The translations under genes were made by a program, and so were the position numbers. A stretch of DNA of 64,000 nucleotides from Gossypium raimondii (Eukaryota > Streptophyta > Magnoliopsida > Malvales > Malvaceae): positions 18,600,001 to 18,664,000 of the forward strand of contig NC_068569.1 of assembly GCF_025698545.1 (NCBI RefSeq), in the 5' to 3' direction. The notes beneath the pieces were generated by a model, which saw nothing but the letters and a program-made list of their open reading frames with translations, was not told where the DNA came from and ran no database searches. Shown here in pieces: positions 1-64,000 of this stretch (position 1 is the stretch's first letter; each line of letters starts with the position of its first letter).

Positions 1-667
1 TTCTATGAGCTTTTGACGCTCAGAAGGCTCCAATTTGCCTTTCATCTTATTGGCAACATTATTCCTTTCCCCTCGAAGCCGCTCAACTTCCTGCAATCTG
101 TCAGCGAAAATTAGCTGACTACGCTATAAAATTTTTAGGAAAGAAGTCGCTTTCTTATTATCGGATTAATTTTGAAGATGAGTGACGGAAAAAAAGGAAA
201 TAACCTTTTGAAGATTCAACATTTTATCATAAAGTTGAAGCACAAGCTCCAAATTTGCATTGGAATTCCTATTCTTAATATTAACGGCAACGGCTTCTTT
301 ATTATCCCTTATCCACTTGAAATCTATTGCCGCATTCCACTGGGGCTTTACAACTACAAAGAATATATGCAAAATATCAGCAATAGAAATATATATATTT
401 TAACAAAAAGAGGAAGAATTTAATGTAATTACCTTTAATATCAGAGGTTTCTGCGGCGGGAGCAGCAGCCACAGCCGGAGCTGAAAGGTTTCTAATGAGA
501 ACAGAAAAGGGAGGCGCTTTTGGAGCAGAATGGCGGGAAAATAAAGCGAGGTTTAGGGTTTTAGGAAGTGTTCGGAAGATGAAGCGCGACGATGAAGATG
601 AGATTGGAATCGTCGCCAATTTTAGGGATTGGAACGTCGCCCCGCTTAAACGACACTGTAACGCCAT
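1..667 (-). CDS. SRS: Serine--tRNA ligase, chloroplast/mitochondrial (5' part only)
   Basis: Charges tRNA-Ser in plastids and mitochondria. Three exons are visible: 667-433, 353-205 and 90 down to base 1, where the gene leaves the window. The ATG at 667 opens a basic, Ser/Arg-rich stretch of about 80 residues with few acids, as expected of an organelle transit peptide. Exon 2 encodes [19 protein letters not shown] and exon 3 [19 protein letters not shown]; these are the start of the N-terminal helical tRNA-binding arm of bacterial-type class II seryl-tRNA synthetases. The catalytic domain lies outside. Splice sites are GT-AG; exon 2 uses the TTGTAG acceptor at 354-359 because it alone keeps the frame. 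Family match and transit peptide are recognised from memory of the Arabidopsis protein At1g11870. Confidence 0.9.
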
Positions 668-1430
668 GCCTTTCACCTCTGCCCTCAGCTTGCTTGCCTT
701 CTATAATACGAGACCGTCTATGGTTTCCTTATTTCTCAGTGAAGTTATCTTCTCTACTCCTAGAAACTATTTTCTAAAAAAGAGAAAATAAATTTAAGTT
801 AATCTAACCAATAGTATATGAACACGTGTTCATCTGCCTCGCGGGAATGGATTCAATAAGTAACAGTGACCAACGGCGTCGTTTTCACTGCCATTTTTAT
901 GTTTTTCCCAGTTAGCGGCGCAGAACGGCGTCGTAAAAGGATGTCTGCGCGACGAAGCGGAGTTGTTGAGAAAAAGGCGGCAAGGTTCAACTTTGTGGAC
1001 CAATAGGAAGCGAGTATCTCTCCGCGTTAATCCAGGAACGAATCCTTAAATGGGGATCTAAACCGTTCACAGGAAGCTCCAAGAAACACAGCACAAGCAA
1101 CTTTTAACCGTCCGATTTCGTATTCGTAACGTTATTTTCTTTTTTTGGTCCATATCCATCACCTATAAAATGGTCCACAATTTTTATTTCCCTATTTTAG
1201 ATTCTTGCCTTCAAGTTTCCGAGTCGTATCAGACGCTTTTCTCCCCTTCTCTGAAATTACCTTGCTATCGTTTTCTGGAAGAAAATTTTTTGAGGTAAGC
1301 GTAGTCGTTATTTTTCAATCTCCGTCTATTGATTTTAGTTTTTGCTCATAAATTTGGTAAAACATTTGAGATTTTGTTTTTCTGATTGGTGATTTTTTGT
1401 TAATTATTTGATTTGATGTGGTCAATATAG
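668..1430 (+). promoter_or_regulatory. Divergent promoter region, H3.3 TATA box and 5'UTR intron
   Basis: The 763 bases between the SerRS and H3.3 start codons must serve both genes. On the H3.3 side a TATA box (CTATAAAA) lies at 1163-1170. A leader intron runs from the GTAAGC donor at 1295 to the AG at 1429-1430, directly before the ATG; 5' leader introns are usual in plant H3.3 genes and absent from replication-dependent H3 genes. Two copies of AACGGCGTCGT lie at 872 and 924, the first extended to AACGGCGTCGTTTT. No TATA box is evident on the SerRS side. Confidence 0.7.
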
Positions 1431-2121
<691 letters not shown>

Positions 2122-2759
2122 TAAATTCACCTCTCTGATTTGCTTGTTTGTTGTTAGGATATTTGCTTTCTTTGATGTTTAATGAATTCAGAATGGTCTG
2201 ATGCTGTAAAAACCTTGACCTATAAATATAGTTTGTGCTTTTTATTACGAATCACGAAGAGATCTTATTGAAGCTAAGAACGAGAAGAAGTCGTATAAGA
2301 TTAAGGATTTTGTTATGTTTATGGCACATGAAAAGCAACCGCCTTGTTCCTTTGTTAACTACTGCAAGAATTCAACAACTTACGACTTTGAGGGTTTGTT
2401 AGAAATTGATTAAAAGCCCATCCATCTTTTTACCTAATGGTTTTGTGTCTTGACTCCACCTCTTATTTTTAATTATGTTTTAAATTTTGATTTAAGAGTT
2501 TCAATATGAGTTTTGCAAATTTTATTTATTTTATATATTTATATGACTTTTGAGAGTCGGTCTTTCTCCATTTATGAATTGCCCTTAGCGTGCCTATTGC
2601 TTTCTTAGCACCGACTTCGTAGTAAAAACAAATAAGACCATGCTGCTTCTTATTCTTGATTTGTAATCAATCGATTCGTTTAAAAAGTGAACAAGATTGT
2701 GGTCGGCAAAAGAAGGAACCCTAGAAATTTTCTTGCTAAATTAGCGGACGATTTCGTGC

Positions 2760-3331
2760 TATCAAAGCAGACTAAAATCCGTCTTAACAATTATGGATTG
2801 CCTGAACCCAATATCGTCAAAGTACTGTTTCAACATCTAAAACATTCTTGAAAAGACCGACCGATTTCGAGAAGACGGTGGAGAAAGTGAAGGAAATGGG
2901 CTTTAATCCTCCAAGCATGTCATTCGTATTAGCCGTCACTGTCTTGAATTTCATGCCTAAATCTCCGTGGGATAGAAAACTAGATGTGTATAAAAAGTGG
3001 GGTTGGTCTGAAAAATAGGTAATAGAAGCTTTTCGAAAGAATCCTTCGTATATGATAGTGTCTGAGGAGAAAACAGCGAGGAGAATGGATTTTCTTGTGA
3101 AGGTAATGGGATTCCACCTCGGTTATTGCCAGGCGCCCCCGTGTTTTAACACAAAGCTTAGAGAAGAGGATTGTTTCGAGGGGTTTGTTTGTTAGAGATT
3201 TGTTGTCAAAGGGTTTGGTTAAGAAGGAATTGAGCGTGCAGGCACTGTTCGAGGCTTCAGAAAAGTCGTTCATTGACAAGCTTGTGAATCGCTACAAAGG
3301 AGACGCCCATGAGCTGTTGGAAGTTATATAA
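2760..3331 (+). pseudogene. mTERF-family pseudogene (3' part)
   Basis: Plant mTERF proteins are organelle-targeted helical-repeat proteins acting in plastid or mitochondrial transcripts. Translated pieces match the family's C-terminal half: NNYGLPEPNIVKVLFQH, VEKVKEMGFNPPSMSFVLAV, then WDRKLDVYKKWGWSEK followed by a TAG where the family has an acidic residue, then VIEAFRKNPSYMIVSEEKTA. From about 3120 the match moves to another frame (LEKRIVSRGLFVRDLLSKGL, FIDKLVNRYKGDAHELLEV) and ends at TAA 3329-3331. There is thus at least one nonsense change and one frameshift, and no 5' half or start. I recognise nothing in 2122-2759; it may hold more eroded mTERF sequence. Confidence 0.85.
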
Positions 3332-3499
3332 ACAAAAATTGGAGCTTCCAATAAACGGAACCTGGAGCTGGAAGAGTGAGTCACTAGGCAGAGAATTTTA
3401 ATGTCTTCCCGGTCCACCTCTACATATTTGGTAACCATTGGCATTAACCACTGTTCGATCATGGTATCAATTCTTGGCTTTATGGAGGTTCCCATTGTG

Positions 3500-3800
3500 G
3501 ATATGTGGAAAAAGCCTACAGTGGGCTTTCCTAAGCTCGACGTGGATGCAGGGCGTGGGAGAGATGGGAGTTGCTTAGGTTACTCCGCAATCCTTAGAGA
3601 TGCTGCTGGTGGTTTCATTGCTGCACGAAGCTGGGCCATATATGGTGGGGTTCGGATGTTTTCATAATGGAGACTATGGCAATGCTTTTAGGAGTCAAAT
3701 GGCTTCTCGAGCTTCAGTAAGAAACGTTGAGATTGAAAGTGATGCTCTTGTTGGTATTATATTGCATTACAGTACAGGCAATGATCAGATCATTTCAAGC
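3500..3800 (+). pseudogene. RNase H-like domain fragment (RVT_3 type)
   Basis: Reads MWKKPTVGFPKLDVDAG, LGYSAILRDAAGGFIAARSW, then after a frame change METMAMLLGVKWLLE and VEIESDAL. This is the arrangement of the plant RNase H-like domain found at the C-terminus of LINE ORF2 and in many free-standing plant copies: WxxPxxGxxKLNxDA, RDxxGxFIAAR, EAxAxxxGxxxA, ExDS. The frame is broken near 3660. No reverse transcriptase or poly(A) lies beside it, so it is either a stray LINE 3' piece or a decayed single-domain copy. Confidence 0.75.
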
Positions 3801-3926
3801 TTGGGCAATCTAATAAGTGAAATGAAGCCGAGTGCACTCTTCTCTTTTTTCCATGAAAAAACAAAAAGAATTGTATGCTTAACTCTCTTACTCTGCTCTT
3901 ATATGTACTTTCGATCCTTATTCTGA

Positions 3927-4431
3927 GTCAAAAGAAAAAATCTCTATTTGACAGGACTTCTTCCTATACCTATGAAATCCATTAGACCCAGAAATGATAC
4001 ATTGGAAGAATCTTTTGGGTCTTCCAATATCAATAGGTTGATTGTTTCGCTCCTGTATCTTCCAAAAGGAAAAAAGATCTTTGAAAGCTGTTTTCTGGAT
4101 CCGAAAGAGAGTACTTGGGCTCTCTTAATAACTAAAAAGTGTATCATGCCTGAATCTAACTGTGGTTCACAGTGGTGGAGGAACTGAATCGGAAAAAAAA
4201 GGGATTCTAGTTGTAAGATATCTAATGAAACGATCGCTGAAATTAAAATCTCATTCAAAGAAAAATGTATCAAATATCTGGAGTTTCTTTTTGTATATTA
4301 TATGGATGATTTGATCCGCAAGGACCATGATTGGAAATTGTTTGATCGTCTTTCTCCGAGTAAGAGGCGAAACATAATCAACTTGAACTCGGGACAACTA
4401 TTCAAAATCTTAGTGAAAGACTGGATTTGTT
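3927..4431 (+). pseudogene. Nuclear copy of plastid DNA (NUPT): ycf2 N-terminal fragment
   Basis: Translates to [67 protein letters not shown] and others, the N-terminal region of plastid Ycf2, an essential AAA-type protein of the chloroplast import motor. About 500 bases match nearly without gaps, and the match stops abruptly at both ends. The frame carries stops (for example after WWRN and after KDWIC), so it is non-functional. Many amino acid changes against my memory of Ycf2 point to an old insertion. The next segment, 4432-4580, is not plastid ycf2. Confidence 0.92.
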
Positions 4432-4951
4432 AGGTTTGGTTAATACGCACACTTTTCTACAGTCAGATTGCAGCAATTGTTCAAGTTCTGGATAAGGTCC
4501 ATACTTACAACCTTCGGTGTTACAAGGAGCTATGGAGTCGTGCCAAAACGGTGAAGAGTTGATAACCATTAAAGAATAGAAAACTAAGGAATAACAATCA
4601 CAAAGTTAACATTCTTTTTATTATAGTAAGAGTTACGCAATAACCTGAAACTGAATGACGGCTGCACCAGACAAAAAAAAAAAGAAATAAAACGGGTTCC
4701 AACATGGGAACCGATGAGCAATGAATTTCCATTTATGAGCAACACAATTGTATGGTCCATTGATCTAGTCTAAGCTAGGGTACACGCCAAATTTTATTAT
4801 TAACTCATCCTTTTCAAATTGGATATTTCCTGAGAAATTCTGCTTTCATCCTGGAAATTCATCTGTGGTTCAATTGTAACGGTTTGATATAACAGAGGAA
4901 AAAAAAAGTCAAAACAGGGATTTTTCGGCTACAATAGGGGTACCATCCCAT
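4432..4951. other. Spacer between the ycf2 insert and COX6b
   Basis: 4465-4560 on the plus strand is open and reads VLDKVHTYNLRCYKELWSRA before a stop; it looks like an exon fragment but I do not recognise it. The rest is the AT-rich 3' flank of the COX6b gene on the minus strand. Confidence 0.4.
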
Positions 4952-7900
4952 CTAGAGAGGACCTGGAAAAGTACCATTCTCCCTTTGCTCATTCCATCGA
5001 TCTATCTGAGCAACACCAAAAGAGAAAAAAAGAGTAATTGTAAGCGTAAGAAGCCCACAAATGGTAAATAAACCAACTAATCAACTTTGCATTAAGGATG
5101 AATATTAAAAAAAACTACGCATTAAGGATGAAACTTCTACTGACATATGAAGATAGAATATACTAATACAAGCAGCCAACTATACAGCAGATTTCATTAT
5201 ATGATTCAGTCTCAGAATGTGGAACATATTAGACTAGTTCAAATAGTTTAAACAGGGACTGTAAGTGGATTAATCAAAGCATAATATCTTTTCCCCATGC
5301 CTCGTTAATTAGACCACCCATTAACGCTAGAAAGTAACTTTCTAATAAAATTGAATTGCCAAAGAGTAAATATTTCATTACTGCATCTTTGCTTTTTGGC
5401 TGAATTCTATTGTGATTCTTCTTGTTATTAGGTTGTAATAAAAATCTCTAAATCAACTGGCAATACACAGTCATAGGTCCTAAGGGTCTCCTTGTAATAT
5501 AGCTGAGTTGAGTTGATCTAATGCCAGAGTCGAGCTTGGCTCGACTACAAACCTCAAGGCTTGAAGCTCAACTTAACTTAAACAAACATTGTTTTTCTTA
5601 CTAGAGCTTGGCCCCTAATTTACTCGGCAGCTCAAGCTAGACTCGAATAAATAGAGAAATTAAAATTATATTTTTGTCATTTACTTATATGTACATATTC
5701 AGTATATACAGGCTTAATTAGGCACACGAGATTCTCAAATAGGGTAGTAAAATACTATAACTCAGGTTGACTTGTTACACAAGTAGCTCGAACGTTTGAA
5801 CTCATCTAGATAATGAACAAGTCATGCATGAGTATTCACCAAAATGAGCTCAAATAGCTTGAGGCATTTACATTTTACACCATAGTACTTCCTATACTGG
5901 AACAGTTGATTTAGTCTTCTCTAATTCACTAGTTTTAGTTCAACCGAAATCAACCATAAGATTTAGGTCAAAAACCAATTAAAAGATTTGGACCATCATA
6001 TTTTTAGGCTACCATAGAAGAACATACTTCTCTTCTCCAGTGTAATTTAGGAAATTTAGGGTGCATGGAAAAAACCACCAGTTACTACAATATGCAAGTT
6101 TGGTCTATATTTGGATTAAATCAAGTTGAGCTCAGGGTTCATGGTAGCTGGTAGGTTTTAACAGTTATACGTTAAAAGTGATTGAACTAATTCTCTCAAC
6201 TCGTCTTTGACAGTCCTTCCAGATCAGATTATCAGTAACTAATGTTCACATTTTACAGTATTTATCAAAAAGATAGGGTTCATAAGGCATTTCCTAATTC
6301 ATGCATGTAATAAGAGTCCCAAACAGAAGCCATGCAATAACAGTAAAAACCAATTACGCAACTTATCATAACAAAGAGAAATGTATTATGGTTCTTAGAA
6401 GAAAATACATACCCATTCTCCAGGACACAAGGCGCGATAATATTTTGCAAACTTATCACACTCTGGAGCACCTTCTCCTTTTGCAGCTACACAACTGTAT
6501 AAGAAGAAAGGATAAGGACAGGTCAAGAAGCATTGCCAGAAGAAACAAACCCTTATACCTCCATAAGATACAAAATAATTAATAAGTTTAACTCACCGGT
6601 GGTACTCAATATATCGTGTGAAGCAATGCCTTGTTTGGTTCGTAGTTGGGAAGCGGAAATCCGCTGGGGCAGTCTCAAGCTGAATAAAGAAAATGCATCA
6701 CTCTATGTTATTGAAGCAGTCTAACATGTAAAAATGAGTTCCCAATACACATAAAGAACTGGAGGGAGCAGATATGAAGTTCATAATAAAGATGTTCAGC
6801 AGGGTAACCTTTATCTCTGGAGTTTCCTCAGAGTCACCCGAGTTTTCCTCTGCAGCATCTTCACCACTGTTCCCAGTAGCAGGATTTGCTTCAGTGCTTT
6901 CTTCAGCAGCAGGAGGAGGGGCCTCAGTGCTTCCCTCAACTGGATCGGCAGAAGTCTCCTCCAATTTCTCAGTTACAACATCCCCAGAACCAGTGGCTGC
7001 ATTTACAGGATTTTCAACCTCTTTTGCTTCTGCTGGTTTTGTAGTCACATCTGATTTTTCCTCTTTCTCCTGAAGTGCATATTGCTATATGTCCAAACAT
7101 TCAAGAACAATAAGTTTCAAGCATAATCAGGTAATTGCTCTCACCATATACGAACAAATACACAGAATGAGAGAACTTAGTACCAGCTCAGCTACACTGA
7201 AGGTTTTACAAGCATAAAAAGTAGGAATTTCAGTAAAGTTATCTGTACAAAAACTTAGAAACCCAATTCACCATGTTAAGACATTACTGTTCACACACCA
7301 TACTCATAAATGAATTTGCTTGCACTTCTGGCAACCGTGCTACCATGAATTGAGATCACCCTAAACCAGCAAAAACTATAGCTGTTCTTCGGATGCTTAA
7401 GCCACCGAAAATTTTGGTCAGAAATTCCAATCGATCCAAATATTCACTTGCTTAAGCACCATATCTAGTAAAAGACACATCAGACTTTGCCTCAAAATAT
7501 TAGAATGAATCCCCTAAACTCAACAAGGCGACAAGAAAAAAATTGGTAGAATCTTAAGGAAAACTATAGAGTAACTTCATTGAGTTAATTTAGTCGAAAA
7601 CTTGGAAAAGAAATTAGATAATTACATGTTCAGGATCATGCTCAAGAAAATTGGACGTCAATTATATTCGACAACAAAGCATAATCAATCTAGGTTTAAT
7701 CAAAACCAGAGTCTCAAAAACTTAAAAAGCTAATATGTTTTATCCACCAAATTATTTTAATTTTCATCAGCACAACTCTCTCAGATCTGTTACATTTCAA
7801 CCAAATTAAATTAAACTAAAGTCTAAAAAACGAACTTGAAGTGCCAGAAACAGCCAAAAAATTGTAAAGACAACAAAAGCAACGGAGATCGAAATTCGCA

Positions 7901-8040
7901 ACATCTACAAGGATTAAAATAAAGTAATAAAATTGCATATTTCAAAGAAATGAGAAAAAGAGAGAGGTTAAATCAGAGAGAATAAAAAGAAAAGGTACCT
8001 CGGAAAGGGAAAGGGGTTTTTCAGTTTGAGCATCCGCCAT
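4952..8040 (-). CDS. COX6B: Cytochrome c oxidase subunit 6b (COX6b-1-like)
   Basis: Small intermembrane-space subunit of mitochondrial complex IV. Exons 8040-7999, 7084-6809, 6679-6597, 6494-6413 and 5005-4952 give 178 residues. The conserved domain is in exons 3-5: CFTRYIEYHRC is a Cx9C motif and CDKFAKYYRALC a Cx10C motif, the disulphide pair of the CHCH fold imported through Mia40. The end IDRWNEQRENGTFPGPL is typical. Exons 1-2 add about 106 residues rich in E, P, A, T and S (for example PEIK, EESTEANPATG), an acidic extension known in plant COX6b-1 but absent from the short isoforms and from animals. Intron 4 is 1.4 kb. All junctions are GT-AG and the frame is complete. Confidence 0.95.
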
Positions 8041-8490
8041 TGCGGGAAGAGGACGATCGTCTGTTCCTTCAGTTGGCGAGTTCTAGTTTGGGGGAAATCC
8101 AAGCCAACGCAGGATAATATGGCGATAGATGGGCGGCTAGGTTAGGATTTCAGCTTTTTACTGCGGCAGTGAAAATTTTAAAGGAAATAAATAATAAAAG
8201 AGGAAAGAGATAAATGAGTTGACGAGCGTATGCCACGTATTACGCTCTGTTTACTATTTTGGCTGGCTGGCTGGCTGTTCTGTGGGTAGAAACTTTTAGA
8301 AGGTAGAAAAGGAGTTACTAGAACTCTGACTGATTTCTCTTTTTTTGACTGACTCAGCTGTTGGGCTGTTGGATGGCTGCTCCGCTCCAACATCTTGGGC
8401 CGACTATTATGACGTGTTAGGCTAGAAAGTTTAGCCCTTCTATTTTCTGACAATTAAAAAAATTACAAAAAAAAAACTTCCCAGTGAGTT
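8041..8490 (-). promoter_or_regulatory. COX6b upstream region with two site II motifs
   Basis: TGGGCT at 8362-8367 and TGGGCC at 8396-8401 are TCP-binding site II elements, a recurrent feature of plant nuclear genes for respiratory-chain subunits. They lie 320-360 bases upstream of the COX6b ATG. GGCT/GGCTG repeats occur at about 8260-8280. No clear TATA box is seen. The promoter is bounded on the far side by the LINE whose 3' end begins near 8502. Confidence 0.45.
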
Positions 8491-8809
8491 AAAATTATTT
8501 AGTTTTTATTTTTTAAACAACTGGCTTCCATTAACCAAGGGGTAAATAACCGTTACATCAGTTGAAGATAACAGCAAAAGCAATAATGACAAAGTAAAAC
8601 CCTAAAAGCAACAATAAATTACCACAAAGAAAAAACCCCCCAAACATCCCCTATAAACCAAAACGATGGTGGAAACCAGATGAATAATCTTCCTGAATTC
8701 TTCCTCAGCACTACTGCATGAAACTAGATGAACAAACTCAGAGAGAATCAGCTTTGATAACCTACAAGGAGTACAAGATAAACATTCCCCATTCCACAAA
8801 GCTAACTAT

Positions 8810-10350
8810 TGTTACCCATATCCCTATGTAACCACCTACGCCAGTCAGCGGCCACTATTCGATCTACCGCAGCCGGCGCTTCCTCTACCCAGTACATTGG
8901 CTCTGAGAACCGACGTCCTTCACCCGCAAGTGTCACGGACTTAGGATTTTTGCCTCACAATCTGTACGGCCTTAGGCAGTTTCTTACTCCCAAAAACGCC
9001 TAAGTCAACCTAACTCCCACAAGTTAAGGATTCAATCGAATTCCCCTTTTGAAAACAACACAAACGAAAGCACCTCGAAGATCAAATAGAGATGATCGAA
9101 GAACGAAATAAGAACAAGCCACAGAATATCAAGAACACAATAGAGAAATTAGTTTGAGTGAATACTCTCAAGAACTCTTATTACTCCTCAAACTCAAGTG
9201 ATTTACAATGAGGGGAGATGCCTCTATTTATAGTAGAGCCTTCCCAAATCCAACAGTACAGATCAAGTACATGAATGGCTAAGATTGAATGGTATCTACA
9301 AATCAAATCTCTAAGATTACAAAATTATATCTTCTAAGATTACATATCAAATCTACGATTGCATATCCTCGCAGATTATGTTTCCATATGTGACGAGAGC
9401 TTGTAGATGGGCCTTCAATCTCTTCAAGCAATGGGTTAGTCCGATCGGGCCAAATGACCTTCGTCCCACTTGATGGATCACACGAATGTGTCATGGTTGC
9501 GGGCTCCCATGCGCAACCCATGACATTCTCCCCCACCGAATCTAGTGACGTCCTTGTCGCGTCCTCCGCATGGTAACGATCCATCTTGTCTTGAAATTGC
9601 CATAAGGCTTCAGCGGGTTCCCAACTTGTCTCACTATCGGGGAATCCCTTCCATCGGACTATGTATTCATGTTGCGGTCGATAGTACTTCCGTCTGATCA
9701 CACGATCCCCCTCTATGTTTTCAACTTCTCTATCATAGGCGGCTTTTACCCCTATCGATGCTCGTTTGGACTTGTTTCATTTTGGGTCTTCTCCATCTTT
9801 ATGGAATGGCTTAAGCATATTCACATGGAACACTGGATAGAGTTTGAGTTTTTCAGGCAACTCAAGCTTGTAGGCCACCTTGCCTACCTTCTTCACAACT
9901 CGGAACGGCCCCTCATAACGTCGCACAAGTCCTTTATGCAACCCATTGTATCGCAAAATCAGGTGCAGTTTAGCAATGACAGAGTCACCAACCTGATATT
10001 GCACATCCCTTCGATTCTGATCCGCCCACTTCTTATTGCGCTTACTCGCCTTGTGAAGACAAGCTCTAGCCAAATCATTTTGCTCTTGCCAATCTCTCGC
10101 AAATCGATAGGCTGCTGGATTCGGTCCCGCATAACTAGTCGCAACAGCATTGGGTGTAAGTGGCTGTTGTCCTGTCACTATCTCGAACGGACTCTGGTTT
10201 GTCGCCCCACTTCTTTGCAAATTGTAAGAAAACTGAGCCACATCCAGCAACTTTGGCCAGTCCCTTTGTGTGGCACTCACATAATGCCGAAGATACATCT
10301 CCAACAACACATTCACTCGTTCAGTTTGCCCATCGGTTTGTGGATGCATG
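8810..10350 (-). mobile_element. Ty3/gypsy chromovirus 3' fragment: integrase end, chromodomain, 3' LTR
   Basis: A fossil piece on the minus strand. 10350-9780 encodes the end of integrase (HPQTDGQTERVNVLLEMYLR, then the GPY/F-type module YEGPFRVVKKVGKVAYKLEL). 9700-9560 encodes a chromodomain (YIVRWKGFPDSETSWEPAEAL), which marks the chromovirus branch. A purine-rich tract then precedes the LTR, which starts TGTCATGG at 9525 and appears to end GTAACA at 8810, about 716 bases. The 5' part of the element is absent; at 10350 it abuts a different LTR. Broken. Confidence 0.85.
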
Positions 10351-12639
10351 CTGGTTGAAAAAGGTGAAAGGACTAAACTAATAATTAAACCATAAAAAGT
10401 AACATGTGTGTGATAATTATAAATACATGTGTAATAAATATATGTATACATTTGTAATTAATATATGTACATACTTATTAATTAAGTAAAAGATATTTAT
10501 ATATTATATTATTATTAATTAAATAAAAGAAATAAAAGATAGAAAAGAGAATAGAAAGCGAATAGCAAAAGCAAAGGGGAGAAAGGAAAGAAAAGAAAAG
10601 GGAAGGAAAGAAAGAAAATTTGAGATTTCAAGGTTCAAGGTTTGATTGGTAAGCCAATTTAGTCCATTTTCTTATAATTTTTGAGTTTTGGAATCCTAGA
10701 ACAAAGTATTATTGGATTTATGTTGAAATTTTGGAAGTTATTAGATTTCTAGACATTGATTATGTTGAATAAATGAAAGAATTAAGGGTTAAATTAATTT
10801 AATTTCAAGTTAAAAGTTAGTAAAGGATTTAATTGTAAAATAAAGTGTAAGTTTTGAATAGTAGGGACTAAATTGAAAGAATCTCGAAATTAGGGATTTA
10901 TGATAAAAATTAGATAGCTAAGTTTAAGTTTAGTTGAAATTTGAGTAGAAATGAGGTAAAAATTGAGATGGAAAAATAAATGAATTTAGTTAGGGATTAA
11001 ATTAAAATTGAGATGAAAATAAAATAGAAATTCAAGTATTAGATGAAAAATTAATATTGTATTAATGATTATGAAAATTATCTTAATTTTTCGTAGCTAA
11101 TATCGCACCCGAGGCATCCACGAAGAAAGGAAGAGAAAAAGTGAACGAGGCGTAGACACAAGAATCGCGGTTTGTATTACTATAATTCAAATCTATTTAT
11201 TATTAATTGTTATATTTTAATTAAAATGCATGGTAAGTAAAATTAGGTAAGCAATTGAAATGATAATAGTGATTTTGATTGAATCAAATTGAATCGAATG
11301 AAGAAAATACGAGAATTTGAAATGTATATTGATTGAAAAATAATTAGTGATTTGAATTTGATTGGAAAATGAATTAAAAATATGAATTGAATAACAATGA
11401 ATTAAATTATGATTATGTGTGAATATGTGAATTGTGTATTGATTGAAAAGTGTTTGAAATGAATCGAAGTATATATTGATTAGAAAGTAGAAAGTGAATT
11501 TGAAATAGAAAAATGATTTGAATACCCTATTAACTAGTCGGGCTGAGTCAGATATAGTTGGCATGCCATAGGATTGGAAGTGTTCAGGGATACTTCGACC
11601 TTGAGTCGATGAGACACTGGTTGTCATACTGTTACTTCGGATAGAGTCGATGAGGTACTGGGTACCAACTTACTTCGGCTTGGCCGATGAGACACTGGGT
11701 GTCAACTATTGCTTTGAACTATCCGATGAGGCACTGGGTGCCATTCTGGTGTGTTTGGTTGGATCCGTGTATCCGCCAAGGTCCGAATCTTTTTAATAGG
11801 GGTAAATAATTGAAATGAGAAAATTTTGAATAAGTGTGATTGATTGAGCTATGGAAAGAAATGAGAAAGTGAAATTGTGAATTGATATGTGAATTGGAAA
11901 TCCAGATATGAGATTTGAAGATATGAACCCAAAGTTCATGATGTGATTAAGAATAAATTTTTGTTATATGATATTAGTGAGTACAAATTGCAATAGAGTT
12001 GATATTGAATATAGTGATAAATTGAATGAATTGTATATGAATTGAAATGAACTATTTGAATGAGATGTGAAAAATCCAATGGAATCGAGATAGTGAAATA
12101 AGGTCTGAGTACAATTAAATACAAGATTTGAAATATTGCTTATTGTTATTAATTATCAAGTTGATTTAAAGTATGAGATAATTAATGAATAATTGTAGAC
12201 ATAAATTAAATGTATATAATTTATCGATTAATGTTATTAATTTGAATTATGGTAATACCACTGAGTATTCACATACTTAGCGTACGGTTGTTTCCGTGCG
12301 CAGGTTAGTAGAAAGCTAGTGTCCGGTCCAGCATCCAGAGCAATCCCGACCTCAGAGAAATTTTAGTGATGTACCTTTGTTTTGATAATGTGGCATGTAC
12401 CTAGGTGATGTATAGGTTAAGTATAAGAGTTTTGTTATTACGGTTGTAGAATGATGTTTAAATTGGTTATAAGTATGAAATGGAACTAAAATGACATAAT
12501 TTATACAAATATGAAATGAAAATGATTAAAGTATGCTATGTCTGTTATTTATTTGTGAATTAGTTATAAGTTATCCGATATGTCTGGTAATGCTCCATAA
12601 CCCTGTTTCGGTGACGGTTTAGGGTTAGGGGGTGTTACA
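10351..12639 (+). mobile_element. LTR of the TGTAAC..GTTACA superfamily, copy A (5'-incomplete)
   Basis: About 2.3 kb of non-coding AT-rich DNA ending GGGGGTGTTACA. Its interior from about 10628 aligns with copy E (from 37039): GGTTCAA..TTGGTAAG, GTCATTTTCTT/GTCCATTTTCTT, TTGAGTTTT. The 3' end resembles copy B (GACGG..AGGGTTAGGGGGTG). The usual start is missing where it meets the gypsy fragment. It is flanked on the right by LINE sequence. A hairpin array is at 11600-11745. A relic. Confidence 0.7.
11600..11745 (+). repeat. Hairpin array of LTR copy A
   Basis: Four spaced units, each with CGATGAG just before a short stem-loop. Stems: GACAC-TGG-TTGTC (11613-11625, imperfect), GGTAC-TGG-GTACC (11654-11666), GACAC-TGG-GTGTC (11691-11703), GGCAC-TGG-GTGCC (11730-11742). 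The loop TGG is constant and two stem pairs vary in a compensatory way. Confidence 0.8.
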
Positions 12640-13146
12640 AGCACCCTGTCATCACCCCCTGTTTCAGAAGTCGTAAAAAGATCACCAAAATACTTCAAGG
12701 CAACCTACAACATTTTCTATGTTTGAGAAACCCACTGCCCATTCTCCTTTTCCAAACCAAGTATCTGATTGCGACTATGGCGAGACACAGTGACTTTGTG
12801 GAAGAAATTCATATTACGATCACCATTCTTTAACCAATTGACTTGTGCACGTTGTTCCCAAAAAAACTTCCTCTTTATCCGTCTCCAGGTTCAACCCTAT
12901 TTGCACTTCCATAATTTCAGTCAAAACCTCATCAGTTGGATCCCGATTATAAAGATCAAACAATCTTTTTTCCAACACCAGACGGTGTCTTTTTTACTAA
13001 TAGGTTCTTGAACGACTCCAGATTTGGAATTGTTAGCCCGCTGTTGCTAATTTAACAAGAATACTAGCATTTTGATCAACCCAAGCCTTTCAAATTGTTT
13101 CTTCAAAAGATTGGTCTAAATACCACCTTGTTTCGAAATAGAAATG

Positions 13147-16100
13147 TGTAACAGCCTGATTTTTGACCCTAATCGAAACAGTGATTTCGGGACCACAAAT
13201 CCGAGTCTGAAAAAAATATTTTAGTATTATTTTCTGTGTCTATGATATTTTAATTTGATAGTGTGAAATTTTCGTAAATTAATTTGACTATTTGTGTGTT
13301 TAATTTGATAAAAGGACTTAATCGCGTAAAATGCAAAAGTGGCTAGTTAATTGTTAAAGTACTTTATTGCTATGGTTTTTCTAATGTGGGGTCCTTATGT
13401 TGATATTATACCAAATAAATTATAAGTGGACTATTATAGACAAATGTTAGTGGATTTTAAATGAATAAATAAAGGTTAAAATAGTAAATTAGTTATTTAT
13501 ATGTATTAAATAAAATAAACCATGAAAGTGGCCATGCATTTGGCTTTGTTTTGCCGAAAATTGAAGAACAAAGAACACCTTTGGTGTTTTAAACATTCGG
13601 CAGTTAGGAAGCTAAAATTTGGTATGTATTTTGCTTGGCTTTTGATAATTTTTACGTTTCTGAGATCGTTGCTTCGTATACTTTAAAACCCATGTCTTAA
13701 TTTTGTGAATTGTGGATAATTTTGAAATGTGCCATTGATGAATGCTTGAGTTTTATGATGTTAATAGGTGGAAAATAAATATATGTTGTTAGATTTTCAT
13801 GTTATAATTAGTAATTTTTGATAAAAATGTGTATTAAGGACTAAATTAAGAAAATATTAAATTGAGGGACTAGAATGTGAAATAAATGACATGCAAGGAC
13901 CTATATGAGATTAGGAGTATTCGACCATACTATATTAAAATTAATTTGGAATATTTTGTGTTTTGTGCAAAAAGGACTAAATTGTGAAAAATGTAAAATG
14001 TTAAGGGCAAAATTGTAATTTTCCTATTTATGTGAATTTAGGCTAAATTTGATGGAATAATGTTTAAATAAGTTTAATTTGAATTTATTTAGATCAAGAA
14101 TTAAAGAAGTCGAATTTGGATCGGGGAAAAACAAAAATAGTCGAATAGTCGAACGTTTTCGTCTATATCCGAGGTAAGTCTATTAGCTATTTAATGATAT
14201 TAAATTAGTATATATGTATGTATATCGATTGTAGTTATTGTTGAGCTTTAATTTGAAGTAATTTGATTGAATAAATTAGAATTATAAATGGTATATATAT
14301 GTGTATGAAGTGTTCAAATATATATATATATATGCTTATATAAATTTTTATTTAAGTTAAAGTAGGAATGCTATAAAAGCATATATATATATATATATAT
14401 ATAAATATATAATGTATTAATATTTATTTATGTATCTATATGAATATGTTCATTTAATTGATTGTTTGAAGGTTATATATATATACACATAAGATTCGAA
14501 TATGAGAAAATAAACACATGTATAAATTCTTGCTTTGATAAAAGGTACGTATTATACTCATGTACACATAGGTTTTCGAATATACATATATATATATATA
14601 TATATATGTAAAAAAAACTTTGGGTTTTGATTAGTGATATGTATATTGTAATTGTATAGGTAATTTTTTAAATAAGGTGATTATATGTGAGATGGAACAT
14701 TTATATATATAATTAAGTATTGATTATATTATAAGATATGAATGTTAAGAATGTATGTATAGTTTTGAGTATGTATGGATGTACATAAATATGTTTTCAT
14801 ATTGAGCTTAGATACAAATATATATATATATATATTATGCTCAATTGGTGTGTATACATAAGTACATGTAAATTATTTGTATTAAATTTAGTTATGTATA
14901 TTTATATATACATGAATAAGTTGTGAACTTAGGTAAAGGCAAGCATGTGTATATATAAATTCATATAGGTTCGAATATAAATAAACATACTTGTATGGGC
15001 TTTTAATTTTTATTTAAAAGGTATAAATGTTAAATATGTATACGGGAGTTTGAATATATATCTATATGTACATTTGTGTACAAGTTTTTAGATTGAATTA
15101 AAGACATAAAAGTTTATGTTTTTATAAATGAGGTTCGAATATATATTTATATGATTATAAGTTGTTAGTACTTGAATTGGATTGAAATATGATTTGCAAA
15201 CTCATTTATGTTTGAGCATGGACTACGGTGAATATGTGTTTGCTGTTAATAAATATTTGAGGAATTATTCTGTATATGAGAAATTGAGATTTTCAGGTTT
15301 TAAAACCTAGCAGGCTAAGTGCCGGTGATCTAAATCAGGTTATAAGCCTAGCAGGCTAAGTGCCGGTGAACTGAATCAGGCTATAAGCCTAGCAGGCTAA
15401 GTGCCGGTGAATTGAATCAGGCTATAAGCCTAGCAGGCTAAGTGCCGGTGATTTGAATCAGGCTATAAGCCTAGCAGGCTAAGTGCCGGTGATCTGAATC
15501 AGGCTATAAGCCTAGCAGGCTAAGTGCCGGTGAACTGGATTAGGCTATAAGCCTAGCAGGCTAAGTGCCAGTGAATCTGTTTAAATTAAGTGATTATTTA
15601 CATTAGGTATATATATTATTTTGGTTATATGTAATGGATAAATATACGAACATTTGTTTCTAAGTATTTGATGAGCATATAAACGTTCGAATCTTTGTGT
15701 TTAGTGAGTATATATATGTTGGTTATCATGAAATTGTTGGATATATATATGTGTATGCACTCGACATATGTGGATTATAGTAAACATATATATGTGCATT
15801 CGGCACATGTGGTTGATAAGTATAAGTATATACTTTTGGCATATGTATTTGAATAATATATATATATATATATATATATGCATTCGATGAAGTGCAAGCG
15901 ATAAGCACATATATGCATTTAGATATATGCAGTGATAAATACATATATACATTTAGTTATAATAAGTGTATATACATTTGGAGCTAATATTTGTTAAGCA
16001 TATATGTATATAAGCATTCGCTATTCATGTTACATTCGGTTTTAAGAGTTGATAATTAAGTATGCTTTTGACTATATGTCATAGTTAACATATATAGTAT

Positions 16101-16688
16101 TTGCGAATTCATTAAGTGTTTCAAGAAATTACATAATTATTTTATAATTTCTATTATGCTATAGACTTACTAAGCTATAAAATCTTACTTTGTTTGTTTA
16201 TGTCTTTCTGATTTTTAGATTTAATATCAAGCTTCAAGCTCGGGGATCGTCAGCAAGTTCATCACTCTATCTACTGTCTCGGTATTAAACTGTTTAAATT
16301 TTAACTTTGGCATGTACAGGCTAGATAAATGTTTTGGAAAGTCATACTTTGATATATTCTATATGAAATTAATAGCCATACGAAAATGGCTTATTTTCTT
16401 ATGGTTTAACGGGATCAAAATGTTATGTTTTGTTTTAAAAAAAAGTTAAAGTAGAATTTATAATTATACTTACTTAAAATTTGGCTAAGCTTAATATATT
16501 TCCATTTATATATATATACAATGCTTATATTTTGATTTAGAAATAGTTGATTTAAACATGTATTCAAACGAATTGCATATCAATGTTAAATTCTTGAATT
16601 CTATTGAACGTTTGTATGGAGGTGTGTTTTGTTCAGTAATGTCTCGTAACCCTAGTCCGGCGACGGATAAGGGTTAGGGGGTGTTACA
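13147..16688 (+). mobile_element. Solo LTR, copy B (TGTAAC..GTTACA superfamily)
   Basis: Starts TGTAACAGCC and ends GGGGGTGTTACA. It is flanked by a perfect 5-bp duplication AAATG (13142-13146 and 16689-16693). 3,542 bases, no coding capacity, no primer-binding site or second LTR inside, so a solo LTR is the best reading. It lies within the LINE. Contents: a conserved start (AGTGATTTCGGGACCACAAA), a GTAAGT motif at 14174, TA-rich microsatellites at 14310-14600, a 41-bp array at 15306-15580, and CTTACTAAGC at 16166. Relic. Confidence 0.85.
15306..15580 (+). repeat. 41-bp tandem array in LTR copy B
   Basis: Seven copies, starting at 15306 and then every 41 bases to 15552. Each copy contains CCTAGCAGGCTAAGTGCCGG followed by TGAxxTGAATCAGGCTATAAG. 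AGCCT-AGC-AGGCT within the unit can form a 5-bp stem. Copies are nearly identical, so the array is recent or homogenised. Confidence 0.95.
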
Positions 16689-16693
16689 AAATG

Positions 16694-17428
16694 CGTAGAC
16701 CCATGGCTTTTCCTACGTCGTAAGTTTCCAGTAGTATTTAGAAGAACCGGGCAATGGTCCAATATCGAATGACTCAAATGCTCTACTGAATATCTTGGAA
16801 AAAGGTTCATCTAGCCCAAACTCGCAAGACCCTTGTCAAGTCTTTCCCGTATGTTGGTAGATAAAAATATTCCTCTATCCCACAAGAACCACATACCAAT
16901 AAACCCCAAATCATAAAAACGACAATCCTCCAAAATATTTCTAAACGCAACCATTTGTCGTTTAGGCCGAAGTCGTCCCTCTCTTTTTTCAAAGGAGCTT
17001 GTAATCTCGTTAAAATCCGTAATCACAAGCCAATGGACTGATTGGTCATGCCCAGATGGTTAAGAAGTTCTCAAGACCCCCCGCCTATAGCGTTCATCAG
17101 GATTGCCATAAAAACCCGTAAGTCTGCAAGTCTCACCATTTTCAGTATCATGAATGTCAACATCCACATGGTAATGGGAATAACTTCTAAACGAAACAAA
17201 AAAATTACCTTTTCGGCTCAGAGATAAACCTCTCTTTGATCCAATTGCTCCAATATCTATACCATTCGGAAAACCACATTTCAATCTCACCATTTTCATC
17301 TTTTTAGAGTTCAACTTTATTTCCATCATAAACAAAATACGGGGATTAATGGCCCTTAGTTTATTTTTGAGCCAGTTTATAGTCTGTGACCTCCCCAAAT
17401 CATGGACATTCCAGCTAATTAGCTTCAT
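16694..17428 (-). pseudogene. LINE ORF2 endonuclease domain
   Basis: Begins MKLISWNVHDLGRSQTINWL, the usual start of plant L1 apurinic-type endonucleases. ILFMMEIKL covers the catalytic-Glu segment, and WLVITDFNEI corresponds to the family's WxxxGDFNEI with Gly replaced by Thr. NIRERLDKGLASLG and LDHCPVLL follow. The frame is broken near 17060. The LTR unit 13147-16688 cuts the domain at its end, with AAATG duplicated on both sides. Confidence 0.85.
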
Positions 17429-18567
17429 TGCGCCCAGCTGCTCTGCCCTGCAGAGCTAGCCAATATATCATTAACTCCTCCATCAAAATTATTACTCGAG
17501 AGATTAACTAAATCATTCACCACACGCTGACGTTTTTTACCTTCCAAAGTATGAAGCGGGTCATTTTCTTCATCTAATTGCAGTTTCATAGTCCCATGTC
17601 CATTGTCGGCCCCATATAACTCCCTATTAACCACATTGAGCCATTTGTCAATTTCCTTATTTAGCGCCATTTGACTAGATCCTAAAGGAATAAAATTAGG
17701 ATTTGGATAAGATTTAGCCAACTCACCCCCACGACTACTCCCAAAATCACTCTCATTCCTTAAATTTCGGCCCCGAAAATCTCTTTCCTTATCCAACAAA
17801 TTGCATTCCGACCCATCTGCTTCCCAAAGCCACTTGCTAACCGTTGCATTGCGCCGTCTCACCGCCGCACGTAAAGAGATATCCCAACCAAAAACTATTT
17901 TTGAAGGATCCACTCTGGTACGAAAAGGGCAAAAACTCTCTCCATGGCTGAGCTTCCCACAAATAAAACAAAATAAACTTAGTTTCTCGTACTGAAAATA
18001 AGCATAGACAATCCGATCCTTGCCGATCAGAATCTTCTTCTTCTTCTTCAACAGAATTGTCACATCCAACCGAACCCGAATACGCATAAAAGATTGAAAA
18101 TTCATCGATCAAAACGATGTGTTATAGTCAATAAACTGTCCCAGAAAAGCCCCAAATTGTTTAGCCATAGATTCCGTCATTAAACCCGAGGGGAGATCAT
18201 GAATTTGGACCCAAAATTCCAATAAACTTAGCGGAACTAATGACGGACTCTCCCCTGGCTGGATCCTATGGAGCAATAATAAGTGATTGTTGAAAAACCA
18301 CGGTGTTCTCGCAAGCACTCTTTGAACGTCCACCTCATGAAAAAATTGAAAAAGGAATCGTTTCTCTCCCAAATCTGAAATACATATTCCCCGAGGATGC
18401 CAAAGATTAGCCATAGTGTTTCGTAACGAGGGAAAATGCACAACACTATCAGTCAAACAACGTCCCTCCAAACTAAGTTGAAAATTCTGGTCAACCACCA
18501 CTGCGTTCTCCTAGAATGCCTCCTCTTCCTCATCAACCAGATTCAGATTAGCCAAATCTTCCTCCAT
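17425..18567 (-). pseudogene. LINE ORF1 (DUF4283 + CCHC zinc knuckle)
   Basis: Starts MEEDLANLNLVDEEEEAF, followed by an in-frame stop, then the DUF4283 nucleic-acid-binding region (RNTMANLWHPRGICISDLGE, RVLARTPWFFNNHLLLLHRI). A second in-frame stop lies near 18109. Then comes a zinc knuckle, CFICGKLSHGESFC (Cx2Cx4Hx4C). Two nonsense changes make it non-functional. Its final TGA (17427-17425) overlaps the ATG of the next frame as ATGA, so in the ancestor ORF2 may have been reached by re-initiation; plant L1s commonly have the two frames touching. Confidence 0.85.
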
Positions 18568-18826
18568 TACAACAAAGTAAACAAGCAGATCGCTCCAAAA
18601 ACCAAAACCAAAAACGACCAAAAAAAAAGAAAGAATACCCGTGTCAAAAGACAGACAAACCCTCGTGTCAATAGACAGACCTAGCAAAGGAATAATTTGA
18701 ACAAAAATTATTTAAATAGTTAAGTTTTTAAAGATGTTATGTGATAAGTTATAAGATACAAATACTGCTTACTGCTTACTGCTATTATGTTAATTAGTAA
18801 TTTATGGAAAATATGATTCTTAAGTT

Positions 18827-18928
18827 AATAAAACAAAGGCATGACATGCTCAAACCCCGCATCCAAAAAATATGCAATGCCTATACAGAAATAATAAAAC
18901 AATGGCATGACATGCTCAAACCCCGCAT
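18827..18928 (-). repeat. Duplication of the GDSL gene's 3' end
   Basis: About 36 bases (AATAAAACAAAGGCATGACA, then TGCTCAAACCCCGCATC) at 18827 recur at 18893 with one change. The second copy contains the stop codon and last codons of the GDSL gene; the first is its displaced twin, 66 bases downstream of the gene. Confidence 0.85.
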
Positions 18929-20742
18929 CGAAGCTTCCAATAAACGCCATGAATGAGCCATCCTGATATCAACTGATAAGCTTTTTGCGTCAAATGAACT
19001 CCATCCCAGCTTATATGTTCATCTGGATTTTTACACACTCCCACTTCTGCTGCTCCACACATTTTGTTCAGCTCCATGTTGTAATCTCCTCCTATCCCAC
19101 AACAAGCTTTTTGTGTTGAATTTGGATCCAAACCTATTCATATATTAATAAATCAGAACAATTCTAAAGTAGACATATATTATGTCCATCTATCATTGTA
19201 AAAAAGAACTTACCAAGAAATTTAGCTTTGTTCAAAAGCCTCATGTATCCATTGTAGTAGTCGCCATACAATATGGTGGCATGAGGGAGTTCTTTTCTCA
19301 ATTCTTTAATAGCTTGTTTGAGAAGGCCGTTATGATGGCTTGACAAGTTGTTCAAGCCCTTGAGGCAATTGAAACCGTCGTAGGCATCGGAATCATTGGA
19401 CCGGAATACCGTGAGGTGGACGGGGAAGCAGCCTATTGGAAAGTTTCCGGGAACAATCACTCGAGTGGCACCATAACCAACAACTCTCTGTGACACATTA
19501 ACAACAAACGTGGTTAATGAGTATAGTATTGAAATTGAAATGATTATTATACGAGTTCAAGATTTATCATAAAGTACTTACTGTTACAGCATCCTTTATG
19601 GCTTGAATAACCAAGGGCATCATGGATCTGACTTGGTCAAAGGATTTGCCTTGAAACAAGGCGTAGTTATAATCATTCCCTCCAATCTCCCCAACGATGA
19701 AAAGAGCTGTTTTAAGCTTCTCCAAACAATCTATCAGACAAAACATAAGGATCATATATATTGTTCAGTTGATGCAAATTACTGAGGGTAATTGTGGGAC
19801 TAGACTAGTAATTAACCATCCTCATCGTGGCATATGCCATTAAAATGGGTGAACATCCAGTCAAGCTGCCTGCTAAGAGAAGAATTGGTAACAGGAGCAA
19901 CAACTCCATTATCAGCTAGAGTCTCCACAGGTAACGCAGTGGAGCCAGCAACCGCGAAATTCACCCCACGGCCACGAGTGAATAGTGCATTACTGTTTAA
20001 GTAGGGCTGGAGGAAGGGGATTCCAGCAGATAAAGCTGTCCAAAAAGAAATTACGTTTATTATATGCCATACAACGAATTTTAGTTTTGCATTGAAATAT
20101 AATATGGAAAGTTCTGAAAAGGCAAGAGGAGACATATATGATTATATAAACAAACATAATTAAGATGATTGGACTGCCACATAATTAAGGGTTTATTAAT
20201 ATCATGACCTTTTCGGTCACCTTTTTTAAAGTTAAAACTTTTTTTTTTCCTTAAAAGCTCAGTCAGATTGAGCTGGAAACTAACTTTTCCAAATAATTTT
20301 GTCAGTTGGTCTCACGTTGCTAAAGTTTATAAAAGAAACATGTTAGGTCTGCGATCTTAACCAAAAAGAAGTACTATATACTATGTACTTGCATAGCATA
20401 AATTTCAAAATACTAAGCTTGTTTCATATACTAAATGAGAACCACAAAAAGAAGAAAGAAACAAATAAGGAAATTACCTAGAAAATCGATGATGAGTAAG
20501 CCATTGGAGCATCTACCGGTTGCATGCTTGAAGAAGGTTTCACCGTAAGGAAGCCTAGCAAAAGGAGAGAAAGGGTGCTCTCGGATTAGATTTCCGGTGT
20601 CGGATATGGAATCCCCCAGCTGATATATGGCATCGAACTTGCATGTCCTGAGAATACCTGCATTGCATGGAGCTGAAAGAAGAAGAAGAAGAAGAAGAAG
20701 AAGAAAGAGGGCGGGAACATGAGTACAAAGGGAGGTAGCCAT
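18916..20742 (-). CDS. GDSL esterase/lipase (SGNH hydrolase), secreted
   Basis: Serine hydrolase of the plant GDSL family acting on acyl esters, probably in the apoplast. Exons 20742-20478, 20035-19817, 19730-19582, 19487-19214 and 19133-18916 give 374 residues, the family's usual size and five-exon layout. Residues 1-28 are a signal peptide with a run of nine leucines. Block I is QLGDSISDTGN with the nucleophile Ser near 45; block II Gly lies in VNFAVAGSTAL; block III is GEIGGNDYN; block V WDGVHLT holds the Asp and His. The ATG at 20742 is used because it heads the signal peptide. Closest in style to the acetylajmalan esterase-like/At1g28-type group, but the substrate cannot be told. The last codons are duplicated just downstream. 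Confidence 0.95.
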
Positions 20743-20900
20743 CCTGATTTTCAAGAGAGAAACAAATAAGTTGGGAAAGCAAACTTTTTGGCTAATGCCT
20801 GTGCCTTATGCAACTCGTAATGGAATATAAATGGGGAAAAGTAGAGTTTGTCTTCGAATCGTGGCAGTTTTATGTCTAATAAAAAGGCGGATTAGGAAAC
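20743..20900 (-). promoter_or_regulatory. GDSL gene core promoter
   Basis: On the minus strand a TATA-like TTTATATTCC lies at about 20834-20825, some 85 bases before the ATG, implying a short leader. No other element is convincing. Confidence 0.5.
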
Positions 20901-23900
20901 CGGGCCATGGCTGCTTTGAATGACAATTATAGTCCCACCTTTGGTGCTAATCCTCTACTACAGAATAAATCATTCTGAAAAATCGAATATCAGTTGGAAC
21001 TATAGTGTTTGGTTAGCTTAAATTATTTACACATTTGTTTCATTCAGTTTAGTTTTCGACTTATAACATAAAAAAAAATTGTTTTTTTTAAGAAATAACA
21101 TAAAAAAAATTATTATTTTGATTTATAACTCTCTTTTTTGGTATCGTTGATTTATAATTACTTTTATTAAAATAAATATACATAAACTAGTGAAAATAAT
21201 TAAAATGTATAAAACATTATTTTAAAAAATTAAAACAATGAGCTGAACCGGTAAAATTTAATTCGGTCCGGTTAAAGTACTGTGATTACAAAATTAATCT
21301 AAACCGAATCAGTATTAACCATGCAATTACAATATTTTATTGGTTGAAACAAAAGGCTATATAAAAGAAAAATGAAAAGTTATTAATAGAAGTAATAAAA
21401 GAATTTTAATGGGAAGAAACAGATGAAGTTGGATAAAAGGATACATCATATTAATCAACAAAAGGAAGAGCAATTTACATTATTTGCGAGCTTATCACCA
21501 TAATTTATGCCGCATCTTCATCAATGATGCATGATGCCATACTCGTCTTGAACCAAGAAATTAATTTATATTTTGTTTATTTCAGTTGTAAAATAGTTAT
21601 TAAAATATTTAAATTTTTTTATTTAAGTCATTATATTGTTAAAATTATTGTTATATAGTCTTCTTTATTTGTATTATCTGCACCAATCGAAAGTTCTCAT
21701 TCTTTTTTTTTATACAATTCGTTTTTTTTTTCATGAAATAACTTTAAATGTCATAAATATTCGAACTAAAATTCAAATAGCTTTATTTTTCGATCTCGAA
21801 TATTGACCATTAGATTTGCTTGGATCCGAGGTCAAGGGCGAAGCTAGAAAATATTTTTAGGCCGCTGAAATTAAATTGTGATTTTTACGATAGTAAAAAT
21901 ACAATTTTTAAAGGATTAAATCAAACTTTTATTATTTTTAGAGGGGCCAAAGTATAATTTTACCTTTATTAATTTGAAATTTAAAAAAAATTGAAAGGGA
22001 TAAAGTGAAGCTGGCCCCTGCCAGCCCTCTAGATTCGCCCCTGTCTAAGGTATGTTCTTTTAATTGTCAATAGGTGTTGATCTATTGTACCGATCGTCAG
22101 ATTTTCACTCAGAGTCCACTACATGTACTTTTTCTAAAAAAGAAAATTTTAACAACCCGATAAATTAAAAAAAAAAACCTTTTGAATAGTATTATTTTAT
22201 AATTTTTTAAAGTTAAGTAATTAAAATAAAAATTTACTAATAATTTAATGATATTAATTCTACTTTACCCATAAAAAGTTAAGAGGCGCGATGGGCTCAA
22301 CTTAGGGTTTCAAAAGCTAGCCCAATTATACCAGCCGACCGCCATTTCCAGTTTTTGTTAATTTATTTTAAACTAGTTTTTTTCCGTAAATATATATTTT
22401 TAAAGTTTTTAATAATTTTTAAGTTAAATATTTTAATATTACGCAAATTTTAAAAATTGTAAATTAGTAATCATACAAAATAAAATGGGGTAGAAATATG
22501 AAAAGAAAACGATTAATGTTATAAAAATCACACCCAAGTCGAGACTTAAATATAAAAAGTCAAAATTACATTTAGGATTAAGGTGAATAAATTAGAATAT
22601 AGAAAAGAGATTAAATTAAAAAGCAAAAAATTAAAATGGAAATAACTCATGTTCTATTTAAGCACAAAATTTCAAACCCTTAATAAAGAATTTAGGGTTT
22701 CAAATATGTAGTTTTCCTTAGAACCTACAACGAAATTAAGGAGTTGATTGTATTTAAAATTGCATTTAAAATTTAATTTTAAGATATATTTGATTAAAAC
22801 TTAGTTAGAAGGTGTTTTCAAATTAATTTATAAGAGAAAGCTTCTAAAAAATAAATTTTAGAAACAAAACATCCATTAATAATTATTTTTCATATATGAT
22901 TACATTAAAATTACATATATCCATTTTTTAACAAAAAAAATCCTAATTCGATTGTACATCAATTGACAAACTATTTATATGAAAATATTTTTATTTCTTA
23001 TATTAAATGTTTAAATTTCATTTAAAATTTAATTTATTAACTTGACCAAGTTTATAAAAGAACTGGTATTAATTATTAATTATATATTTTAATTTAAGAA
23101 AATTAATATATTATTTATACCTATGTAAATATGGTAAGTTATTTGAAGACTGAAAAGGAACTAAATATTATATAATTAAAACAAATAAAAATATTAAAAT
23201 AATTGTGGGCACATGTGAAAGTAAACTTTAGTTATTTATACCTAAGGTTTAATATATTTAATACTTGCCATATATTGTTTTGTTTTTATTTTCTTACTCA
23301 TCAAAGATATTTAAATTATGTTAGAAAAGATATTCATCAAAATAATTACTGATATATACCATGATTTCTTCCTCGTGTATTTGCATATGGTAAATAATAT
23401 TATCTTATGATGTCTAAAATATTTATTACCAAATTTAAATTATACATGTTTAATAAGGATATTAATTTCATATTAGATATTTATCCTTAAGGTTTTTAAT
23501 TGAAACTATAAAAGACAATTTTAGAATTAAAATATATACACATCAATTTATTATAAACTATGACAAATTAGATTATTTCCTAAATTGTAACTTTCATAAT
23601 GTTATAGTATATATTATCCCTTCCATTGAACAAAGTTGAATTATAGTTTATAGTACAGTCTGCTGTCGTATGATTTTTCTTTTTTTATCAAATGCTGTCG
23701 AATGATTTGATGCTTCAGATTTAGCAAATTGCATGCCAATATCTAAAATATTTTATAGCTCAGCCCTTTTAAGCTTCAACTTAAATTATTTCAATTTTGA
23801 TAGTCCTAAAAAGATTGATAAATTCTAAACCTCAACTGAAGCTCACCCTAAAATTTTCGTTCATTAGCTCCTTCAAAATTTGGAAGGAAAAAGAAAATTG

Positions 23901-24693
23901 TGATCTGTGTTAATCATGCTGATCCAACTGTTGAATAACTGCGAAGAGATGTGATAATTTGTACAGCCACAAAGGCCAAGTCTAACATAAATGAGTAGAA
24001 GGCTTACTACCTTATACTCATAATGTTTTTCTAATATTTTAGATTATCTTTAAAATTAATATATAAATCAATTCCCAACAATATCATAATAATATTCATT
24101 AATTTGTTGTATTAACTCACCCACAAAGACTAATTCGATTAGTAAAAGAAATCTCTCATTTCGAGATAAGCTAAAAGACGTGGCAAACAGCTATCATGAT
24201 TCATAAAAAGAGGCACCCAATTGATTGAATTGACCTAACAGCTACTATTGCAAGCAAAGCAGGCATCGAGTGTTCCACGACTCCTTTTCAGTACTTGACC
24301 GACCCCACAAAATTGTAATTTTTGAAAAGAAGAAAAAGGCAACGCAAGACCCAGTAAATGTGCAGTAAATTCCCAATTTCCCATTGTGACTTCCAAATCA
24401 TTCATTTCCATTCCACAATGTGAAGAGTAAAAGCGGATATATGCTCAGAGCAGATAGTATAGAGCATTCAGGAGCACAAAGAAGCTAAAATAAAATTTTA
24501 AAAAAGAAAAGAAAAAAAAAAACTGAGTACATGGACGATCGAGTTAAAACAAAGGCAAGAATTGCCTAAGTAGCACCAAATCTTCTTCTATCAAAAACAC
24601 ATCAAATCGGTAGAAGTTTCATTTTGAATTGAAACCCTAAATTGGCAAATTATATAATTGAAAGTAATAGCCCGGCTGACTCTCAGTCTCTCA
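20901..24693. other. AT-rich spacer between GDSL and 14-3-3 genes
   Basis: About 3.8 kb without a supported gene. It holds the hAT-type MITE at 21833-22043 and a stretch at 21235-21320 of the AACCGG/CCGGTT kind common in eroded plant repeats. 24300-24690 is probably the 3' flank of the 14-3-3 gene. I see nothing else. Confidence 0.5.
21833..22043. mobile_element. hAT-type MITE
   Basis: A 211-bp non-coding unit bounded by CAAGGGCGAAGCTAGA and its inverse TCTAGATTCGCCCCTG (ends CA(A/G)GGGCGAA-CTAGA). The flanking 8-mers TCCGAGGT (21825-21832) and TCTAAGGT (22044-22051) agree at six of eight bases, as an aged hAT target-site duplication would. The interior (TTTTTAAAGGATTAAATC, GGGGCCAAAGTATAATTTT) matches a repeat I know to be common in dicots. 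Confidence 0.7.
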
Positions 24694-25772
<1,079 letters not shown>

Positions 25773-26000
25773 TGTCGATAGGAATCAGATAGAGAGAAAG
25801 GGAAAAGGCAGATAGCGAAAGAGATGGTAGGTTTTAAAAAATATTAGATCTGAGATTTCGGGAGGGAGTTTTGAGGGGGTGGGAGAAGTGGGAGGCGATG
25901 ATTGCGTTGAAGGAGGAGGGCCGATGATGATCAAATCTGGACCGTCGGATTAACTGTAATTATTTTATACCGAATTAACTAATTAATAGAAACAAATCAA
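25773..26000 (-). promoter_or_regulatory. 14-3-3 gene promoter and leader
   Basis: On the minus strand GTATAAAATA lies at 25970-25961, about 190 bases before the ATG, a plausible TATA box. The leader is rich in CT on the minus strand (GA on the plus strand), typical of highly expressed plant genes. Confidence 0.5.
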
Positions 26001-26099
26001 ACAAACATGTCAAAGTACTTTAGTCCACGTAGCCACTAAATCAAATTTTAATCAAAATATTAATCAACTTAGACTTTAACTAAATTTATTAATCTTATA

Positions 26100-26485
26100 C
26101 TAAATTAATACATCTAATTTCTTACTTGATCGAACCAAACAAAGCTTAATAACACAATCAACAAGTATGCCAATTTCAAACACATACACTAACCTTAAAT
26201 CAAGTAGTAAGTAGCAAGAAAAATTAACAAGACTGCAGCAAATTGAAGCCAATGGTCGGCAAAGAATGTTAGCACGGGTGCAGCAAATTAGAGTCAAGAT
26301 GGACGACAGTTAGCAGTACTGATTTGGAGAGCTAATTGAAGCCTAATGATGAATGAAAAATTTTAGCAAATAACTGCTGATCGGCAAGCACACAGTAGCC
26401 AATTGAAAAGCAAAAACGCAGTAGCTTGTGCCAAGAATTGGCGTTGCAAAGGAAGCATTTTGGTGGGTGCAACAATTGCCTTAAT
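26100..26485. repeat. Unclassified repeat, left part
   Basis: Non-coding sequence rich in GCAGCAAATTGAAG-like stretches. The same style resumes at 41132-41990, so both parts look like one unit split by LTR copy C. No ends or coding domain were identified. Confidence 0.35.
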
Positions 26486-27639
26486 TGTAACAACCCATTT
26501 TCAATGAAATCGGAATAGTGATTTCGAGATCACAAATCCGAGTAAGAAAGTAAAATTATTTTAATATTATTGCATGGTTTGCATTATGATGGGAATGATG
26601 TATGAAAATTTTGTTGAGAAAATTTTATCAATTACATGCTTAATTATAGAAAGGACCAAATTGCATAAAATGAAAAGTTGAATTCTAATAGCTAGAGGAT
26701 TAATTTGCTATGGAATTTAAAACTTGATATCTTTATATGGAAATTAGACCATTAAATGGAGTTAGTGGATAATTATAATGACTCATCAATGAAAATTCAA
26801 GAAAAAAGGATGAAATTGAAAAGTTGAAAAATTAAAAGATGATAAGTTAATTAAATGAATAAAATAATTTTATTTTCATCATTTTCTCCAAATTTTCTAT
26901 GGAAACCCTAGCTAAGAGAGGAAATTCAAGTAAGCTTAATTGGGTAAGTAATCTTGTTACTTTTTAATAATTTTTATATTTCGATATCGTAATAATTTAA
27001 TCTAGCTATTTTAGGGATTAATTTGCAAAGTTATCAAAGTATTAAAACTTTTCATGGATCAATATGCATGAATTATGAAATTTATGATAAAAATGAAAGG
27101 TTGTTGATAGATAAACAACTTTTCCTTTTCATGAAATTGTGATTTAGGGACTAAACTGAAAAGATGTAAAATTCATGAAAATTTTTTATTTTTGTGAAAT
27201 ACATGGGCTGTAAATGTTATATGAAAATTTCAGTTAGGCTTGGAATAAGAATTAAATTGCATAAATTTCATTTTCCGAGCCTAGGGACGAAATTGGAATT
27301 AATCAAAAGTATAGAGGCAAAATGTTACTTTTGCCTAAAATGTGAACTGGATTGAATTGAATATGAAATGTGTTAAATTTATGTTAAATTCACTTATATA
27401 GATCCGGAAAGATCAAATAAGGAGTTAGATCGAGGAAAAGAAAAACTGTCGGATTAGTAGATTTTCGTATACAAGCAAGTGTCAAGGTAAGTTTGTGTAA
27501 CTAAATTATGTATATTTATATGTTTGAATTGAATGTTGTATATGTGAATTGTATAATTGTTATATGTATGAAATTTATTTCATATTCGGCAAAACTCGAT
27601 AAATGATAAGTCTCGTTTGACTAAATGGAATTCGATGGA

Positions 27640-28090
27640 TATAGGATTTTCCTGAAATGTTTGTGGTCCTACATATGTTGCGGACACACCATATCTCTTA
27701 TGAGCGTCTCGTTATAAGCCATCTCGAGCTTCCTGTTATATAGTTCCTGCGAGTATCCTGATCGATATTGATTCTGCATGTGTTACGGACATACCGCAGC
27801 TCTTTGTGAGCGTCCTGTTATATGATCGGTATTGATCCTGCATATATTGTGGATATACCGCAACTCTTTATGAGCGTTCCGATATATGGCTCTTCATGAG
27901 CTTCCCCATATGACTCGCTTGAACTTCCTGATATAAGGCTATCCGGAGCTTCTTGATAATAGCTCTTCGGAGTTATCCGTTAAGCTCACATGAGCTTTCT
28001 GTTTTAAACTCTAATGAGTTTCCTGTTATAGCCCGAATAAGCTTCATGTTACATGGCTCACGTGAGCTTCCTGTTACATTACTCACACAA
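27640..28090 (+). repeat. Hairpin array of LTR copy C
   Basis: Degenerate units of about 30-45 bases ending in CTTCCTGTTA-like sequence, many with a palindrome: GCTCA-CA-TGAGC (27984-27995), AAACTC-TAAT-GAGTTT (28006-28021), GCTCA-CG-TGAGC (28056-28067). GCTC/GAGC and ACTC/GAGT differ by a compensatory pair. The array is interrupted by the CACTA element and continues to about 39610. Confidence 0.75.
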
Positions 28091-28556
28091 GCTCACTACA
28101 CCAAAACAGGCTTTTAGCGGCACTTTAAGGAAATCGCCACTAAAGATTGAGCATTAGCAAACGCCGCTAAAAATGAGCATTAACGGCATTTTTCGAAAAA
28201 ACGCCACCAAAAACCTAAGCCCAACGGCGTCGTTTTCTGATCTTTCGAGGCTTTAGCGGCGTTTCTGAAAAAGCGCCGCTAATGCTCAGGGCTTTAGCAA
28301 CGTTTTTTGAAAAAGCGTCGCTAATGCTTAGGGTTTTAGTGGCATTTTTGAAAAAGCGCCGCTAAAAACATTTTATCTTAATTGGTTTATTTATATTAAT
28401 TATTTAAATATTCAATTTATTTCTAATTGAATATTTAAAATCTTCAGAAAAAAATAATGACACGTAAAAATAATTTGAAATAAAACACATGGAAAAATTA
28501 AAATACTATTATTCAAAATAATTTTAAAGTTTTTTGGGGTACATGATTCTTGATTG

Positions 28557-29235
28557 TTTTTAATTTATATATTAAAAAATTTCTTATACAATCGTAAAAG
28601 AGATAGTATTAATTTTAAAATATTGAATTAATTATCACTATAGTTTAGGGTTTTTGGTTTAGGGTATATGATTAATTTAAGATTTAAGGCCGGTTTAGGA
28701 GTTACTATTTTAAGGTTTAGGGAGTATGGATTTAGGGATTATGGTTTAAGGGTTGGGATTTAAGGTTTATGGGTTAAGGGTTAGACGTTATGGGGTTAAG
28801 AGTTAGGGATTTAGGGTTTATGGATTCACGGGGCGGGTTATGGTTTTGGATTTAGATTAAATAGTTTTTTTAATTTATATTTTAAATATGTTATTATATA
28901 ATTGTAAAAGAGATAGTATTAATTTTAAAATATTGAATTAATTATGATTATAGTTTATGGTTTATGGTTTATGGTATATGGTGTAGGGTTTAAGGTTTAA
29001 GAGTTACTATTTTAAATTTTATGGATTATGGGTTTAGGGATTACGGTTTATGGTTTATTGTTTAAGGGTTGGGATTTAAGGTTTAGGGGCTAGGGGTTTA
29101 GGGTTTATGTTTTATGATTCAAGGTTTAAAGGATAGGGGTTAGGGGTGTAGGGTTTAGATTAATTAGTGTTTTTTAATTTATATATTAAATAATTTCTTA
29201 TATAATTGTAAAAGATATAATATTAATTTTAATAT
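28557..29235 (+). repeat. ~307-bp tandem repeat with telomere-like TTTAGGG stretches
   Basis: The block TTTTTTAATTTATAT..GTAAAAGAGATAGTATTAA recurs at about 28557, 28864 and 29169. Between copies lie long runs of degenerate TTTAGGG/TTTATGG/TTAAGGG heptads (28640-28850, 28950-29160). The heptads resemble the plant telomere repeat but are too irregular to be an interstitial telomere. Confidence 0.8.
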
Positions 29236-29808
29236 TATAGTTTAAATTATTTATGAGATAATAGATAAACTTTATATATATTAAATGGTTTAGGATTTAA
29301 GGATTAGTTGAGATTTATTAAATGATGAAATTTTATTAAAATATATGGTATTTATTTTGAGGGTACTTAGTTTTTTTTATAAAAATATAATTTATAAAAA
29401 ATAGTAATAATAAATGTTTTATAAAATCAGGTAATTAATAATTTTTAGTAGACAAAATAAAATATTTTTAGCAAAGTAAAACGGGGTTGTTTTGTTCAAA
29501 ATGAAATAATTTTTTGCGGCGTAAGATAAACAATTTTTTAAAAAAACACCACAAAAGTCATTTTATTTAAAAAAAATGGCGCTGTTTTCCCCAAATTTCC
29601 CCGCCTGAAATCTCCAAAAGGATCTCCGCTACTAAAGCAGATAAGGTTTTTGGAATTCCTTTTGTGCTTTCTCTTTGTCAAAAAAGACTTCTGTTCTGTT
29701 CGGTATTTGCAGGGAAAAAAAAAGATAATGTGTTTGGTATTTTTGTTTCCGTTATAAATTTTTTTAAGGAAAGGGAGATGAAGAAAAATAAGAAAAGGGG
29801 GAAGAAAA

Positions 29809-30084
29809 ATGCTGCAACTATGGGTAATTTATCCCGACTTTACCCTACTTTTTAAACCATGGTATGAGATAGGCTGGTCTCCCAATATTTCCTTAATCAA
29901 AGGGAGGAAAACCCTAATTTTGTCTCTCCCAAGAGATGAAAGGAAGGGAAAAATGGTGTTTTACTTCAAAGCCCGGGCAGAAGCTAGCGATTACAATATG
30001 GCTTCATCGAAGATATCTAGTAAATTCTTATTTGAATTATTTTTCCAGATACATTGAAAAATTTTGAAATTTTGCCATTGTTGC
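29809..30084 (+). other. Unidentified open stretch inside the CACTA element
   Basis: An open frame at 29809-30057 (IYPDFTLLFKPWYEIGWSPN, ASSKISSKFLFELFFQ) precedes the LTR D insertion at 30085, and 32892-33081 is open on the other side (DFDKKTEIETRLFDKDRDFQ, NRLFQWKPFREFYS). No family is recognised. This may be transposon-encoded or captured; coding status is unproven. Confidence 0.3.
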
Positions 30085-32886
30085 TGTAATGACCTGAATT
30101 TTCAGTGATGTCGGAATAGTGATTCGAGATCACTAAATCTGACAAATGAGTAGAAAATATTATTAATTTAGTGAGAATAAGTAAATGTGAAGTTGGGAAA
30201 ATTTTTGAAATAGTGAATAGTGTAATAGGAATAAATATTAAAATAATTAAAATTGAAAACGAGGTATCGAGACCTCAAAGATTTTAAACCGAGCCATAAG
30301 TATTTTTAGAAATATTTTTAGAGTGTCATTGAGTTGGTATTAAAGTTTCGTTAGAAAATTTTAACGTTTGGATAGTCAATTAACTAAAAAGGACTAAATT
30401 GAAAATAGTGTAAAATTTGTTAAATTGTGATTAAATAGCTTAAGTGATTAAAAAGGAGGGATTTAAAAGGCAATTAGGCCCAAACTATATGGGCTGGACG
30501 GTTGGGCAAGAAATATCTAGAAAAGTGATGTAATAAGGGTAAAATTGGAAATTTTGTAAAAGTTAACAAATAGAAATCTCAATTAAAAGAGTTTCTAGGC
30601 AATTCTTCATAGTTATCAGCCAAAAAACGGCATTGAAGAGTCCCTCCAAGCTGGTTTTTCATATATTTTAATCATGTAAGTTTAATTCTTAATTATTTCT
30701 TCTAATTTTTGTGGTTTTGATACTTTTACAATTAGGTCCAACTAATTGTTTCATTAGTTATTAATCTTATGGCTGATTTTGAAAGTTACCATTGATGAGT
30801 ACTGAATTTTTATGATGAGTAAGCATGGAATTAAAGCTTTGATTTTGTTATATGATGATTCTATTAAAGTAATTTTGATAGAAATTGATTTTAGGGACCT
30901 AATTGTGAAAAAGTTGGGAATTAGGATTTGGTGTTGCGGTTTTGAATATTAAAGGCTATTTAGTAGTCTAAAATAGTTGGAAAAGGTGTTGATTGAGAAA
31001 AATTAGATCAATTGAGAGGTTAATTGAGTAGGGACCAAATTGTAAAAACTATAAAGTTTAGGGTAAAAGTGTAATTTCGAAAATTTAAGGGCATAAATTG
31101 TGAAATGGATTAGAAGAGAATTATATGCTGACGAATGAATAAATTTGTATTTTAGATCGAGAACCCGAAGCAAGCCGAGGAAAAGAAAAAGTAGTTGATT
31201 GGTCCCTGAACTTTTACAAATTCTGTAAATCGACCTAGGTAAGTTCATATGGCTGAAATTTAATGATTAAATGTTAATTTCATGAATTATATAATGTATG
31301 ATGAAATGTATTTAGTGTTGAAAAGAGAGTAAAATAAAAATGCGAAAATCGAATAAATGATCAAATTAAGCGGAACGCCGGATTTGAGTACTTCTGATCA
31401 AGAGATAAAGTGATAAGTGGTAGCTTTAGCTACACTTATCTGATCAAGTGAAAAGTGATAAGTGCTAGATAAGTGTTATACTTATCTGATCAAGTGAAAA
31501 AGTGATAAGTGTTATACTTATCTGATAAAGTGATAAAGTGATAAGTGGTAGCTTAGCTACACTTATCTGATCAGGGACAAATGATAAGTGATCATACGTA
31601 AGACCATATGACAAAGTGAAAGTGAAGTACTCAATTTTTCGTAATCGTTCCTTAATTTTGATCACGGATGGTAAGTGACAAATGGGCCCAAAGGAATTAT
31701 GGTAAAAGAATAAGTAGTAGTGAGTTTATACCAAAGAATTCACCAAAGATTGTGGTTGACAGGTAAACTTAGTAATGGTGTATATTGTATAAGTGTACAA
31801 ATGTTTGGTAAGATTTATGTTTTATGCCTATGAACTTACTAAGCTTTTCTATAAGCTTACATGTGTGTGTTTATTGTTTTGTAGATTAACGTATTTATAC
31901 ATTCGAGGATCGATCTACATCGAGAATCACACTATCCGGATATACTCCGTAGATTTTGTTAAATAACTTTTGGATTTATATGGCATGTATAGGAATTGAA
32001 GTAAAAAGTAATAGAATGAATGACTAAGTATGCAAAGTAAATTTTGAATGTTATGGTTGTGTTAGATATCGAAATATATACATGTTTTTAGTTTGAAATG
32101 GTTAATTGGTTGAACTTCATTAGTATTTAAATGAAGTAGATGAAATCTGGAATTGGTTGTAATTTGAAATTTGCAGGAAGGTTAGACAATTATAAAGGGG
32201 TTATATTGAATTTTTTAAAAATTTCAATGGAATAGTTTTGGACAGCAGCATTGATGTAACTTTGAAAAATCACTAAAAATAGTGGAAATAGAATTAGAAG
32301 TTGAGTGAGATATGAAATTAAATCTGAATGAGTCTACTTTCATATGAAAGAAGTGGAGTAAGCAAAAGAATTATATACTTTTAGATATTTGAATTTTAGT
32401 GAAACAGGGCAAGAATGTTTTGAAGTCCCTGTTCTAACTTTAGAAATTCATTAAAATTGTACAGAAGGAATTATGAGTTATAATTTATATGAATAGATTC
32501 CTTAATGAGACTATTTTCAGTAGAAATAAGTGTAAGCACCATATGAAGTCTGTAATAAGAGATAATTAAATTTTAGTGACGAGTGGTCAGGATAGTCGAT
32601 CAGTGAAATAGGGGAGACTTCAACTAATAAACTGTACTAATTGGCTAAACCAAAAATTCTGAAAAATTTATGGTGAATAGATATATGAGTCTAGTTTCAG
32701 GGAAAATTTACGGATCTAAATTTCGATTTTTGTAGTTTGAATTATAATTATTTTAGTGACTGCTATGCAGGTGGACAACTTTATTATGAATGATGAAAGT
32801 AAATTTTTATGCCCCGAACTTTTAAGTTAAGTCAAGTAACGCCTCATGCTCGACTCCGGCAACGGTATTGGGTAAGGGGTGTTACA
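30085..32886 (+). mobile_element. Solo LTR, copy D
   Basis: Starts TGTAATGACCTG and ends AAGGGGTGTTACA, flanked by a perfect 5-bp duplication GTTGC (30080-30084 and 32887-32891). 2,802 bases, non-coding. Shared features: a start block with CGGAATAGTGATTCGAGATC, GTAAGT at 31239, a hairpin array at about 31400-31590, and CTTACTAAGC at 31835. It is inserted in the CACTA element and therefore younger than it. Confidence 0.87.
31400..31590 (+). repeat. Hairpin array of LTR copy D
   Basis: Three to four units built on GATAAGT..ACTTATC inverted arms (for example GATAAGT-GTTAT-ACTTATC near 31505). Two units have a longer inner stem, GTAGC-TTTA-GCTAC and GTAGC-TTA-GCTAC. Units are separated by TGATCAAGTGAAAA. 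Confidence 0.8.
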
Positions 32887-33527
32887 GTTGCTATAGATTT
32901 CGATAAGAAAACAGAGATTGAAACTAGGTTGTTCGATAAAGACAGAGATTTTCAAGCTGGTTTAGGTTTTCTTTGTTTCCCTTATTGTTCAACAGAGCTT
33001 GAAGATCATAACTGGGAAGATCAGACAATACGTTATAATCGATTGTTCCAGTGGAAACCATTTCGGGAATTTTATAGTTGAAGGAAGAATAATCCGAAGT
33101 TGATGAAAGATTATAAGACACTTTTTAAACCAAAATGAACCAAGTTTTGATTGAAATTAGAACTCAAAAATGCAATAAAAAGACCAAAGACAAATTGGTG
33201 TCCTTTTTTTTTTGGTTATTAAGTTATAAAACAAACAAATTTTCTTTTGGGTGTTTGGTTGATGAGAAAATATAAGAAAATTTGGTAAAAGATTTTTGAT
33301 GAGAAAAAAATTATAAATTTATAATTGTTAACTAGTAGAAAAAAAAATTATAATTGTTAACTAGTAGATTGAGCTAGGTAATGGTGGTGGTGCTAATTTG
33401 CCTGCAATCAAAGAGAAGTATGGTCAGTACATGGTGAGTAGGTGCTCCACCTTTACGGTGCAAACATGTTTACAACATTGCTACATAATTAACTTAAGTT
33501 TTTAATAAGAGCTTGATTTGAATTTCA

Positions 33528-33655
33528 GACCTTGCTTTAGGTGACGATGAGTGGGAATGGGCAAGTTCCATTACTGGCTATTTCAAGCTATTTGTTGAAA
33601 CCATTAATGTCTTCTCTACTAACAAAAGTCCTACTGCAAATGTACATTTTTTTCT
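33528..33655 (+). pseudogene. hAT transposase fragment (RICESLEEPER/ZBED type)
   Basis: Reads DDEWEWASSITGYFKLFVET then INVFSTNKSPTAN, the conserved block upstream of the hAT catalytic region in plant ZBED/RICESLEEPER proteins. Only this exon-sized piece is present, inside the CACTA element, with an AG just before it. No BED finger or dimerisation domain follows. Confidence 0.75.
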
Positions 33656-33779
33656 GAAATCTATCATGTTTACATACTGTTGATTGAATTGTGCAAGAGC
33701 CCTAATACTTTTCTTAGTTCATTGGCAGGGAAGAGGAAAACAAAGTTCTATAAATACTGGAGCAATGCAATTTAGCTTT

Positions 33780-34060
33780 GCCAGTATCATCTATATCTTA
33801 CATCCCCCAACTGTCGAAGCTCACTGAATTGATATGCACACAAGATTGGTTGCAGATGCAATCAGATGGTATGTATGTGCATTATCTTTGATTTTTTCAC
33901 ACAATATCAATTTTGGTTCATTATATATCACTAAAAATATGTCGTTGGTATTAATGTATTAGATCCTAGTCCATCGTCAAGCATTTATGCTATACCCATT
34001 CCTATGGCTCTGAAGAACACTGTTTCTATGTTGTGGATTTCATTAGTGTCCTTATTTTGA
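33780..34060 (+). pseudogene. Two-exon fragment of an unidentified gene, intron retained
   Basis: 33780-33868 reads SSISYIPQLSKLTELICTQD then WLQMQSD and meets a GTATGT donor. After an intron the frame resumes at 33963 from a TTAG acceptor as DPSPSSSIYAIPIPMALKNT then VSMLWISLVS. The codon split across the junction is consistent (G/AT = Asp). I do not recognise the gene. A retained intron points to capture at the DNA level, as in Pack-type transposons, not by retroposition. Confidence 0.5.
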
Positions 34061-35716
34061 AGGCTATTTCATGCAAGGTACGTACATGGATATGTGGTAA
34101 GCCCATAAGATGATGTTTGACCGCATAAGAATTTAGTCTTGGTCTCAAATTATAAATTGGATGAATAACTATTGTAATGTTCTTATGTCAATATGGGCAA
34201 ATAGCTAATTGCTTCTTAGTATTTTGATTTGTTACTATACATATTAGGAATAATAAACAATCAACCCTTTGATATGATACAATAGTTATTATAGTAGTAC
34301 TTAACAAAAATTTGGTTCTCATTCTTCACTTAACAAGTCCAGTGGCACATACATATGTAAACTAGGAAATTGAAACAAGAAAGAAACGCAAAGCCAAAGC
34401 ACATTGATACTTTTGAATGATAGTTATAAATGAATAATATGCCTGACTTGGCATTTATAAAACTCACATGCTTGAAGGATAGAACAGAAATTGCTGTTAG
34501 AATTGGATTGTCAGCTTTCAAGATTCAGTAAAAAAGACATCATTTGGACACTTGGAAGAATTCATTGGTTTCATTGCTGTAATCTCTCTTATTCAATATC
34601 TAATTCATTTCCATGGTTAAGATAGCTAAGTTGTCAATTTCCTCGAGTATTAATTTTTGCATTCATGTTATTTCCCATTCATATTTAACTTGTTAATATC
34701 AATTTTTGTTTTAATGCACTATAATTATTTTCCCAATTCTGCAGGGTACATGAAGATTAGATAACCAGGAATGTAGCAGATGTAGTTTGCATGTTTGCAC
34801 GGTAAGTAGATGAATTGATTCAATCTCTATCATCGGCAAAAGATATACTTCCCCCTTCATATAACTTTTATGATCTTTCAACTATTTATCTATGTTTTTA
34901 TATGGGATGATGAATATATCACATGCTTCAAAAAAGGATAAATGTGGTGAAAAATATCGATTCACTATAAAATTGATTTGAGAACTGGCGTTTTCTTCAT
35001 TTGTATGTTGTTTCTATGTTGGAATGGATGAAGGGTGGGACGCTTGGCCTCCATCCTATAGTAAAAGTATCTGTTTTTTACATTTATTTATTAGCAAACA
35101 ACAGTGATATTATGCTTTATTTTGTTGTTTTCTTGTCAGTTACATTTACTGCTGTTAGTAAAATAGGATTTTCTTCTTAGGATCTTAGTTTCTTCACTTG
35201 TATTAGACTCAACAATGGCTTGCATTGCATTGGTGTTGATTTTACCTAAATTTCGAGGTTTGTAATTTTTAATTTTTATTAATTATTTACGTTTTCTCAC
35301 TTTTATTAATTTTTATTATTATTTAAGCTTCCTTTATTTGCCTTCTTTTATCATTTTTTCTTGTTGTTTTTAGCTTCGAAGATCTAGTCTGCCAATCTGA
35401 ACTTGGTTTTTGGCCTTCTTCCGTCTATGCTTAATCAGCAATTTATCCCATGACACATTGTGCAAACTGTGTTTTACTTCATTCTTTTATATATTTTACA
35501 TTCATACAAGAGTAATTTTGTCTTTTACATTTCAAATAAAACCATTTTATTTTATTTTATACATGTTGATATTTGAACTCATGACATTAGCATATATAAA
35601 ATCGTAGGTTTACCACTACAAAAAATGTTTCACCTCACTAAATTAGTGTCAATTGTACATTGAATTGGTTAGAGAAATAACTTACATTCTTACAATAATT
35701 CTTTTGTCTTTTTTCA

Positions 35717-35861
35717 TTTTAAATTATAAATGTTGAGATTTGAAACCATACCATTAACATATATAAAATCTCAATTACTAATATTATTACACAATCAATG
35801 CTTCATTTTAAATTATAAATGTTGAGATTTGAAACCATACCACTAACATATATAAAACCAT
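35717..35861 (+). repeat. Direct repeat in the CACTA interior
   Basis: About 50 bases (TTTTAAATTATAAATGTTGA, then GATTTGAAACCATACCA) at 35717 recur at about 35809, 92 bases on, with one or two changes; a weaker relative lies near 35560. Confidence 0.75.
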
Positions 35862-36011
35862 GAACCAGATGACAAAGGGTTTCTCAAGGGTAGAAGAATC
35901 ACTTAATGACTGATGTGCCTGATGCCCGAAAATAGTTTCTAGCATATGTTGAAAAAGCAAAGACTACCGGATGCTTGGATTCATCATTTCATTATGGCAA
36001 TTCCATAAACG

Positions 36012-36370
36012 GTAAAGAGAATGGGGCCTGCCAATAATAACGAGTAAGTTTTCTCATCCTTCGTTGTACCCCATTTTATATAACATTAGATATACTAAAA
36101 TGGTTATGATGTTGGGATTTGAATCCCAGATGCCACGTCTTGAAGGTGTTTGCATGAGCCATAGGTTGAATGCAAATTTTGATTCTAATTTATTAATCCC
36201 GATCATTACACTCTTATTAGAGCTGACACGCTCAATTGTTTTTACTCTTAAAATTAATCACTCGTAGGTTTACAGGGAAGTTGAGTTCCTTCTAGCTGTG
36301 CTCAATTGTTTTGTTTTTGCCATTACAGCTGCTGTAGTTATGTAAAGAGAATGGGGCCTGCCAATAATAA
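36012..36370 (+). repeat. 29-bp direct repeat ending at LTR E
   Basis: TAAAGAGAATGGGGCCTGCC followed by AATAATAA occurs at about 36012 and again at about 36342, the second copy ending exactly at the left end of LTR E (36371). The last five bases serve as the target-site duplication of LTR E. Confidence 0.85.
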
Positions 36371-38742
36371 TGTAATGACCCATTTTCAGTAAATCGGAAT
36401 AGTGGTTTCGTAATCACAAATCCGAGCTAGAAAGAAAATTTATTTTAATATTGTGGTATGGTCTATATTATGATAGGAAGGTTGCATGAAAATTTTGATA
36501 ATAAAACTTCATTGATTATATGGTAAAATTTATTTAAATAGATTAAATAAAAAAAATACATTATCGGGACTTTGTTCCGTAAATCGATTTGTAAATATTT
36601 ATTATAAATATTTACTAAGTTAGTTGTGTGTCTAATTATGTTTTGACTAGGAGAATTTGATGTAATTGGAAGTAATTAGGAAAAGGGATTAGATTGAAAT
36701 AAGTGTGAAAGTTTAATTATAAATTAAAGAAAGTTAAAAAGACCAAATAGGCAATTATGCCTTTTTCAAAAATTGAGGCGGCATAACAAATGAAATATCT
36801 AAGATATTTTTAATTTAAGTTATATATATTTTATATTATGATATTTAATTAATAAGTAAGATATTATATTATATTATTATATTATTATATTATTATTACA
36901 TATATAAAACAAAAGAAAAGAAATGAAAAGAAAGAAACAGAATAGAATTCAAAACGGAACAGGGGAGAAACAGGGGAGAAACAGGGAGAAAGAAAAAAGA
37001 AAAGTAAATAAGAAAATTAGGGTTTTAAGGTTCAATTTCAAATTGGTAAGTCAAATTAAGTCATTTTCTTGAAATTTTGAGTTTTATGATTCTAGATTAA
37101 AATATTAGTAGGTATATGTTGAAATTTGAAAGTTAGTAGAATTTTTTATGTAGTTTATATTGAATTAGTGGATGAATTAGAGATTGAATTGATGGAAATT
37201 CAAACTAGAATTGGGAAAAAGATTAAATTGAGAAATAAGTTATAAGTTTAATGTAAAAGTGTAAGAAATTCAAATTAAGGTTTATTAGTGAAAATTTGAG
37301 AGTTAAGTCAAGTTGTAAGTAGAATTTAAGTAAAAATAAGGTATAGATTGTGATAGAAATAGAAATAATTTTAGTTATGAATTAAATTGAAATATTAGCT
37401 AAGGTAAGAAATTATGAAATTTTTATATCATATATGTTTATTCTTATTAAATCATATAGGAAAGTTATTTGATTGTTTTTCTAATATATAAATGTTATGT
37501 GTTTTATATGAAATTGAAGAGAAAGAAAAGAAAGGAAATGACCTAATTGAAGAAAAAGGAAAAGAGAAGGCTAATGAGTGAAGGAAGATATCATCTCAAC
37601 CTTTTTGTTGTAAGTACTACAAGGTTATTTTTTAATTTATTTTATTTAAATGCCTATATTATAGTATAGAATTATTTAGAAATAAAATAAAATAAAGTAA
37701 AATAAAAGATTATGGAACTATGAAATTTGTAAAGAAAATTATAGATGGAAAGTATATAGTGGTATATTGATTGAACATTAAGTAATTATTGTGACAAAAG
37801 TATATATACGTGAAAATGGTGTGATAATTGTGAATTGTGAAATGTGCACTAAATTGTAATGATGGAGAAATGAGAAATCTTTTTCGAAATAATTCTATAA
37901 AGTATTTAATTGAATGAGATTCAGTTTTAATGCCCAAGTAGATAGAATTTAGAACTACCAGGATATTAGTGGCATGCCATTAAGGAACTTTAGCGCGCTC
38001 TCTGATTATTAGCACGTTAGTGCTCTCTGACTACAAGCACGTTGGTGCTCTCTGATTTAGCACGTCAGTGCTCTCTGTTTAGCACATCTGTGCTCTCTGT
38101 ATAGCACTTTAGTGCTCTCTGTTCATTAGTGCAAACCAATGCACCTCTGTATTTGTTCCGTATATCCGGTGTGTTCTATAAAATCTATTTTGGGCTAAGA
38201 TTATGATTTGTGGATAAAAGCGAATCATTACAATGCTAAGGTAAGTTTTACGAAGCTTATACGTACGTAAATACGTAATAACAGAAAGAATTTGGCATAT
38301 TTTATTTATATTTATTTATCTGTTTATTTCTTGTAGTGCTTACTAAGCCTTCATCGGCTTAACGCGTAGGTACAGTTTGTCTCGAAGAGGTAAAGTCAGG
38401 ATAGAAGATCTCTCATCTCATCACATCCTCAAGAGCTTCAAAAGTAGGTACCATATTTTGAATTAAAATGGCATGTACATAGACAGTCAGTTATGCTTCC
38501 ATGTGTTAGGAACTAAAATGTAAACTCTTGGACTTCTATCTATTTTTAAGTACTTTACGTATTTTGGTATATATATGAAATGAATTAGTAAAACTATATG
38601 TATGTTTGCAAATATGGTTGGTAAGTGAAAATGCTATGTATAAATGTTTTAATTCAACAATATCTAGCTATAACCGTTTGGCACCAAATGTAATAGCCTT
38701 ATACTGGGTCAGTACGATTAGACCAGGTATAGGGTTGTTACA
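36371..38742 (+). mobile_element. Solo LTR, copy E
   Basis: Starts TGTAATGACCC and ends ATAGGGTTGTTACA, flanked by a perfect 5-bp duplication AATAA (36366-36370 and 38743-38747). 2,372 bases, non-coding. It has the shared start (AATCGGAATAGTGGTTTCG), GTAAGT at 37610, a hairpin array at 38011-38144, and CTTACTAAGC at 38339. Its middle aligns with copy A. It is inserted in the CACTA element. Confidence 0.87.
38011..38144 (+). repeat. Hairpin array of LTR copy E
   Basis: Five AGCAC-N4-GTGCT stem-loops at 38011, 38036, 38059, 38081 and 38103, separated by CTCTG-type linkers, then GTGCA-AACCAA-TGCAC at 38129-38144. The stem is constant while the four loop bases vary (GTTA, GTTG, GTCA, ATCT, TTTA). 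Confidence 0.9.
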
Positions 38743-40489
38743 AATAATGAGCATGTAGGCACTAAATCTGCAGTTCAAATTCGAAGCCATGCTCAAAAGT
38801 TTTTCTCTAAGGCTCATTGCTTTGAGTTCATTACAAGATTTCCTTGATTAAGTAAATGTATTATATCTTTTATTAACAAGATTTACTTGATTAAGAAAAT
38901 GCATTGTATTTTTTATTACCTTGCAATGTATATAGTCATAGGCAGGTTCAAATAGTCAGTCTGTTTATCATATGTATTATTTATTTTAGTTTTGATTCTA
39001 AATTTTATTTTTACTTTAATATTTACGAAAACTTAAGTTCTAACTTTTGGATTTTAATTGTGTTATTAATTTATTATTTTAAATTCTAAAACTAAATTCA
39101 TTAATTTTTATATTTAGTTTTAAAGTTAAAATTTTCATAGAAAATTTAATTTAAATCATATTTTTTATTTATCCTTAAAAGTATATTTAAAGTTCAAATT
39201 TTAAAAATAAAACATAATATAATAATTATCATAAAAATAAATATTATTTGATTAAAATAATTTTTTTAAATGTTATGTTTTTAGCGGCGTTTTTACAAGA
39301 AGCGTCGCTAAAGGTCATGGTCTTTAGCGGCGTTTGTGAAAAAAGCGGCGCTAAAGGTTGACAAAAGCGCCGTTAAAGGTCATGATCTTTAGCGGCGTTT
39401 GTGATAAAAGCGTCGCTAAAGGTCATGGTCTTTAGCAGCGTTTTTCATATAAACGCCGCTATAGCGGCACTTTTTGCGGCGCTTTCACTTTTAGTGGCGC
39501 TTAACAACGCCGCTAAAGGCCTAAAAAAAGCCGCTAAAAGTCTATTTTGCTGTGGTGGCTTCCTGTTACATGGCTCAGAAAAGTGCTTTCTGATTACGTG
39601 CTCTAATGAGTACCTCCGGATATGAATTGACGAATTATAGTTTTGTACACTTCGAGTGTACTACATGTGTATTCATCGATATTTTAAATAAATTCAATAG
39701 ACAAAGTTCCGACATGGACTAAACTGAACTTGAGATGATTTGTTATGAAAATGTACATGTTTTATGGGAATATGATATGGAAAGTATATATATGAAAGTT
39801 ATTACATGATGAGCTCATTCATGTTTTTTGACAATTGTGTGAATTATAATGACTAACATGTTGATGAAATTGGGTGTTTAGGCTAATTGCCAAATTTCTT
39901 TGGGTGAAATTTTGGATGCTTACCTTTAATGCAAATGAAGGGTAAGTTAATTTTCCATTATACGAACTTACTAAGCATTAATGCTTACTTGTTTTATTTT
40001 CTCTATTTTATAGTACACGGAAGCTCGTAAAGATTGGAAGCAGGTCAGAGCAAGATCACACTATCCTTCAACTCATTTTAGTATAAATAGTGAAATTACT
40101 TTTGGTATAATGGCATGTATAAGCTAAGTTAGGTAAAATATTGGTATATACATGTTTTGGTTGTAAATAGCCATTGAAACGACTTGTAATGGTCATGTTT
40201 TGATATATAGATATATATGGTATTATCATGTTTGAGGTATGAATTTGATTATGCATATATGCATTTGGTATCTAGTTAAGTATAAGTTTGGAAGGACTTA
40301 ATAATAAATTATCAATTGGGAAGTCCTAGGACACATTAATTGTATGTGTAAAATGTCAAGTTTAAGACTTGGGTTTGGCTTGGTTTAAATGTTTTGAATT
40401 GGTTGGTGAACATGTTAAAATGTTGATGTAGGTGGAAGACAAGTTTGGGTGAGAAATAAGGCTTGAAAATGACCTTATTTTGTCCACAT

Positions 40490-40910
40490 GGGTGGAGACA
40501 CGGGCATGTTCCTCAACCGTGTGTCACACACAGCCATGCACACGGGCGTGTGGTTTGACCATGTGTCCCTTACATCTTAAAATTTGAGAAATAGAATACT
40601 CAGGTAGTTTCACACGGGCAAAGACACGGGCGTATGTCTCATTCGTATGTGTCACACGACCTGACACACGGGTGTGTGACTTGGCCGTGTGAATCTTGCA
40701 CCTTAATTATGCAAGTCAGTATGCTCACACCACCTAGCACACGGGCGTGTGGCTCGGCCGTGTGACTAAGTCAGTATACAACTTAAATTGAGCACGGGCT
40801 GGGACACAACCATGTGCCTCACATCGAATGCCCACACGGCCTGGGACACGGGCATGTCACTTAGCCATATGAGCCACACGGACGTGTGTCCCCTGTACTT
40901 AAAGAAAATT
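40490..40910 (+). repeat. CACGGGCGTGTG palindrome array near the end of LTR C
   Basis: Many dispersed copies of CACACGGGCGTGTG and GGCCGTGTG, all imperfect palindromes, in the last 650 bases of LTR C. Arrays of this type are familiar from cotton LTR elements. Confidence 0.8.
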
Positions 40911-41131
40911 TTGAAATTTCGCAAAAAATTCTCTAAGTTCCCGATTTAGTACCGACTTGTTTCTAATACATAAACTGGGCCTCGAAGGTCCATTTAAGAG
41001 ACAATATGATTGAATATGTTTAGTTTCAAATATGTATAGTAAATGATATGAATTAACTATATTTGATCTGTAAACTCTGGTAATACTCTATAACCCTGTT
41101 TTGATAATAAATACGAGTTAAGGGTGTTACA

Positions 41132-42337
41132 TTTATCGCTTCAACTTAGACCAACTATGTAACAGTATTTGAGGCTAATGGAAGCAAGTCATGAAAGAGC
41201 AATCAACTACTATTTTTGGATTTTTGAGGCAAACGGTGGAGCAATTAGCAGCATGTGGAAAGACAATTCACAACAATTTGAATGGTACAATGAGATGGTA
41301 AAGCGGCATTAAATTAAGACTAATGGGTGGGAAGATTTAAGCCAAATAGCAGCAGATTTTTGAACATGTTCACTCGATAATCCAAGGCTTATTTGTACAA
41401 CAAAGTGTAGCAGTTTTGGAACATCAAACGGCGACCAATAGCAGCTTGATTTACAAGTGAGGAATTACCTTATTTAGCAGGAATTTTTGGTAAATGGCAG
41501 CAAAATAGCGGCCTAGATTGAATGGCAATTATTGGATCCAAGCAACATAGCAATACTTTGGAGCGACAAAACAATGCAAAGTGCCAGCAAACTGATTAAA
41601 GAAGGAAAAATTAAGAGAAAAAAAACTTGCTAATATCCCTTTAATATTGGAGGCACTAAAGGGGGCAATAATTTAAGAGATATGGCAGCAGCAGTTTATG
41701 AAGCAAAGTAAGCACCGAATCAAGCCCAATTGCGGCTTGCGGCAGACCAACAAACAAAATATATTACCATAAAATACCATGACATGAAACAAATTAGAGT
41801 GAAAAAAAAAGGATTAAGCAATTCCAAATATAACAAAATATGCTTAACAAGAGCTATAACGCATATAAGCGACCAACAAAAGTTATTCTCTATGCAAGAG
41901 GTAAATATTATTCCAAAGGCAGCTTACTTATCTAAAAAGCACAAAATTAAAAAATTTCTTTGGACTTGTAATATTTCACCGCCACCTTAGGCAATATATG
42001 AGATATTTTCGATGGTTTTGACAGTTTAAGGGTTAAAAAATAAAAAATTAAATAAAGGGTTAAATCTTTTTTTTATAAAGTTAGAAGGTTAAATAAGTCG
42101 TTGTATCTTATTTTTGGATAAGTAAGTTTTTTATTTTGGATTTGTATTCAATGTATTCTTAATGGATATATTTATACATTGGAAATGAACCAAACAGTGA
42201 AACCTAGAGTTAAGCAAATAAATTGAGAAAACTGAAAAATTGATTCGAACCAATATATTCAGTTCGAGTTTTGTATTGTTCGTTTTGGTTTTAGGTTAGT
42301 GTTATCATCCGAATCGCACAATTCGTTTTTGATTTGG
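41132..42337. repeat. Unclassified repeat, right part, and spacer
   Basis: 41132-41990 continues the purine-rich, AGCA-laden sequence of 26100-26485. 41990-42337 is AT-rich with eroded GAACCAAT/ATTCGGTTC-like motifs. No gene is supported; an 86-codon open frame at 41730 has no recognisable domain. Confidence 0.35.
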
Positions 42338-42567
42338 TTTGAACCTAATCGGATCAGCTGATTGGACCAGGAACCTATCAAGATATCCTAGCCACTGGAC
42401 TAAATTCTTGAAAACAATGGTTGTTTGATTGAAACAAACAACATATTAAATTCTTGAAAACAAAAGTTAGAGGACTAAATTTCAAATGTATGAAGTGTAG
42501 AAACCTAGAGTCATGGTTGTTTGAACCTAATCGGATCAGCTGATTGGACCAGGAACCTATCAAGATA
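42338..42567 (+). repeat. 48-bp direct repeat, 182 bases apart
   Basis: TTTGAACCTAATCGGATCAG, then CTGATTGGACCAGGAACC and TATCAAGATA, is present at 42338-42385 and identically at 42520-42567. Confidence 0.9.
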
Positions 42568-42979
42568 CCGATCCGAAGTGAGGCATCATACTTATTAACT
42601 TGTGAACTAATACATACCAATTGAACTAGGCAAACAAACCAGTTGAATTACTTTTTTTTTATGTTTTTAATGATTCATTTAATTGAATTGTATAAATCAG
42701 TGATCTAACCAATTTGATCACCAGTCTGATATGATATTCTGATTCTAAAAATGATATGATATTTTGATTTGTTGATAAAATGTCATTATGATCTTGGCAA
42801 TCCAGTACTAAGTTGATTTTGCTTATAAAAGGTCATTCTGAGTTTGATACGTGACGATAATCGTGCTGAAATGATTATTAATAATTTTGATATTGAAATT
42901 GATGTAATGAAATAATATATTGATATTATTAATATTTTAACTTAATGTATTTGTTATATCTGACTAGTTTAATAGTTTT

Positions 42980-44287
42980 TTACTTTTGAATTCAAATTAT
43001 GTTAGTACTACCGAGTATTCAATACTCAGCGTATGATTGTATCTACTTTTGTGCGTAGACTTGACTTAGGTTCTTGGTGTGTTCGTGGTCCTGTTAGCAT
43101 CCAAGCAATCGATACTCAGCTTAGCCATCAATTATAATGTTTTCTTATGTTTGCTTATTAGTGGGATGTACCTAAGTCATTAGAAAGTGTTTTAAAGTTT
43201 TTATGTCATTTTGATTTATAAATATGTTAAAGTTGTATGCTTTGGTGACCGGTTGAATGATTTTGGTTCCATTTATCTTTTGATATATATAGATAGATAT
43301 ATAAATAGAAAGATATGTTGGAGTAACGTTGGTTGAATGGCTAGTTGTGTACAAATTAGCAGTTAGTTTAATTAAGTTAGTTGTGTTGGAATAAATGTCC
43401 TTACCTTTAGGCGTTGAATGCAATTATACAAGTTAAGTATGTGTGCATTAGGTTGATTTATGCTAAAATGGTTGTTGAGTTGGTACTGGTTGAATTTCTA
43501 ATTGGTTTAAATTGTATTTAGTTAGTTCAACTATTTATTAACTAGTATTGAAATGAGATATATGAAATGCCATGATTCTAATTTATTGATTATGTTTTTA
43601 CAAGTCAACTGGATTTGTTTTAGCTTAACATAACTTTATGATTATTTAGGAAATGTTTTGGCATCGTTTGCTTGTTGGAACGTTTGTACTTTTGACATTT
43701 TGGTAGGATGGTATCGAGACACTTTGAACAAAAATGATCAATTCATGCATTTTTGGGTAAATGTCTTGAGACAATAATAGCTAGCTCTCGAGGCATGAAC
43801 ACCGTGGTCTCGAGATGAGTAAACATCGAACCTAAATTAGTTTTTCTATGTTCCAAGTCTCAAGACAAGGCTATTGTCTCAAGACATCATAACATCGAAA
43901 AGCAAAACAGGGAAGGCTTGTCTTGAGATTTAAGGAGTCTTGTTTCGAGACATGCTAATATCAAAGCTAAAATTCTAAAAATAAAATGTAGTCTGTCTTG
44001 AGACATGGAGATACTTGTCTCGAGATATCATGCTGAAATTTGATCAAAAGAGCTTGGATTCGAATTCTAACTCCATATTTGACCTCGTTTAACCCTAAAA
44101 TACCGTGTATGAGATCATTTATCATTGTAATGTCATGTTAATGTGTTTAATTGTGATTGTGTGGTGATGATTTTGAATTAATGACAAATTGTTTGGATTA
44201 TTAATTTGAAATATTTTAATTGCCTCAACAATATGATGTGACGTCACGCATTAAGACCCGATGACCGGATTAGTGTGGAGTGTAACA
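42980..44287 (+). mobile_element. LTR relic, copy G (3' part)
   Basis: Ends GGATTAGTGTGGAGTGTAACA at 44287. ACTACCGAGTATTCA..TACTCAGCGTA near 43010 matches ACCACTGAGTATTCA..CTTAGCGTA of copy A (about 12260), and GTGGGATGTACCTAAG matches GTGGCATGTACCTAGG. 43750-44040 carries about eight TGTCTCGAGACA-like palindromes. The left boundary is uncertain. Broken. Confidence 0.6.
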
Positions 44288-44311
44288 AATTAGCATTTGT
44301 TATATAATCTA

Positions 44312-46942
44312 TGTAATAACCAAATTTTGCTCGGGCCCAATGCCAAACAAATAAAACCCAAACCAAATAAATAAATAAAAGTCCAAATTACAGTCCATCA
44401 GAGCCCAATTCAGACCAGCCCACTATTCAATTAGACCAGCCCAACAAAAAAACCCTAGTAGCCCATAGCCCAACTAAGCCTAAAACATTTTCAGCAAAAG
44501 ACAAAACCCTAGCTGCCATGCTAGCCGCCGCTCTTGCCCTAGCCTCTGCCCACTGTCGCACGCCACCTCTGCCACCACCGTCAACCTCTGACACCTGTAA
44601 AATAGCAAACAACACACAACAACAAAGAAAAAGACGACAGGGAAAAGAACCGAATACAAAGGAATCGAAAATCAATTCAAAGGTTTATTTATTGTCATTT
44701 TAATTTCTCCTCCATTTTCTTGTTTATTTCATTTTTTTATATACATATTCTATATGCAAAAGTAAAGTAAAAAAGAAAAGAAAGAACTTACCCCTTTTCG
44801 GGTTCGCGACGCCGTCGGGACGGCCGAGGGAGCCACTTCCGAGGATAGGTGGCCGGAAACTGAAAGGTTTCTTGAGTTTTTCGGGGTTTTTGTTAATGTG
44901 TCGGGGTTTTCGAACTTAGATTTGGGTTTAGGGGGTTTGAAAGGATTGAACTGGAGATTTTAGCCTTTTCCGGCCACCGCATACAGCGGCACCGTCGCTT
45001 GCGATCGGCGGCCAACACGGTGGCCGGTGATCGGAAGTTGACCAGACCCTGGACGAAACTCAGGGGTTGAGGGGAGAGTTTTGGAAAGTTTTTTTTAAGG
45101 GGTTAAAATGAATTTTTTGGAAATTTTGGGGTTTTTATAGGGTACCGAAACGGTACCGTTTTGGAGTGGTCTCAGATGCTCAAAACGGCGTCGTTTTGGC
45201 CTAACCCGATCCAGCCGACCCGACCCGCTAGCAGGATCCTAGTATTTTTGCGGAAGGGTCTATTTGCTCATTCAGCCCTTCCGCTTTTTAATTATTTTGC
45301 AATCAAGTTTCCTTTAGTTTTTTTTTTAATTTGGCCCTGGAATTTCTTTCAGATTTCAATTCGATCCACCTTAAAGCTGTGCGTTTTGGAGGGACGAGAT
45401 TATTTCTCATTTGGTCCCTCTTTGTTATTTGCGCATTCAATGTGGTCCTCCCCTTTTATTTATTTTCGAATCCGCCCCATTTTTTCAATTTTATTTCAAT
45501 TTAGTCTATGTTTTTTAGCTATTTTATTTTTTTAATTAATTATTTTAATGTTTTATCATTATTATATTATACCATTAATCTTGTGTTATTATTATTATTA
45601 TTTATTCATTTATACCTTTTAAATTTCAAATTTTGTTATATATATACATGCATACATTTTATAATATATACATATACGTACATATTACTTAATTTTTATA
45701 AATATATATATACATACTTTTATATATTTTCTATGCTTCATAATTTTCTATACATACTTATATATTTTTACATTTTAAAATATGTACATTTTTTTATATA
45801 TCTATATTTATTCCTTTTATTCACATACATATATTTTTCTTATATGTACATATATATATTTTTATATTTTATAATTTTATCTATTCTCTTTGTTGTTATA
45901 ATTGCTTCACTTGGTGTTTATTTATTTATTCATTTATATGTCCATTATCATTTAAAAAAGAAACATTTTAGTTTTATTTGTCTATTTACTTGTTATTTTA
46001 TATGTAATCGATTTGTTCTTTTTTCTTTATTTATTATTTTTGTTGTGATTGCTTACGTTATCTATGTTCACATCGTCATATTCATTATTGTCATTTATTA
46101 ATGCGGCATTTATTCATATATCAAATTAACATTACATCAATTTTTACCGAAATTTGTAAAAAAGAAAATTTTGAAAATAAAGGTAATACTCGGTATTTAG
46201 GATCTTCGAGAGGATTGAGCCCTAACGTATTGGGTTCCAATTTTCTTCGTTGAATCTAAATAATCGAGAATGCTCTTTAATAAAAAAACATAAATAAAAA
46301 ATCATTATCGGGAATTCAATACGTTGTCTCCTAACGCATTGGATATGACATGTTATTTTCTCGAGATGAGGATTTTTCTAAAAATAACAAAGGCAATATT
46401 CAATGTTTAGAATTTTGAGAAATTGTGCCCTAACGTATTGGACTGCGATTTCTTCATCTGACTTAAATAATTGAATATCCTTTTAAATTTTATTGCACGA
46501 ATTTTTCTGGACAAGCTCATTTTTGAGGAGGTGAAATATCGTGCCCTAACTCATTGGGTGCGACATTTTCTCTCTCCGAAAAGAGTGGATCTTAATGGGT
46601 AATTTGATTTATACAAGTTTTTTTAATAAAGGATCGTATTTTGAATCTCTTTAAAGTTTTTAATTTTCGACATTAAGACACTAATTAATCAACTAGGTAC
46701 CAATTTTTGGGCGTTACGAGGGTGCTAATCCTTCCTCGTACGTAACCGACTCCCGAACCTATTTTTCTGAATTTCGCAGACCAAAAGCATTGTTTTAATA
46801 AATCTAAACCGTTTATTAAAAGCAACTGTTTTACGAGATGACCCGATCACATCTCATCAAAAAAGATTGGTGGCGACTCCCACTTTCGTTTTATTTTCAA
46901 AATTCAAATCGACCCCGTTTTATCAAAAAAATGGTGCCAACA
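44312..46942 (+). mobile_element. Solo LTR, copy F (different family)
   Basis: Starts TGTAATAACC and ends GGTGCCAACA, flanked by a perfect 5-bp duplication ATCTA (44307-44311 and 46943-46947). 2,631 bases. The first part is GC-richer with CCCAA/GCCCA runs and AACGGCGTCGTTTT at 45184; the middle is pyrimidine-rich and TA-rich. 46190-46560 holds four spaced CCTAACG(T/C)ATTGG-like repeats. Long open frames here are low-complexity and not coding. The GGTGGCGACTCC and TCAAATCGACCCCG stretches near its end recall Ty3/gypsy Tat-type LTRs. Confidence 0.85.
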
Positions 46943-46947
46943 ATCTA

Positions 46948-49089
46948 TAATCATGAGGGGTAATGGATTGTTGATTCCAATCCATTTTTGGGGTCAACAT
47001 CAAATAAGGTAATCAAATTATGGGTCCTTCGTGTTGGATTAATACTTACGAAAGAACTTAATTTTTCTTGATCATATTATTGATGATTACAAGACGAAAA
47101 CATTTTTGAACAGTTGAATTCTTCATATTTTTTAAAAAAGAAACTGATATACTGACACTTTTGCTAGAAAAGGAAGTAGGTATAGTGTTTTTAGGAAGTT
47201 ACCTTTTATGAACTCTAATGTTTGATATGCTATTTATTTTGATGTCCCTGATTTTATGCTCAATGTTGTTAAGGCTGATACAGTGAGTATCTGTATGCAT
47301 CCAACATTCTCTTACTTAAAAAATAATAATAATTGAAGGACGTTTTGTCTACATGAGCCTAAAGAATACTTGAAAATATTCAAGTGGCAGTTGCTTCTAA
47401 AACACCATTTTGTTATTTGTGAAAAAGAGTAAAGAAATGTACTTACGAGATTCCATTTAACCATTGACTAATCTAAAAGAAAGCATTGAAATGATAAAAA
47501 AAAAAAAAAAAACTCCAAATTAACATGTTAATAGTGGCACAGGAAAAACAAAGGCAATGGTTTTAAACCTTTTGAGACATCTCTTGGATGCTGTAAATCT
47601 ATGTAATGAGTCTACAAAAAGTTTAAAAAGATGTTGCAATCCTAGCACTCCTGTTTGAACCATGTGGATTGTGTTCTTTACGGTGCAAAAACAGGTGGAA
47701 ATGGAATCTTATGGGGGCCAACCCAACCCATATGTATGTTAAAGGCTTTTTCTTTGTTTTTTCTTTCTTTCATTCTAGAAATTTTATTTTTGGTAATGAT
47801 TTGCTTATGCCACAACGTCAAATCCTTCTGATTTCGTTTGAGGTCTAAAACTCATCCCACATGAGGAAAAAAACATTTTTTTAAGAATAATGTTTAACAA
47901 AAATAATTATGTTTATCAAATAATATGGTTGTTTTTGTTGATTGAATTTTAGTTCGATTGAGATCGGTATTGTTGTCAGTGCAGAAGAACGTAGGTTGAT
48001 GAGAGACTATAAATAATTTTAAACATTGTATAAAAAAACAGATAACAACTTAAAAGAATAAAGTTAAAAGAAAAATAATATGATTGTTTGTTTTAAATAA
48101 AGGTGAATGGTTATTTTACATCTAGTTATTTATTAGTGGTATGCCATTTGTTTTAAATCTGTTATTTTTAAAAATTCAGTAAAAATATTTATAAATTTAT
48201 TAAAATGATTAGTGTGTTTTTTAATTTTGATAAGGGAGTTTTATATTTTCTCCTAGTAAATTGCATCCAATTATGGCCTTATTTGAAAAATTATTGACAA
48301 AACTAATTTTAATTGATTTAATTTTTACAGATGTTTGATAATACAAAATTAAAATAATTGATAGAATTTTTCTATAAAAAATGTGAAATTTAATAAGTAA
48401 ATAAGAACTACGTATCACTCAATGGAGAATATTTTCAATTAATTCAATTTTATTTTAATATTATATTATCCTATAAACTTTATATTTAACATTATATTAT
48501 CTTATAAAAGTTTTACTTTCAAAATTTGATTTTTGTTTAGAATAAAGTGAAATGTTTAAAATTAGAGATAAAATGTAATATATAATTTTTGTAATTTAAA
48601 ATCTATATTTATCAAGCAATCTAGTTATATTCCAAAACTAATTTTAAGTAATATATAAAATAAAATTTATGTCTTAAATTCAATAATAAAGTTTCCAATA
48701 CTTAATTTCTTAATATTTATTCATCAAACCATAAATGCTAAGCTATTTTTCTTTTCCATATCAATCAAATTCATCTGATATTAATATCACATCCAATAAA
48801 TTTATTACATTAAACATAACTTCAAACAAATATATATATATATAATACTTAGTAAAAGAAAATTGAATCATGCCATTACTAAACTGGTAACTGTATATCC
48901 TTTATTTTATAATCATGGGGCAAAATGTTGTGTGTGCAAGTTGATTGTTCCTTGAAAAGTTCCAAAGAGACGAAAGAAAAGCCCACTGTATGATTTTAAA
49001 AAAGTCAAAATAAGCCCCCTGGTTTTGTTCTCTTAATATATATATTCGTGACAGATGTGAAAGGTAAAAGTTTCCTCATGGACTGTAAA
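46948..49089. other. AT-rich spacer before the cysteine oxidase gene
   Basis: No gene supported. Near 47150 a short stretch reads TDTFARKGSR, reminiscent of the end of a LINE RNase H domain, too short to call. TATA-like TTAATATATATA at about 49034-49045 lies 45-55 bases before the cysteine oxidase ATG and may be its core promoter. Confidence 0.45.
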
Positions 49090-50198
49090 ATGGAGAAAAG
49101 CAAAATACAAATGCTATATGATGCCTGTAATTATGTATTTTCCCAGGAAGAGCTTCCAAATTTCCAACAAATTCAATGGCTCAAAAACATCTTAAGTACT
49201 GAATCACTTCCTTAACTTTCTGTCTGGTTTTATACAATGTTGTTGGTTTGTTTAGTAGATATGACTAATGGGTACACATTTTCAAACAAGCAGATACGTT
49301 TGAAGCTGTGGATGTTGGCATAGATGAATTTAGGTCGGATGGATCTCCAGGTTCAGGCGAGGTCATGAACAGCAATGGGTTGATTTCTGGGCAAGGAGTT
49401 TCTGAAATAACTTACATTCACATCTATGAATGTGACCAATTTTCAGTGAGTACTGCTACACCTTGTTTGTTTGTTTACTCATATTTCATGCACATATTTA
49501 TATGTAGATGCAACTGTATGATTAAAATCATCAGTTAAATCTGTTGTGCAGATGGGAATTTTTTGCTTTCCAGCTGGGAGGGCATTTCCTCTACATGATC
49601 ACCCCGGGATGACGGTTCTAAGCAAACTTCTTTATGGTTCAGTTTACATCAAAGCCTACGATTGGGTTCGTGGGGAGACTTGTAGCCCCAGAACAAGTAA
49701 GAGTTGATTGATTGAAAAGTTATAAGAAACCTCAATCAGTTCAAAAAAGGCATGCTGATGTTATGAATATACTACTAAACATGTGTGGCTACGGTGCAGA
49801 TGGATTAGCAGGCACAGCAATAGATGGCATCTTCAATGCACCATGTGAACCATCGGTCTTGTTCCCAAGGAGCGGTGGAAACATCCACTCATTCACGGCC
49901 TTGACCCCTTGTGCTATCTTGGATGTCTTATCTCCGCCCTACTCCGATGACTTGGGCAGGCCCTCCACCTACTTCTTAGACTTCCCCGTCCCTTCTCTTC
50001 CTGGTAAATCATCGAATTCAATTTATACTATAATTTCTCTTCTTGATGTCATCGATTGCATCCGAGTTTATGTTTCGATATTCCCCAGGTTATGCTTGGC
50101 TTGAGGAAAGAGAAGTAAAACTGCCATGTGACTTGGTTGTTAAGGGGGCACCTTACCTTGGTCCTCCACTTGATGTTCCAGATGATGATCTTTGCTAA
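49090..50198 (+). CDS. PCO: Plant cysteine oxidase (PCO/ADO family thiol dioxygenase)
   Basis: Non-haem iron dioxygenase that oxidises N-terminal Cys of proteins such as group VII ERFs, feeding them to the Arg/N-degron pathway; it acts as an oxygen sensor in cytosol and nucleus. Exons 49090-49195, 49294-49445, 49552-49696, 49800-50003 and 50089-50198 give 238 residues. The cupin metal ligands are visible: His101 and His103 in PLHDHPGMTVLSKLLYGSVY, His164 in GGNIHSFTALTPCA. ILDVLSPPYSDDLGR is the usual family block. The N-terminus is short (MEKSKIQMLYDACNYVF) and the C-terminus ends PDDDLC. The ATG at 49090 is the first in frame. It resembles the PCO1/2/3 kind more than PCO4/5, but I am unsure of the subgroup. 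Confidence 0.93.
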
Positions 50199-51686
50199 CT
50201 GGACCTACAAGAATTCTCAATATATGTATATCTGTAACCTTTTTGTTTAGTATTGTAAAAGAAGTATACATGTACAACATACCCCAGCATCTCATAATGG
50301 GCGAACCCATCTAACTGAAAAATCACCTATTGCAGTTCCCATTTTCGCCTCCAGCTTCTATTAGTTACCAAACTATCGATTAAAAATGAGAAAAGCATAT
50401 AATTACAATGAAAATAATTGACTGTTCTTAAAATTTGAGATGAAGTTTATGCGTGAAGCAGCTTTATACATCCTTACATACAAGACTATTTCCAAGTTTA
50501 GGAGCCGAAAATGTTCTGGTGAGACGATATCAATCGTGGTTTAGATTTGAGCTTTTTTATTGTGAAAGTAGAGCGTAGGATGCGCTCGCTGAAAATCGTA
50601 CAACAGTACAAGCAAAGATGCATGGTTTTTTAGTCCCACGAATTTGAATGAGGTTGGGTGGAAAAAATGGAAAATTTGTTTCTCAGCACCATTATTGACT
50701 GGACTTGCGGATTCCAAATTTCCAAGTCATTATTTGGTCACGACTGATGTCATATTGATTGTAGTTTTATCTCCATCCTATACATCACCACCCATTTATG
50801 ATTCGGATTTCCTTCAGAAAATAATTTTAAAACCCAGGACTTTAAAAGCATAATATCCAAGTTAAATAGAGAGGGTTGGATTAAAAAGAAAAAAAACGAA
50901 GCATTTAGAATATGTCTCTGCATTTTCCAACTACCTGATATTAACCCCAACAAAACAAAATAGGGCTGATAATTGATCCATCAAAACTGGTTTCATGTAT
51001 CTATTGGCACAATACCAATTCCTTGAATGAAGTATAAGAAAACGAAAAAGATGCCTAAATATCATGTGCTATTTCTCCCTTGTTTTGTCCTGCCTTACCT
51101 TGCACGTCATTGTCGCTCCTTAATAGCACAATTTCCAGCCCACAGCGCACCAGCTTCCAGGGTTTTTACCCTATACCATCCTAATATTATCAGAAATGTA
51201 AAAATCTCACAACTGAATTCAACACTTATAAGTGCAGTAAAACAGGCGTAAGCTATAAGCAGTAACATGGAGCGAATGTTACCGCCCTGAGTTTGGCGTG
51301 TAGTAGCCGCTAGTGGCCAATTAGTCTTTTTCTTCTTTTGTAGGGAGAAGAATTTTTGTAGCCTTTCACACCATCGGACACGACACTGTGTGGGAACTTT
51401 CACCTTAGATTCTTCTTTCTTTTCCAATTAAATCGAATCTCCGCCATTCGTTCCACGTGCTGTTTATCTATATGTTGCTTATCTGCAGTCAAGCAGATCA
51501 GGCTTACAAGGTTTAACCCTCTGCAGCTTGTTATGATACGATGATGATGATGGTTGTCACTTCTAAGCCACAACTTGGGGTTCATAAAACCTGTTGAACT
51601 TGAAACCAAGCGTCAAGTTTTGGACGGAGTTCTTTATGTTTATATACTGTAGTTTTCAAATATAAAAGAAAAAAAGATTCGAAACT
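50199..51686. other. Spacer between cysteine oxidase and SnRK2 genes
   Basis: 3' flank of the cysteine oxidase gene, then the SnRK2 upstream region. TTTATATACTG at about 51638-51648 lies close to the kinase ATG. No gene is supported; antisense open frames at 51107-51609 have no recognisable domain. Confidence 0.45.
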
Positions 51687-53897
51687 ATGGAGCGTTATGA
51701 AATTTTGAAAGACATCGGGTCAGGGAACTTTGGTGTAGCTAAACTGGTTAGAGATAAATGGACAAGAGAGCTCTTTGCTGTTAAGTTCATTGAGAGAGGG
51801 CAGAAGGTTATTATCTTCATACTCTTTTTATTGTCTGTTGAATCTTTCCGGTTTCTTTCTTTTCTCCCCTGTTTTTAATTGGATTCTCTGTCATGTTGAT
51901 CCAGATATCATTCATGGATGTGTGGATTAAAGGATTTTGGTCTTTTTCCTGTTTTTTGTTGTAGATTGATGAACATGTGCAAAGGGAAATCATGAACCAT
52001 AGATCATTGAAGCATCCCAATATTGTTAGATTCAAAGAGGTGGGTTTAAGGGTATTCCTATATTCCATGTTCCTTTATTTGTCAGCGTCCTTGTCTTGTA
52101 CCCTGTCTAGATAAGCTATGATCAACGTTCCATTATGATAGTTTTAGGCTTTGATGTTTTTTACCACCCTTCTTTTCCCATTATGGAGAACCAAAGAAAA
52201 AAAATGTGAAAGAGACAATAATGTTTATGTAATTTATTCTTTTAAACATTACTTTATTCTTTAATTAGTGTTGGTAAAGCAAATTACTGTCCCCTGAAGC
52301 AGGAAACTGAGAGTATGGATAAGCAGAAGATTTTAACAACTTTCCAAATTGTTGTCTGTTGGCCTTAACAGGTTCTTCTTACACCTACTCATCTAGCCAT
52401 AGTCATGGAGTATGCTGCAGGGGGAGAACTGTTTGACCGCATTTGCAATGCTGGTCGATTCGGTGAGGATGAGGTACAATGAAAAATGTGGACAACTTGA
52501 TGTTAAATAATAGTTATGTTGCTCGGATCCTTCATGTTTCTTGAAGTTCTCATGTCCGACAGATTTTCAAATGCATGAAAAGCTTTGGAAACAAAACAAA
52601 ACAAAAAAAAACACATCGGTTTCAACACTTACAGCATCTAACATTCACATTCGAATCCGAGTAACATAGTTTCTTATGTATAGATCTTCTGTTGGAATAA
52701 TAACATTCCTTACCTTTTCTAATGTTGAGTTCCACCAGGCAAGGTTTTTCTTTCAGCAGTTGATATCAGGAGTCAGTTACTGTCATTCAATGGTATGAAA
52801 CTCTGGCTTTAAGTTTCTTGGTTCTAAACTTGTCCAACAAATTGTTCTGTCTCTGTTTTGCTTTGCGCAGCAAATATGCCACCGGGATCTTAAACTTGAA
52901 AATACTCTCTTAGATGGCAGCACGGCACCGCGTGTCAAAATCTGCGATTTCGGATACTCAAAGGTATTAAACGGTAACTTAATCAACAAGTTTACAACAA
53001 CAACCTTGATTTCGCTAACTATTTATCCTGCAATTTTTGTAGTCATCTGTCCTTCATTCTCAACCAAAATCTACTGTTGGAACACCAGCTTACATTGCTC
53101 CTGAGGTTCTATCCAAGAAAGAATATGATGGGAAGGTAATAATATCCTTCGTTACATATTCGGACTTGTTGATCTAAGTAACATAATCTATATCTAATCC
53201 TCCATAACTATAGATTGCAGATGTTTGGTCATGTGGGGTGACCTTATATGTGATGCTAGTAGGGGCATATCCTTTTGAAGATCCGGATGATCCAAAAAAC
53301 TTTAGAAAGACAATTGGGGTGAGTGCTTGTGCTTCTACAAAACCTTGACCTTCACTTTCTCTTCAAAATTAGACATAATTGAACCTGCAAATGTGTTTGA
53401 GGCTTCCCTAACTTGATTATTTGGTGATGGCAGAGAATACTGACTGTCCACTACTCAATCCCCGATTATGTCCGAGTTTCTATGGACTGCAAGCATCTTC
53501 TGTCTCGGATATTTGTGGAAAATCCTGGAAAGGTATCATTTAATCCAATTGCTGCCAATATTCATCCAATCTTTGTTAGGATTGTTTGTATTGATCTTGT
53601 TCTCTCTTGTTGGTGCAGAGAATAAGTATACCAGAGATTAAAAGCCACCCATGGCTCTTAAAGAACTTGCCTATGGAACTGAAGGAAGGGGGAAACTGGG
53701 AGAGCCATGATGTGAACAACCCTTCCCAAAGCTTGGAAGAAGTGCAGTCTATAATACAAGAGGCCATGAAAACCACAGAGGTCCCCAAGGGCGGGGAAAT
53801 TTTCCGGGGAGGGAGCATGGATCTTGATGATGATTTAGATGGTGATGAAGATCTTGAAGATGTAGAGTCAAGTGGTGATTTTGTGTGCCCACTCTGA
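51687..53897 (+). CDS. SnRK2.8: SnRK2 protein kinase, subclass II (SnRK2.8-like)
   Basis: Ser/Thr kinase of osmotic-stress and ABA-linked signalling, cytosolic and nuclear. Nine exons (51687-51806, 51965-52039, 52372-52473, 52739-52792, 52871-52963, 53043-53135, 53214-53318, 53434-53532, 53619-53897) give 339 residues; every intron is phase 0. Catalytic parts are intact: GSGNFG at 11-16, Lys33 in [13 protein letters not shown] at 121-128, DFG at 143-145, activation loop [13 protein letters not shown] at 157-169 with Ser158/Thr159. After the kinase lies the SnRK2 box region ([14 protein letters not shown]) and a short acidic tail ([17 protein letters not shown], ending CPL). [20 protein letters not shown] and the MDLDD..PL ending match SnRK2.8 better than SnRK2.4/2.10, as does the neighbouring F-box/JmjC gene. 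Confidence 0.96.
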
Positions 53898-54479
53898 ACC
53901 AGATCACACATAAATATATAGACTAATCATCAATCAAAAGATTTGCTTTTTGTTTTTTTTTGTTTTTCATCTTTTCTGTTCTAATTTTGGCTCCTTGAAT
54001 TACTATATTTCACAAGTTACTATAATTGTGGAGGTTGGAATGGAATTAGTGATTGAGAATGGAGTAAGAGTAATGCAAAGACTTGTAATTTTAACTGAAA
54101 CTGTTGTATTATTATGAATAATCTAATTGCTCTTATACATCAAACCATATTTTTTCATGATAATTGATACCCAATTTAGAAGTACTCTGGTCTGTCTAAT
54201 TCTGAATTTCTAATGGATGATTCACCCTAAGGAAAACAAAAAATGTCAGAACTCAATGTTTAGGCAAGAAAAGATCCAGGCTTTCTGCTGCTTAAAGTCT
54301 TGCCTTGCTCTCTCAATTTATCATCGCAGGTTCACAATCATTGCCTGCAATTTGTTTGACTTTACATCTTTCGCGTTTCAGTAATGCCTTTTCTTTTTCC
54401 CTTTCCTGCAACTTTTTACAAATTCACAGGGTTCGCTTTCTTTGTGTGGAGTAATTGCGGTTTAAATTTAATTAGAAGA

Positions 54480-54955
54480 GTTAATTGCACCATACGTCCC
54501 TAAACTATAATCCTCATTTTAAATTGATCCTCAAACTTCAAAACATTCTATTTATTTCTCAAAATTATCCATGTTATATCAATAAGGTCCTTTTGTTATT
54601 AAATGACACATCAAATCTTATGCAACTAAATTTAAAGTGAAAAATTTAAAGATATTTTCCCATAAATTTTAAAAGTAAAAGCTAAAACTAAAATAAAATT
54701 AAAAAAGTAGCAATGATAAAACTTTTGTAAAAATTTTGAAAACTTCAAAACTAATATTTTAAAATATTCATTTTTCTTAAATTTTAATTTAAAATTATGC
54801 CACATATAATCGACATGTCATTTAACAGTTAACTTAACGTTTTAGTGATGAAAGAATCTAATTGACATAACCTCAAGATTTTAAGGATGTAATTAAAATG
54901 TTTAGGGATCAATTTAAAATGAAGATTATAGTTTGAGAATGTTTGATTTAATAAA
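54480..54955. mobile_element. Foldback (long inverted-repeat) element, ~475 bp
   Basis: The left arm TAAACTATAATCCTCATTTT then AAATTGATCCTCAAAC is matched, as reverse complement, by the right arm CAAACTATAATCTTCATTTT then AAATTGATCCCTAAAC. Similarity continues inward over roughly 150 bases (GTTATATCAATAAG / GTTATGTCAATTAG, ATTAAATGACA / GTTAAATGACA). Non-coding and AT-rich inside. Target-site duplication not resolved. Confidence 0.7.
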
Positions 54956-56147
54956 ACTTATAATAGAATTATATATAAAAAAAACCTTTTAAACTAATCC
55001 CTAGAGGTTTTAAGGAATCAGTCATGTCAGTCAAATATCGTAATTAAATTTCAAGCATTAAATTAGGAATTTTAAAATTATGAATACTATCATTAGAAAA
55101 TTTGATAAAATAGAAGATGAATAAACCAATATTCTTTTATTGAACAATAACTTAATAGTCACATTAGATAATTATTATATCCGCATAAATGATAGATAAT
55201 TATCATAGTCACTTAATAGAGTAATAATATCTTAATCTTTCATTTTTTTTGTTGTTGTCAGTGATGTAAATATAAATAAAATACAATTGTTTAAATTATC
55301 TTGATTTATATAGAGTGATTGAGCGTGATTAAAACTTTTGTCGGACACTTATTTAACATGAGTTTAAGCTATGATATTTTCATCCTCTACCCTTAAGTAT
55401 AAAAAAATTACTTATATTTATCCGATTTTATTTCTATTTTAGACAAATATGTTATTTTTTATATGTTTGACTGAGTTGATGTCGCTATCAACACTTGTAA
55501 AATTACCAAAAAAAATTTACAAAGTAAGAAATATATGATTATGATAGTATTTATCCTTTTAATGCCTTTTTATATTTTTATATAAAATCTAAAATATAGG
55601 TAATATTATTCAATAGTATTTTAGTCTTTTCACTTTAAAAAATTCAATAAAAATATGCATGTGGTGAAATTTTGAACACGCATAAATTAAATTAGTAAAA
55701 CTTTAAATTTACCACTCAACCAAAGTTTCATTTTAATATTTTTATACATTTTAAATTTTATGATGCACACTTTATTACCCTATAAGTTGTATCTATACTA
55801 TTAATAAAGTTGTTAACTAAATTGGTGTCACGAGTCAACCGGACACGAACTCTGTTAAAAAATAAGTAATATTATTAAAGGAGATTTTAATCTTTTCACT
55901 CCAAAAATCCAATAAAATATTAATATGAAGAGATTTGAAACCTTATTTGTGTTTTATAATTATTGTTTCCACACACGTAGGCATATAAATGTTATCATTA
56001 ATTTCAATTTCTTAGATCAATTTTGTGACTGAAATTATTAAGTATAGATTACACATAGCATACCAAAGAACTAATTAAAAAAAAAGTATAAAACATGTAA
56101 TAATTGGATCATGAAATAGAAAACAAATATCTGCGAATGAAAACCAA

Positions 56148-56231
56148 CCTTTCAAAACTTGAAGAGAAAACCAAAAAATGGGTTAATTTCCTTTCAAAAC
56201 TTGAAGAGAAAACCAAAAAATGGGTTAATTT
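56148..56231 (+). repeat. Perfect 42-bp tandem duplication
   Basis: CCTTTCAAAACTTGAAGAGA, then AAACCAAAAAATGGGTTAATTT, occurs twice head to tail (56148-56189, 56190-56231), about 130 bases past the stop codon of the F-box/JmjC gene, so possibly in its 3' UTR. Confidence 0.9.
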
Positions 56232-56363
56232 CCTTTTCCTGTAACTCCCAACTTCTGCAGAGGGTATTGAGAAAGATAAAATTTTAAAAGGAAACGAAAG
56301 AGGATAAAAAAAATTTAATAAGCTGCATTAAGCATTCATCGGGGTGCTCTTATGAGAAGTGAA

Positions 56364-59300
56364 TCAAGGAAAGCCTTCATAGTTATTTAATTCTCCCCAA
56401 ACTTGAAGCTCAACTTCTTCCCATGACTCTGCTGCTCTAAGTTCCTTCCATGTTTTAAATAGACCACCCAATACATTCTCATCATGCAAAATACAGAAGC
56501 ACCTGTACATCCAAATATCCCACTTTAATGTTTCACCTCTTAGTGGCCTTATGCTGCATATCTAATCAAGCATTGCATTTGAACCGCAATAAATATCATG
56601 GGAAAGAAAGTAACTGGATTCTATTTACTTACATGGCATGGTACGAAAGTCGTCCGTACTTATCATCTTCGCTACCTTGCTTCGGTGTTTTTCTCATCAA
56701 AGAAAGTTTATAGCTTTTCAGAAACTGCTTAAGCAGATCGGAATTCCCTCTAAACACATCTAAATGCATGGGTATCAAGTCATTAATGGAATCACCTGCA
56801 ATATCCATCGTTTATTTCCCTCAACACAACACTAATCGAGAATAAAATAATCTTTTAGGAAAAGAGTAACAGCTTCATTTTGTTCTAAAACATGGGGGAA
56901 AAGTTACTTGGGGTAAAACCAGAATGTTTACATGAGAAGTTAAGCAAATATCATATGGCTCTTGAATATTTTCAGTTGCATTAATCTCTCATTCTCACTA
57001 CACGTTTCTTATGTTTGCACAATCCAATTATGGTGCGATTTAGTTTCTGTTGGCATAAGCAAATCCTCATGTCTAAAGCAAAACAGGAAGGAGGGATGAA
57101 GGATTTACAAACGACAATAGCTTTAGTCATAGTAAAGTGGAAAGACATCAAATTAAGATAGTGGACTGACCTACAGCAAGATTACTGAAATCAAGGATGT
57201 AAGTAGGGCGCCAAGATTTAGCTACTCCACCATTACTTGTTGGCGCAGGAATTCCATTTGAGCAAGATTTGCATTCCATGTAAATATTGTCATCCATAAT
57301 ATCCCTGTGTATCCAGGACCAAGGCTTACCAACTTTTTTCATGCCATTTTCCTATCAATACACAAAGGCATTAGGTATAATTGTACAAGAGGCTCTACCT
57401 ATAAGATTAAGAGGAAAAAGAGGTAATAAGAAACAGGATAGTGGGACTATAAAAGAACCTCATATATAGAAAGCAGCTTCAGAAAATCATCTGGAAGGTA
57501 TGCTTCAGCTTTCTCTATAAGCGTTTTAGGAATCGAACCGCTCCTACAAAATTTAGTATAGAATTTCAAAGGCATTATATAATCAGACACTATGATAAAG
57601 TAAGTAAATAAAGAAGACTAAAACAAATAGAAAGAAAAAAAATCTTTATCTGTGAAGTTGTTATGCTCATTGAGTAATATGCTAACACTCCCACTGATTG
57701 ACTGCATAGCACAATAGACATTATTCCCAAATAGAAAATAAACTACAGGCAAATTTCTAGTAGGTAAGAAAATTTTCCCCATTATATATAAAAAGCTGAA
57801 ATTAGGTCCACATAATGGTGAAAGATTTAACCGAGAAAACAAGTATTTGGCTGTATAGCATGAAAGAAGCACAGGCCAATGGCTGTGCAATTGGTATTGT
57901 TCTCAAGAAGACTGGAGCATGCAATGTTTAAAAAAAAAACAGATATGACGTTTGTACATGAAAAACAAACACAATAAAATTGGTTGCAAAACTAGGAGGT
58001 AAAAATAATATTTTCAGTAGAAATACTGGTGATTGTAAAAGTTGATGAACAATCTCCATTCCCAAATTAGATATTATACCCTTTACTCAAGCGGCCGGAA
58101 ACATTCTTCTTCTTCTCCGTTAAAGTTCTCACAAAGATTTTCCATTCAACTGGAATATCAGATTCGTTGGAGACAAACTCCATGTCCATGTCATTGGCAG
58201 AGGAAAACTCCCTATTCTGTTCAAAATCTGAAAGATCTGAATTACTGAAGGAAGGATAGGGCAACATATGAAGGCTTCGTAGTTGCTCTCCTAAAAAGGA
58301 AGCTAAGTTAAGCACATCTTCCCATGGCAATACATTTCTTCTGCAATAGAAATTAAATGGAAGCTTAACAGTTGCACCAATCTACTTTTGACATCTCAGG
58401 TTCTCTAAGTAAAGATTCATTCAGAAATAAGAGATTTCAGAGTAAGTACTTACAATTCAGTAAATATCTCTCCTTTGCAACGCTTTGTTATAAGATAAGG
58501 CAGCAAGACAATAGTAGATTCATCTGAATCGTCTGGTCCATTTTCTGGCGACACATCTTTTCTGTACGTAAACAGTATCTTGCTCTGAACACCAAAGGGA
58601 AAGACATCACCTGTGCCCTTCTCTGGAATCAAACTGCACTTTCTAATCACATCAGGCACTTTTTTACCATCCCAAGAATCAATATTGTAAGATCCATTTT
58701 CCAAGTGCAGAATCCCACTAGCTAATACATTAGGAATGTGGTTTTTCAGAGGAGAGTTAACTTCAGAAAGAGTGCTGTAGAATTGAAGCTGCAAAGAAGG
58801 AAATGTGAAACTTACAGTATGTAAAAGACTCACAGACATGAGGAGTATGAAATAAGTAAACATATGTAGCTACCTCAGTGCCCAAATCAAATATTGAAGA
58901 TTGCGGCCCTCCTTCAGCAAAGATTTTGACCACATATTCATCCATGACATAGACCTGTTGCAGAAAACTAGAACTGTCAGTTGAAATACAAACGTTCTCT
59001 GCTGATAACATGACTGAGTTTATAAAATCTGTTGGTCATCAACAAATGACATAGAGATCAGATCCTTTAACAGCAAAATTCATATCAACATGCTAAATAA
59101 ACAGCACTCAGATCACATGTTGTGGAAGACGTGTCTATGTGCAGATGCCATCATTCTTTACTCTAAGGATGAATGTCAAAAGTTGATATGCCCAGTGGAG
59201 TATGGTTATGTGTCACTAGTGGGAAACATGCCTCTGTACAAGGTAATGACAAGCTCTGGAATATCCTTGAAGTGATCTCTCACAATTGGTTCCCCTAACT

Positions 59301-62300
59301 TTCCATTCGTAAAAGGAAATAAACTCACAGGATTGCTGCCCATTCCAACAGGAAGCTTTGCATTCTCACTGGGAAAAGGCAAACTGTGAAAGAAGCAGAT
59401 TTTCCCCAAACAATCCAACCATTTGTCTGCATTTAGTGCAAGACAAGCTCCCTAAGACAATGAGAGAACGTAAATGATATTAAGTTAGCAACAAAATAAA
59501 ATATCACATGCCATGCCAAAGTTTTTGACAAAGCGATAACGAGATAAATATCTAGTAAACACCATAAAGAGTGCTTGCCAGAGAAGAAAACTTGCCAGAC
59601 ATAATTATCCAAATATGTGATAAGGGGAATTTTGTTATAAAGAAAATCTCTTAAACAACCTATAAGGGCTTCTATCTGTATTCTTCAACAATTTGTGGTT
59701 TAGTTCAAGACTGAATATCTAATAAAAGCATGCCTATTTTACCTCTTAAAAAATGTGGGTACCTATTTTAATTTGCTTAGTCAACTCATCCATAGAAAGG
59801 GAAAATGAAGTAAAAAGACCGACTTGGTGGGAAGAAGATATTCGTGCAAGAAATGTGACATAACCTTCCAAATCATTTCTCTCTTTCCAGGATTTCCAAC
59901 CCAAAGCCTGGACAGCCATTCCCTCAAACCTCGCTGCCCTAAGGAATTGTCTGGGCACCATGGAGAAGTAAAGTGGTCTAGCTCTCTATTCCGAAACATG
60001 GCCAAGTAATTTATATCAAAAGAAAAATCGTGTTCCCATACATTATAGCTCCCATTAGCATTTTCTTTTCCATTTTCATTCTGTTGAGGTCTTAGAATTC
60101 TGGCTTTCGTCTCTTTCTTTGTCAGGTCTAAGCACCTAAAATTTTCTTTCTCGCAGGGCATGTTCTTCTCGATGATCTCTAAACTGTCTTCATCAAGAGC
60201 AAGCAAACCAGCACGACATACTCCTCTATGACAGTAACCCGGTGCCATATCTAGACATACAAATTCAAAGTTTCTAGAATTCACAAAATTTTGTGTCACA
60301 GCGATGGCTGTTTCCAGATTCAGGACACAGTGCCACCATCCGCTCGGAACAAAAATGGTCTCCCCAGGCAGTTGAGTACACTCAATTGGCTTGTTTTCAT
60401 CAGCAAGAAGCGGATAGAAATCAAGCCACCACTGTACAGAAGCAAAGAAGGATCCAGCAAAAGTAACCCCAAAAAAAAGTGACAAGAATTAGGAGATAAA
60501 AGACAGGTCCTGGGATATCAGACCTATATACCTGCAATGAAGTTGGAGAATCAACACTAATATCACCATCTTCATCGTCTACATGCACTGTAACACCCAA
60601 TGGAACTGTTCCTGGGGGATACAATGCCCACCTGTCCAAAAATATTTAGACATGTCATCCTGGATATCAGCTCTTCAACTACAGTGAAGCAACAAAACGT
60701 ACTATCCTATGCTGCCAAAAAAATAAAATTATTGGCCAGTTCGCACAACAGTATAAGGTCCAATGAAACTGATAAAAGATAAAATGAAATAAATTTGCTG
60801 GAGGTTATTCATAAATGATCTCCATGAACAGACGTGTACTATTTGTTAAGCTTGATGGAGGCACATGTAAATTCCAAAACCACCAACATGAAAGCATTTT
60901 ATAAATACAGAGGTAATTTATCAAAAATACCTTTTACGACCACATAGAAGAGTATTCCAGGCACTGGTAAGTCCGGGATCAACATGCCAAGAGGCACCAG
61001 ACCTTGCTGGACCAATAACAAGCCATCTGAATGATGGTCGATTTTTATCTAAAACATCAAAGAAGTCTTCTTGAAATATTTGGGGTACAGTGTAATCTTT
61101 CAACAAACCAGGTGCAGATTCTCCAAACTGCATGGCAAACAATCAAAGTACTTCCGAAACTTTCCAAGAAGGTCGCTATCTGATTAATTATAATCCTGCA
61201 CTTTAAAAAATAGTATAAATATTATGACTACCCTAGACTCACCTTGTCATCGAAAATATAAAGAGGATCCTCATCATGCTGTTGTTTCATGTACGATACA
61301 TAATCTTTGAATGTCATCGAAACTTTTAAAGGGGAAGAAATCTGGAATGTTGTATCTCCATATTTGGGCACTAGCCAGTCAATTGTCCAAGATTTCCTTG
61401 CAGGCCAAGTATCGGCCAATCCATTAAGCAAAACCTGAAATGTCAATCAGCAAGAACCCCATTCAAAAAGCACGCAACTAGTAACTTACAGTTGCAAATG
61501 CAGATTGACTGACTAATGAAGAGCGAAACATTTACAGATATAGTGATTTCTTCTAATAAATGTAATTTAAGTACGCAGTAGAACTCTAAAATCATTACAA
61601 TCATTTGAATGAGTGAGTTCAACATGATGTCCTAAAAAACAAACAAAAAATATGTAGGGGATACCGGTTTAATCCCATCATATTCGCGATGAAACTGTTC
61701 TGCAGATATGTCATTTTTTCTTTCAACATTTCCATCATCAAACGAAAACCCGTCCAATGTTGTATGGCATCTATATAATCTTCTGTATAAGAATGGAGAG
61801 CTAAATCCTACCCAAAAGAGAAAGAAGATTACTCAAATCAATACCATCATTTCCAAAAAGGAGAAGTGTTTGTTTTCATAAAAACAAAATCACGAGGCTA
61901 TTTACCATCAAACTGCAATGGTTTTCTGCAAAATTCTATATACTCATTCGGCAAATTCTCTCTGAATTGCAAAATTAAAAATAAATTAATATAAATCCGT
62001 ACAAAGTCAGACTAAAACTTCGATTAAAAAGGAAATCAGAAAATTTTAAATCTGAGTTGCAAAGAGCAGAATACAAATGCAATGTTGTCTTTTGCCAGGA
62101 GCCTTTGTATTGAATGTGACCACTGACTTTCTTGAGACAAACACTCATCCAAAGCGGCTCTTCATTGCAGAATATATACATAAAACTAACAGATACAAAC
62201 ACCAAAACAAATAAGACACTTCAATTGAGAATATAAGAATTGGTAAAGAAAAGAACAGAGAGCCATAAAAAATAATAAAACCTGCTGACACAAGCGAGAC

Positions 62301-62433
62301 GAGCGAGGTCTAGAGGAGTGAGACAATCTAAGATGGTGCAAATGATTTCGTCGGGGATATATTTGAAATCGCCTAGGGAGTCGGCTCGCCGGTCTCTGAT
62401 CGGGAAAGTATGAGATTGATGAAGAATTTCCAT
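56364..62433 (-). CDS. JMJ21: F-box / JmjC / kinase-like three-domain protein (JMJ21, At1g78280-like)
   Basis: Fifteen exons (62433-62282, 61961-61906, 61807-61665, 61434-61243, 61127-60931, 60631-60532, 60431-59865, 59451-59329, 58954-58874, 58788-58454, 58340-58080, 57543-57459, 57351-57171, 56795-56633, 56502-56364) give 924 residues in one unbroken frame. Residues 25-51 ([20 protein letters not shown]) are an F-box, for SCF ubiquitin ligase assembly. A JmjC dioxygenase domain follows: Fe(II) ligands His229 and Asp231 ([11 protein letters not shown]) and His314 (SGWWHCVLN). The C-terminal half has an aminoglycoside-phosphotransferase/kinase-like fold: beta-strand Lys in [10 protein letters not shown], catalytic-loop-like IHRDIMDDN at 778-786, metal-binding-type ILDFSNL near 818. 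Substrate unknown. The ATG at 62433 is the first in frame before the F-box. Confidence 0.94.
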
Positions 62434-62739
62434 TGAAGAAGGTAGACGACTGGGGATCGATCCAAGCAAAGTAGCAAATAGAAAACAGTAGAAAGCAGGG
62501 AGGAAGGAAGGTTTACGTTTAAGACAAGAACTGGTTTGGTTTGGTTTGGTGTTGTCATTTAAACATTTTTGCTACGAAAGGAAGAACGCAGGGCATGTTG
62601 ACACGTATCCAACTTGTTCCTTTCGCGCGCTTTTACCGTTTGCTCCGTAGGATTTGCTCACGCGCCCTTTACCTATTCATTTTCTTGCTCCTTTTCTTAA
62701 AATTTATTGTCAAAAAAAGCCCTTAAAAAATACAAAAAA
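62434..62739 (-). promoter_or_regulatory. Upstream region of the F-box/JmjC gene
   Basis: About 300 bases of leader and promoter. AACCAAACCAAACCAAACCA on the minus strand (62530-62550) is a short GGTTT tandem. No TATA box is clear. Confidence 0.4.
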
Positions 62740-64000
62740 TAATTAAGTTCATGTATTAAATTCTCACCCAATTAAGTTTCCGCTGTTAATTAAATAATCA
62801 ATTAAGATTATCTGTTAATAATTTTCATCAAAATAAATTGATGAACCAATCATATGGTGACATGTGGCAACTTTTGGTTTAATCTAATTTTTTCCATACA
62901 AAACAATTAAAATATTTAAAAAATTAGAAAAATTAGAAAAAATTATTAAAAATTATATAAAATATAAAATATTATAAAATATAAAAATTTATTTAAAATT
63001 ATTTAAAATTAAAAATATATTAGAATTCTTAAAAATATTTAAAATTATAAAAATACATTTAAAATATTTAAATTGAAATAAATTTATAAAAATTATAAAA
63101 ATAAAAATTTGAACTGGACCAATCAGCCCGAAATCGACAAGAATTAATCCGAGGAAAGCCATTATATTGATTGATTTGGGAATCAGGTGGTTGAACTGAC
63201 TTTTTATTTTTTTTAATATTTTTTTATCAAACTAAAATTTCATTATCCAAAAAAAATTTCATTATCCAACTATTAGCACATGTTAGAATGAAATATTCTG
63301 ACCAAGGTTTTCAGAACCGGCATGGTGGTCAAATTGGTCAAGTCATTGGTTTGTTAGTTTGACTTATCTGTCCAGTTCAATTAATTAAAAAATAAAAATA
63401 AAAAATCAGTCCAACCATCCGGTTCCTAGGTCAACCAATCTAATGACTTTCTCCGAACCGATACTCTTGCCGATTTCGGTCTAATCGGTCCAACCAACTG
63501 ATTAGATCCAATTCAAATTTTTATGTTTTTTTTTATAATTTTTATAAATTTATATTAACTTCAATACTTTAAATTTTTTTTATAATTTTTTTATAGTTTT
63601 TATGTTTTTACAAAATTTTAATACATTTTTATAAAATTTTAAATATTTTAAATATGGTTTACAATTTTATAAAAATTATAATTTATTATATTTATTATAA
63701 TATTTATAAGTTTATATTAATTTTCATATTTTAATATTCAATAATTTTTATAATTTTTCTTTTTTAAGATTTTCTAATATTTTTATGGGAAAAATATTAG
63801 ACTTAACCATAAGCTATCATGTGTAACTATATAATTGCTTCATCAATTTATTTTAATGGTCAACATGGTCAATAACGAAAACCATTAACGAATGGGCTTA
63901 ATTAATTATTTTAATTAACGGCAAAGGCTTAAGTGATGCTAATTTAATACAATGACATGTCTATCTTAGGAGATAAATCTCAAAATTATATATAAACCTT
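62740..64000. mobile_element. Long inverted-repeat element at the window edge
   Basis: The left arm (62740-62960) contains AAAATAAATTGATGAACCAA, GTGACATGTGGCAAC and GGTTTAATCTAATTTTTTCC; the reverse complement of 63790-63960 gives AAAATAAATTGATGAAGCAA, GTTACACATGATAGC and GGTTAAGTCTAATATTTTTC in the same order. The arms continue inward as AT-rich tracts toward a centre near 63330, where CCGGTT/AACCGG-type sequence lies. About 1.2 kb; the right end may leave the window. No transposase. Confidence 0.65.

Follow-up and report, generated by a model that had tools for sequence, protein, structure and literature searches.

Palindromic repeat arrays in the middle part of an LTR and of four neighbouring LTRs in plant nuclear DNA

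The locus, its LTRs and their arrays

The 64-kb stretch of DNA analysed here, called the window throughout, comes from a plant nuclear genome. From about position 1431 the sequence can be read as a histone H3-like gene, and the recognised domains of the window are 14-3-3, JmjC and an integrase C-terminal domain. The array under study lies in LTR A (10365-12639, + strand), whose 5' end is missing, whose start is approximate and which ends in TGTTACA. A retrotransposon integrase C-terminal fragment (9777-10361, - strand; Pfam SH3_Tf2-1 and Integrase_p58_C) adjoins its broken 5' side. A search of viral contigs gave no relative of this integrase-like fragment; 19 residues with 95% identity to it were found at 3113-3169 of contig L005 (short, labelled as a Planctomyces MAG), a match that is probably plant contamination. 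Four further LTRs are present, all on the + strand. LTRs B (36371-38742), C (13147-16688) and E (30085-32886) are solo and have exact 5-base target-site duplications (AATAA, AAATG and GTTGC, respectively). LTR D is split into a first part (26486-28093) and a second part (39558-41131) by a CACTA-like element (28094-39557, with GCT on both sides, as read from the sequence), and its end duplication TTTAT has one difference from TTAAT at its start. The CACTA-like element, within which the solo LTRs E and B sit, carries GCGCCGCTAAA-type inverted terminal repeats, and its insertion point falls within the palindrome array of LTR D. LTR A (10422-11103) shows 69% similarity to LTR B (36801-37487), and a further stretch, F (42874-43235), shows 63% with LTR A 12142-12465, a match that covers the part after the array only and is therefore uninformative on the array. 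The TGTAAC...GTTACA ends are of a kind that, we presume, resembles Ty3-type chromoviruses.

Array A (11607-11742, + strand) consists of four units of CGATGA plus a hairpin, starting at 11607, 11648, 11685 and 11724. It exemplifies a palindromic repeat array situated mid-LTR, and comparable arrays are found in the four neighbouring LTRs, at a comparable position and with differing letters. Array B (37990-38145, +) holds five GCAC-N4-GTGC hairpins, which are all such hairpins of the window; the arms of these inner five are constant and their loops variable, whereas the unit at each end has different arms (AGCG/CGCT and GTGCA-N6-TGCAC) that are symmetric as well. Array C (15306-15580, +) is a 41-bp tandem repeat with the palindrome AGCCT-N3-AGGCT at six places. 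Array D is made of CTC-N4-GAG units with co-varying outer pairs, in a main part (27680-28093, +) and, past the inserted element, an end part with one further unit (39558-39620, +; core at 39601). Array E (31410-31580, +) comprises GATAAGTG...CTTATC hairpins, with two longer and two shorter inner stems. The sequences of the arrays are unrelated, being GRYAC-TGG-GTRYC in A, AGCAC-N4-GTGCT in B, AGCCT-AGC-AGGCT in C, RCTC-N4-GAGY in D and GATAAGTG...CTTATC in E. Arrays B-E were spotted by eye and their borders set before testing, and the tests were not blind. For these tests, LTR D was divided at 28095 and 39553, which differ by two to five bases from its borders with the inserted element.

As a fraction of the LTR, the arrays occupy 0.55-0.61 in A (computed without its missing 5' end), 0.68-0.75 in B, 0.61-0.69 in C and 0.47-0.53 in E, and array D lies about 1.2 kb from the start of its LTR and 1.5 kb from the end. 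The word GGCATGTA occurs five times in the window (1.1 expected, both strands), once per LTR and always after the array, and CTTACTAAG four times (0.67 expected), after the array in B, C, D and E, LTR A having ACTTAGC where the others have this word. Because these two words follow the arrays, the latter are positionally comparable though their letters differ. The palindrome GGCATGCC stands directly before array A (11560-11567), and its second and last copy in the window directly before array B (37971), two being found against 0.23 expected. The G+C content is 0.33-0.50 in the arrays against 0.25-0.32 in the remainder of their LTRs.

After CTTAC, TAAG...CTTA arms could form a further hairpin in B (38339-38361), D (39967-39987), E (31835-31859) and C (16166-16187), with inner pairs CC/GG in B, CA/TG in D, CTT/AAG in E and none in C; this is a minor instance of matched change, seen at a single aligned site. 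The corresponding place in LTR A (12280-12301) reads GCGTACGG-TTGTTT-CCGTGCGC, with one T-G pair. The splice-donor-like word GGTAAGT is found before the array in A (11232), C (14173), D (27486) and E (31238) and is common in the window (15 matches on both strands against 5.9 expected); in LTR B, the nearest word before the array is GTAAGTA at 37610 rather than the longer GGTAAGT. An intron reading, with GGTAAGT before the arrays and CTTACTAAG plus TAG after them, was considered. An intron inside an LTR would be lost upon reverse transcription.

Palindrome excess and matched arm changes

Short-range hairpin potential was scanned with a span of 24 and no G-U pairs, in 150-base windows with 100 dinucleotide shuffles each. 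Among 1277 windows, the best one of array E came first and that of B third, followed by C at rank 17, A at 21 and D at 25, with the end part of array D at 61. Within the top ten, the CACTA-like terminal repeat ranked 6, and array-free windows held ranks 2, 4, 8, 9 and 10. A plain dinucleotide shuffle of the arrays gave P values of 0.006 for A, 0.005 for C and 0.001 for each of B, D and E. Since a tandem repeat multiplies any palindrome within it, a null that retains the tandem structure was also used, in which an identical random order of positions is applied to all units; P was then 0.0005 for B, D and E, and 0.020 and 0.023 for A and C, respectively, the last two being modest values. As a control, 25 further tandem repeats from the window, mostly shorter than the arrays and thus with less power, were submitted to the dinucleotide test only; two reached P 0.01 and three reached 0.05, and one of the two at P 0.01 (15786-15868) falls in LTR C. 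Microsatellites, the rows of the five arrays, the CACTA-like terminal repeats, rows 36820-36991 and some overlapping rows were left out of this control. Whole-window folding energy is too blunt for these arrays, with E and D among the 45 best of 852 windows and A, B and C outside them.

Array A had been described in the original prediction as three perfect stem-loops with a TGG loop, and these are present, with 5-bp stems, as units 2 (GGTAC-TGG-GTACC, 11654-11666, +), 3 (GACAC-TGG-GTGTC, 11691-11703, +) and 4 (GGCAC-TGG-GTGCC, 11730-11742, +). To these an imperfect fourth must be added, namely unit 1 (GACAC-TGG-TTGTC, 11613-11625, +), with 4 bp and a C.T mismatch, which also lies within the interval 11600-11745 that had been given for the three. 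The shared lead-in, proposed as CGATGAG, is indeed common to the units, but its final G is the first base of the stem and the true lead-in is CGATGA. The proposal that two stem pairs vary with both sides changing together holds for pairs 2 and 3: pair 2 is split evenly between A-T and G-C, pair 3 is T-A in a single unit and C-G in the other three, and both two-sided differences are transitions, while pair 5 is unpaired in one unit. In total, 19 of 20 cells are paired (95%), and two of the five pairs have changes on both sides (n=4 units). Pairing falls to 10-55% when the partner is shifted by 1-3 columns, a control that favours structure seen in the very sequences tested.

Of 500 shuffles of the arms of array A, 21 reached the observed pairing and 99 the count of pairs with two-sided change. 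An event-level simulation, which scattered five column changes, their unit patterns as observed, at random over a perfect ancestor, reached both measures with P 0.0007, 0.0011 and 0.0048 at transition fractions of 0.5, 0.67 and 1.0, respectively. The arm co-variation of array A looks real, on n=4 units and two events in an array that was picked after being seen. The hairpin blocks are also better conserved than the linkers, the 19-base blocks having 85% identity between units (ungapped, mean of six comparisons) against 57-70% (gapped) for the three linkers, for which shuffles of two linkers give 52%. An exact-pattern scan for copies of array A gave no match in a collection of genome contigs and four matches in viral contigs, none of them LTR-like and three of them representing one related coding-like context.

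For array D, six CTC-N4-GAG cores were picked on the inner three pairs alone. Their outer pairs are standard in 14 of 18 cases (11 Watson-Crick and 3 G-U), one of the six units having none, and all three outer pairs have changed on both sides (n=6 units). This outer pairing has P 0.0007 against composition and 0.04 under a swap of arms among the units; of 500 shuffles, 5 attained the covariation score, 39 the pairing percentage and 62 the count of pairs with two-sided change. A shift of the partner by +1 leaves two pairs, which are still paired in 75% of 12 cells, and the four other CTC-N4-GAG cores of the window have 5 of 12 outer pairs. That symmetry is kept in array A and, with other letters, in B, D and E is supported.

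It can be hypothesised that mutation alone accounts for these features, and this is the strongest rival to a regulatory role and a serious one, although we consider it rather unlikely. Stems would then be made and repaired by tandem duplication together with template switching at small palindromes, whether in DNA replication or in reverse transcription, and the arrays would be functionless and lie where the LTR tolerates them. Unit 2 of array A differs at two adjacent pairs at once, as a single copying event would give, and the array sequences are entirely different between LTRs. As far as the accessible text of PMC8794818 goes, template switching is described there as fixing stems with the loop kept, which gives matched arm changes; the paired changes on both arms and the kept loop are common to those hairpins and to the ones reported here, whereas the former are described for RNA genes (rRNA, microRNA) and not for LTR arrays, and the same text terms the evidence for maintenance of short stems circumstantial. 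By itself, mutation leaves unexplained that five of five LTRs have an array in their middle part, when three of the 25 other repeats reach P 0.05, and it equally leaves unexplained the drift of the array A linkers beside the conservation of the blocks.

RNA folding and DNA symmetry

The original prediction further proposed that folding, in RNA or single-stranded DNA, had been kept. Of this proposal the symmetry stands, while folding of the sense RNA finds no support, the fold z of array A on the + strand being -0.79. With G-U pairs allowed and a span of 30, the z values on the + and - strands are -0.79 and -1.98 for A, -2.25 and -3.34 for B, -1.10 and -2.07 for C, -2.05 and -2.89 for D, and -4.10 and -6.24 for E, so that the + strand is the worse in all five main arrays; the sense strands of B, D and E fold better than shuffles, yet the antisense strands fold better still. 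The 73-base piece D2 alone favours the + strand (z -2.60 against -0.39). The + strand is G- and T-rich and its shuffles therefore fold well, so the fold result is an absence of support rather than a disproof. A conserved fold of the sense RNA would admit G-U pairs on the sense strand alone and would be expected to set that strand apart from its shuffles; the strand comparison thus favours symmetry at the DNA level, and RNA folding is treated as a rival.

This RNA rival, in which the sense transcript would fold and be bound, packaged or otherwise controlled via its hairpins, is in our view improbable. It would be in keeping with the fixed lead-in and loop of array A, beside which the stem letters vary in pairs, and with array D, in which the three non-Watson-Crick standard outer pairs are all G-U on the + strand and none A-C, although the number of these G-U pairs is small. 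It is opposed by the sense scores, which are worse than the antisense ones in the five main arrays and near the shuffles in A, and by the predicted best fold of array A, which contains only unit 2 and misses three of the four hairpins. Rfam likewise gave no match, either for the whole window at the gathering threshold or for 11500-11850 at E up to 5. A hammerhead-like core, to which the GATGAG lead-in could have belonged, was rejected; we take GATGAG plus GAAA to be the elements of such a core, and the GAAA partner is absent after the stem and Rfam is without a match.

Known LTR palindromes and the possible role of the arrays

The original prediction knew of no named function for such arrays, which is not quite right, since palindromic repeated motifs of Sirevirus LTRs have been described (PMC2829016) and are discussed as cis-regulatory (PMC10760457) in the accessible parts of these sources. 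The palindromic repeated motif of Sirevirus (Ty1/copia) LTRs is the closest known kind (PMC2829016). In what is available of that paper, the motif is palindromic in all 13 elements tabulated and differs between elements, 12 of the 13 motifs have a CGG-CCG core, 117 of 127 LTR copies are in the upper half of the LTR, and the clusters begin 200-400 bp into the LTR and lie shortly before a conserved promoter region. The arrays reported here resemble this motif in that several copies of a short palindrome are grouped within one portion of a long plant LTR, and in that sequence differs between elements while dyad symmetry is kept. The number of copies is 3-14 per 3' LTR in Sireviruses and, by hand count, 4-7 per array here (A 4, B 7, C six places, D six cores, E 4); a palindromic motif repeated within the LTR is found in all of arrays A-E, and these are counts within LTRs, which alone remain here, whereas the Sirevirus threshold is at least 8 copies per whole element in the accessible text.

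None of the arrays here has CGG-CCG as its repeated stem, and CGG-N0-7-CCG was found in the arrays with 150 bases on either side once in A, once in E and not in B or C. The arrays start about 1.2-2.2 kb into the LTR (1619 bases in B, 2159 in C, 1194 in D and 1325 in E), unlike the Sirevirus clusters at 200-400 bp. They accordingly fall outside the Sirevirus motif, being without its CGG-CCG core and much deeper in the LTR. The TATCAGAGC primer site of Sireviruses is absent from the 64-kb window. Sirevirus clusters are covered by a CpG island; here, the observed/expected ratio of CpG, with flanks, is 0.82 in A, 0.89 in B, 0.55 in C and 0.91 in E, which concerns the ratio alone, array G+C being only 0.33-0.50. 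In Sireviruses the cluster directly precedes a conserved TATA region; in these AT-rich LTRs, TATA-like words are frequent throughout.

In the portions of the wider literature that could be accessed, the cis-regulatory regions of several TE families are described as arrays of sometimes palindromic repeats (PMC10760457) and LTR elements as having a weak preference for palindromic target sites (PMC6911290), and PMC12786077 makes no mention of palindromes or hairpins. When the letters of array A were searched for in the literature, the matches listed look by their titles like chance primer matches, and among the top-ranked matches listed from one open literature library such arrays in these LTRs are undescribed.

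It is also conceivable, though very improbable, that the hairpins are a source of small RNAs and feed the plant silencing machinery, a role already proposed for the palindromes of maize Sireviruses. In its favour, small RNAs are in excess over the palindrome clusters of Sirevirus LTRs, and the arrays share with those hotspots the presence of palindrome clusters with hairpin potential inside the LTR; the maize palindromes are longer, with CACCGGAC arms, and small-RNA data exist there, and maize Ty3 elements are generally without an obvious peak of miRNA-like structure, as the accessible text of PMC10760457 has it. The stems reported here are about 5-7 bp in arrays A-D and reach at most 12 bp, bulge included, in E. 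Usual Dicer substrates are far longer than stems of 5-7 bp. Chance, in the form of a tandem repeat whose unit happened to contain a short palindrome, is the least probable reading of all: it would suit array A alone, with its P of 0.02 under the tandem-preserving null after selection by the reader, and it is countered by arrays in five of five LTRs and by matched arm changes in A and D.

We tentatively propose, at somewhat less than even confidence, that the arrays are fast-turnover palindromic cis-regulatory arrays which control transcription of the element and whose symmetry is kept by selection. Their copies would be made by head-to-tail duplication, and dyad symmetry would be kept in the form of double-stranded palindromes, which may control transcription either as repeated binding sites or as sites prone to structure. 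In A and D, the paired changes of the arms may then have arisen from selection on symmetry together with copying from arm to arm, and folding of the sense RNA would not be required. No single factor can be named, because the five arrays share no motif. Against this proposal, the lead-in CGATGA is conserved on one side only and would not be needed by a symmetric dimer site; the high-scoring array-free windows, the modest P values of A and C, and the weaker controls of array D also count against it.

A bolder form of the cis-regulatory proposal, which we regard as doubtful, is that the long LTRs of one plant retrotransposon group have a fixed slot that is obliged to hold an array of short palindromes while its letters are free. 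In such a slot the array would be replaced repeatedly between families, and the arms would drift together within an array. If this is true, the slot would be a cis element defined by structure only and free of sequence, outside the CGG-CCG pattern of Sireviruses. Should the five-of-five pattern extend genome-wide, palindrome arrays of LTRs would not be peculiar to Sireviruses, and the many copies would then allow selection and arm-to-arm copying to be tested directly against each other, a question that bears on the reading of compensatory changes as proof of RNA structure.
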